38,039 bases of DNA from a virus: positions 1 through 38,039 of the IMG/VR virus record IMGVR_UViG_3300029267_000930; one strand, given 5' to 3'. Position numbers and translations under genes: made by a program. Below, piece after piece: positions 1 to 38,039 of the stretch; the stretch's first letter is position 1; each line of letters begins with the position of its first letter. The notes below the pieces were generated by a model. That model saw nothing but the letters and a program-made list of their open reading frames with translations, did no database searches and had not been told where the DNA came from.

Positions 1-59
1 GTTTCGCTGGGTGACGTTTTGGTCACAATTTGACCCCACCACACTCCGTTTGGCACGCT

Positions 60-317
60 TTATGCATCGCTACCGGTCTTCATGTCGTGGCAGTCCTTGC
101 ACAATGTCTGCATGTTCTCATTGGTATCTGGACCGCCCAGATGTAGTGGTTCAATGTGATCTGCCTTGAGTGTTTTTGTGGTTCCGAATGTTCCGCACTG
201 AACACACCTCCAGCCATCCCGCTCAAACACTTGCTCTCTACGTTTCTGTAGCGTGGACCCGCGTTGCCGTGGTGTTGGCTTAATGAGTGGCTGGTGCTGC
301 TTCGATAGTCTGGGCAT
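60..317 (-). CDS. HNH endonuclease, packaging-associated
   Basis: An 85-residue HNH nuclease. Two zinc-binding pairs are visible (WRCVQC and LCKDCH), with the catalytic core ADHIEPLHLGG between them and a basic amino-terminal tail. In HK97-type phages a small HNH protein beside the terminase genes is known to stimulate cos or terminase cleavage. Here it would directly precede the small terminase if the window ends are joined. The ATG at 317 is chosen because it overlaps the stop of the upstream gene (TGATG) and has an AAGGA element 9 bases upstream; an in-frame start at 374 lies inside the upstream gene. The fold assignment is firm. The packaging role is inferred from position. Confidence 0.88.
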   Translation of the reverse strand: MPRLSKQHQPLIKPTPRQRGSTLQKRREQVFERDGWRCVQCGTFGTTKTLKADHIEPLHLGGPDTNENMQTLCKDCHDMKTGSDA

Positions 318-1648
318 CAGGATGCATCCTTCGTCGGCTCTCTTGAGACATGCACCCAGCCACCCCCCAGCCACTCGCCTTCAACACCCGCATCCGTGTC
401 CTCGTTGGTTACGTCCCACAATGCCCAACGTGGGGAATCTACAATGGAAGAAACCGCCGCATTATTGTCAAACGATATCTGATTGTTGTTACTACCGGAG
501 ACAGTAATGCTCGCACTTTCAATGACCTGCAGATCAGCACCACTCTTCCGTTGAATGACAATCCGCAGTGTTTTCCCAGACAAATCGAGTTCGCTGCCAT
601 TGGCATCCACAATGGCGATTGGCCCAATCGTTCGCACTTCCTTAAGTTTGAGTTCAATGTTCAGGTCCGCACCTCGCTGGTCTTGAGACAACTGCAGGGG
701 AGTGACTGTGATCGATCCAGCGGACGACTTCACCTCCTCAAGAGAAGCAGCGAAGGTATCTCCGGCATCGCTCGGTTCCGTCGCATCGGAGAACATGATC
801 GCCTTAAAGAACCCCAGGATCGTGTTTACACCAGTTCCGGTGAACGCACCGATCCGGTTGAGGATCGTGGCCTGATTTGCACTCGTGGCCAGACCAGCTT
901 GGATCTCACTGATCGGATGAGCGTGCTGCGGCAAGATCACGAACTCCTCGTCACCCGTCGGTATCTCAGTCAACGGCTCTTGCAGTGTGATAACACCATC
1001 GGTCTGCACGTAGGTGTCAATCGGTCGTGCTTCACCCTCAAGTCCGTTGCTGACAAACACCAGAATCATGTGATCATATTGCCCGTCTGGTGCCGTCAAG
1101 TTGGTCTGAAATTGTGTCACGGTATTCCCCGCGTCGGCAACTGCAGTGCCATCGGTCACGGCTTGAGTTTTTAGCATCTGCCAGAACGCACGCTCGATTG
1201 TCCCGGCTGTGCCTTTGGTTAATGCGGTGCTAAGGAAGGCAGTGCCTATCGCCGCAGTCGCCGCCGTCGTCAATGACCGCTCGCTGCTCTGCCAGTCATA
1301 ACTCACCAACGGATATTCATCCCCAATCAAATACCCACTGTCGCCGCCATCCGTCCACGTCCCATACACCTTCACACTGGGAGCACCACTCGCCACGGCA
1401 GCATCAGGCACGCTCACCAGATACTCACCACCACCAGCATTGTAGATGTTGCCGTCAGTGTGGGCGTCGTCAGGATCGGTATCGAGTGCGTTTTCAGTCA
1501 CGGTGACATCAGCAGCACCCGCCCGCTTGACGACCAGTGATTGAATATCCGCAATCTCTAGGTCGGTTTTGAATGTGCTGTAATCATCCTGGACAGCCAC
1601 GCACCGCAACCGTTGATCTGTGCTACCCGCTTGAATCGGCGTACTCAT
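317..1648 (-). CDS. Baseplate/tail-fibre-associated structural protein (hypothetical)
   Basis: A 443-residue acidic, Thr/Ala/Gly-rich protein with no Cys-rich or enzymatic motif. The carboxyl third (roughly 340-440), with a segment LSGKTLRIVIQRKSG and a later WALWD, resembles the amino-terminal immunoglobulin-like domain of upper baseplate proteins. Residues 15-130 look like another beta-rich domain, and the middle segment (HAHPISEIQ) is typical of fibre-linker regions. An AGGAGGT Shine-Dalgarno lies 5 bases before the ATG. It sits between the LamG/discoidin protein and the HNH gene, so a role in the adsorption apparatus is likely. The structural assignment is inference; no close family was recognised. 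Confidence 0.55.
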   Translation of the reverse strand: MSTPIQAGSTDQRLRCVAVQDDYSTFKTDLEIADIQSLVVKRAGAADVTVTENALDTDPDDAHTDGNIYNAGGGEYLVSVPDAAVASGAPSVKVYGTWTDGGDSGYLIGDEYPLVSYDWQSSERSLTTAATAAIGTAFLSTALTKGTAGTIERAFWQMLKTQAVTDGTAVADAGNTVTQFQTNLTAPDGQYDHMILVFVSNGLEGEARPIDTYVQTDGVITLQEPLTEIPTGDEEFVILPQHAHPISEIQAGLATSANQATILNRIGAFTGTGVNTILGFFKAIMFSDATEPSDAGDTFAASLEEVKSSAGSITVTPLQLSQDQRGADLNIELKLKEVRTIGPIAIVDANGSELDLSGKTLRIVIQRKSGADLQVIESASITVSGSNNNQISFDNNAAVSSIVDSPRWALWDVTNEDTDAGVEGEWLGGGWVHVSREPTKDAS

Positions 1649-1666
1649 ACCAAACCTCCTGATAGC

Positions 1667-2824
1667 CTACGACGACGCATGAGCAGTTGTGGGACGATGG
1701 ATTGCCGGTGTCCATAACTGCCATTCACCAATCGCCGTTGAGGAAGATCCTGCTGTTGCTGTTATCAAGATCCTCCAATAACGACCGCTAGCCGAAGAAT
1801 CGTGCAGGATCGATTGCAACTGTGTATTGGGCCAAGTGTATCCTGCCTCTGAGTGTACCGTTGTCCAATCAGCATCGTTGTTACTGACCTGAATCTCAAA
1901 ATCCCGTGGCTCGCGTGAGTCGTTACGTCTCATTGCAATGCGAGACTCTCCAATCGCCACCGATTCCCCAAAATCTATTTTTATCCAAAACGGAGAACTA
2001 TTATTGCTAATCCAACAATCCGAGTCTCCAAGAGATCCATCGAACGCTTTCCAAGCTGCGAAGGTTGTTAAGGTTCCACTTGCAGAGACTGATTGAATCC
2101 CAGATGTGCTACTGGAAAACGTGTTGCTGGCTTTTTCACTCGCCAGCAGATTGAAACTTCGCCCGCCGTTGTAGATTTGGGAGATTTCGTCGGCGGTGAG
2201 TACGCGGTTGTAGATAAACACCCCGTCGATCAATCCGTCAAAGCATTTATCAGTAGGATGTGTGCCACGCGTATCGCCAATAGTGACAGGGTAGTCGTTC
2301 AGGATCATTGAGTTGCCAAAACCGTTTGACCCCACCAAGACCCCATTTAAGTAGCATTTAACAACAGTGCTTACACCAGTTTTTTCAAACGACGCACACA
2401 ACAGATTCCAGTCAGATATAACTGGAAGCGTAAAGTTTATAATTGTGTAACTAGGATTAGCCACGTAAAAACGACTTGCAGAAGCACTTAGATCCATTGC
2501 CCACGCCGTAACAGACCCGTACCGTTTTGCAATGATTCCATCATAACTATACGACGAATAAGGCTTAATCCACACACCCACCGTAATTACGTCAGGCGAA
2601 TCGATATCTGCTGTCGTAACGTATTGATTGTCGACCGCCGGATCAAATTCCAACGCCCGCACGCCACCACTATCAGTATCCGCAACCCAATCAGTCGCCG
2701 CGTCCATATTCGTCAGCGTGCCATTGTTGCCGTTGCCGGACAGATCCGTCAGCGTTGTTGTGCCATTGCCGCTGGTGTCGAGAGACGGACACCACCAGCC
2801 CTGCAAACCATCAGAAAGAGCCAT
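1667..2824 (-). CDS. LamG plus F5/8-type C (discoidin) domain protein, candidate receptor-binding protein
   Basis: A 385-residue protein with two carbohydrate-binding-type domains. A LamG/concanavalin-like jelly roll covers roughly residues 10-230: a DLSGNGNNGT opening, VTVGVWIKP, CYLNGVLVG, and the closing GLIDGVFIYNRVLTADEI. An F5/8 type C domain covers roughly 235-375 (AWKAFDG, CWISNNSSPFWIKIDFG, DFEIQVSNN, RYWRI). Both families bind glycans or cell-surface polymers, so attachment to the host surface or holdfast polysaccharide is the likely job. The ATG at 2824 overlaps the upstream stop (TGATG); a GTG three bases earlier is the alternative. The domains are clear; the receptor-binding role is inferred from phage context. 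Confidence 0.8.
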   Translation of the reverse strand: MALSDGLQGWWCPSLDTSGNGTTTLTDLSGNGNNGTLTNMDAATDWVADTDSGGVRALEFDPAVDNQYVTTADIDSPDVITVGVWIKPYSSYSYDGIIAKRYGSVTAWAMDLSASASRFYVANPSYTIINFTLPVISDWNLLCASFEKTGVSTVVKCYLNGVLVGSNGFGNSMILNDYPVTIGDTRGTHPTDKCFDGLIDGVFIYNRVLTADEISQIYNGGRSFNLLASEKASNTFSSSTSGIQSVSASGTLTTFAAWKAFDGSLGDSDCWISNNSSPFWIKIDFGESVAIGESRIAMRRNDSREPRDFEIQVSNNDADWTTVHSEAGYTWPNTQLQSILHDSSASGRYWRILITATAGSSSTAIGEWQLWTPAIHRPTTAHASS

Positions 2825-3483
2825 CACTCACCCTCCGCAGGATACGTCTCAGGATACTCCCGCACCGTCGCAATCTCCGCCTCAATCGCAGCGAGCGACA
2901 GATCGTATGTGTCCTGATTCTTCAACGCCTGCAACCGAGCAACCGCCGTGTTGTGAGGAGCTGCCAACGCCTGTTCCGCTGCAATGGCTGTGTCGAGGGC
3001 ATCCACCTTGGCCTGTCGATCAATCACTGCCTGCACTGCCGCAGCGTCAACGCCCGCGTATTTGTAACCGCCTCCCAACTCCACAACCGCCGCAAAATCC
3101 GCCGACGATGGCATGCCTGGCTGATCAGCAAATGTTGTCACCATCCCCAGAAACGGCTTGGCATAGGTCGAGTCTGTGGTGTCCCAGATGATGTTCGTGG
3201 GATTGGTGATGTGCGACAACCAAGTTCGAATCGCTGACTCCTCCGCATCAGTTCCCGCCGCGACGATCGCTGACTGCATGTTAAGGATCGTGCCCGTCCA
3301 TTTTTCGTCACTGGCATTGACGATCAGTTTGGTGAGCATGCCCCGCATGTTCAGCAGGAACACGAGATCAGCACGATTGATCGGCTTGTTTGTCACACCG
3401 CTATCATTCAGTTGCGAAGCAATCGTTGCCGCCGAATCACCCGCGTCGACAAACGCGGCAATGTCACTATATTTCAAACTCAT
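2824..3483 (-). CDS. Conserved-looking phage protein of unknown function
   Basis: A 219-residue protein that I do not recognise. The amino-terminal 100 residues look helical and Ala-rich, and residues 150-205 form a probable amphipathic or coiled helix rich in Ala, Asp and Glu. There is no signal peptide and no transmembrane segment. It is locked between the holin-like gene (its ATG overlaps that stop as TAATG) and the LamG/discoidin gene (TGATG overlap), so it is translated as part of the distal late operon. A structural or fibre-assembly role fits the neighbourhood, but nothing in the sequence proves it. Confidence 0.6.
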   Translation of the reverse strand: MSLKYSDIAAFVDAGDSAATIASQLNDSGVTNKPINRADLVFLLNMRGMLTKLIVNASDEKWTGTILNMQSAIVAAGTDAEESAIRTWLSHITNPTNIIWDTTDSTYAKPFLGMVTTFADQPGMPSSADFAAVVELGGGYKYAGVDAAAVQAVIDRQAKVDALDTAIAAEQALAAPHNTAVARLQALKNQDTYDLSLAAIEAEIATVREYPETYPAEGE

Positions 3484-3764
3484 TACGTCAACTCCTCCGC
3501 TGATTGATGCTCACCCGACCGCTTCAAAATCTGGTCAATGTCTTTCATCACTTCCATGTTGTCTCGCATGACCGCTGTATTAGATTTGATGGTGTCGTTG
3601 CTGTTGTTGATGATGTCGACAAGCTCACCTCGCACCCATTGTTCAAGTTCGTCGATGCGGTCATCTGTCTTCTGTTGCCGTTTGGACGAGTGCCACACAA
3701 AAAAGCAGCAGAGTGCCGCTGGCAACCCCACCGTGCCAATGAAATTTCCAACTTCGTCAATCAC
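3483..3764 (-). CDS. Holin-like small membrane protein (BhlA/UviB type)
   Basis: A 93-residue protein with one hydrophobic helix at residues 8-26 (GTVGLPAALCCFFVWHSSK) followed by a long charged, probably coiled-coil tail. This is the layout of the BhlA/UviB holin-like family: a short amino terminus, one membrane helix, then a Lys/Arg-rich tail. It starts at GTG with a weak Shine-Dalgarno. It would permeabilise the cytoplasmic membrane at lysis, but no endolysin was recognised beside it. Alternative possibility: an anti-holin or an unrelated membrane anchor. Confidence 0.6.
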   Translation of the reverse strand: MIDEVGNFIGTVGLPAALCCFFVWHSSKRQQKTDDRIDELEQWVRGELVDIINNSNDTIKSNTAVMRDNMEVMKDIDQILKRSGEHQSAEELT

Positions 3765-3887
3765 GGCTGCGTCTTTCTATTCTTGGTCACTTCGGTTGTA
3801 TTGTGAGGCACTTCGGACTTTCACCGCTCCACTGTGATTGCGAATTCGATCACGAGTCGTATTCACGCCCTGGCACCTCGACAGGAT
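3765..3887 (-). other. Short intergenic region before the holin-like gene
   Basis: This 123-bp gap has no gene I can support. One tiny minus-strand frame (GTG, 16 codons) ends in a TGA that overlaps the holin GTG, as a coupled leader peptide would, but it is too short to call. No promoter or terminator is convincing here. Confidence 0.3.
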
Positions 3888-4349
3888 TTATGGAGATGTT
3901 TCCTTAAAATAATCCTCAATCCGACCGAGACCGATCTCGACAGTTTCATCGGAATTCGCAGGTTGCACAATGGGCGCGGGTGACTGACTCAGCAGATAAC
4001 CCACAAGGCCAGCACCCGGAATCGCCGCTCCTAGCAATGCAGCCAGCAACGGTCCCAGTGACGACGATTGTGACCCAGACACCACAATCGGCGTTGGGTT
4101 GGTCACGTCGCCCAGAATGGTCTGCTGATTCCCCATCTCATCGGTCTCAGATTCGTCACTGTCCCAAAGGGCTTTGCGTGTCCAAGCTGACTCCGCCTTC
4201 CGGTTCAGCATCTGTTCTTGGTGTGTGTCCTGAATCGCCTGATTCGCCATGATCCCGCTCCACTGTTTCAGCCGCCCCATCCGGTCCAAATACTTCACTA
4301 CTCGATTGCGATCCGGTGAGTTCGTTTGTGATTCGGTCGAGTTCGTCAT
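3888..4349 (-). CDS. Predicted single-pass membrane protein, unknown function
   Basis: A 153-residue frame starting at the ATG at 4349, which has AGGTG just upstream; an in-frame ATG at 4370 lacks any Shine-Dalgarno. Residues 20-65 are helical and charged. A Gly/Ala/Leu-rich hydrophobic stretch (LGPLLAALLGAAIPGAGLVG) near residues 96-115 looks like a membrane segment or fusion-like helix, and an acidic tail follows. The first 190 bases overlap the 3' half of the upstream gene in another frame, so either the genes truly overlap or one frameshifted gene is present. Its place in the lysis/fibre region allows a lysis accessory role, but I cannot assign one. Confidence 0.5.
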   Translation of the reverse strand: MTNSTESQTNSPDRNRVVKYLDRMGRLKQWSGIMANQAIQDTHQEQMLNRKAESAWTRKALWDSDESETDEMGNQQTILGDVTNPTPIVVSGSQSSSLGPLLAALLGAAIPGAGLVGYLLSQSPAPIVQPANSDETVEIGLGRIEDYFKETSP

Positions 4350-4458
4350 GGTCACCTGTTGCGGTTGCATCGATCAGGCGTGAGAGTCGATCACTCGATC
4401 GCTCTCTTGCCTGTCGATTCTCTTTGAGGATACGGCTCAGCGTTTCCTCAAGACTCAT
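4156..4458 (-). CDS. Small charged protein overlapping the next gene, possibly frameshifted
   Basis: A 100-residue frame whose ATG overlaps the stop of the upstream gene (TAATG). Residues 1-48 look like a genuine helical protein (MSLEETLSRILKENRQ, then RLSRLIDATATGDHDELDRI). The second half (about 49-100) is low-complexity and lies antisense-free but out of frame with the coding-like residues of the overlapping downstream frame. The pattern suggests that the real product could switch frame near 4310. Function is unknown. See the finding on this overlap. Confidence 0.45.
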   Translation of the reverse strand: MSLEETLSRILKENRQARERSSDRLSRLIDATATGDHDELDRITNELTGSQSSSEVFGPDGAAETVERDHGESGDSGHTPRTDAEPEGGVSLDTQSPLGQ

Positions 4459-4691
4459 TACGGTCCAGCCTGAGTGGTGGGTGATGCGATTGGAGTGGCA
4501 ATCACGCCCGATGTGGCGCGTGACTCCACAGCACCCAGCTCATCAAAGTTGCGAGCCGCAGCAGACTGCAACACGCCCAACGCAGTGGTCGAAATGTTGC
4601 GTCCATCGCGGTTGTTGGCCTGGATGTTGCCAACGCTTTCGAGTTGCAACTGGGCAGCCACATTGGAAGGAAGATCGATAGGTTCTGGCAT
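4458..4691 (-). CDS. Small Ala-rich phage protein, unknown function
   Basis: A 77-residue protein. The ATG at 4691 is chosen because GGAG lies 8 bases upstream and because an upstream in-frame ATG (4772) would place a perfect terminator-like hairpin (4726-4750) inside the coding region. The sequence is short, polar and Ala/Asn/Thr-rich, without recognisable domain, signal peptide or membrane segment. Its stop overlaps the ATG of the next gene (TAATG), so the genes from here to the window start form one operon after the hairpin. Confidence 0.5.
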   Translation of the reverse strand: MPEPIDLPSNVAAQLQLESVGNIQANNRDGRNISTTALGVLQSAAARNFDELGAVESRATSGVIATPIASPTTQAGP

Positions 4692-4725
4692 CTCACATTC
4701 TCCATTTGTTGGAGGTTCTAAAGTC

Positions 4726-4750
4726 AAAACGCCGTCACCAATGACGGCGT
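4726..4750 (-). terminator. Rho-independent terminator or attenuator after the protease gene
   Basis: On the minus strand a perfect 9-bp stem ACGCCGTCA / TGACGGCGT with a TTGG loop is followed directly by TTTT and then GACTTT. It lies just after the protease stop (4762) and before the Shine-Dalgarno of the next gene at 4691. It could end protease transcripts or attenuate the distal late genes, which would then need readthrough or antitermination. Confidence 0.65.
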
Positions 4751-4761
4751 CGTTTGTTTCG

Positions 4762-5808
4762 TCAGTCGGCATTTTTAGTCAACTTGCGGACATCGAGAAT
4801 CACAGGCTCGTCTGGTCGATAAATTTCGTCATCGATAATGTTCGTGCCGTCCACAATCAGAAAACGCCTTGATGGCAGCGAGGGAGACGGCAACGGGTGC
4901 GCTTGCAAGTAGGCAGCAATTGCCGCCCTCAGCTCAATCTCCGATGGACACGTTCCCGCCTCTCCATTCGCTCCTGCTGGTCCAACTGGACCGGTGTATC
5001 CGCGTTCTCCTCGATCGCCCTTGTCGCCCTTCAGTTTGTCTCCATATTTGACATACAATGCATCTGCCAACCGCTCATAATCTACAACTGGTTTTCCTGG
5101 TGCTTGCGTCGGTTTCGGCTCTGGTAGCGGTTCCTGCAAAGGTCTTGGTGCTAACGGTTGAACGCGATATTGCGGCGGGTCAATTACAACGCGCGCGCGA
5201 GCCGGCGCCACGGGTGTGACTCGGTATCGAGGTGGGCTGCAATATCCTTGAGGGCAATTCGTTCGCATCCAGTGGCACAAATTCGTAGTTGTCCAAACAG
5301 TGTCGCCGCATCGCGGATTGTTTGCTGAGTTGACGATGGCGACCAAATACCCTTGCTGTGTGACAATGGCACCGCCCGAATCACCGATGCACACATTGTG
5401 AGAGCAGTGATATCGATTGCGTTCCTCATGCTTGACTCGCCTGGCCAACACGGGACCACCCAAGCGACACCCCACCAGCACCGTTCCGTCAGCAGCGTTG
5501 AATTCCTCACTTAGGTAGTAGTTGCTTTTTGATCTCATGCCGCGAATGGCCAAAACGGCGATGTCGTTGCCGTTGCCGTATTCCTTCGCGATCACCTTGG
5601 CCCGATGCGTAGAGACTCGATCACACACCGTCACAGTGGCTGCGTCACCCACGACATGAGCCGCTGTGAGCAGATAACCGAACTCATCATCGTTTCCAAT
5701 AGATACGCACGTTCCTTCACCACGTGCGTTGTCGCGCTGGACCTCAACCTTGTAAACCTGAGCAGGCAGCGAGACACAGAGCAATAGTAAGGCGATGAGT
5801 GTTTTCAT
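4762..5808 (-). CDS. Secreted trypsin-like serine protease with collagen-like repeat
   Basis: A 348-residue protein. A signal peptide is visible at residues 1-17 (hydrophobic LIALLLLCVSLPAQ). A chymotrypsin-fold protease domain follows, with the whole triad: His51 in LLTAAHVV, Asp82 in GNGNDIAVLAI, Ser144 in GDSGGAIV. Several Cys residues suggest disulfides. After a Pro-rich linker (about 190-240) come Gly-X-Y collagen-type repeats at about 256-285 and a further short domain. The collagen stretch probably trimerises the enzyme. On a phage it could degrade a proteinaceous envelope layer during lysis or release, since no peptidoglycan hydrolase was found. The fold and catalysis are well supported; the target is inference. 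An AMP-type or host-derived origin is possible. Confidence 0.85.
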   Translation of the reverse strand: MKTLIALLLLCVSLPAQVYKVEVQRDNARGEGTCVSIGNDDEFGYLLTAAHVVGDAATVTVCDRVSTHRAKVIAKEYGNGNDIAVLAIRGMRSKSNYYLSEEFNAADGTVLVGCRLGGPVLARRVKHEERNRYHCSHNVCIGDSGGAIVTQQGYLVAIVNSANNPRCGDTVWTTTNLCHWMRTNCPQGYCSPPRYRVTPVAPARARVVIDPPQYRVQPLAPRPLQEPLPEPKPTQAPGKPVVDYERLADALYVKYGDKLKGDKGDRGERGYTGPVGPAGANGEAGTCPSEIELRAAIAAYLQAHPLPSPSLPSRRFLIVDGTNIIDDEIYRPDEPVILDVRKLTKNAD

Positions 5809-5811
5809 TTA

Positions 5812-6462
5812 TCAAGATCCCTTGTCATTCTGAATCACAAATCGGCTCTGCATCCGCCCCGACGTAATCACATACACAAACGAATCCGGCACCTCGCAGC
5901 CATCAACGAACCGCCCCTGACCGTCGTACTGGGCGATGAACTTCACCGAGCACGGCACAACGGATTCGATGTATCTTTCCACCAACCGCATCTCAGATTG
6001 ATTCACGGCGGGATAAGCTGCCACGATATTCAGCGTCGAATTCGTCTTGTCGCCGTCTGATTCCGGAGTCTGTGACAGTGGCCGGATATGCGAACGGTGC
6101 AACCCGCTGCCGCGATACTTTGCCAGCGTGAAATCGATCGCCGGGTGATTCTTCCAAGCCCGCCTGCGAGAGTGCGGTCCTGCAACATCCCGCTCAGTCA
6201 GCTCAAAATACACACTCTGCAACTGTCCGTTTTCCACGGTGGTCGAGTAGAGTATTCCGCCGCTTTTCGTGGGCGTGACGATCTCCTCGGCTGAGACAGG
6301 CAGGCAGAAAACGAGCAGGCAAAAGCCAGCCAGCATGAGGTTGCGGACCGTCTTCTGAAATTCGTCGAACACAGGCAAGCCCAGCCTGGCAATTGCTGAA
6401 ACCGCGAAGCAATCTGCGCTAACAATCGGCGTGTAACTTCCCCACTTGAGTCGCAAAAACAT
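5812..6462 (-). CDS. Secreted DNA/RNA non-specific endonuclease-like protein
   Basis: A 216-residue protein. The ATG at 6462 overlaps the upstream stop (TGATG). A hydrophobic export helix lies at about 43-58 (MLAGFCLLVFCLPVSA) and is unusually far from the amino terminus, so a shorter form starting at Met43 (6336) would carry a standard signal peptide. The mature part resembles the beta-beta-alpha-metal nuclease family (NucA/EndoG type): LHRSHIRPLS at 121-130 in place of the DRGH motif, and NIVAAYPAVNQSE at 145-157 in the Asn-metal position, followed by LVERYIE. It may digest released host DNA at lysis or block rivals. The family call is moderate; a degenerate active site is possible because the DRGH Asp-Arg pair is changed. 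Confidence 0.5.
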   Translation of the reverse strand: MFLRLKWGSYTPIVSADCFAVSAIARLGLPVFDEFQKTVRNLMLAGFCLLVFCLPVSAEEIVTPTKSGGILYSTTVENGQLQSVYFELTERDVAGPHSRRRAWKNHPAIDFTLAKYRGSGLHRSHIRPLSQTPESDGDKTNSTLNIVAAYPAVNQSEMRLVERYIESVVPCSVKFIAQYDGQGRFVDGCEVPDSFVYVITSGRMQSRFVIQNDKGS

Positions 6463-6872
6463 CACCTGCCCCCCAGGAAAGACCACCAACCCGCAGCACG
6501 TACGGCCGCGTACATTGCTCGGCACTTCCATTCGGGAACGTCGGAGATTCGCAGCAATTCGCGAAACACCGCGTCACCGATATTTCTCAGCCCCAAGCTA
6601 TTGTGACGCTTGGCCTCAGTGCAAAAGTAATCATGCACAGTTGCGGCGAGTTGATACTGGCCTCTCATGGGATGCCCAGCAACTAGCCACAACCAGCGTG
6701 GAATCGATGCCCCGTTGGTCACGTAACCATTGTCGGGATGTCCGGGGATGGCGATATCGACCACACCACCAATCTGCACATGCAGCGTCTTCAGCAGTCG
6801 GTACAAATCACCCTCACGCGGATCTGTCCCAATCCACTTCAGCTCGAGATCGCCGTTGATGATGGTGTTCAT
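6462..6872 (-). CDS. DUF1353 family protein
   Basis: About 136 residues from the ATG at 6872; the longer reading from a TTG at 6887 is less likely. It matches the DUF1353 pattern: NGYVTNGASIPRWLW near the middle, followed by AATVHDYFC, FRELLRI and the closing MYAAVRAAGWW. This family is common in tailed phages and usually sits near tail, fibre or lysis genes; its biochemical role is not established. It is the first gene after a 140-bp gap that separates the replication block from the distal late genes, so it may open the late operon. No clear Shine-Dalgarno precedes it. Confidence 0.8.
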   Translation of the reverse strand: MNTIINGDLELKWIGTDPREGDLYRLLKTLHVQIGGVVDIAIPGHPDNGYVTNGASIPRWLWLVAGHPMRGQYQLAATVHDYFCTEAKRHNSLGLRNIGDAVFRELLRISDVPEWKCRAMYAAVRAAGWWSFLGGR

Positions 6873-6885
6873 TTTGTGAAGGCAC

Positions 6886-6920
6886 AAAAAAAAGCGGTCC
6901 GTCCCACTGGCGAAGCCAGT
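6886..6920 (-). terminator. Hairpin and T-run between early and late blocks
   Basis: On the minus strand a perfect 6-bp stem ACTGGC-TTC-GCCAGT (6906-6920) is followed, after 12 bases, by eight consecutive T (6886-6893). A second stem (GTTGGA/TCCAAC) lies just upstream. The spacing is not that of a standard intrinsic terminator, so this is a tentative end of the early operon or a leader structure for the late one. Confidence 0.35.
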
Positions 6921-7012
6921 TGTTTGTCATGTTGGATTATGAACTCCAACGATTCGACTGTCTAGGCTATTTTATTTTAGCGGCTGATAATCCGTAGTCT
7001 TCCCTGAGTTCA

Positions 7013-7300
7013 TTACATCCACTTCGAACGGAGAAGAATCCAGCAGTCCCGGTAGCACTTCTCGCCTAATGGCCCAGGACCATTCACGTAAGCAATGCCG
7101 AAACTGTTAAACATGTTTCGCTCTCGCTGAATCGCATCTTCCACAATCCGCTCGATGTACTGCTGCACGTGCGGTTCCAATTCTTCCCAGAATTCAAACA
7201 GCCACTTCACGTGGTCACTCACAGCGATTGTTCGACGCCCCAAGTAATATGCCGTTGCTGACATAATCAGATCATCTCGCCTTTGTTCACTCAGCTTCAT
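7013..7300 (-). CDS. Hypothetical protein, last gene of the early block
   Basis: A 95-residue protein of unknown function, with many Trp, Tyr and charged residues and no membrane segment. The amino-terminal 30 residues look helical, and the central FWEELEPHVQQYIERIVEDAI is a strong amphipathic helix. A GAGG element precedes the ATG. It follows the VRR-NUC nuclease in the same direction with a 22-base gap. Confidence 0.6.
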   Translation of the reverse strand: MKLSEQRRDDLIMSATAYYLGRRTIAVSDHVKWLFEFWEELEPHVQQYIERIVEDAIQRERNMFNSFGIAYVNGPGPLGEKCYRDCWILLRSKWM

Positions 7301-7322
7301 ACCTCAATCCCTCGTAAGACCT

Positions 7323-7760
7323 TTATTTCCGACGTGGCTTCATCTCATGCGAAACCCACGTCCGTAAAATCGACTCGATACAGTCCCAGTGCTTGGGCCG
7401 CCACAGGGCCACGCAAAGACAATCGTTGACTACACAGCCACCGAATTTGGAACGCTTGTGAATATTCTTAAACTCCTCAACAGTGCAGCCTGCGAACGCT
7501 GCCAGCCACTCCCATTGTTCCTTTGTTGCTGATCGGGTTGCGTTCTTCAGTTCTGCAACAATCACGCATCCATTGCGTGCCATTGTGATGTCTGGGTAAC
7601 CATCATCACCGGTGTACGCAGTACGGTATCCCTTGGCTGTTAAAGCTGGGCGAAAGTGAACACGCATCCAACCACAGGCACCTGCGAGTTCCAGCGTTGC
7701 TGACTGAAGTTCTGATTCAGTCATGCGAGGCTTGGAGACTGGTGTGATTGGGTAACGCAC
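7323..7760 (-). CDS. VRR-NUC domain nuclease
   Basis: A 145-residue protein with the compact VRR-NUC (restriction-endonuclease-like) core: TESELQSATLELA (active-site Glu helix), GDDGYPDITMARNG (catalytic Asp) and VIVAELKN (ExK-type motif), then a conserved TKEQWEWLAAF helix. Phage VRR-NUC proteins act as structure-specific nucleases, often thought to resolve branched DNA. It starts at GTG with AAAGGA 8 bases upstream. It lies downstream of the DEAH helicase, so a role in recombination-dependent replication or in cleaning DNA before packaging fits. Confidence 0.82.
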   Translation of the reverse strand: MRYPITPVSKPRMTESELQSATLELAGACGWMRVHFRPALTAKGYRTAYTGDDGYPDITMARNGCVIVAELKNATRSATKEQWEWLAAFAGCTVEEFKNIHKRSKFGGCVVNDCLCVALWRPKHWDCIESILRTWVSHEMKPRRK

Positions 7761-7765
7761 TGGAC

Positions 7766-8197
7766 TTATCCTTTCGCTGCTAACTGCTGAACCAGTTCGT
7801 CCACCTCTGAGAGATAGTCTGCATCCGGTTTTGTGTAGTTCTCGCTCTGCTGAGACAGTTTTCGTAATGTGTCACCAACATGCTTACGACGAGCGTTTTC
7901 TTTGGCTGTACGGATAATCGCGTCATACATCGATTCACCTTTCGACCTTTCGATGCCTGCGTGCGACCGCACCCACAAATCAATCTTGCTGGCTTCCTTT
8001 GATTTGTCGGCACACATCGTCAGTAGCTCTCGAAATCGCTCACTAACGCAATCATGTGAGTCCAATCGTTGCTCACCCGTTGCCATCATTGCACCAACTG
8101 CCATGAACAGGACCGCTTCCTCCCGTGCTGTGCGACGTTCGCGTCTGTTCGATAAACCGTTCATCTTCAGTCGGTAACTTTCCGTAGTCGCTGACAC
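7766..8197 (-). CDS. Hypothetical protein
   Basis: A 143-residue charged, largely helical protein without a recognised domain. The GTG at 8197 has no well-placed Shine-Dalgarno; Met12 (8164) is an alternative start. Residues 12-40 are Arg-rich (SNRRERRTAREE) and could touch nucleic acid. It sits 5 bases from the VRR-NUC gene and is probably co-translated with it. Confidence 0.55.
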   Translation of the reverse strand: MSATTESYRLKMNGLSNRRERRTAREEAVLFMAVGAMMATGEQRLDSHDCVSERFRELLTMCADKSKEASKIDLWVRSHAGIERSKGESMYDAIIRTAKENARRKHVGDTLRKLSQQSENYTKPDADYLSEVDELVQQLAAKG

Positions 8198-8303
8198 CTC
8201 TGAGATAACACCCGTGCATCTGAGGTTGACGTGCCTATGTGGTTTGTTGTTCGTTGGTAGTGCTAAGTCGTGCCATGTTTCATTGGATTCTCAACGTGCC
8301 CTC
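8198..8303 (-). other. Short intergenic region in the early operon
   Basis: This 106-bp stretch contains only very short frames (up to about 13 codons) and no convincing promoter or terminator. Confidence 0.3.
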
Positions 8304-8447
8304 CTACCCCGCAGATTGTTTTGTGTCGACTGCGAACTCAGTGGCTAATTCCTCACGACATGCACGTCTTGTGTTCAACACTACCCTGATATTCTTCCGG
8401 CGAGGCATACGGAGCACATCGCCACTCAGTTCTCTCTGACCTCTCAT
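8304..8447 (-). CDS. Small basic protein, possibly the 3' part of a longer broken gene
   Basis: A 47-residue frame from the ATG at 8447, which has GGAG 8 bases upstream. It is Arg-rich (MPRRKNIRVVLNTRRA) and might bind nucleic acid. The same frame looks coding further upstream (VDNLDRFERVGG and KADKPFGARRRKTDREYQ) up to an in-frame TGA at 8550-8552, and beyond that to an ATG at 8597 placed immediately after the stop of the preceding gene. So the true gene may be 98 codons with one internal TGA. Function unknown. Confidence 0.4.
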   Translation of the reverse strand: MRGQRELSGDVLRMPRRKNIRVVLNTRRACREELATEFAVDTKQSAG

Positions 8448-8597
8448 TTGGTACTCCCGGTCTGTTTTCCTCCTCCGGGCCCCAAATGGTTTGTCAGCCT
8501 TCCCTCCCACTCGTTCGAATCGGTCCAGGTTGTCGACAGTGACGAACTGTCAGCAGCAAACAAGTGGGTGGTGCTGCCTGCATACGTCGATGGGCAT

Positions 8598-8873
8598 CTA
8601 ATCCGGTCTGATCTCCACTTGATCATTGGTCACCAACAGAATGAATCCGACACGAAAGAACTGCATTGACTGGGCTGTCTTGCTGTACACGGAATCAAAC
8701 GTCGCGTCCTTGCGGACAACGCATGGCTCGAATGCCTTGTCACCAACTCGCTTAACCATTGCCTTGGTTCCTTTCTTGATGAAGTACACCGGCTTTGATG
8801 GTGTTGGCTTCGCACCTGGATACACCGTTTCCGTGCGTTTGCGTTGTTGTTCGCTTCCGGTCCAGTCCGTCAT
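8598..8873 (-). CDS. Hypothetical protein
   Basis: A 91-residue protein with a polar amino terminus, then a beta-rich body (KPVYFIKKGTKAMVKRV and MQFFRVGFILLVTND). The repeated short beta strands and basic surface would suit a small nucleic-acid or protein-binding fold, but no family is recognised. It lies 7 bases after the preceding small gene in the early operon. Confidence 0.55.
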   Translation of the reverse strand: MTDWTGSEQQRKRTETVYPGAKPTPSKPVYFIKKGTKAMVKRVGDKAFEPCVVRKDATFDSVYSKTAQSMQFFRVGFILLVTNDQVEIRPD

Positions 8874-8880
8874 TGTGATC

Positions 8881-9090
8881 TCAGTTAGAATGGTGCGATC
8901 TGCTGAATTCGTCGATATCCATTAACATTACCAGTGCGTCGAATTGAGCATTGGAGTCAGGATTGCGAATGCCTGCCTGCAGTGCCGCGATGATTGTGCC
9001 TACTGACCTGTCGCCACCATCAATGGCGTCCATGTCACTAACGTTTTTCTTTGCTTTTTCAAGTTTTTCTTGGAATGCGTGCTCGCTCAA
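8881..9090 (-). CDS. Small helical acidic protein
   Basis: A 69-residue protein. It starts at TTG, overlapping the stop of the helicase (TTGA), with a strong GGAGG 7 bases upstream, so its translation is coupled to the helicase. Residues 5-20 are a Lys/Glu helix and the rest is helical and acidic. It may be a helicase partner by position only. Confidence 0.6.
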   Translation of the reverse strand: MSEHAFQEKLEKAKKNVSDMDAIDGGDRSVGTIIAALQAGIRNPDSNAQFDALVMLMDIDEFSRSHHSN

Positions 9091-11774
9091 AACGGGACCT
9101 CCTCAGTTACGACACCATGACGCTTAGTCATTCGTGCCTCGACTTGTTGTTTGCCACCTTCCATCATCGCAATGTTCTGTTGCAGCTCCGGTCGGTCCAG
9201 GTTTTCCTTCATCCATCTCACATAGCCGCTCGGAATCTCGCTAAGCTTCTTTCCAGCGTGCTTGCCGAACGTGACGATGTAGTCTTTGCCAGTGCCGCTC
9301 CTCATCTTGGTGATCACAGCACCGGCCTGCTTCTTCGTGTAGCCTGTCGCTGTCTCCGCCTTGACTCCGAGTTTCATCAGCAGATTGACCTGCTTCTGAC
9401 TCGCCATGTCACGCGTTGGCTGATAGTCCGTGAAGGGATCGAACTGACCACCACCAAACAAATCGACATCGTGCGCTGAGTATTCACCCGACTCCGCATA
9501 GGTCCGTGTCTCCAGTCGTTGCCGTCTGCGTTCTTCTGCCCGCTTCTCTTTCTCTTCGCGGGCCTGCTTGGCTTTCTCGAACAACTCCTGCATGTCGACC
9601 GCTTCATCTGACTGGCGAGCCATCTGAACCGCCATCGACACGTCAGCTTCGACCGTTTCACCAGCGAGGCAATCAGCCACACTGACGAGCTTGTGACGTC
9701 CACTGTTCCCCACGAAATCAAGCACCGTGCAATAAGGCTTAACACTCGCAGCGATCGCAGCACGACGATCAATGGCAGTTACTGGACCGTCCACCGTTCC
9801 AGGCAATGGGCGAGTGCCTCTGCCAATAATCTGACAATTGCCAACAATGCAGACTTTTCCATTACGTCGTGTGACAAGAGTTCCAAGTTGTGATTGCACA
9901 CACCAAACATCCTCGGCACTCCAAGTCTCCACTTGAAACACTGGTCGGTCCTTTGAGTTGCATCCACCAATTGCTTTCCAGCAATTCTTTTTCAAGTGCA
10001 GCTTGAAAAGCGGGTTCTTTCCATGGTTCGGGTACGTTGCCATGTTGCAAGACCAACCACGACGAACTGCTAAGCTTTGAATCCTCTCGGCAAATGTCTT
10101 GTTCCCAGTTGAGATGTGATAGCTTGCTCGCTTCCAGTCCACGTTCTTCGGCTGCTTGTCCCCATCTCCCAAGTGAATCGCATGCAGTAACACGTCAAAC
10201 TGTTCTTCAGTCACAGCGTCAAGAGACTCTGCAAAGTCTTTACTCATGAATGGTTCTAGCTTGCCCCAACCAGTCAGATGTTTGTCGGTGCCGCGTGGCT
10301 TGCCGTGAGATATTGTCCATATCACAGCATCTGATGTGGCATTAAACGATGTCTGTCGCTCCTTAGTTGACTTTGTGAACTTGAATCGACATCCACTAAG
10401 CATTGCGTCAATGTCATTGACCCATGGTTGATGCTCACCTTGAGTGATAGTGATTTGCTTGGTGTATTTATTGATTGTCCCATCAGTCATCACCCACCCA
10501 ATGAATCGCAGTTCATCGTCAGACAATGGGACTCCATCGCTATCCTGGACACCTGACACAGGCACTCGAAATGTATCTACAGTGCGCGCTGCGTCTATCG
10601 CCTTCGTCCTTGTCCATGGTGTCCAAATGCGTTTCCGCCCACGCCTCGTTTTAATCAGCATGTCGTGATTGTCAGTCACGCGAATATCTAAGTGTGGACT
10701 TTGATATGAAACAAATCGCTCATTCGGAAATGCTGACCTTCGAATCTTTCCAATTACCTCACACCACTGAACCCTGCCGCTCAATGGATTCATTGATGCG
10801 ACTTGAGCAATCTGGTGAAGATCACCAATGCCTTTCCAGCCATCTGGAGTCAGTATTTCAGTCTTGCTATCGAGACAGTACAGACTCTCTGATTTCGTCG
10901 GTCGAGCATTGGCCACAATCGCTGTGTCTGGTGCGTCAAAGCCCTCCGTAGCGACCATGCAATTCACCAAAACCTGCGTTTCTTTGTTCTTGTACCGCTC
11001 GACAATCCGTTTCCGTTCATCTTTGTCTGTGCCACCGACAATCAGTTCCGCCGTCGCACCGTGACGATTGAACGATGCTGTGAAATGCTTGGCTGGCTCG
11101 ACTCCCGGCGCGAAAAACAGCACCTGTTGCCCGTTGGCTTCCTTGAGTGTCGGATACACAATCTCATGCAGTGTCTGTTCTTCGTCCGCTGTCAGCTCCA
11201 AAAAAGCTCTCGACAATTCCCCGTCTGCCAGATCACCGCCTGCTTTGGTTCCAACGCCACTGATATCAAGATGCTCACATTCCACAAACCGCTGACGAAT
11301 CGGACACAACCACCCCTCATTGATGCCCGTCAACAGGTCCATCTCATAGGCGACCGAATCAAACACATTGTGCAGCCCCACACCGTCCGCACGCTTAGGA
11401 GTTGCTGTCACGCCCAGAACGTTCAAATCCGGGTTGCCAGTCATGAAGTGCTTGAGGATGCGGCGGTAACTGGTCGCCGATGCGTGATGCGATTCATCAA
11501 TAATCACAGCACCAAAGTCGAGCGGATTCAGCTTGGTCATCCGATAGACTTTGCCGCTGCCTTTGCACTTGCCACAGTCACCGCCACCGCCACTGCACCA
11601 GTCACACTTACGAGTCGAGTTCAGCGTTTGCACAGTCGAGACCACAACATCTGTCCCTTTTGGGCAGAGTTGCGAACCCATCTCGATACCGGCAGTCAGA
11701 CCCGCCCGCTTAGCATGTCCGACCGCCTGAGTGATTAATTCCGTGCGATGTGCAATGACGAGAACTCTAGCCAC
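9087..11774 (-). CDS. DEAH-box SF2 helicase, carboxyl part, with intein (motifs Ia-VI)
   Basis: An 895-codon frame encoding helicase motifs Ia (VIAHRTEL, 6-13), II (IIDESHHAS, 91-99), III (VTATPKR, 122-128) and VI (CQIIGRGTRP, 647-656). Motif I is on the separate upstream ORF. Residues 57-70 hold two CxxC pairs before a CKGSG, a DnaJ-type zinc knuckle. An intein occupies 300-646 and splits motif VI from motif V. After splicing the product would be 548 residues. The tail has a Glu/Arg coiled coil (about 735-755) and a GKHAGKKLSEIPSGYVRWM segment that resembles DUF3820. The GTG start has GGAGG 9 bases upstream and overlaps the upstream stop by 8 bases. It probably unwinds DNA in replication or recombination. 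Confidence 0.85.
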   Translation of the reverse strand: MARVLVIAHRTELITQAVGHAKRAGLTAGIEMGSQLCPKGTDVVVSTVQTLNSTRKCDWCSGGGGDCGKCKGSGKVYRMTKLNPLDFGAVIIDESHHASATSYRRILKHFMTGNPDLNVLGVTATPKRADGVGLHNVFDSVAYEMDLLTGINEGWLCPIRQRFVECEHLDISGVGTKAGGDLADGELSRAFLELTADEEQTLHEIVYPTLKEANGQQVLFFAPGVEPAKHFTASFNRHGATAELIVGGTDKDERKRIVERYKNKETQVLVNCMVATEGFDAPDTAIVANARPTKSESLYCLDSKTEILTPDGWKGIGDLHQIAQVASMNPLSGRVQWCEVIGKIRRSAFPNERFVSYQSPHLDIRVTDNHDMLIKTRRGRKRIWTPWTRTKAIDAARTVDTFRVPVSGVQDSDGVPLSDDELRFIGWVMTDGTINKYTKQITITQGEHQPWVNDIDAMLSGCRFKFTKSTKERQTSFNATSDAVIWTISHGKPRGTDKHLTGWGKLEPFMSKDFAESLDAVTEEQFDVLLHAIHLGDGDKQPKNVDWKRASYHISTGNKTFAERIQSLAVRRGWSCNMATYPNHGKNPLFKLHLKKNCWKAIGGCNSKDRPVFQVETWSAEDVWCVQSQLGTLVTRRNGKVCIVGNCQIIGRGTRPLPGTVDGPVTAIDRRAAIAASVKPYCTVLDFVGNSGRHKLVSVADCLAGETVEADVSMAVQMARQSDEAVDMQELFEKAKQAREEKEKRAEERRRQRLETRTYAESGEYSAHDVDLFGGGQFDPFTDYQPTRDMASQKQVNLLMKLGVKAETATGYTKKQAGAVITKMRSGTGKDYIVTFGKHAGKKLSEIPSGYVRWMKENLDRPELQQNIAMMEGGKQQVEARMTKRHGVVTEEVPF
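9837..10877 (-). mobile_element. Intein with LAGLIDADG homing endonuclease domain
   Basis: Residues 300-646 of the helicase ORF (347 residues) form an intein. It begins with Cys1 in CLDSKTEILTPDGW (block A) and carries the block B motif VTDNHDML. Two dodecapeptide-like endonuclease motifs are visible: RFIGWVMTDGTI near 423-434 and LLHAIHLGDGDK near 529-540. Block F lies at WSAEDVWCVQS, and it ends KVCIVGN before Cys+1. Rejoined exteins give KSESLY-CQIIGRGTRP, an intact helicase motif VI. The penultimate residue is Gly rather than the usual His, a known but less common variant. The second endonuclease motif keeps Asp, so homing activity is possible. Confidence 0.93.
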
Positions 11775-11985
11775 GACAAACGTCCTCCATGATCGCTGTA
11801 AAAATCACGCTTTTTCCAAGACCAGTTGCAAGACATGCCAGCGTCACGCGATTGCCCATAGCCCAGTGTTCATGAACTGACTTGCGGCACTCTAACTGAT
11901 ACGGTCGCAATGTCACCTCTTCCGATGCCTTGATGTCTTCCACAACGGGTGAATCGTCCAGCTCTGCAAACAGACTCATTGTCAT
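11767..11985 (-). CDS. SF2 helicase amino-terminal part carrying motif I (Walker A)
   Basis: A 72-residue ORF holding the start of an SF2 helicase: a Q-motif-like TLRPYQLECRKSV and Walker A ATGLGKS, followed by VIFTAIMEDV. It stops exactly where the next strand of the RecA-like domain should continue, and the next ORF resumes with VLVIAHRTEL. The ATG overlaps the stop of the ParB-like gene (ATGA) and has GGAGGT 7 bases upstream. It ends at a TAG 8 bases inside the following ORF. This is either a natural two-chain helicase or a single frameshift. ATP binding would need this piece, so the two products must work together if the helicase is active. Confidence 0.8.
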   Translation of the reverse strand: MTMSLFAELDDSPVVEDIKASEEVTLRPYQLECRKSVHEHWAMGNRVTLACLATGLGKSVIFTAIMEDVCRG

Positions 11986-12914
11986 TTCGCCACCTCCGTT
12001 TGCAGATGGTTTTTGCGTCCATGTGGGAAGTATCCCCAACCTTTGCAACGGTCGCACTTGTCACCGTGGCAATATGGACAAACAACATGGAACCGGGCCT
12101 GATGCAACTCGTCCTTGATGTCTTTGATGGCCTTGTCAATCACCTGCGGATTGACCATCTCGCAGCCTGGACGCTCGGCAAACTCCAGCAGCTCCCGCTT
12201 CAATTCGTCTAACTGGTGACGCTTTGAATTGATCTGCATCACCTGAGCGTGAGACTCCTTGAGGTGCGCAGGAATCGGCGTTCCATCCGTATCACGAATA
12301 ATCGACGCTTCCTCAATCTCCTCAACATCAAACGTAATGCCACCACTTACCTTGCCAGTTTCGCGAGCGCGTTGGACATCGCCTTTGTTGTCGTCTTTCT
12401 TAGGCGCCTTGCGTTTCTTTCCATCCTTGCCTGTGCGAGTCGACTTTTTCTCATCTCCGCTTGAACTGTAAATATTTACAGTTGACGCCTCTCTCACGCT
12501 CGCAACCAATGGTGCTGACACCTTGGCCTTGTCAGCAATCCAGCGGTCGGACTTCTGTTGCCACTCGTCATCTTCGAGAAGAATCCGCACGGCTTTGCGT
12601 TTGTCTGCGTTGCTGCGTTTCAGTCCGTGGGCTGCGTTGGCTCCCACAGCAGCAAGGATGGCATCACGTTGCGTCCCTTGAATCACATTGGCCTGGATCG
12701 TTCCAAACCCAGCTGCTTTGTGTGCATGCCATCGGTGAAACCCATCGGACAACCAGTATTGCGAGCCATCGAAGTAGACCTCAATCGGCGGCAGTCCGTC
12801 GCCATTGGTCTCTGTCAGGATGTCTCTGTAATCCTTGACCGCGTCATTGTCGATTTCTTCGCGTGCCTGTGTTCCGCCATCAATGCGGATGTTGTCAACC
12901 TTGAGCGTTTTCAT
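11982..12914 (-). CDS. ParB/sulfiredoxin-like nuclease-domain protein with zinc knuckle
   Basis: A 310-residue protein. The ParB-N/sulfiredoxin fold covers about 1-100, with the signature SDGFHRWHAHKAAG (Asp57 to Arg61) and a DAILAAVGANAAHG helix. An Ala/Lys-rich DNA-binding stretch follows (DKAKVSAPLVASVREAST). Then comes a Lys-rich linker, a long helical section, and a carboxyl CPYC...CDRCKGWGYF zinc knuckle (Cys279, 282, 287, 290) of DnaJ type. The ATG at 12914 has GGAGG 9 bases upstream and overlaps the upstream stop (ATGA). Phage proteins of this family can be DNA-binding regulators or nucleases, and a partition role would need a centromere site that was not found. Confidence 0.8.
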   Translation of the reverse strand: MKTLKVDNIRIDGGTQAREEIDNDAVKDYRDILTETNGDGLPPIEVYFDGSQYWLSDGFHRWHAHKAAGFGTIQANVIQGTQRDAILAAVGANAAHGLKRSNADKRKAVRILLEDDEWQQKSDRWIADKAKVSAPLVASVREASTVNIYSSSGDEKKSTRTGKDGKKRKAPKKDDNKGDVQRARETGKVSGGITFDVEEIEEASIIRDTDGTPIPAHLKESHAQVMQINSKRHQLDELKRELLEFAERPGCEMVNPQVIDKAIKDIKDELHQARFHVVCPYCHGDKCDRCKGWGYFPHGRKNHLQTEVAK

Positions 12915-13000
12915 AACGGCCAAACCTCCATCACCACCTTAAGAATCCCCACAGTCACTCCCGACGCGATCAATGCGTCTTTGCATTCAGCGATTGTCAA
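12911..13000 (-). CDS. 29-residue microprotein between methyltransferase and ParB-like genes
   Basis: A tiny frame encoding MTIAECKDALIASG followed by a hydrophobic VTVGILKVVMEVWPL tail. It starts at TTG inside the stop of the methyltransferase (TTGA) with AGGAGGT 6 bases upstream. It ends with a TGA overlapping the ATG of the ParB-like gene (ATGA). Coupling on both sides argues that it is translated. The first half looks like a short helix and the second could insert in a membrane or pack on a partner. Function unknown. Confidence 0.55.
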   Translation of the reverse strand: MTIAECKDALIASGVTVGILKVVMEVWPL

Positions 13001-13914
13001 AACAACACCTCCTGACGTGACTCGTCGATGGCCTTTTCCAAGTTTCGGCATGCGATCTTGTAGTAGCTCGGTTTGAGTTCGATGCCTATGAATTTGCGGT
13101 GCATCTTCAAGCTGCAATAACCCTCGCTCCCAATTCCAGCGAATGGGCTCAATACGACATCGCCGGGATTACTCCACAACTGCAATGCTCGCTCAATCAC
13201 GTCGAGCTGCAATGGGCAAATGTGTCTTTCGTCATCCTGCTCGCGCCCTTCACGGTAGTTGTTCAGCGTCCGATTCATTCTTATGTCTGACCACACTGGA
13301 CTGGCGTATTTCTGCCAGACGTCAATAGAGAATCGCCCTTCGCTTCGGAACTCTGAATCATCACCAATAAACATATTGAATGCACCGGCAACGGGCTCTG
13401 GACGTTCACCTGTCTTGCGAAACGTGCATAGGTAGTCCGGGATTCCTTGACGACTCATCGATGAGTCTTTGACGATCTGCTTGTGCAGCAGCCCCAACGC
13501 CTTTGTTCGCTGCATGGCTGTCACTGGATCCTTCCAAATGCAGACTTCGCTGTGATAAATCCAGCCCGCCGCCTCAAATGCACGAATCACGTCGCCGCGA
13601 AAGTCACGAATTCCGATGTATCCGCTGTGCTGCTTTGTTGTCGGTAGATTCATGCAATGCACACTGCAATTAGACCCTGGCTTGGCGGCTCTCAGTAGCT
13701 CAGGAATGAGAAAGTTGAAGTGCCCCCAAAACTCCTCATCACTCTTGCAATTGCCCATGTCGCGCTCGCTGTCCGAGTATGTATACAGGCTTGCAAACGG
13801 TGGTGAAAACACCGTGAACCCAACTGAGTCGTCGGGGATCTCCTGAATCACCTCGCAGCAATCGCCATTAAATAGCGAGTAGTCGTCGGTAGTTACCTGA
13901 TCAATGCAATGCAC
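12997..13914 (-). CDS. DNA (N4-cytosine or N6-adenine) methyltransferase, beta class
   Basis: A 305-residue amino-methyltransferase. The catalytic motif SPPF (37-40, in FTVFSPPFASLY) comes first and the S-adenosylmethionine-binding motif FAGIGSEG (258-265) is near the carboxyl end. That order defines the beta class; the SPP form is frequent in N4-cytosine enzymes. A FIGIEL motif follows. No restriction enzyme is nearby, so it is an orphan enzyme that may protect phage DNA from host restriction. Its start overlaps the end of the SNF2-like helicase by 14 bases, suggesting that the two are made together. Confidence 0.9.
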   Translation of the reverse strand: MHCIDQVTTDDYSLFNGDCCEVIQEIPDDSVGFTVFSPPFASLYTYSDSERDMGNCKSDEEFWGHFNFLIPELLRAAKPGSNCSVHCMNLPTTKQHSGYIGIRDFRGDVIRAFEAAGWIYHSEVCIWKDPVTAMQRTKALGLLHKQIVKDSSMSRQGIPDYLCTFRKTGERPEPVAGAFNMFIGDDSEFRSEGRFSIDVWQKYASPVWSDIRMNRTLNNYREGREQDDERHICPLQLDVIERALQLWSNPGDVVLSPFAGIGSEGYCSLKMHRKFIGIELKPSYYKIACRNLEKAIDESRQEVLF

Positions 13915-15316
13915 AAGCTTCTCCTGTTAGCCATGACGGAATTGTGATTTGCGATGTAGCCTTGTAGTCGGCCACAGGTTTTCGACCGTACAGTTGAGAG
14001 AACATGCCATCCCTCATTGCTTCTGTCATACCAGACATCATTTCAGTAAAATCAGACTGTTTGCGGCTCAATGTGTCAGCAAGGTTGGTCTCATTGTCGC
14101 TCATGACAATGTGACAGTTCACTTGATTAGACTGACCGAAGCGATAGAAGCGACGAATCGCCTGATACCACATCTCGAATGAGAAGTTGGCCATGTATGT
14201 TGTGTTGCGGCAGTGCTGCCAGTTCAGTCCAAACCCTCCGATCTTAGGCTTCGTGATCAACACTCGCTCTTTTCCCAGCGTGAACGCTTCGAGCTTGTCA
14301 CATTTCGATTCTTCGGAGTCCGAGCCACGCACTTCAACTGCGTCAGGTATCACTTTTCGCAGTGCATCCGCTTCCGTGTTAGTGTCCACCCAGCACACCC
14401 ACGACTCATTGCTATTGTTCACTAATCCAGAAATCAGCTCCGCTTTTTCTTTAGCTGACCGCCCCTTCTCTTTGTAGATATTGGTTGCGGAAACCTCGCT
14501 ACCCGCGTTAAACAAAAAACCTGCTGGCGCCTCATCGGACTCGACAACGTGCTCACAGATGTTTAGTTCCGGCAACGCGTAGCCTTCGTCGCTAAATCCG
14601 ATGTCCGATGGTTTGCCGATAGCCAGTGCCCATGACGATACCCAATTCCAGAAATTTGACTTTGCATGGCCCCTTAGTCGCCATTTGGATGTCTCGCCAC
14701 CATCGTGAACAAAGAACTGTGACAGCATCACATCACGCTGCATGACACCCAAAAACTCGCATTGGTTGCCAAGTTCCATGTGGTCATTCGGTGCTGGTGT
14801 TGCCGTGGCAACCATGCGATACTTAGTTTCACTAAACGCGTCGCACAACGCTCGTTTCGTCTTACCCGCAAAACTCTTGAGAATGCTCGCTTCGTCCAGG
14901 CAAACCGCATCAAATGCGGATGGATCAAACTTGTGCAACTTCTCATAGTTCGTGACGTTGATGCCGCTCGCGACTTCGCTGGAGTCTTTGACAACCCTAA
15001 TGTCGCAGTCGATATCAAACTTCTCAGCTTCCCTCAGCATCTGCGGGCCAACAGCTACCGGCGTCAACAGCAATGCACGCTTGGCACCACCCTTGCGAAT
15101 CATCAGCCGCAACCAGTCGAGTTCCATGAGAGACTTGCCCAGTCCGCAATCTGCGAACGTTCCACAGCGACCTTTTGCGGCGTTCCATTTCACAATCGCA
15201 CGCTGAAAGTCGAACGCGTTCGGATTGACGTCGGATTCATCGATGTCAATTCCGCATGACTCGTGACGTCGATGCTTGGATGCGATGAAATCGTGATAGC
15301 TTTTTACTTGAGCCAT
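13901..15316 (-). CDS. SNF2-like SF2 helicase/translocase
   Basis: A 471-residue protein with helicase motifs: I DCGLGKS (56-62), II LDEAS (140-144), III VATATPAPND (169-178), and VI QAIRRFYRFGQ (about 380-390). An EMLGN-type segment after motif III and the GFGLNWQ motif V are typical of phage SNF2-like proteins found next to DNA methyltransferases. It is likely to remodel or unwind DNA during replication or methylation. The ATG at 15316 has GGAG 9 bases upstream and lies in the overlap with the previous gene's end; an in-frame start at 15379 lies inside that gene. The SNF2-MTase pair may act on phage DNA as one unit. Confidence 0.88.
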   Translation of the reverse strand: MAQVKSYHDFIASKHRRHESCGIDIDESDVNPNAFDFQRAIVKWNAAKGRCGTFADCGLGKSLMELDWLRLMIRKGGAKRALLLTPVAVGPQMLREAEKFDIDCDIRVVKDSSEVASGINVTNYEKLHKFDPSAFDAVCLDEASILKSFAGKTKRALCDAFSETKYRMVATATPAPNDHMELGNQCEFLGVMQRDVMLSQFFVHDGGETSKWRLRGHAKSNFWNWVSSWALAIGKPSDIGFSDEGYALPELNICEHVVESDEAPAGFLFNAGSEVSATNIYKEKGRSAKEKAELISGLVNNSNESWVCWVDTNTEADALRKVIPDAVEVRGSDSEESKCDKLEAFTLGKERVLITKPKIGGFGLNWQHCRNTTYMANFSFEMWYQAIRRFYRFGQSNQVNCHIVMSDNETNLADTLSRKQSDFTEMMSGMTEAMRDGMFSQLYGRKPVADYKATSQITIPSWLTGEACALH

Positions 15317-15528
15317 ATGACCGTCTCCCCTGTCACCTGATGTCCAACGGAAGCAATCTCGGACTTGTGGAACAGCCACTCCGCACGGGACTGGTCACCT
15401 GTTGGCATTTCCGACCAGCGACCGTAAGCACGCCAATTGCCATCTTCGTCACGGGCCACCATGTAACCGCCCTCGCATTCTTGGCCAGTGGCGGGCGATG
15501 TCCGTTCGTGTTTAACCACGACCTTCAT
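15304..15528 (-). CDS. Small hypothetical protein upstream of the SNF2-like helicase
   Basis: A 74-residue protein starting MKVVVKHERTSP, with GGAG 8 bases before the ATG at 15528. It has a beta-rich centre (GGYMVARDEDGNWRAYGRW) and no recognised domain. It is the first minus-strand gene after the divergent ribbon-helix-helix gene, so its upstream region is a likely control point for the helicase, methyltransferase and ParB-like block. Confidence 0.6.
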   Translation of the reverse strand: MKVVVKHERTSPATGQECEGGYMVARDEDGNWRAYGRWSEMPTGDQSRAEWLFHKSEIASVGHQVTGETVIWLK

Positions 15529-15540
15529 TGCGTCACTCCA

Positions 15541-15582
15541 AAGAAAAACCCCAAGCGACTGGAGAAGCAAGCCGCAAGGGGT
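15541..15582 (-). terminator. Possible terminator/attenuator before the helicase operon
   Basis: On the minus strand CCCC-TT-GCG pairs with CGC-TT-GGGG around a 14-base loop and is followed by TTTTTCTTT. The stem has a 2-bp internal mismatch. It lies just upstream of the gene starting at 15528, so it could stop transcripts arriving from the earlier operon or regulate entry into the helicase operon. Confidence 0.4.
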
Positions 15583-15628
15583 GAATCCGGTTTCCCGGTC
15601 GATTCTGTTGTCCGGCATCCTTCTCCAA

Positions 15629-15877
15629 ATGCCGTCATCCGTGTACGTCGCATGGTATACACCGGCATATGTCAGTGCAATACTGAATCAGGGTTTATAC
15701 CATGGATACATAAAGAAAAAACGAGTCCGCAAACCGACCTACCCATTGCCGTACGATGAAGACGAACGGGCGATCTGGGAACGTGCAGCGAGAGCCGACA
15801 ACCGATCCCTGGCCAACTGGATTCGCACCACGCTGACCGAAGCGGCGAAACGGCAGATTGAGGAGGCTAAGCATTAG
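15629..15877 (+). CDS. Ribbon-helix-helix (Arc/CopG-like) regulator, the only clear plus-strand gene
   Basis: An 82-residue reading from the ATG at 15629. The core YPLPYDEDERAIWERAARAD and NRSLANWIRTTLTEAAKRQ is a classical ribbon-helix-helix domain: a basic strand, helix A, then the SLANWIR helix B. The true start is uncertain: no Shine-Dalgarno precedes 15629, and a CTG at 15683 or a rarer codon nearer the domain would give about 60 residues. The gene points against all its neighbours and ends 11 bases inside the convergent gene at 15867. A 9-bp inverted repeat just ahead of the domain (15651-15704) could be its operator. It probably represses itself and the divergent helicase operon. Confidence 0.72.
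   Translation: MPSSVYVAWYTPAYVSAILNQGLYHGYIKKKRVRKPTYPLPYDEDERAIWERAARADNRSLANWIRTTLTEAAKRQIEEAKH
15651..15704. promoter_or_regulatory. Inverted repeat, candidate operator of the RHH regulator
   Basis: CATGGTATA (15651-15659) and its exact complement TATACCATG (15696-15704) are separated by 36 bp. They flank the region from which both the RHH gene and the divergent minus-strand operon would be read. Paired short palindromic half-sites are typical ribbon-helix-helix operators. Binding is inferred, not shown. Confidence 0.45.
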
Positions 15878-16259
15878 CGGACTCCTCGAATTGCACTGAA
15901 GACGGGTGTACGTTTAGCGTTTCACCCGCGTACTTTGGGGCATCATCGTCGAAGAGGATGTCCAAGTTGGCACTGCTGTTGTGTCCCACAATGACTCCAC
16001 GGCTATTCCCGACAGTTACGCGTTGACCACAGTAAGCCGTTTCGATTCCACGATATTTGGCGTTGCGTTGAAATGCCTCTGGTGTCACGGGGGGACCAAC
16101 TTTTCGAACACGCAAATCTGTGTATTGGTAATCTGGCCAACAATCCTGAAGACGAATGAGGTACTGATACTTCGCCTTGCTGGCACTGCGGGCGTTGATC
16201 GTATCCCGGAATTCAGGAACTGATGCTACCCACACTTCAAACGCGAACACATCGCTCAC
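15867..16259 (-). CDS. Hypothetical protein
   Basis: A 130-residue protein starting at GTG, overlapping the upstream stop (GTGA). The amino-terminal half resembles small phage proteins with an FRDTINARSASKAKYQYL helix. The second half is beta-rich with QRVTVGNSRGVIVGHNSSANLDILFDDD, which looks like a small SH3/KOW-like barrel. Function unknown. It converges with the RHH gene on the other strand. Confidence 0.6.
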   Translation of the reverse strand: MSDVFAFEVWVASVPEFRDTINARSASKAKYQYLIRLQDCWPDYQYTDLRVRKVGPPVTPEAFQRNAKYRGIETAYCGQRVTVGNSRGVIVGHNSSANLDILFDDDAPKYAGETLNVHPSSVQFEESANA

Positions 16260-16519
16260 AACGTCACCCCAAATTCTGACGCCACCATTTTTGCCGTATG
16301 CGCATACGTCACAGCTTCAATGCAGCGTTCTTTCATGGATTGGTTATCTTCTTCGTCTGCCCGATACCACAGCTCACACAGACCCCATTCGCGTTCCCAG
16401 TTCCACGGCTTTTCGATGACCTGCAAAATGTCCTCCGCGTCGTAGCAGTGTTCACTCACAAGCCAGTGACAGAGCTGGTACAGGTTGCCGGGGTGTTGTT
16501 CGTGCCAGTGACTTCTCAC
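16256..16519 (-). CDS. Hypothetical protein, His/Trp-rich
   Basis: An 87-residue protein starting at GTG in overlap with the stop of the 57-residue gene before it (GTGA). It is rich in Trp, His and Cys (MRSHWHEQHPGNLYQLCHWL, then EHCYDAEDI) and could bind a metal, but no defined motif is present. It is a middle gene of a tightly coupled operon. Confidence 0.6.
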   Translation of the reverse strand: MRSHWHEQHPGNLYQLCHWLVSEHCYDAEDILQVIEKPWNWEREWGLCELWYRADEEDNQSMKERCIEAVTYAHTAKMVASEFGVTL

Positions 16520-16689
16520 TTGAATCTCCTCAGTGCCGTGTAAATCGCCGTAGATATTTCATCCACCTGCTGTTGATTTCCTTCCTTCATCAGTTGGCAG
16601 CACTTGTTACCGAGTGCCAACACTTCATCTCTGGTCGTGGCTTCGCGCAAGGCTTTCTTGGCTGCGGCGATGCGTGTTTCGATGTTCAT
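16516..16689 (-). CDS. 57-residue helical protein
   Basis: A 57-residue frame starting MNIETRIAAAKKALRE at 16689. The ATG overlaps the stop of the preceding gene (ATGA), and its own TGA overlaps the GTG of the next gene. It is entirely helical with two Cys (NKCCQLMK) and a basic carboxyl end (TALRRFK). Coupling on both sides makes translation likely. Function unknown; it sits with the recombination genes. Confidence 0.65.
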   Translation of the reverse strand: MNIETRIAAAKKALREATTRDEVLALGNKCCQLMKEGNQQQVDEISTAIYTALRRFK

Positions 16690-17087
16690 GATCGTGTCAG
16701 GTCCGTTCCAAGATGCTGCTTCTGGATTAGTGGCCGTGCATTGCCTTCGGGGACGCGGACTCTCACGGCAATCACATCCTTATGCCCCAGCCAGTCACCC
16801 TTCACTGGATAGAGTGTCAGTTTCTGACCGACCATCTTTTCGCGATCGTTCGTTTTCAACGCAGCCTTAAGCAGCCTGACGTTGGACTTTCTAAGTACAG
16901 CTATCTTGGTTGTCTCAACAAAGTGAACTGGATAACCCTCAATCACCTGTCCTTGCTGCGACTTCATTGAATTCTCATCGCCAACCGACTTAATCGTCAG
17001 TGTGATGTCCGACCACTTGCCGCCACGTTGCAAGTCTTCACCGTGGATGAATCGGCTGTCGTCTTTGATGATTTGGTCACTACTCAT
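16686..17087 (-). CDS. Putative recombination partner of the YqaJ exonuclease
   Basis: A 133-residue protein, overlapping the YqaJ gene stop (ATGA). The sequence is beta-rich and basic: KWSDITLTIKSV, then HFVETTKIAVLRKSN, VRLLKAALKT and KLTLYPVKGDWLGHKDVIAV. A small OB-fold-like layout and the position next to an exonuclease suggest single-strand DNA binding or an annealing accessory role. No named family was recognised, so the functional call is inference from the neighbour. Confidence 0.5.
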   Translation of the reverse strand: MSSDQIIKDDSRFIHGEDLQRGGKWSDITLTIKSVGDENSMKSQQGQVIEGYPVHFVETTKIAVLRKSNVRLLKAALKTNDREKMVGQKLTLYPVKGDWLGHKDVIAVRVRVPEGNARPLIQKQHLGTDLTRS

Positions 17088-17734
17088 GTCAGTTCCTCTG
17101 ATGTATCCACGAACTGAAACTCAGGCGAGGCAGGACGCGGTTGAATGCACTGTTGCATGACCTTGACTGACTTCAGAAACGCTGGGACCGCTGACTTCAA
17201 CGCAGCAATGACTTCCTCATCGCGACCAACAATGATGTGCATCGGGTGAATCTGTGGATGCCATGCGTAGAAGTGACATTGCAACCGGCCAGTGATCCAA
17301 AGCATGCCCTGGACCTGCAATCGGTACTCGTCCGGCAACTGTCCGTTGAGTTGATACTTAATCAGAGTTTCCGGTTTCGGACACTTCACCTCAATCAGTT
17401 CTGTCTCGCCGATCAACCCATCTGGTGAGCATCCGCAGTGCTCGTTTAGTTCGACAAATCCAACACGCTCAACCGTCAGATTGTTGGTCCGCTCGAACTC
17501 GGCAATCGCATAGTCTTCGGCCTCCATGCCGTATTGCATCCAGTACGTTGGCGCAAACTGCGGTGACTCAATCTCTAAACGTTCCGCCACCAGTTCGGCA
17601 GCGTAGTTTTCAGCAGACTTAGACATCTTCAACGTCTTGGCTGTCACAACGTCTTTAAACCGTGAAGCCGTTGCCTTGCCTTTGCGGATCTGCTCCCACT
17701 GCTCGGAGCCTTGCGGAAAGGTGTAAATTTTCAT
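17084..17734 (-). CDS. YqaJ-family (lambda-exonuclease-like) recombinase exonuclease
   Basis: A 216-residue protein with the YqaJ pattern: GSEQWEQIRKGKATASRF at the start, QYGMEAEDYA (helix with catalytic Glu), CSPDGLIG (metal-binding Asp), IEVKCPKP (ExK motif), and YRLQVQGMLWITG (QxxxQ-type helix). These enzymes digest one strand from double-strand ends to feed single-strand annealing. Together with the next small protein it forms the phage recombination pair. Length and motif order are those of the family. Confidence 0.92.
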   Translation of the reverse strand: MKIYTFPQGSEQWEQIRKGKATASRFKDVVTAKTLKMSKSAENYAAELVAERLEIESPQFAPTYWMQYGMEAEDYAIAEFERTNNLTVERVGFVELNEHCGCSPDGLIGETELIEVKCPKPETLIKYQLNGQLPDEYRLQVQGMLWITGRLQCHFYAWHPQIHPMHIIVGRDEEVIAALKSAVPAFLKSVKVMQQCIQPRPASPEFQFVDTSEELT

Positions 17735-18118
17735 TTATCCAAACTCCATCGCTAAAGACAATTCCACGTCAATCAACTTGTGAATCATGTTTCGTTCCAC
17801 CAACCACTCAAGTCGTCCTTGTGGTTCCGTAAACCATTCGCGACCTCGACAAGGCACGCCAAGAACACGGATGACCTCTTGTTCCCAAAACCACACGTTT
17901 TCACTAAACACCAACCCTTGAGGACTCAGGTTGTTTTGCTCCATGCGGCAAAACGGGCACTGCTGGTGAGTCATTCCAACCTTAATTAGACCGCACTCCG
18001 AAAAACCCGCATAAACAAACCCCCAGTGATGATTCTTGTGTATTTCTTCAAGAACGGGCATCACTAAAGCACATTGAGTCCACAGAAAATTATCATGCAA
18101 TTGGCGACAGCGGCTCAT
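17735..18118 (-). CDS. GIY-YIG-like (MUG113/T5orf172 type) protein
   Basis: A 127-residue protein from the ATG at 18118, which overlaps the preceding stop (ATGA); an in-frame start further upstream lies inside that gene. The pattern WGFVYAGFSECGLIKVGMT with a following Arg helix, a later WEQEVIRVLG helix and a GREWF end resembles the shortened GIY-YIG domains of the T5orf172/MUG113 group. Two CxxC-type Cys (CPFC) suggest a zinc site. A small nuclease or DNA-binding role is likely; catalytic competence cannot be judged. Confidence 0.6.
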   Translation of the reverse strand: MSRCRQLHDNFLWTQCALVMPVLEEIHKNHHWGFVYAGFSECGLIKVGMTHQQCPFCRMEQNNLSPQGLVFSENVWFWEQEVIRVLGVPCRGREWFTEPQGRLEWLVERNMIHKLIDVELSLAMEFG

Positions 18119-18321
18119 TCCAAAACCTCCAACACTTTCGCGGAACTGATTCGCAGTGTCTGTGCAATCACATCGACCTCTGCATCCTCCTGCCACATCT
18201 TCAGAACAGCATCAGCAACCGGCATCGCTTGCAGTCGCTCAATCGCTTCCTGATGGGCTTCAATTTCTCTGCACTGGCAGATGTACTGGTAGCACGATTC
18301 GCAGTTGATGTTGTTGTTCAT
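18115..18321 (-). CDS. Small protein with amino-terminal Cys cluster and HTH-like tail
   Basis: A 68-residue protein. Four Cys lie near the amino terminus (CESCYQYICQC), which could bind zinc. The tail DVIAQTLRISSAKVLEVLE has the spacing of a helix-turn-helix. It overlaps both neighbours by ATGA-type junctions. A regulatory role is possible but unproven. Confidence 0.55.
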   Translation of the reverse strand: MNNNINCESCYQYICQCREIEAHQEAIERLQAMPVADAVLKMWQEDAEVDVIAQTLRISSAKVLEVLE

Positions 18322-18539
18322 GCTTGTTTCGCCTCGTCATACAAATCCAGTGCTCTCTGGATGTTTCGCCCAACGCCGTCCTCATCGACCATGGCAGCAC
18401 ACATGGCAACACCGTAGAGATAACCCAAGGCGGAGTTGCATTGCATGAGTACGTCAATGACGAGATCTTTGTTTTTGGCGTCGCACTCTTTTAGTGACTG
18501 GATGGCAGCAGCTACTTCTGATGCTTCGACTCGCTTCAT
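18318..18539 (-). CDS. Hypothetical helical protein
   Basis: A 73-residue helical protein with two Cys and no recognised motif; a central hydrophobic stretch (LGYLYGVAMCAAMV) is amphipathic rather than clearly transmembrane. It is part of the chain of overlapping small genes between 18 and 20.5 kb. Confidence 0.55.
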   Translation of the reverse strand: MKRVEASEVAAAIQSLKECDAKNKDLVIDVLMQCNSALGYLYGVAMCAAMVDEDGVGRNIQRALDLYDEAKQA

Positions 18540-18988
18540 GTTGACTCCTTGATTGCATTTGCAATTGCTGATTCAAAGCTCGGACCTGTAGCAACAACGT
18601 TGCGCTGAACGTCAAACACAAGCCAGTTTTCCAAGCCATGCGGTAACGACTCAGCTTCCAAACTCATGCCCTTTTCGTCAGACAGATGCTTAAAGTTTTC
18701 GATTGCTGACAACTTGCGACCAACTAGTGATTCGCGAGTCAATGACCATTTGGCGCCAGCGATGAAGGCGTTGTTGCAATAGTCGCGAAACATCTTCACG
18801 AGATCTTGAGCACCTTCCTTGGAGCTAAAATCGATTTCCCGCAACTTGTCGCAGATTGATTCAAGTGCAACCTGGTCGTGATAGTTCTGGCCTGCTTGGC
18901 CTGGATCGTCTTCACTGGGCTCAAACACTGTGACTCCGTTGCAAGGTAATGAACAATTTGAACTGAGGCATTGCGGACAGAATGTCAT
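18536..18988 (-). CDS. Hypothetical protein with amino-terminal zinc-ribbon-like motif
   Basis: A 150-residue protein beginning CPQCLSSNCSLPC, a likely metal-binding Cys cluster. Residues 35-95 are predicted helices (FRDYCNNAFIAGAKWSLT) and the end is a small beta-alpha unit (WLVFDVQRNVVATG then SFESAIANAI). Such layouts occur in small phage proteins of unknown role. Confidence 0.55.
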   Translation of the reverse strand: MTFCPQCLSSNCSLPCNGVTVFEPSEDDPGQAGQNYHDQVALESICDKLREIDFSSKEGAQDLVKMFRDYCNNAFIAGAKWSLTRESLVGRKLSAIENFKHLSDEKGMSLEAESLPHGLENWLVFDVQRNVVATGPSFESAIANAIKEST

Positions 18989-19374
18989 TTGCCACCTCCC
19001 ATGATTTCGATCAGACTGCGAACGTCTCCACGTGTAGGATCTGATTTAAGTAGTGAACAATTGGCATACACGCCCCAGAAAACTGGAAAGTCGTCAGTCT
19101 GACCAATGAAACGCACTTGCATCGTGGTTGTACTCAAAGCTGAGTCGCGGAAGTTCCACTCGAAGATGAACGGTTGTTGCTGTGCCTGCTTGTCCCATGT
19201 GAATTGCGAGCCGCCTCGCATCCACATGTCATCAAGCCAATCAGCATCGACTGCAATTTGGTCATCGTCACATTGCGTAACCACGTCACGGATAAACTCC
19301 CATGCGTCATGCTTGTAACTGCAATCCCAGTCGGGGTCATCTACTAGATGACGGACGTCATCTGTGATCTTCAT
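18985..19374 (-). CDS. Hypothetical acidic protein
   Basis: A 129-residue, Asp- and Trp-rich protein with a beta-rich centre (FIFEWNFRDSALSTTTMQVR). There is no signal peptide or known domain. Acidic small phage proteins sometimes mimic DNA, but nothing specific supports that here. It overlaps both neighbours by 4 bases. Confidence 0.55.
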   Translation of the reverse strand: MKITDDVRHLVDDPDWDCSYKHDAWEFIRDVVTQCDDDQIAVDADWLDDMWMRGGSQFTWDKQAQQQPFIFEWNFRDSALSTTTMQVRFIGQTDDFPVFWGVYANCSLLKSDPTRGDVRSLIEIMGGGK

Positions 19375-19706
19375 TGCTTGGCCTCCATGTGCTGCCTGAT
19401 TCGCTTAGAAACTGTCACATCGCTGCACTGCAACGCGACAGCAATGTTTTGATTCGTGAATCCCGCTCTGCGCATTTCCATCATGCAAACCACCTGACAT
19501 TCGCGAACAAGTTTCAAATACGGGTCAGCTTCAAATCGGTTGTTAGCCTGGTTGCCGTCAACAGTAAGTATGTCACTGATGAGGATTCCCGTTGTGTCCC
19601 GGTCGATATCCCTAAGCGCCCAGAACCACATGCCATCATTTGCAATGCCGCAGATGATGTTTTCCGGCGTGTCCTTGTCGCGGTCGTCCCATCTCTTGTG
19701 ATTCAC
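19371..19706 (-). CDS. Protein with carboxyl-terminal helix-turn-helix
   Basis: A 111-residue protein starting at GTG (GTGA overlap). The last 35 residues, RRAGFTNQNIAVALQCSDVTVSKRIRQ, have the classical helix-turn-helix pattern of a sigma-factor region 4 or LuxR type DNA-binding tail. The amino-terminal part is unassigned. It may act as a regulator of early or late genes. Confidence 0.6.
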   Translation of the reverse strand: MNHKRWDDRDKDTPENIICGIANDGMWFWALRDIDRDTTGILISDILTVDGNQANNRFEADPYLKLVRECQVVCMMEMRRAGFTNQNIAVALQCSDVTVSKRIRQHMEAKQ

Positions 19707-19960
19707 TTTACCGCCTTACTTTTGAAGTCACGCGCCTTCAGCATGTGTTGGACTGTGCTGTGCGTCCGGTTCAGTGCTCTTGCAATTTCCACGACCTTGA
19801 ACCCATGCCTGATTGCTTCCCGTGCTATTTCTTTACGGCATCGCACGTATTCGGTGTTTTGGTTTCTTGATACGACATCACGAATTGTCAGTCCGCTGTC
19901 CGTACAGATGTCGAACACAATGTCGCTCAGTCGCTTCGTCGGTCGCTTCGTCGTCTGCAT
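19703..19960 (-). CDS. DnaA carboxyl-terminal-like DNA-binding protein
   Basis: An 85-residue protein. Its core, VRCRKEIAREAIRHGF followed by VVEIARALNRTHSTVQHML, matches domain IV of the replication initiator DnaA, where the R/HSTV signature reads DnaA boxes. The ATPase part is absent. It may help place replication at a phage origin or compete with host DnaA. The start at 19960 lies inside an overlapping membrane-protein frame and has no clear Shine-Dalgarno. Confidence 0.75.
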   Translation of the reverse strand: MQTTKRPTKRLSDIVFDICTDSGLTIRDVVSRNQNTEYVRCRKEIAREAIRHGFKVVEIARALNRTHSTVQHMLKARDFKSKAVK

Positions 19961-20048
19961 CGCAAATTAGCCAGTAAGTGAGTGTTCCAGTGAGTATCCA
20001 TCCCAGCGTGACAAATGCCGCCACCACTGCTTCGGGTGATGTGTTCAT
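19878..20048 (-). CDS. 56-residue single-pass membrane protein
   Basis: A small frame starting MNTSPEAVVAAFVTLG. The ATG overlaps the stop of the MazG-like gene (ATGA) and has a strong AAAGGAGG ahead. One membrane helix spans about residues 7-29 (ends TYWLICD) and a short acidic tail follows. The last 27 codons overlap the DnaA-like gene in another frame, across a doubled 12-base repeat (GACGAAGCGACC/T). Start signals are better than those of the overlapping gene. Function unknown. Confidence 0.6.
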   Translation of the reverse strand: MNTSPEAVVAAFVTLGWILTGTLTYWLICDADDEATDEATERHCVRHLYGQRTDNS

Positions 20049-20494
20049 GTCGCCTCCTTTACAAACACGCCGTCAATCATGTGGCCTTTGCGGTCTTTGA
20101 TTTGGTTCCAGGCGTGGGCGCGTGCTTGGTCCATGTCAACACCGTGACGATCCGACAGCAGCTCAAGGCACTTGCGAGCGGTTCGCAGGTAGTATGCGTC
20201 CAGCATTTCTCGACCGTGGCAAATCGACATCATGAGCGTTGCGAATGTTGGTGATGCCGATGTGCCGTCCCGTGTATCATCCAGACACAGTGCGATGGCC
20301 AGCACCAGAGTCACGTCGATGTCTCCGAACGCGTCTAGGATTCCACGGCCGTCAAGTGCGTCAATCGCCTGCCACAGTTCACCGATTTCCTCGAGCGTCT
20401 TACCGAGCTGGGCACCGACAGTGGAGCCGTTTGGGAGAATGCCGCGATCGGTTCCCCACTGAATGACGTTGGCGTCAAATGTTTCCTTGTTCAT
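20045..20494 (-). CDS. MazG-like (all-alpha) nucleotide pyrophosphohydrolase
   Basis: A 149-residue protein with the all-alpha NTP-PPase signature: KTLEEIGELWQAIDALD in the first helix pair and ILDAFGDIDVTLVLAI in the second. It ends with the phage-type tail WNQIKDRKGHMIDGVFVKE. Family members hydrolyse NTPs or dNTPs, adjusting nucleotide pools or interfering with alarmone signalling during infection. Key acidic residues (EEIGE and DxxD) are present. Confidence 0.82.
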   Translation of the reverse strand: MNKETFDANVIQWGTDRGILPNGSTVGAQLGKTLEEIGELWQAIDALDGRGILDAFGDIDVTLVLAIALCLDDTRDGTSASPTFATLMMSICHGREMLDAYYLRTARKCLELLSDRHGVDMDQARAHAWNQIKDRKGHMIDGVFVKEAT

Positions 20495-20757
20495 AATTTT
20501 GGTCCTACTGGGTCAACTAGCTTGAGTGCGTGGTCACCTAGAATCTCGATTAAACGCAATGGAATTTTGGCCATGACATCGTCCCTGCCTTCGAGCGGTG
20601 GCCTTGACGTTTTGCCATCCGCGTCGGATGGGTTCCACAGAAACATCCCCTTCGCGTATCGGTCAGCCAGGACGTTGACTTTTTCAGGTCCCGGCATGAT
20701 GTTCGTGGCTGGAGGAAGCGGGTCCGTAGCGAGCGGTTCAATCCACTTTGCTCTCAT
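20491..20757 (-). CDS. Hypothetical protein
   Basis: An 88-residue protein with a Pro-rich amino half (EPLATDPLPPATNIMPGP) and a helical end (PLRLIEILGDHALKLV). No domain is recognised. The ATG has AAAGG upstream and overlaps the TGA of a possible 35-codon ORF. It overlaps the MazG-like gene by 4 bases. Confidence 0.6.
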   Translation of the reverse strand: MRAKWIEPLATDPLPPATNIMPGPEKVNVLADRYAKGMFLWNPSDADGKTSRPPLEGRDDVMAKIPLRLIEILGDHALKLVDPVGPKL

Positions 20758-20864
20758 CAGTCCGTACCTTTCACGCAGTTGATTGATTGACGACGAAGTA
20801 GAACACCAAAGACCGCCACGAGATCGCCGTGTGAAGTGAAGTCAACAAGGCGGCAAAGTCCCAA
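20757..20864 (-). CDS. Possible 35-residue leader gene after csrA
   Basis: A short frame from TTG at 20864 encoding MGLCRLVDFTSHGDLVAVFG and a basic end, with its TGA overlapping the next ATG (TGATG). The start codon is weak, with GGAGG too far upstream, so this is a candidate only. If untranslated, the 154-bp gap between csrA and 20757 holds mainly weak hairpins. Confidence 0.3.
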   Translation of the reverse strand: MGLCRLVDFTSHGDLVAVFGVLLRRQSINCVKGTD

Positions 20865-20911
20865 TCACTTAAAATGGGCCTCCGATGCCCGGTCGCTTAC
20901 ATGTCCGAAAA

Positions 20912-21160
20912 TCAGACATCAGCGTTCATCCCTGTGACCTCCCTGCCATAAATCAGTGGCGAATCTGCCACTGGCCGAGTCGGAAACTGTTGGCGAATCC
21001 TTGCCTGCACTTCTCCGCGATGAATGACGACGTCATCTTCAGCATCAAATGCCAGCTTCGTGCGACTTCCTTCCTTGTGTATCACTGTGATGACGATTGG
21101 CTTATGTCCGGGGACTTGAATCACAACCGTCTCACCTGCTTTCCGTGATAAAACCAGCAT
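20912..21160 (-). CDS. csrA: CsrA/RsmA-family RNA-binding translational regulator
   Basis: An 82-residue CsrA. The opening MLVLSRKAGETVVI and the RNA-binding segment DDVVIHRGEVQARI, with the key His-Arg pair, are characteristic. It carries an insertion after strand 1 (VPGHKPIV) and a longer tail than the usual 60-65 residues. AAGGAG lies 7 bases before the ATG, so it is independently translated. Two GGA motifs overlap the ribosome site and start (AAGGAGAAGCAGGATG), the usual layout of CsrA self-repression. It would reprogramme host mRNA translation in the infected cell. The preceding HTH gene runs into it in the same frame. Confidence 0.88.
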   Translation of the reverse strand: MLVLSRKAGETVVIQVPGHKPIVITVIHKEGSRTKLAFDAEDDVVIHRGEVQARIRQQFPTRPVADSPLIYGREVTGMNADV

Positions 21161-21409
21161 CCTGCTTCTCCTTGTTTCAAAAGCTGGGCAGGGAGGGCCA
21201 CCCCACCCAGCGAGGGCATGCAACAGGAGGTCACCAGCCAGTTTGTAAACGGCCACCCATTGAGTTCGGCGATGTGTGCCAACCATTACTGTTGGTAGCG
21301 TTCCATCCTCTAACCAAGCGTCAATTCGCTTGCGGTCGACATTAAGGTACTCAGCAGCCTCAATTGCCTTGCAGAGTCCTGTTTTTCGTGTTGTTTGCGT
21401 GTCGCTCAT
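20912..21409 (-). CDS. Excisionase-type HTH protein reading in frame into CsrA
   Basis: From the ATG at 21409 the frame encodes an 83-residue unit: a helix-turn-helix of the MerR/excisionase (HTH_17) type, LCKAIEAAEYLNVDRKRIDAW, then LEDGTLPTVMVGTHRRTQW, and a Gly/Pro-rich end. No stop follows before CsrA Met, so a 165-residue HTH-CsrA fusion is encoded as well as free CsrA. The start at 21409 is preferred because the promoter-like boxes at 21440-21467 leave a 24-base leader; a longer frame to 21481 would overlap them. It may be an early regulator or the excision partner of a missing integrase. Confidence 0.7.
   Translation of the reverse strand: MSDTQTTRKTGLCKAIEAAEYLNVDRKRIDAWLEDGTLPTVMVGTHRRTQWVAVYKLAGDLLLHALAGWGGPPCPAFETRRSRMLVLSRKAGETVVIQVPGHKPIVITVIHKEGSRTKLAFDAEDDVVIHRGEVQARIRQQFPTRPVADSPLIYGREVTGMNADV
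21179..21211 (-). terminator. Terminator-like hairpin inside the HTH-CsrA frame
   Basis: On the minus strand GCTGGG...CCCAGC (21183-21211) with G/C-rich inner sequence is followed by TTTT (21179-21182), 12 bases before the csrA Shine-Dalgarno. It could attenuate transcription into csrA or fold to control its translation, while still being translated as linker in the long frame. Confidence 0.45.
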
Positions 21410-21439
21410 GTTCGTGCCTGTTCTTCGCTTGACAGGGAA

Positions 21440-21467
21440 ACAATACAGACTCAATTGACATTTGCAA
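21440..21467 (-). promoter_or_regulatory. Sigma70-like promoter of the early operon
   Basis: On the minus strand TTGCAA (21462-21467) and TATTGT (21440-21445) are separated by 16 bases, in an AT-rich stretch ahead of the first early gene. The predicted start of transcription is near 21433. It is the only good promoter between the glycosyltransferase hairpin and the early genes. Confidence 0.5.
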
Positions 21468-21612
21468 TAGCGATTTTGCACTATTTTATAATTTTGGTGA
21501 TTGCGGGTGTGGATCAGTCTTCCGACGCTTTCGGTCTGTGTGCCGCTGGCCTGTCTGGCAGCTCGGCGTCCACGGCTTTAGGCTGCGTGAGAAAGTGGTA
21601 AATCGCGTAAGA

Positions 21613-21643
21613 GGTCGCACGGTGTTGCCCTCATCGTGCGACC
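21613..21643 (-). terminator. Hairpin at the end of the late operon
   Basis: A perfect 8-bp stem GGTCGCAC / GTGCGACC with a 15-base loop overlaps the last codons and stop of the glycosyltransferase. On the minus strand it is followed by TCTTACGCGATTT, a weak U-tract. It probably marks the end of the late transcription unit. The 150 bp from here to the early promoter holds no gene. Confidence 0.45.
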
Positions 21644-22947
21644 AATTGCATCACTGTTTGGATCGCTTTCACAAACTCAGCATTGTTAGTTGCTGCGATC
21701 TCCTCAGCTTTCCATCGGGCACGGCGTGAGAAGTGTCCATATGCATTAATCACTGAGTCGATTCGGTGCGCGATGTCGTGCGGATTATCCTGGTCGGCGC
21801 GCAGGTCCCGTTCGATCACCTGCATTCCCTGACCACCGACGACAGGTTTTCCGTTGACCATGTGGTCGAGAGCGGCATAGCAGAACGTTTCGGAATAGCT
21901 TGCGCACAATCCAAGATCGACATCGCTGGCGATCCACTGGCGAAACTGTTCCGGGCTGGACCACGGTCGGCTGGAAAGTTGCATGCCGCGCGATCGAGCT
22001 AAATACTCAAGCTCTGATGAGTCGCCACGAATGCACATCGCCAGGCGAATTCGATGTTTTCTGGCGACCAAAGCCAGTGCTGCAATCTGGTTAGGAAAAT
22101 TCTTCACGAAGTCACGACGGCCAGTGAGACTGATTGTGATTGGTTCATGCAACGTGACTGTCGACCGTGCGGGCAGATTTACCGGGTTCGGCAACCAGAT
22201 CGCTCGCTCGCAGTCGAACGGATGCCGAACATCAGGTGAGGAAATCCAAACGTTTTCACGTTGCTCGGCCAGTTGCCAGAATTCGGTCCAGGTCGAGAGC
22301 AAATCGCGATTCAGGAACAGATGGGAAAGCGTGGAATGACATCCGTTGACGAACGTAATCTTGGGAAACTGTACGCTCAGCTCGCGCATCGCCTCGATCT
22401 TGATACAGCCGCCGCGATTGATCACCAGTCGTGGTGAGTGCAGGTTGATGAGAGCGACAACGTCAGAGCGTGAATTGACGTCAATGACTTTGCTCGTGAT
22501 CCCGTGACCGGTCAGCAGTTGCAAGCCGTGCGGTACGTCCTGATTGCGGTTTCCTGCGTGTCGAAAGTAGATCAGATCGACAGGTTGTTTATCGTGCGAC
22601 GCCGACCTCGAAACGCAGTTGCGGCAGTCGTAAATCGATCTCCGAATGTCCGCAGAAAGCTTAGAGTGCTTGTCAGGTGTGCAGCGTTTCGTCAGCAGAT
22701 CACAGTGATAAATCGCAATCTTTGCTGCGGAACCACAAGTGCAGGGTTCCTCGTGGAGTTTTTCGCCGAGATGCACGCACTGGATTGAAGTTGCTGGCGA
22801 GGCGTCGACCGGTAGTGAGTCCGAATCAATCAGGGAGCATTTGTAACAGTCGGCATGTTCGACCGTGCGCGGCGTGTCAGGGTGAGCGCAAAAGACAATT
22901 CGCCTCCCAGATCCGCGTCGGTAGCTGCATGGTGGCAGTTCAGTCAC
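21631..22947 (-). CDS. GT-B glycosyltransferase with Cys-rich amino-terminal domain
   Basis: A 438-residue protein. The first 130 residues hold many Cys (CSYRRG, VFCAHPD, ADCYKCS, EPCTCG, YHCDL, DCRNC), a style seen in planctomycete glycosyltransferases and likely to bind zinc. The rest is a GT-B/GT4-like transferase with PITISLTGRRDFVKNFP and the sugar-nucleotide segment YSETFCYAALDHMVNGKPVVG. It may glycosylate tail or capsid proteins or host surface glycans. The GTG at 22947 has AGGA 7 bases upstream and lies 5 bases after the previous stop. Being the last gene of the tail block, it probably modifies the neighbouring Cys-rich tail proteins. Confidence 0.78.
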   Translation of the reverse strand: MTELPPCSYRRGSGRRIVFCAHPDTPRTVEHADCYKCSLIDSDSLPVDASPATSIQCVHLGEKLHEEPCTCGSAAKIAIYHCDLLTKRCTPDKHSKLSADIRRSIYDCRNCVSRSASHDKQPVDLIYFRHAGNRNQDVPHGLQLLTGHGITSKVIDVNSRSDVVALINLHSPRLVINRGGCIKIEAMRELSVQFPKITFVNGCHSTLSHLFLNRDLLSTWTEFWQLAEQRENVWISSPDVRHPFDCERAIWLPNPVNLPARSTVTLHEPITISLTGRRDFVKNFPNQIAALALVARKHRIRLAMCIRGDSSELEYLARSRGMQLSSRPWSSPEQFRQWIASDVDLGLCASYSETFCYAALDHMVNGKPVVGGQGMQVIERDLRADQDNPHDIAHRIDSVINAYGHFSRRARWKAEEIAATNNAEFVKAIQTVMQLVAR

Positions 22948-22951
22948 AAAA

Positions 22952-23245
22952 TCATCCTGGTGTTGGCGGGTCAAGGTCCAGTATTTGCGGGCAAACACCT
23001 ATTGCGCACAGCGGCGGATTGAGGGGATCGATCCGCCAGGCGTCGCCTTGAAATTCATAGTAGTACAACCGCAGTTCGTTCCGAGTGAGCGGGTTCCACT
23101 TCTCGACGTTTCTGTATTCCCAAATCCAGTCGCAGTCTCCAGACGCAGAACCATCGGACGGTTCCACAAACAGGCTCACACCGCCCTGAGTCCGTGATGT
23201 TACTGCCAGTCGAGCGCGGTAAGCTTCGCTGGTGGTTCCGCTCAT
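22952..23245 (-). CDS. Small Cys-containing tail-tip protein, paralogue 3
   Basis: A 97-residue protein whose first half (YRARLAVTSRTQGGVSLFVE, then SGDCDWIWEYRNVEKWNPLT) parallels the two upstream genes in order of strands, Cys and the Tyr-Arg-Asn/Trp-x-Pro segment. No enzyme motif is present. The ATG overlaps the preceding stop (ATGA). A small structural or decoration role in the tail tip is inferred from position; the glycosyltransferase follows 5 bases later. Confidence 0.6.
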   Translation of the reverse strand: MSGTTSEAYRARLAVTSRTQGGVSLFVEPSDGSASGDCDWIWEYRNVEKWNPLTRNELRLYYYEFQGDAWRIDPLNPPLCAIGVCPQILDLDPPTPG

Positions 23246-23472
23246 GACTCACCCCCAGACGATTGAGGTGCAACACAAATGTAGCAGGGGAAACCGTACT
23301 CTAAAGCTGTTTGGTTTTCTATTTTGAAGCGATTCGAAGAGCGAAGCGGATGCCAGTCGTAGATCAGATTGTAAGTGACGCTGCTAAATGGGCAGGCACT
23401 ACCATCCGTTCGCTCAGCAACCAGTGTTGCAGAGCCAATTGTGACCGAAAGCTTCACCTGCCAAGTGTCCAT
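23242..23472 (-). CDS. Small Cys-containing tail-tip protein, paralogue 2
   Basis: A 76-residue protein: WQVKLSVTIGSATLVAERT, GSACPFSSVTYNLIYDWHPL, then a Cys pair YGFPCYICVA. It shares the Tyr/Trp-x-x-KL-x-V opening and the C...TYxL...W.P segment with its two neighbours. Its ATG overlaps the preceding stop (TAATG). Probably a beta-sandwich subunit of the tail tip or a fibre; function unknown. Confidence 0.6.
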   Translation of the reverse strand: MDTWQVKLSVTIGSATLVAERTDGSACPFSSVTYNLIYDWHPLRSSNRFKIENQTALEYGFPCYICVAPQSSGGES

Positions 23473-24176
23473 TATTCGAAATCCGGCACGCGGACAGTCA
23501 CGGAATCCGGGTAATTACACGCCCTGTTATCGATGTCCTCCACAGACTGAATTTGCAGATCGATCGCTGATCCTGGTGTCGACATGTCGTCGATTACCCA
23601 TTCGTCGCCGTCCGACCAAAAACTCGCGTCTGTCGTGAACGGAGCGACGTTGCGGTCGAGAATGAGAGCAACGCGTCCTGAGAACAGCCCACCACAACTG
23701 ACCGTCAAACGCATTCGGGAAATTCGTTCGCAGTCAGATGAGACTGCAAAGTGCTTTTCCCATGTGAGCGTCGATTGAAAACCGAAACCAGTTTCACCGA
23801 CGAAATTGAGTTGATGAGAGCCGTTGATTAGGTCGCAGTCTTCACACAGATCAATGACTCGATCCGAATTTTGAGACACACCCGAAACAACAACGCGATA
23901 AACGTCGGAAAATGACGCATTGATGAATTGGCAGCTTACTGATTTCGATGGGCTAGCTAAAACGCAGACGCACTGCTTGAAACTATCACCCTGATCTTCA
24001 CCGCTGATCCATTTCCGTGTCATCCAGTTGTAACCAGCGGGCAACCAGAAGTTTTGATTCCGGTAAGTGGCTGCCAACTCAGTGCATTCCGTGCCTGCCG
24101 TACGATAGACCGCCAGCGTGTTGCTGCCAGGATTGCGACCGTTGACTGTCAGCTTGGTTTGGTACGTGTCACTCAC
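23472..24176 (-). CDS. Cys-rich tail-tip protein, paralogue 1 (two-domain)
   Basis: A 234-residue protein from the GTG at 24176, where the homology to paralogues 2 and 3 begins (YQTKLTVNGRNPGSNTLAVY, TECTELAATYRNQNFWLPAG). A second beta-rich section follows (about 70-234) with further Cys and a SCGGLFSGRVALILDRN segment. The alternative TTG at 24215 would add 13 residues. Location between the tape measure genes and the glycosyltransferase suggests a tail-tip or fibre-like subunit. Confidence 0.6.
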   Translation of the reverse strand: MSDTYQTKLTVNGRNPGSNTLAVYRTAGTECTELAATYRNQNFWLPAGYNWMTRKWISGEDQGDSFKQCVCVLASPSKSVSCQFINASFSDVYRVVVSGVSQNSDRVIDLCEDCDLINGSHQLNFVGETGFGFQSTLTWEKHFAVSSDCERISRMRLTVSCGGLFSGRVALILDRNVAPFTTDASFWSDGDEWVIDDMSTPGSAIDLQIQSVEDIDNRACNYPDSVTVRVPDFE

Positions 24177-24294
24177 ACCACCACCCACACAGGTTGATGA
24201 CCAGTCCGCCGACAATGGCGGATATCCAGAACAGTTGAAAAGATCGTTCCGTCATCAGAAACAGTCCGCAGATCTCCACGTAGGTTTCGTTCAT
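24169..24294 (-). CDS. 41-residue single-pass membrane peptide
   Basis: A short frame MNETYVEICGLFLMTERSFQ followed by the hydrophobic LFWISAIVGGLVINLCGWWCE. The ATG overlaps the preceding stop (TGATG) and its TGA lies just inside the next gene (8-base overlap). It fills the only gap in this part of the operon. One membrane helix and three Cys are visible. It might be a holin-like or tail-delivered peptide, but no family is recognised. Confidence 0.5.
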   Translation of the reverse strand: MNETYVEICGLFLMTERSFQLFWISAIVGGLVINLCGWWCE

Positions 24295-24632
24295 CACGAA
24301 CCCGAGCAATCGTAGTCGATGTCCTCGCTGATCCACTCGCAGGAGGTGTCATAGGTCAATTCGATGTTGGTCCCGAGCGGACCGAGATCGTCGACCACGT
24401 AGGTGTTGGGACTATCAGCAGTTCCCAAGCAGTCAACGGTTCCCTCAGAAACGAATTCGCAGCCGCAAGGGGTAGATGTTGTTGTGTCTGTGCCACTAGC
24501 TCCGCTCGAACGTGATCTACGCTGGCGCTTCTTTCGCTCAAGCTGATACCACGGACGCTGCTCGACTGCACGGACCACCGCCCCCATGCGGCGCCCTTCT
24601 TCTTTGGTTGGAATCACACCTTCGCGGGTCAT
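24294..24632 (-). CDS. Small tail protein, Cys-containing
   Basis: A 112-residue protein: a basic amino half (LERKKRQRRSRSSGASG) and an acidic, Cys-containing carboxyl half (PCGCEFVSEG, DTSCEWISEDIDYDC). The carboxyl half reads as a small beta domain with pairs of Cys, like its tail-tip neighbours. The ATG overlaps the preceding stop (ATGA). Function unknown. Confidence 0.55.
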   Translation of the reverse strand: MTREGVIPTKEEGRRMGAVVRAVEQRPWYQLERKKRQRRSRSSGASGTDTTTSTPCGCEFVSEGTVDCLGTADSPNTYVVDDLGPLGTNIELTYDTSCEWISEDIDYDCSGS

Positions 24633-25039
24633 GGCAATGCAGCTCCTGAGGCTTTGATATCGACGGTTAGAATGCCACTCGCCACGGTCCCAACGATGGT
24701 CACGAAATCACCGCTCGCCAGGTCAGCATAAGGGGCAATCTTGCCAGCGTTGGCAGAGACGACATAGGCACCGTTAGCGGGTGTGATGCCGAGGTCGACC
24801 GTGGCTCCAGTCTTGGCAATGAAGACATATTCACCATCACCACCTGGAGTGAGCACAACGCCTTCCGCGTTGGCCTTCGCGGCTGTTGTGTGATCGGCTT
24901 TCAATCGTTTGTTATCGTCAGTTGGTTTGTAAACCACGTCGCCCTGTGAGACGGTTTCGCCAACCTTGACCCATCCCATGTAGGCTTTGGTGTTGTCCGT
25001 GCACTGGACGCTTTCTGCAACGGGTGCGAGATCTGCCAT
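24629..25039 (-). CDS. Small beta-rich structural protein (decoration-like)
   Basis: A 136-residue protein with a repeated beta pattern and Gly/Ala turns: GETVSQGDVVYKP, EGVVLTPGGDGEYVFIAKTG, GITPANGAYVVS, SGDFVTIVGTVASGILTVDIK. This is the style of DUF2190/gpD-like capsid decoration proteins, although the gene sits in the tail-tip block. AGGTGA precedes the ATG. It may cap or decorate the tail. Confidence 0.55.
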   Translation of the reverse strand: MADLAPVAESVQCTDNTKAYMGWVKVGETVSQGDVVYKPTDDNKRLKADHTTAAKANAEGVVLTPGGDGEYVFIAKTGATVDLGITPANGAYVVSANAGKIAPYADLASGDFVTIVGTVASGILTVDIKASGAALP

Positions 25040-25047
25040 GGTGTCAC

Positions 25048-25935
25048 CTATGTGAAGAACGGCAGGTCGGACCAGTCGCCGTCTTTCACCTTGTCGAATT
25101 CGAGAATTTCGGGATCTGTTCCTGCTGCTAGTGCGCCGCCGCTGCCATCCAGTTTGCCATCGGTTGGCGCTGGGATGTCCGCACCATCTGCGTCCTTGAT
25201 GGTGAACTCCACTTGATTGCTGCTGCCATCCAGATAGAACGGTCCCTGATCAATCCTTAGGTCTTTCCACTGGTAGACCTCGTCAATGTGTATCTGACAG
25301 CGGTGCGTGTAGTAACGGAATCCGTTTTCGTAGTCCGGTCCTGTCACTTGATAGTTGCGTATCCTGCCATCGTATTGACCAATCACAATCACAGCATAAC
25401 CATCTGTCATGGTCACGACGCCGTCGTTGCGAGTGTTGTTTTTGGTGATCTGGTCTTTGGTCCAGGTGCTGGCAAATGCGGTCACGTCGAACATCGTGGA
25501 CGAGACATCAATTGGTTCTGGTTCCAATGGATACTTCGCCGAATTCTGGTAGACATTCCCGTTGACGTCCTTGGCTCGATACTCCTGGAATTCCACGGAA
25601 TTGGGGTGGATAATCGCTGGTCGATCCACTGGGTTCGGGTACTCTTCCCGGTTACGTTCGGCTTCGCTAATCGGTCGCGTTGACCAGTCCACATACGCCT
25701 GAAAGTGATACGGGCTGCGTGACTGAATCCTGATCAATCGACGTGAGAAAAACGGGTTGACTGGATGAACAGACAGGAACGGCCCGACTTCATCTTCCAT
25801 CGCGGAACGGATCACGAAATACCAATCGTTGGCATGAATCGCATCAGTCTTAACGAGGTACGTTTCGTAGAAATCGTCGTAGCGATCCCACTGGCCATTA
25901 CGGTCTGGCATTTTGTTGATATCGATCACGCTCAT
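25048..25935 (-). CDS. Tail protein after the tape measure (hypothetical)
   Basis: A 295-residue protein rich in Tyr, Asp and Trp, with a beta-rich body (AYVDWSTRP, DGYAVIVIGQYDGR, YYTHRCQIHIDEVYQWKDLR). Its position immediately after the tape measure matches the distal tail protein or tail-tip slot of siphoviruses, but I see no sequence signature. The ATG overlaps the tape measure stop region (ATGA). Confidence 0.6.
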   Translation of the reverse strand: MSVIDINKMPDRNGQWDRYDDFYETYLVKTDAIHANDWYFVIRSAMEDEVGPFLSVHPVNPFFSRRLIRIQSRSPYHFQAYVDWSTRPISEAERNREEYPNPVDRPAIIHPNSVEFQEYRAKDVNGNVYQNSAKYPLEPEPIDVSSTMFDVTAFASTWTKDQITKNNTRNDGVVTMTDGYAVIVIGQYDGRIRNYQVTGPDYENGFRYYTHRCQIHIDEVYQWKDLRIDQGPFYLDGSSNQVEFTIKDADGADIPAPTDGKLDGSGGALAAGTDPEILEFDKVKDGDWSDLPFFT

Positions 25936-27251
25936 GAGTCAAGTGCCCCCAAGCTGAGACCGATATCAGCAGGTCGCTGAGCTGCAATTCGATTCTGTTC
26001 GCGGATCTGCTCCGTCAGCTCCTCCATCGATTTGGTTGCTTCCTCCTGCTTTTTGGCGAGCTTTTCGGACGATTTCTCCTGCTTGTCGCGGGCTGCCATT
26101 TGCTCCTTGAACTGTCGACGTGGTGCGTTCTCGATCCTCTCTTTCTTGCGTGCCACCGCTTCGGCCGCCATGCGTTCCCGCTTGGTCATGCCTGCTGTGC
26201 TTTGGGCGGATTGAGCGAAGGCCATCGCGAAGTCACGCGAACCACGGCTTGTGGATGCTGCAACGTCACGACGCTCGAAGCGTGGGTTTGTTCGTCGGTC
26301 ATCGTCCATGTTGCGACGGGCATTGTCTTTGACGCGTTGCTGATTCTGAATTGCTGCATCTGCTGCTTCGCGGTCCTTCTGAATCTGCTTCTCGACTGCG
26401 GCAATCTGTTCCTGGTTGCCCTGTACGACTTCACGACGCACAAGCGCGTTGTGCTTGCGGTTAATCATCGCCGCTTCCTGCTCTTTCTGGGCTCGCTCCT
26501 CGATCAGTTTATTGATCCGGCCCTGCGTCTCGGCCACCTTTTCTGCTTGCTCTTTGGCAGCGTCATAAGCTGCATTGGCCGCTTGTGCTGCCGAGGACAT
26601 GGGATTGTCACCAGCCGCCTGCTCAAACTGTTGACCGCGTTGAAGCAATTCCTTTTGACGATCGGACTCGGCTTTCCTTTGTTTCTCAAAGCCTTCGATT
26701 TGTGCGTCAATCGATGCAATGTCGTCCTGCACCTGCTCTTTCAAACTGCCGGTTTCTCTGCTTTCCGTGGCACGCGACAATTGACGACGCAAGCGTGTCA
26801 TTCTGTCGATTCGCCCCGATTGCTCATCGAGAGCATCTTTGTATTCGTTAACCGCATCTTTGGCATTTTTGGCCCCTTCAGCGTCTTTATTAAAAGCCAG
26901 ATAAAGCTGGGTCGCGGTTGTCACTGCCACAGCACCAGCCATGGCCCATGGCCCAAACGCCGCAGCCATCATGGTCAGGTTGTTGGAACCAGCACGAATG
27001 GCGCCAGCGAGGCCCATCGTCCCATAGACACTGGCCATGTCCTCAACCATGAAGATCCCGTTTGAGATCACACTCTGATTGACACGCATAGCCTGTGATG
27101 AACGGTTCATGGTGGACTCGAACCGTTGCATGGTCTTTTCAGACAGGCCCACCTGCTTATTGTAGATCAGCAGTGCACCTTTGGATGCATTCATCCCCTG
27201 CATGTACTTCTGATTGTTCAGGTACATGCTGACAGCAATATCATTAGCCAT
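25932..27251 (-). CDS. Tail tape measure protein (short)
   Basis: A 439-residue protein. The amino-terminal 130 residues contain Ala/Gly-rich hydrophobic segments (GTMGLAGAIRAG, GPWAMAGAVAVTTATQLYLAF). The rest is almost continuous charged coiled coil (KEQVQDDIASIDAQIEGFEK, KLAKKQEEATKSMEELTEQI). This is the standard layout of a tape measure, here of modest length; at 1.5 angstrom per residue it predicts a tail near 65 nm. It follows the frameshifted chaperone gene directly, as in other siphoviruses, and has AAGGAG before the ATG. Confidence 0.85.
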   Translation of the reverse strand: MANDIAVSMYLNNQKYMQGMNASKGALLIYNKQVGLSEKTMQRFESTMNRSSQAMRVNQSVISNGIFMVEDMASVYGTMGLAGAIRAGSNNLTMMAAAFGPWAMAGAVAVTTATQLYLAFNKDAEGAKNAKDAVNEYKDALDEQSGRIDRMTRLRRQLSRATESRETGSLKEQVQDDIASIDAQIEGFEKQRKAESDRQKELLQRGQQFEQAAGDNPMSSAAQAANAAYDAAKEQAEKVAETQGRINKLIEERAQKEQEAAMINRKHNALVRREVVQGNQEQIAAVEKQIQKDREAADAAIQNQQRVKDNARRNMDDDRRTNPRFERRDVAASTSRGSRDFAMAFAQSAQSTAGMTKRERMAAEAVARKKERIENAPRRQFKEQMAARDKQEKSSEKLAKKQEEATKSMEELTEQIREQNRIAAQRPADIGLSLGALDS

Positions 27252-27268
27252 GATTCATCTCCTTGCTG

Positions 27269-27508
27269 TCAAAAACGTCCATTGAATAGTGTGACTGGTT
27301 CACCAAGTGCCAACTGCACCTGCTGCGGTGTCACACAGGATTGGCTGGTAAAATTGTCTGGGTCGTTACGTTCTGTTTCGAGAATCGTCCAGGCTAACCA
27401 TTCCAAGTATCTTTCGTGCGGGATCTCACTTTGCACGTTCCAATAATCCAACCGATTCACCCTCAGGCTCAGATCCATCCACCACTGTTTCAGGTAATCG
27501 GTTCGGAG
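27269..27508 (-). CDS. Tail assembly chaperone, frameshift extension (T part of G-T)
   Basis: After the -1 slip at AAAAAAC the ribosome enters this frame and adds 79 residues: LRTDYLKQWWMDLSLRVNRL through RYLEWLAWTILE to TLFNGRF. The frame is open without a stop from the slip site to 27269, and the continuous sequence reads as one protein of about 181 residues. A free product from the ATG at 27478 is less likely because no good Shine-Dalgarno is present. The G-T form binds the tape measure during tail assembly. Confidence 0.8.
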   Translation of the reverse strand, partial: LRTDYLKQWWMDLSLRVNRLDYWNVQSEIPHERYLEWLAWTILETERNDPDNFTSQSCVTPQQVQLALGEPVTLFNGRF

Positions 27509-27813
27509 TTTTTTAGGATATCCTCGAGGTTGATATTCATGCCGCAGTGATCCTGAATGGCCACACGCAACGGAACCGCCACAGCCCCATCCATCTCATT
27601 CAGAGCTGGGATGTCGGCTTCCGTGTAGGCACGGTTGCGGTTGTCATCAACAACAGACAACTGAAACAACTTGCCGTCACAGTTGTTGCTGTAAAACTCC
27701 TCAATCTCACTTGCCATCAGGCTTTGAATTGGAATCTCCAGATCCTGAATCCGTACCAGTCGGTACCGCCTTTGCCTGCGTTGCATGAGTTCCTGTGGAT
27801 TGAATTGAGGCAT
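27490..27813 (-). CDS. Tail assembly chaperone (G-like)
   Basis: A 107-residue protein (MPQFNPQELMQRRQRRYRLV, IEEFYSNNCDGKLFQLSV, ending EDILKNSEPIT). Position between the tail tube and the tape measure, its length, and the -1 slippery site near its end identify the G-type chaperone that coats the tape measure before tube polymerisation. Met10 (27786) is an alternative start because the first 107 bases overlap the 3' end of the upstream gene. Overlap with low-complexity sequence upstream leaves the exact start uncertain. Confidence 0.75.
   Translation of the reverse strand: MPQFNPQELMQRRQRRYRLVRIQDLEIPIQSLMASEIEEFYSNNCDGKLFQLSVVDDNRNRAYTEADIPALNEMDGAVAVPLRVAIQDHCGMNINLEDILKNSEPIT
27508..27514 (-). 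promoter_or_regulatory. Programmed -1 ribosomal frameshift site (A AAA AAC)
   Basis: In the zero frame the minus strand reads CTA AAA AAC, giving the canonical X XXY YYZ heptamer A AAA AAC in the correct phase, 5 codons before the chaperone stop. Slipping back one base joins the next frame at CTC CGA ACC, which stays open into the 79-residue extension. Confidence 0.85.
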
Positions 27814-28267
27814 TGGCGTTGTCTTTCAGTTTTTCGTTCGTCAATTTCAGCCCCGCCTGCATCACATGTACAGGCTCTTCGGATTCCGGCTTAATGTTGT
27901 GCCGTCGCAATCGATCACGGATGCGGTTGAACGCTTCCGGGTTGATCACATCGGAACGGTCGTGCTTGGGGTTTCCTGTTGTGTGACCGCACAGAAGTTG
28001 ATCGCGGCGGGATTCGAGATATTCCTGCGACATGCCGTTGAATTCCGGTACCAAAGATCGGGCCTCGTCATCGAATGGCTCACCCTGACCGGCGTGTACC
28101 AGCAGTTTCAAATTGCGGGCACAGTCGATATCGAGCACCGTGCCCGCAGGCACGGTGATGAATTGAGTCTCGTTGTAGTCCTGCCCGGCCTGCAACGCTT
28201 GCGCCTTTTTTTTGCGGTCGTAGGCCGGGTTGAGCACTTCAGTGGGGATCGTAACGCGAAGTTGCAT
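27707..28267 (-). CDS. Hypothetical protein between tail tube and chaperone
   Basis: A 186-residue protein. Residues 1-145 look structured (RVTIPTEVLNPAYD, ITVPAGTVLDIDCARN, RSDVINPEAFNRIRDRLRR). The last 40 are low complexity (Ser/Gly/Thr/Asp), and their codons overlap the first 107 bases of the chaperone gene. AAGGAA precedes the ATG. Not recognised; probably a tail assembly or tube-associated protein. Confidence 0.55.
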   Translation of the reverse strand: MQLRVTIPTEVLNPAYDRKKKAQALQAGQDYNETQFITVPAGTVLDIDCARNLKLLVHAGQGEPFDDEARSLVPEFNGMSQEYLESRRDQLLCGHTTGNPKHDRSDVINPEAFNRIRDRLRRHNIKPESEEPVHVMQAGLKLTNEKLKDNANASIQSTGTHATQAKAVPTGTDSGSGDSNSKPDGK

Positions 28268-28303
28268 GTGGCATTCCTTAGATGATGGTGGCAGTTTAAC
28301 GGC

Positions 28304-28732
28304 TTAGCTGGTTGGCAGTCCCACCAGTGAATTCGGCTTGATCACGAATGCCTGCACCACGCCGTTATCCATCTCGAACGATGTGTCTCCAGGAGCAATG
28401 GCGGCCGCAGTGAAGGAAATAACTGTGGTTCCGGAATCGGCCATGGTGATCGTGCCCGCTACCTCGTTGCCGATAGTGAGTGGTGTCTGGGCACTCGCCG
28501 CAATGAACTGATGAGTGGCGTTGGCCGGGTCGTAAAAGTAGTCGCCAGTGATATCACCCTGGCTCACAAAACCGGTTGCATCCTGCTCGAACGGATCGCC
28601 ACCCAAAACGCGGGAGTCGAATACGCCTGGATCTTGACCACCAATCTGCAGCGTGCGGAGCTGCGCCACGGCCGTCAACACCGCAGAGATGGTCAACTTT
28701 AGAACGGTGGCTTTACTTGGAACAACGGTCAT
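28304..28732 (-). CDS. Major tail tube protein (candidate)
   Basis: A 142-residue, beta-rich protein (TVLKLTISAVLTAVAQLRTL, GDITGDYFYDPANATHQFI, EVAGTITMADSGTTVISFTA, PGDTSFEMDNGVVQAFVIK). Position after head-completion genes and before the chaperone pair, length, and composition match small tube proteins of siphoviruses. GAGGT precedes the ATG. No sequence signature is decisive, so the call rests on synteny. Confidence 0.65.
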   Translation of the reverse strand: MTVVPSKATVLKLTISAVLTAVAQLRTLQIGGQDPGVFDSRVLGGDPFEQDATGFVSQGDITGDYFYDPANATHQFIAASAQTPLTIGNEVAGTITMADSGTTVISFTAAAIAPGDTSFEMDNGVVQAFVIKPNSLVGLPTS

Positions 28733-28735
28733 GGT

Positions 28736-29218
28736 TTACCTCGATTTCAGTTTCTCTTTGAGTCGTGTTCTCATTGCAGCAATCGCTTTGGGGATCGCCG
28801 AATTGACTGCTGATCCAATTCCTGGCCTGCCTGGCATCCTGCCGCGATTTTCACCTGACCTGGTTTGCCGCACTGATGTTCCCAGAATGACTAAATGAGC
28901 GTGTGGAGCTCGTCGACGGCCTTTTCGACCCACGTTGAATCCAGTGCGAAACTGCGGTCCCTTCTTGCCTCGACCCCGCCTCACTCTTGTTCCCACAGCT
29001 TGTTTCATGGGAGTGCGATCAATCGCAATTCCATCCTGTCGAAATGCAGTGCGATTGCGACGTGACAATTCCGATGTTGGGGCATGAGAGCGATAGACTT
29101 TTGCCAGTGTTGTTGCACCAGCTCGAGCAGCCGCCATACCCGCTTCTTTGTTTGGCTCCTGTGCTAGTCGATCAAACTCAGCCATCAACTTGTTTACACC
29201 ATGAACTTGAAAGGGCAT
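28736..29218 (-). CDS. HK97 gp10-like neck/tail protein
   Basis: A 160-residue protein in the HK97-gp10 style: FQVHGVNKLMAEFDRLAQE start, Ala/Gly-rich amphipathic helix (AGMAAARAGATTLAKVYR), a strongly basic loop (RVRRGRGKKGPQFRTGFNVG) and APHAHLVILGT. The ATG at 29218 overlaps the stop of the tail terminator (TGATG); an in-frame start at 29239 lies inside that gene. The family completes or attaches the tail to the head. Confidence 0.75.
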   Translation of the reverse strand: MPFQVHGVNKLMAEFDRLAQEPNKEAGMAAARAGATTLAKVYRSHAPTSELSRRNRTAFRQDGIAIDRTPMKQAVGTRVRRGRGKKGPQFRTGFNVGRKGRRRAPHAHLVILGTSVRQTRSGENRGRMPGRPGIGSAVNSAIPKAIAAMRTRLKEKLKSR

Positions 29219-29625
29219 CAGGACACGTCCTCCGCCCAAGCCCGAAACATCACATCATTGATGAACCACGCATCCTCTTCCGATCCGTCATCATCTGTCT
29301 CAAACAAGAAGTTGGTGGACTGATGCTCGAAGTATTCGAACTTCCAGTCGCCCTGGGTTCCTGAATAGGACAGCAACCGTGCTTTGACAGCTGCCTCAAC
29401 CGAATCGGCTGCACTGCGATTCAATGCACAACAGAGAATGTGGATGGTGGCAAATCCGCTGGTGGCGGTTTCTGTTAGCGTCTGATGCGGCGTGTAATCC
29501 TCCATCGCGATAATGATTGCCGGAAGATCATCGCTTTCGTCAAGTTCATCAGGCCGAACACGCTGACCAACGACGTCCGTGATGGCGGAAGCAGCGAGTA
29601 GAATGGCAGCGATGGACGCGTTCAC
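29218..29625 (-). CDS. Tail terminator, DUF3168-like
   Basis: A 135-residue protein with the DUF3168 layout: an amino-terminal helix (SIAAILLAASAITDVVGQRV), the PAIIIAMEDYTPHQT segment, and IHILCCALNRSAADSVEAAV. These proteins cap the tail tube and join it to the head. GTG start overlaps the preceding stop (GTGA). Confidence 0.75.
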   Translation of the reverse strand: MNASIAAILLAASAITDVVGQRVRPDELDESDDLPAIIIAMEDYTPHQTLTETATSGFATIHILCCALNRSAADSVEAAVKARLLSYSGTQGDWKFEYFEHQSTNFLFETDDDGSEEDAWFINDVMFRAWAEDVS

Positions 29626-29975
29626 ACTGACACCTTCCTTTCTGCCTCGATCGTGAATTTCTGACGCGTTCCATCACGATCCACAGCGGATGTGACGTTA
29701 TACTCGTTGCCGTCATAGACGACTTGCCAGTCTGGCTTGATTTGAGTGGCTGTCGTGCTCCACATGCACTCCAGTTCGATACGTTCGAAGCCCTTCTTTT
29801 GACGATGCGATTGGCTTTCTCCGTGCCCAACAAACTCCACCTTCGCCTGGACGTTGAATTCTGTGGCGAAGGTGTATGTGGGTTGATTGTCCGAATTCAC
29901 GGATCGCGTTGGCTTCTGGCAGGCGACTTTGTGTCGATACCTCAACGCATCACATGGTTTGCGAGTGCTGACCAT
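29622..29975 (-). CDS. Head-tail adaptor/head closure protein
   Basis: A 117-residue protein from the ATG at 29975, which has AAAGGA 7 bases upstream; its start lies inside the end of the connector gene. The beta-rich content (TYTFATEFNVQAKVEFVG, WQVVYDGNEYNVTSAVDRDG, KFTIEAER) matches SPP1 gp16-like head-closure proteins that stop DNA leaking before the tail binds. The family match is by pattern and position. Confidence 0.72.
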   Translation of the reverse strand: MVSTRKPCDALRYRHKVACQKPTRSVNSDNQPTYTFATEFNVQAKVEFVGHGESQSHRQKKGFERIELECMWSTTATQIKPDWQVVYDGNEYNVTSAVDRDGTRQKFTIEAERKVSV

Positions 29976-30549
29976 GCTTGATCCTTTCTGCGTTGAGGGA
30001 GTAGTCCCAGCGGAGTTTGTTGAGCAGTGGTTCCATATCGCCACAATCGCAATCGTGAAACCGCTCACGAACCTTCATGCGGATAATGCCCTTAGCCATC
30101 GCTGGAACATTTTGTGACGTTCCATACCCCGCCACGAATGTGACAATCGCAGCATCGGGCCGCAGTTCCGTCGAAGGCCAGGCAATCCCATCGCCGGCTG
30201 TGCTGATGCGTTTCGGGAAGTCCCCATCACTCACGTCGTAGTTGCTGCTTGACCACGTCTGCAAAACTCCTGCGGTGTCGTAATACTGGATCGATGAAAC
30301 AGACTGAACAGGTGCCAGTGGAATTTCGATGCCATCTTCAGAGTTGCATGGGAAGCGGTTGAGGAGCAGTTTCCAGGTTGCTGTGAGGAGTTGCAGACGA
30401 CAATCCGCCTCCAACTCCTCGACAGCGATTTCCTGATACAATGCGAGATCGGAATCGTAATCCGTAATGTCACCCAAGCGGAGTTCACTGCGAAGCTCCG
30501 TGGTAGTGACAACATCGCCCGATGGGGCTGTGGACAACTCCAATCGCAT
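29950..30549 (-). CDS. Head-tail connector, gp6-like
   Basis: A 199-residue protein from the ATG at 30549; a TTG two codons earlier is possible. It shows the gp6-like pattern: TTTELRSELRLGDITDYDSD and an EIAVEELEADCRLQLLTATW helix, ending with GIIRMKVRERFHDC. Such proteins form the ring under the portal. It precedes the head-closure gene, overlapping it by 26 bases. Confidence 0.82.
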   Translation of the reverse strand: MRLELSTAPSGDVVTTTELRSELRLGDITDYDSDLALYQEIAVEELEADCRLQLLTATWKLLLNRFPCNSEDGIEIPLAPVQSVSSIQYYDTAGVLQTWSSSNYDVSDGDFPKRISTAGDGIAWPSTELRPDAAIVTFVAGYGTSQNVPAMAKGIIRMKVRERFHDCDCGDMEPLLNKLRWDYSLNAERIKHGQHSQTM

Positions 30550-30558
30550 TGACAAAAC

Positions 30559-31287
30559 CTACGTATTGGCTGTGTAGATGGCCACCCAGGTTGTGCTATC
30601 GACGGCAATGAATCTGGCGTGCGTCTTACCCTCAATAGTGATGGCTGCGTTCGTCGTGCCATCGTTGATGTCATCGCCTGTTGCCGGATAGATGGGCAAT
30701 CCATTCGTGGCTGTCGAGCTGTAGACTTCCACCACCAGGCCCGCTTGTGCTGCAGGCAGAACAACCCCCTTGGTTCCATCGGCACCAGTGACAACATTGA
30801 TTGGATTTGTGAGAGCCGCTGCATCTCCTTGGGCAGATCCCGCTGACGCCACTGTTGCAACGATTTCGTGACCGATCTCAAAGGGGGCCACTTTGATGAT
30901 GTCACCATCTGTCGTCGCTGCTTCGAGTGCTTTGCCTTCGATGATGAATCCGGTGTCATCGACCTTCCCATCATCCGCACCGAATACGATATCCCCCACC
31001 GAGACGGCACTGGCGGCCACCATGTCTCGGGCACCCGCAGCGGATCTGAACCGGAGCGATGCAGGCGACCCACTCGCGACGGCATTTGTGACCGTCGCAT
31101 CGGAGACATCAGCTGCATCGGCGTAAGTACACTTGCCATCCGCATCAACTTTCACGCGGCGATGCACAGCGAGCGCTTCGTCAGCGGTAATGGTCAAATA
31201 TCCATCGGCGGCAAATACCGGTGTTGAATGCGAGAGCCCAGCCACGACAGCCAGGCTCAACAACAGTTGAAGGATGAAGTTTTTCAT
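30559..31287 (-). CDS. Decoration-like beta protein with amino-terminal signal peptide
   Basis: A 242-residue protein. A clear Sec signal is visible at 1-27 (FILQLLLSLAVVAGLSHSTP then VFAADG). The mature part is Ala/Asp/Gly-rich and beta-repetitive (VSVGDIVFGADDGKVDDTGF, GHEIVATVASAGSAQG, NVVTGADGTKGVVLPA), in the style of DUF2190/gpD capsid decoration proteins. Its place after the major capsid and before the connector also suits decoration. A signal peptide on a capsid protein is odd. The helix might instead anchor it, be cleaved off in the capsid, or indicate a secreted phage protein. Confidence 0.6.
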   Translation of the reverse strand: MKNFILQLLLSLAVVAGLSHSTPVFAADGYLTITADEALAVHRRVKVDADGKCTYADAADVSDATVTNAVASGSPASLRFRSAAGARDMVAASAVSVGDIVFGADDGKVDDTGFIIEGKALEAATTDGDIIKVAPFEIGHEIVATVASAGSAQGDAAALTNPINVVTGADGTKGVVLPAAQAGLVVEVYSSTATNGLPIYPATGDDINDGTTNAAITIEGKTHARFIAVDSTTWVAIYTANT

Positions 31288-31337
31288 GGGAGATCACTTG
31301 TTTCTTTTTGTGGAGGTCGATGCGGAGTAGACCGCTA

Positions 31338-31598
31338 TTACTTGTCTGATTTTTCCGAGTCAGCGGCCTTGGAATCGGTCGCCTTCTCAGTGATTTGCTT
31401 TTTGGACGCCTTGGCTTTCTCTTCAGCACGCTGCTTCGCAGCTGCTTTAGAGTGGGCTTGAGAGTCATCAGCCAGGATGACACCACCACGGCCCGATTGG
31501 ATGCGTTGAGCCACATCGTCGGGACACTCGATCACATCACCCGGTTTTCCGTGAGTTTTTCCGGAGTGATAAAATGAGGTCAATCGAATCTTTGCCAT
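31338..31598 (-). CDS. Small capsid-block protein with charged tail
   Basis: An 86-residue protein from the ATG at 31598 (AGGA upstream). A beta-rich first half resembles small head proteins (RLTSFYHSGKTHGKPGDVIE then CPDDVAQRIQSGRGGVILA). The second half is a Lys/Ala/Glu/Asp-rich, probably disordered tail (AAAKQRAEEKAKASKKQITE). It follows the capsid gene and may be a head accessory protein. The tail could bind the capsid or DNA. Confidence 0.6.
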   Translation of the reverse strand: MAKIRLTSFYHSGKTHGKPGDVIECPDDVAQRIQSGRGGVILADDSQAHSKAAAKQRAEEKAKASKKQITEKATDSKAADSEKSDK

Positions 31599-31637
31599 GG
31601 TGAGGAGTCCTGTCTGGTTTCTATCGAAGGAGTGACA

Positions 31638-31695
31638 GAGACCAAACGAAGTGGTCTCCATAAAGCCACGGAGTCGATTAGGCGGCCAAGCCGCC
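31638..31695 (-). terminator. Paired hairpins after the major capsid gene
   Basis: Just after the tandem TAA TAA stop of the capsid gene are two perfect hairpins on the minus strand: GGCGGC-TTG-GCCGCC (31681-31695) and GAGACCA-7 nt-TGGTCTC (31638-31658). Neither has a T-run, so they may stabilise or process the capsid mRNA, or act as weak or factor-dependent terminators. Confidence 0.45.
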
Positions 31696-31699
31696 GTTA

Positions 31700-33115
31700 T
31701 TACGCTTGTTGGAGATACTTAATGGGTCCGGTTCCAGCGTCGATCACGCGGGAGTCCGTACGCATGAACGCCATGAAGCCAGTCTGGTCGCGATCGCGGT
31801 AACGCTCTTCCAGGCGGTAGATGCGGATGCTGCGAACGTCGCGAATAACGAACTTCTCAAATGCGCCGAACAGCATGGTTTTGTTCGTGGTCGCCATCGT
31901 GGAGGACATGTGTTGATTGATCGTGTACGGCTTGCCGAGCAAGCGATCTGGGGCATCGGCGGAGAGACCTTCCCGCCAGAGATACTGGTTCTGGTCATCC
32001 TTGAGCGTGCGGACATGCAGCAGGATGTTGTCATGGAACATCCAGCCTGCACTCGGCAAGTCACGGTAGGCCGGGTCCACGGAGTGTTGCAGTTCGAACA
32101 GTTCGTCCGCAGCAATCGTGGTGGCGGAATCGGCTGTCACACCAAGACTGGCACCAGTCACGATTCCCTGTTGCTGACCAGAACCAGAACCAGTTGTGTA
32201 GCGAGCTGCGGTAAAGCGTCCGAGACGTTCGCCAAGCATGTCAGGGATGATCATGGACAGGTTGAACGCCGAGTCCTCCAACAGTTCCTGTGAAACCAGA
32301 ACGGCTTTAGATTCTGCCTTGTAGGCTTTCAAGGTGACAGAACCAAACACGAGATCCTGTTCATCGACACCAGAGTTTTCGGCGATGTCGGCACCTGTGT
32401 TGCTGGTGTCGTCAACAGTTGGCCATGGGATATCATTCCCCATGTCCGTCCGCATGATGCGGGCGACTTGACGTGGTCCGCCAAATTGGAGAAGTGCACG
32501 TTCCAGGTTGTTCATGAAACCTTCTGGAACGAGGTACCCACCTTCGGTTGTGGTTCCCACGGATTGGGCACGTGTTTCAAAGCGGCGATCCACGGCATTG
32601 GAGCCACGGAACGACCATGCTGGTTGGGAGCGTTCAAAACCTGACCGCATAGTGATATCGAAACCACCACAGTTGGGATTGAACCGCAACTGTCGACATG
32701 CTTCCAGATGACGATCTTCTAGGCCCAGAGCGGACTCGGAGCGGAACCAGGCTTGGAGGGCTAGGGCACTAGCTTCTTCCTCGCTCAGTCCCCCGCCACG
32801 TTGCTCGCGGCGTTCACGTTGTTCGCCGCGATCATCATTCCGGCTTTCGCCGCGATCAAATGGACCGCGTTCGCGCCGTTCGTCGTGTTCGTCGAGAAGA
32901 GAGAGGCGGGCTTCGGTCTGCTCAGCGTCGTGTTGACGCTCGATGGCCTCCACCGTGGCATCATAGTCCGCGTTGAGCTTTTCCCAGTTGGTGCGGGCTT
33001 CCTGATCTTTCCAGGAATTGGATTCGCTGTGGAAATTCTCTTTGTGGAACGAGCGGATCTGCTCGGCCTGTTTGCGTCGTTGCTCTTGCAACTCTTTGAG
33101 TGTCATGTCGGGCAT
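31700..33115 (-). CDS. HK97-fold major capsid protein
   Basis: A 471-residue capsid protein. The first 115-180 residues are highly charged and coiled (DEHDERRERGPFDRGESRND and similar), the scaffolding-like delta domain removed by the prohead protease. The mature part from about residue 185 is the HK97 fold (SVGTTTEGGYLVPEGFMNNL, IAENSGVDEQDLVFGSVTLK, SQELLEDSAFNLSMIIPDML, ending GPIKYLQQA). A promoter-like sequence lies upstream and tandem stops with hairpins follow, so it may be expressed above its neighbours. Confidence 0.93.
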   Translation of the reverse strand: MPDMTLKELQEQRRKQAEQIRSFHKENFHSESNSWKDQEARTNWEKLNADYDATVEAIERQHDAEQTEARLSLLDEHDERRERGPFDRGESRNDDRGEQRERREQRGGGLSEEEASALALQAWFRSESALGLEDRHLEACRQLRFNPNCGGFDITMRSGFERSQPAWSFRGSNAVDRRFETRAQSVGTTTEGGYLVPEGFMNNLERALLQFGGPRQVARIMRTDMGNDIPWPTVDDTSNTGADIAENSGVDEQDLVFGSVTLKAYKAESKAVLVSQELLEDSAFNLSMIIPDMLGERLGRFTAARYTTGSGSGQQQGIVTGASLGVTADSATTIAADELFELQHSVDPAYRDLPSAGWMFHDNILLHVRTLKDDQNQYLWREGLSADAPDRLLGKPYTINQHMSSTMATTNKTMLFGAFEKFVIRDVRSIRIYRLEERYRDRDQTGFMAFMRTDSRVIDAGTGPIKYLQQA

Positions 33116-33230
33116 CTCCCTGAGCTGATGATGCCAAAGAAAAACGGCAAGTCACCAGCAACCATACTTGATGATTATTGGCGAACTGCCGTGTGCAACT
33201 GCTCGGTTCGCAAACTTGATTGAATAATGG

Positions 33231-33258
33231 ATTATGCCGATGGATTTTGAGTTGTCAA
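33231..33258 (-). promoter_or_regulatory. Sigma70-like promoter for the major capsid gene
   Basis: On the minus strand a perfect TTGACA (33253-33258) and CATAAT (33231-33236) are separated by 16 bases, at the end of the prohead protease gene. It would start transcription about 110 bases before the capsid ATG. The 5' leader also contains a TTGCCG...TTTTT stretch that might form a weak attenuator. Confidence 0.6.
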
Positions 33259-33260
33259 CA

Positions 33261-33887
33261 TCAATAGATCACATCGTCCATTTCGAGCATCCGCATTCGC
33301 GAATTAACCGCGTCCGAATCGTTCACTTTGCTCGCTCGCCACTCCTGCAGCTCCTGCTCAATGGTGGACTGTCCATCGCGAGCGTTGGTGGTCGTGCCTT
33401 CGTAGGCGGGATAGGTCACCGGTCCCACATCGAACAGTCGCACTTCCTCGATTTGGCGAATGTCCCGATTCTCTTCCTCAATCCAGACCACACGGGTTGG
33501 GATGAAGGCAAACGAAGAACCGGTGATGTCCTTACGTTCAATCGAGACCAGCGTATCGCGTCCACACTGAGTGTCTGGGGCATCGATCTCGTAGTGCAGA
33601 CCGGTCTGGTCGACTTTCAATCGGCAGGTGCCTGCGGACACCCGTCCCAGAATCAATGAGGAATCGTGATTGAACAGCCCGCGCGCGTCATCCATCTCTT
33701 TGATGGCCCGGTCAAAAGCTCCCGGCATGATCCGCTCATAGACATCGGACCAGAGCTCGTATTCCGTCTCCTCTTGACCTTCGCGGAAGAATACCGCTGC
33801 GTAGCCCTTAATGGTCCGTTTGTCGCCATCGGCACGGACCTGCACACGTGCGCGGGACTGCTGGGTGTGACGTCGTTCGATGTTCAT
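33261..33887 (-). CDS. HK97-type prohead (S78) protease
   Basis: A 208-residue protease of the prohead family: TIKGYAAVFF start, His74 in GLFNHDSSLIL, and a catalytic Ser in DITGSSFAF (Ser124/125), followed by EVRLFDVGPVTYPAYEGT. These enzymes cleave the capsid scaffold domain and themselves during maturation. AAGGAG lies 6 bases before the ATG. Its position between portal and capsid is standard. Confidence 0.92.
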   Translation of the reverse strand: MNIERRHTQQSRARVQVRADGDKRTIKGYAAVFFREGQEETEYELWSDVYERIMPGAFDRAIKEMDDARGLFNHDSSLILGRVSAGTCRLKVDQTGLHYEIDAPDTQCGRDTLVSIERKDITGSSFAFIPTRVVWIEEENRDIRQIEEVRLFDVGPVTYPAYEGTTTNARDGQSTIEQELQEWRASKVNDSDAVNSRMRMLEMDDVIY

Positions 33888-34104
33888 GGTTTCTCCTTAA
33901 ATTCGTCTGCAAGTGATTGGAAGTAGATAGCACATGCTTGGCCATGGCATTGGTTGTCCTCCTTGGTTTGGTGGCTTGAGTGTCGTGGAGGGGCCTTGGC
34001 GGAAACCTTATCTATATAGGTTTTCCGCCTGGGGCCCCCGGTCACACGGAAACAGGCGGAATTTCCGCCTTTCCGCCTGCCTGTATTGGTGCTGGTTTGT
34101 ACCC
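33888..34104. other. Noncoding gap with a leader peptide candidate
   Basis: The stretch between the portal-coupled ORF and the protease has no gene of usual size. On the minus strand a strong AAGGAGG precedes a 17-codon frame (MPWPSMCYLLPITCRRI) that ends at the protease Shine-Dalgarno, a possible leader peptide. The remainder is the palindrome cluster listed separately. Confidence 0.4.
33998..34079. repeat. Cluster of five GGCGGAA/TTCCGCC repeats forming hairpins
   Basis: Five copies of the 7-mer GGCGGAA or its complement lie at 33998, 34023, 34055, 34063 and 34071. Two pairs form strong structures: GGCGGAAACCT...AGGTTTTCCGCC (33998-34029, a bulged 11-bp stem with an AT-rich loop) and the perfect AGGCGGAA-T-TTCCGCCT (34054-34070), while the last copy offers an alternative partner. 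Such a set could be a replication, packaging or regulatory-protein site, or an RNA switch in the head operon. Confidence 0.65.
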
Positions 34105-34132
34105 CTAGTCCTCAACAGGGTTGCCGTTTTCA

Positions 34133-34219
34133 TCAACAGCAAGGCGTGAATTCGTCTGGGTTTTCACAAGCTCTTTTGTTCCATTCATTGAAGATCGCTG
34201 CGAGTATTTCCTGTGACAT
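34133..34219 (-). CDS. 28-codon ORF coupled to the portal gene, perhaps frameshifted
   Basis: The ATG overlaps the portal stop (TGATG) with AAAGG upstream. It encodes MSQEILAAIFNEWNKRACEN and PDEF, then stops. In the neighbouring frame, coding-like sequence continues (SRLAVDENGNPVED) to a TAG at 34105. So either a short peptide is made, or one base too many has broken a roughly 37-codon gene. Function unknown. Confidence 0.45.
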   Translation of the reverse strand: MSQEILAAIFNEWNKRACENPDEFTPCC

Positions 34220-35796
34220 CAGTATTGCCTTTCGAAATTGATACAGATGGAATCGACGACCGTGGGCAGCTCGTCGGCAGTGGCTGTTTCTGCTGTGCGA
34301 ATGGACATCATGAACTCGTTGACGAATTCGTCTGTGTCACAGATCGCAATGGCTTTTGTGCGGAAGATGTCGCCTGGCTTGTCCTCATCAATCCACTTAA
34401 GAAATGCATTCGGTGAACGTGACGCTTTGCGACGGGCAATGGATGTCAGTTCAAAGACAAGCCTGCGAATGGACAGCGCTCGATCCTCGTCAACGTCGCC
34501 GCTGTCGTCGGCTGGTCCGCGTGGCTGATCGTTCTGGCCCTTGTCGTTGCCACCGTCCGATTTTGGCTGTGCTGGCGTGCCCTGCAGGCTGGGAAATTCA
34601 TCGCCACCCTCAATCGGCTTCATGTTGAGCTTCTTGCGGATCTCGTTGGGGACCATAATCCGGTTGCGGCTGTAAATGGCAAACATCTGCCCCTGTTTTA
34701 ACCGGTCCATCTGAGTCAACGCATCGCGGTTGTACTCGAAGTAGTGGGAATCCGCTTGCTGCTGCACACCGCTGAGCAGCTTCGTATTAGCCTCCGATTC
34801 GATCGAACAGAGCCACGGATCAAGCGTCGTGTCCAGATAACTCTGGTTGTCTTCGGAGCGGCTGTTGTAGCTCACAGAATCCGAGATTCCGAGACGTGAG
34901 GGAGCCATGTTGTAATAGCGGGCCACTTCACGGACCGAGTCGGCACTGACCTCGTTCATCTGGGAGTCCACCGGTGTAGCCTGATTGATCATGAAGTCCA
35001 CACCATCCCTGGCGATCAGCGTCTTAAACTGGGCGTCTTTTCGCTCATAAGTCTTGCGAAACCCCTCTTCGACCTTGTCTCCATACGTTCTGGATGCCCC
35101 CAGAGGAAGCTTCAAAACCCCTCCCATCCTGCCACCATGCTTGAAGAACCTGGACGCGAACCCCTGACGAGCCAGGGCTAACCCCCAGGCGTGCCGGGCA
35201 TGTTCTACCAGCCTCTCACCATCTGTTCCGCTAACTGTGATGCCCCGCACATGAAACATGTTCTCTGGATTGATGCGATTGACTTCACCAGCCACTTCGG
35301 TGATGTACCAGAATCGCCCGGTTTTGTGGTCCATGTTGCAGTAGGTGCGGTCCGGCAACAGATGCATCATTTCCAGTGGCTCACCACGCCCACTGCGGGC
35401 AATGTAGGCGTAGCCGTTGTTCCATACGAGGGCATGCACCAGCAGTGTTCGCCAGAAGTGGAAAGCGGAATAGAACTCGCTCGACTGCCTGCGCACAATC
35501 TTGAACGCGGGATGCCTTTTGTCTTTTTCTCGCTCATCGTTGTCCAGCCGCTTGAAAATATCGAGCGGGAGCTTCGCCACATCGCCGCTGATCATATTGA
35601 CGCACTGCCAGACGGCAGCAATGTCCAGAGACCGCTTCTCACTGACGTACTCGCCCGACTCCGTGCGCATGGTATCACCGAAGATGTCATACCAGACGTC
35701 CGCATCTTTAAGCGAGATATTCGGATTCTCCAGTGACGCTCGCTCTTCCGCGATGCCACCCATTCCGGCGATCCCGGCAAAGGTTCCCAGCTCCAT
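34219..35796 (-). CDS. HK97-type portal protein
   Basis: A 525-residue portal protein. The conserved core includes SLDIAAVWQCVNMISGDVAK, PLDIFKRLDNDEREK, ALVWNNGYAYIARSGRGE and a later MLHLLPDRT-type segment. This portal family forms the dodecameric DNA channel. A linker rich in Gly/Asp/Pro (about 400-430) joins a helical carboxyl extension. The ATG overlaps the stop of the large terminase (TGATG). Confidence 0.92.
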   Translation of the reverse strand: MELGTFAGIAGMGGIAEERASLENPNISLKDADVWYDIFGDTMRTESGEYVSEKRSLDIAAVWQCVNMISGDVAKLPLDIFKRLDNDEREKDKRHPAFKIVRRQSSEFYSAFHFWRTLLVHALVWNNGYAYIARSGRGEPLEMMHLLPDRTYCNMDHKTGRFWYITEVAGEVNRINPENMFHVRGITVSGTDGERLVEHARHAWGLALARQGFASRFFKHGGRMGGVLKLPLGASRTYGDKVEEGFRKTYERKDAQFKTLIARDGVDFMINQATPVDSQMNEVSADSVREVARYYNMAPSRLGISDSVSYNSRSEDNQSYLDTTLDPWLCSIESEANTKLLSGVQQQADSHYFEYNRDALTQMDRLKQGQMFAIYSRNRIMVPNEIRKKLNMKPIEGGDEFPSLQGTPAQPKSDGGNDKGQNDQPRGPADDSGDVDEDRALSIRRLVFELTSIARRKASRSPNAFLKWIDEDKPGDIFRTKAIAICDTDEFVNEFMMSIRTAETATADELPTVVDSICINFERQY

Positions 35797-37511
35797 CAGA
35801 CGATCTCCATTTCATGATCTTCGTAGTAGGTCGGAGTTGGCGATTCCTCCGCTGCAATAGCCCGACCCAGAGCCATGATGGCCGCCACGATGCCATCAAT
35901 TTTTTCGGACGATTTCTGCTTGTCCGGTCGCATGTTGCCAGATGAGTCTTCTTTGATGGTCATATTCGACGCCATCCACCTCAGCACCGGATTCTGACTG
36001 TGGACCACCTTCCCCGACAGCACCAGACGCTCAAACTGCTTGCAGGGTGAGGCAAAGTTTGCGAATGTCTGCCGAAACTCCGTCCAAACCTCGAACGCGA
36101 CCCCTTTGGCAGTCAATTTCTGAACCAGGGCCGGGGCTGGCCCCCAAGGATCGTAGGCGATGTCGACCACGTTGAAACGGTTACAGATATTCGCGATTTC
36201 ATCGGGAATCATTCCCTCCACATCCGCCACATTGCCGGGCGTAAGCGTGATGTGCCCCTGTTCCGCCCAATGCTTGATCTGTCGTTTGTCTTGGGCCGCC
36301 CGGTCATCGTGCGGATCTTCCGGGGACCAGAAATACGGCAGAAACGCATACTCGCCATCATCAAGAGGAAAGCACAGCACAAAGGCATTGACATCGCGTG
36401 TTGAGGCGAGGTCGAGACCGGCGTAGCACTTACGGTGTTGCAGCTCTTCCAGTTCGATGGTCCGGTCACAGGCGTCCCAGGCGGACATGGGAATCCACCG
36501 CACGGACTGCTCTGTCCACTGATTGAGATAGAGTCGACGAAAGGTGTTTTCGTAGCTGGGGGAACGCTGAGCCTTGCGTGCTTCGGTGGCCAGAAAGTCC
36601 TCCTGGACACTGACTCCAAGATTCGGATTTGCCTTGTGCCAGGTTGCTGGGTCAAACGGGTCATCGTCGGGATCTGCCGCAGCTAGAAAGGCAAAATACG
36701 TCTGTTCATCGAAGTGGCCTTCCAGAATCTGGCGAGCGAATTCGTGCTGTTCCCAGCAAATGGTGGAGCGGTCATGGCCTGCTGTGGTGATGGCAAATAG
36801 GAGCGGGTTGAGACGTGCCCCCATGCCTGACAACAGTGCATCCCATACCTCCCGCGTTTTGTGGGCATGCAGCTCATCAATCAGCACACGTGACGGATTC
36901 TTTCCCTGAAGGAAGTTGTAGTCCGACGTGAGCGGCTGTAGCACACCATTGTTTTGTGGGCAGGTTGATGAGTTTCGCCAGTGCTCCACATATCCACTCA
37001 ACTGAGGGGATGGTCGGACCGACTTTTGAGCATCCCGAAATACTAGCGATGCCTGCTCGCGCTGAGTGGCTGCCGAGTATACCTCTGGTGCATTCTCTCC
37101 ATCGGCAAGTAAACCTTGATTGGCGAATCCTGAAGCTAAAAACGTCTTACCGTTCTTTCGAGGGATCTCACAGTAGCCCACTGTAAAGCGTCGTTTCGGG
37201 CCACCTTTACAGTCACGCTGCCAACCGAAAATTGGAGCGATGATCAGCTGCTCCTGGAATGGCTCAGGCTCGAATCGCGTACCAGCCATATCGCCCTTCC
37301 AGTGGTACAGCAACTTGAAGAACGCAACGCAACGCTGGGCTTCGTCTTCATCCCAATGCAACCCATTTTTGCCTTCATTTTCCAGATCTCGAATCTGACG
37401 CTCAATACACAATATCTCCAACTTCGACTTCGGACGCTTGGAATTCCGCAGTCGTTCGAGAGCTTTCAGGCGGGGCGCGACTCCCTTTGTCCGCCGCTTG
37501 CGTTTGGACAT
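35796..37511 (-). CDS. terL: Terminase large subunit
   Basis: A 571-residue packaging ATPase-nuclease. Walker A is PRKNGKT (117-123), Walker B is VLIDELH (209-215), and the nuclease begins GLDLAST with Asp367 and ends with a later EKIDGIVAAIMA. This is the Terminase_1 family, usually with HK97 or cos/pac-type packaging. The ATG overlaps the stop of the small subunit (TAATG). The length and all motifs are intact. Confidence 0.95.
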   Translation of the reverse strand: MSKRKRRTKGVAPRLKALERLRNSKRPKSKLEILCIERQIRDLENEGKNGLHWDEDEAQRCVAFFKLLYHWKGDMAGTRFEPEPFQEQLIIAPIFGWQRDCKGGPKRRFTVGYCEIPRKNGKTFLASGFANQGLLADGENAPEVYSAATQREQASLVFRDAQKSVRPSPQLSGYVEHWRNSSTCPQNNGVLQPLTSDYNFLQGKNPSRVLIDELHAHKTREVWDALLSGMGARLNPLLFAITTAGHDRSTICWEQHEFARQILEGHFDEQTYFAFLAAADPDDDPFDPATWHKANPNLGVSVQEDFLATEARKAQRSPSYENTFRRLYLNQWTEQSVRWIPMSAWDACDRTIELEELQHRKCYAGLDLASTRDVNAFVLCFPLDDGEYAFLPYFWSPEDPHDDRAAQDKRQIKHWAEQGHITLTPGNVADVEGMIPDEIANICNRFNVVDIAYDPWGPAPALVQKLTAKGVAFEVWTEFRQTFANFASPCKQFERLVLSGKVVHSQNPVLRWMASNMTIKEDSSGNMRPDKQKSSEKIDGIVAAIMALGRAIAAEESPTPTYYEDHEMEIV

Positions 37512-38039
37512 TATCCGAACTTCAGGATCTTGGCGACCTGCGTCTCCTCATCGTTGGCATCTTCGACATGAGCCTTGAGCCCAGTTCGAGCTTGGGGGCT
37601 CATGCCAAAACGAGTCAGCACCTTATCGAGCTGGTCCCACGCTTTATTGCGAATGTCGACGGCTGGGTTTTTCTTTCTGATGTAGTAAACATTGTCACCG
37701 CCACCCCGTTGCTCATCGAGAACAAGACCGTTAGTGGCGATGTCCTCCACCGACTCCATATACATGTCCCAGGAGTCCGCACCGAGACGAAGTTGGAACC
37801 CATCAATCTTGGCGATTAACCCTGCATACAGAAGATTGCTGGAAACCACGTTCCAAAACGCCTGAGCTCGGGGAGTGAGATCGGGAGGCATGGTCGGAAG
37901 CTCTAGAGGCAAGCTGTCATCACCATGGCGATCCTTTCGGTGGGTGCCATTTTTCTTATGCTCAGTGACTGGTTTCTTCCGCTGAGGCAATTTGTCATCC
38001 AAAAAACGAACTTGCGAATCGCCAATAAACGTGCGCGTT
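37511..38039 (-). CDS. terS: Terminase small subunit, P27-like (5' end beyond window)
   Basis: At least 163 residues, with the P27-type pattern: TMPPDLTPRAQAFWNVVSSN, YAGLIAKIDGFQLRLGADSW, and a later VYYIRKKNPAVDIRNKAWDQ with the helical end LTRFGMSPQARTGLK. A TTG at 38002 is the first start within the window, but the frame stays open to the last base (TRTFIGDSQVRF), so the true start lies beyond. If the ends are joined, a GTG at 24-26 would begin the gene. It recognises the packaging site on phage DNA. Confidence 0.82.
   Translation of the reverse strand, partial: TRTFIGDSQVRFLDDKLPQRKKPVTEHKKNGTHRKDRHGDDSLPLELPTMPPDLTPRAQAFWNVVSSNLLYAGLIAKIDGFQLRLGADSWDMYMESVEDIATNGLVLDEQRGGGDNVYYIRKKNPAVDIRNKAWDQLDKVLTRFGMSPQARTGLKAHVEDANDEETQVAKILKFG

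Follow-up and report, generated by a model that had tools for sequence, protein, structure and literature searches.

In the viral record IMGVR_UViG_3300029267_000930, all 38,039 nucleotides of which were analyzed here (the window), an ATG at 21409 on the minus strand opens a frame that runs for 165 codons without a stop to the TGA at 20912. As the original prediction held, this single frame (20912..21409) encodes a helix-turn-helix (HTH) domain, a linker, and the regulator CsrA, and both domains were detected. The CsrA domain occupies residues 84–139 of the ORF (Pfam PF02599, 48.6 bits against a cut-off of 27). Inside the fused ORF, csrA retains its own ATG at 21160 and, 7 nt ahead of it, a separate Shine-Dalgarno sequence (AAGGAG, 21168..21173, minus strand) that had also been correctly identified. 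The predicted free product of 82 residues (MLVLSRK… IHRGEV…; 20912..21160, minus strand) starts as csrA does in related viruses, matches CsrA/RsmE structures in the PDB, and exceeds the CsrA/RsmA family cut-off over positions 1–52 of 53 (50.7 bits vs. 27). RNA contacts in CsrA involve L4, R6 and R44 (E. coli numbering). In the alignment with the relatives the first two are invariant, and so is R48, which aligns with R44 and is the R of the IHRGEV motif. In the predicted structure of the 165-residue ORF, modeled as a monomer, a low-confidence linker (residues 72–85) separates the HTH from the CsrA part, and Foldseek matched the C-terminal half to CsrA/RsmE structures; for the matches of both halves, TM-scores by target length are about 0.6–0.8 and E-values all above 0.001. 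The openness of the frame is unremarkable by itself, since, by our count, about 11 in 98 viral csrA genes have an in-frame open stretch of 83 codons or more upstream. A real HTH within that open frame is not chance.

The N-terminal domain (residues 11–67; 21209..21379, minus strand) is predicted to be a small winged HTH with a fold like that of Xis and BldC. By sequence it falls under the Pfam cut-off for HTH_17 (PF12728, residues 17–48, 22.7 bits vs. 27 bits). Its best match, a stand-alone gene with 53% identity at the left end of a prophage in the planctomycete genome G208, clears that cut-off with 35.2 bits. The AlphaFold model has a pLDDT of about 95 for residues 11–60 and shows, with high confidence, a helix–helix–β hairpin–helix arrangement over residues 15–67. 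Foldseek aligned this half with Xis of the mycobacteriophage Pukovnik (4j2n; TM 0.80 by target length, rmsd 1.1, probability 1.00, E = 1.1e-2) and also with the BldC structures 6ama and 6amk. The description ‘excisionase-type’ is thus borne out for the fold and for the position of the gene, but not for a partner recombinase: no tyrosine integrase or serine recombinase (PF00589 or PF00239) was detected in the window or in its close relative L116 (G002; IMGVR_UViG_3300025687_000129). Because neither has a detectable integrase, excisionase work in the window virus seems unlikely unless the record is incomplete, and the HTH more plausibly regulates transcription locally.

A promoter-like element (TTGCAA-N16-TATTGT, 21440..21467, minus strand), under the threshold of the consensus scan, precedes the HTH gene, and the same pattern with the same spacing (TTGNNA-N16-TAYTGT) lies at the same spot in L116 and in a second close relative, L121 (IMGVR_UViG_3300006802_009247). 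This shared element, together with the left-end location of the HTH in the related prophage, supports the proposal that the locus opens the early genes. The gene immediately preceding the HTH is glycosyltransferase-like (PF00534; 21631–22998, minus strand) and closes the late genes; L116 and L121 have other ORFs where the window has this gene. At the end of the glycosyltransferase gene lies a 12-nt inverted repeat (21613..21643, minus strand) that is a possible boundary of late transcription.

The window shares early genes with the G208 prophage (G208:C1, ~674–719 kb; L238, L239, L242), including a helicase (54–57% identity) and a ParB-like gene, and from this match the host of the window virus is probably a member of the Planctomycetota. 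The opposite end of the prophage, at 718 kb, encodes a tyrosine integrase; if the prophage were circularized, integrase and HTH would flank the attachment site, which is the usual place of an excisionase. Comparison of the initial 36 kb of the retrieved prophage stretch gave no structural gene matching the window. A MazG-like neighbor had no match in 392 planctomycete genomes, and that gene yields no host. The helicase gene of the window (9087–11774) contains an intein-like insertion of ~348 codons (9834–10877, minus strand), which is present in the strain contig L113 and absent from the helicases of L114 and the G208 prophage.

Relatives were found by a scan for the csrA-start motif and by searches with neighboring genes. 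L116 and L121, the closest viruses with coverage of the locus, are syntenic with the window and have HTH and csrA as separate neighbors. Many early-gene products of L116 are 85–97% identical to those of the window; its HTH of 66 residues ends with a TGA (5256–5258), 1 nt ahead of the csrA ATG, and csrA runs from 5260 in another frame. In L121, an HTH of 63 residues ends with a TAA, csrA follows 15 nt further, and a second in-frame stop lies between. A stop between the two genes in close relatives had been named beforehand as evidence against the fusion, and both viruses have it. A more distant relative (L118) has an HTH_17 gene and csrA ~550 bp apart. The csrA genes of the window and its relatives have the same start and share a C-terminal PLI motif, and their proteins have diverged to 26–36% amino acid identity, a level as compatible with replacement as with descent. 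Two near-identical strain contigs stop short of the junction (L113 ends at window position 19019 and L002 at 27747), and contigs found by a terminase search also end short of the locus. Long stretches of L113 are 99–100% identical to the window, with segments replaced at 12056–12909 and 15727–16043, which suggests recent recombination between strains.

A three-way DNA alignment of the window, L116 and L121 contains one extra block only, ~38 GC-rich bases separating the end of the HTH from the csrA Shine-Dalgarno sequence (21186..21223, minus strand), present in the window alone of the three; the gap placement is approximate, with the HTH ends of the relatives divergent (35–40% amino acid identity). 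When the block was removed in silico, the HTH frame ended in …VYKLAGDLLSF* and its stop fell 16 nt ahead of the csrA ATG, a layout identical to that of the relatives. The G208 prophage HTH similarly ends about a dozen residues past the shared VYKLAG motif. Since 38 is not divisible by 3, with the insertion the HTH frame misses its stop and continues in that of csrA. In silico, random inserts of the same length and composition fused the two frames 86% of the time, and random inserts of 20–60 nt did so ~29% of the time; selection is therefore not required to explain the fused frame. Altering the block by one or two bases abolished the fusion, which exists only if every base of this GC-rich stretch has been counted correctly in the one contig that covers it.

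The extra block is essentially a hairpin (21183..21211, minus strand) with an 11-bp stem and a 7-nt loop. Its folding energy is −22.1 kcal/mol, with z = −3.5 over a 36-nt stretch chosen around the hairpin and z = −0.17 over 111 nt. A terminator-like hairpin had been proposed ahead of csrA; the hairpin is there, but its resemblance to a terminator does not extend beyond the GC-rich stem, which is followed by TTTT only, and the terminator scan of the region was empty. We rejected it as a standard terminator for lack of a proper U-tract and a scan call. We also rejected it as a dispersed planctomycete repeat, as its pattern had 4 matches vs. 4 for a reversed control pattern (control summed by eye).

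The fusion did not recur in wider searches. A motif scan of ~98 distinct viral csrA loci found none with an HTH in frame upstream of csrA, and the fusion was absent from 50,697 phage records, in which known phages match the CsrA half only; the check proposed originally, to look for the same fusion in other phages, thus found none in either set. When 392 planctomycete genomes were queried with the fusion, matches covered HTH or CsrA but never both domains in one stop-free match (among the matches listed, the best 9 or fewer per genome). Peptide-pattern searches of viral contigs and genomes, for the fusion or for CsrA alone, gave no match. HTH_17 nonetheless outnumbers every other Pfam family among the 83 ORFs that immediately precede viral csrA genes (6/83, two of them from near-identical contigs and with the L116 contig included), and in those inspected it is a separate gene. 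A literature search of open-licence full texts found no paper on HTH-CsrA or CsrA-receiver fusions.

We consider it likely that the locus is an ordinary phage HTH and csrA pair in which the HTH stop has been bypassed by the ~38-nt hairpin insertion. The separate genes in L116 and L121, the single extra block, the stop restored by its removal, and the stand-alone prophage HTH all argue for this reading. The apparent fusion could instead be an error of sequencing or assembly, with one base miscounted in the GC-rich hairpin. The sensitivity of the fusion to a change of one or two bases is consistent with such an error, as is the reliance on one contig, with neither L113 nor L002 nor any other contig covering the junction. 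However, the ~38-nt insertion cannot itself be a one-base error, homopolymer runs within it are at most 4 bases long, and it folds into a clean 11-bp hairpin; we regard an error as unlikely. A further reading, that the hairpin is an attenuator or RNA-processing site tying csrA expression to HTH translation, with the fusion as a by-product, is compatible with the insertion explanation. The strong stem (−22 kcal/mol) and the TTTT just before the csrA Shine-Dalgarno sequence point in that direction, but the missing U-tract, the negative terminator scan, and the absence of the hairpin in relatives make this account doubtful.

The original prediction went further and proposed a dual DNA/RNA-binding fusion, produced alongside free CsrA from a single transcript. 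The open frame, the two intact domains joined by a probably flexible linker, and an internal Shine-Dalgarno sequence that permits two products are all consistent with this proposal. Yet the fusion is missing from both close relatives and from everything else searched, so that it cannot be called established, and the ~38 extra bases that create it occur only in the window. Strand 1 of CsrA carries RNA and dimer contacts, and an HTH placed ahead of it, as here, is therefore unfavorable in principle; in four natural planctomycete CsrA fusions, CsrA comes first and its partner behind. A functional fusion is, in our judgment, rather improbable. That the hairpin insertion created a new dual-specificity regulator, an HTH-CsrA protein binding phage DNA and mRNA beside free CsrA from the internal start, seems improbable too.

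Under the pair-plus-insertion reading, the ancestral state would have been two separate genes, a small Xis/MerR-like winged HTH and then csrA, located where the late genes give way to the early/replication genes. With the HTH stop next to the csrA Shine-Dalgarno sequence, translation of both was probably coupled. The ~38-nt hairpin-forming insertion would then have shifted the HTH frame so that it skips its stop and joins that of csrA. From the two relatives and the stand-alone prophage HTH, we infer that the change was a gain in the window and not a loss in the relatives. Ribosomes starting at the HTH should now make the 165-residue HTH-CsrA protein, a read-through product predicted whenever the HTH is translated, with a putative function that is not conserved. 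Ribosomes at the strong internal site should make free CsrA, which is probably still the main product and the main active one. If it behaves like other CsrA proteins, it would bind GGA motifs in host or phage mRNA leaders, perhaps including its own Shine-Dalgarno region (ACAAGGAGAAGCAGGATG), and alter translation during infection, while the HTH would act as a local DNA-binding regulator.

The locus thus offers a snapshot of two neighboring regulatory genes made one by a small hairpin-forming insertion, and it points to HTH and csrA pairs as a recurring phage arrangement. To our knowledge, no HTH-CsrA protein was known previously, and this would be the first if the fused protein works. The likely hosts, Planctomycetota, have many csrA copies of their own: E. 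coli has a single csrA, and each of five planctomycete genomes (G010–G014) has 7–9.

Compared with known systems, we rate the fused ORF as a lineage-specific variant of the known phage HTH and csrA arrangement, a one-off accident or novelty. The pairs in L116 and L121 have the same place, order, promoter-like element and csrA start, but consist of two separate genes without the hairpin insertion. Xis-type excisionases and MerR-like small winged HTH proteins (Pukovnik Xis 4j2n, BldC 6ama) resemble the N-terminal domain in predicted fold, and the homologous gene at the left end of the related prophage has a tyrosine integrase at the opposite end. In contrast, no integrase was detected in the window virus, its HTH sequence is under the Pfam cut-off, and its HTH runs on into CsrA. 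CsrA is also joined to another domain in one protein in the four planctomycete fusions (L247–L250; G010, G011 and G014), which occur in three genera, but there CsrA is N-terminal and is followed by a helical region and a response-regulator receiver-like (REC) domain, assigned by eye. Finally, csrA genes are known in phages and plasmids (PMC7366521). The window csrA shares with these CsrA/Rsm proteins, such as those of the Pseudomonas phage csrA alleles, a full domain, the conserved MLVLSRK start and the key residues, but within the domain its product is only ~37% identical to Pseudomonas phage CsrA; unlike them, it is preceded in frame by an HTH.
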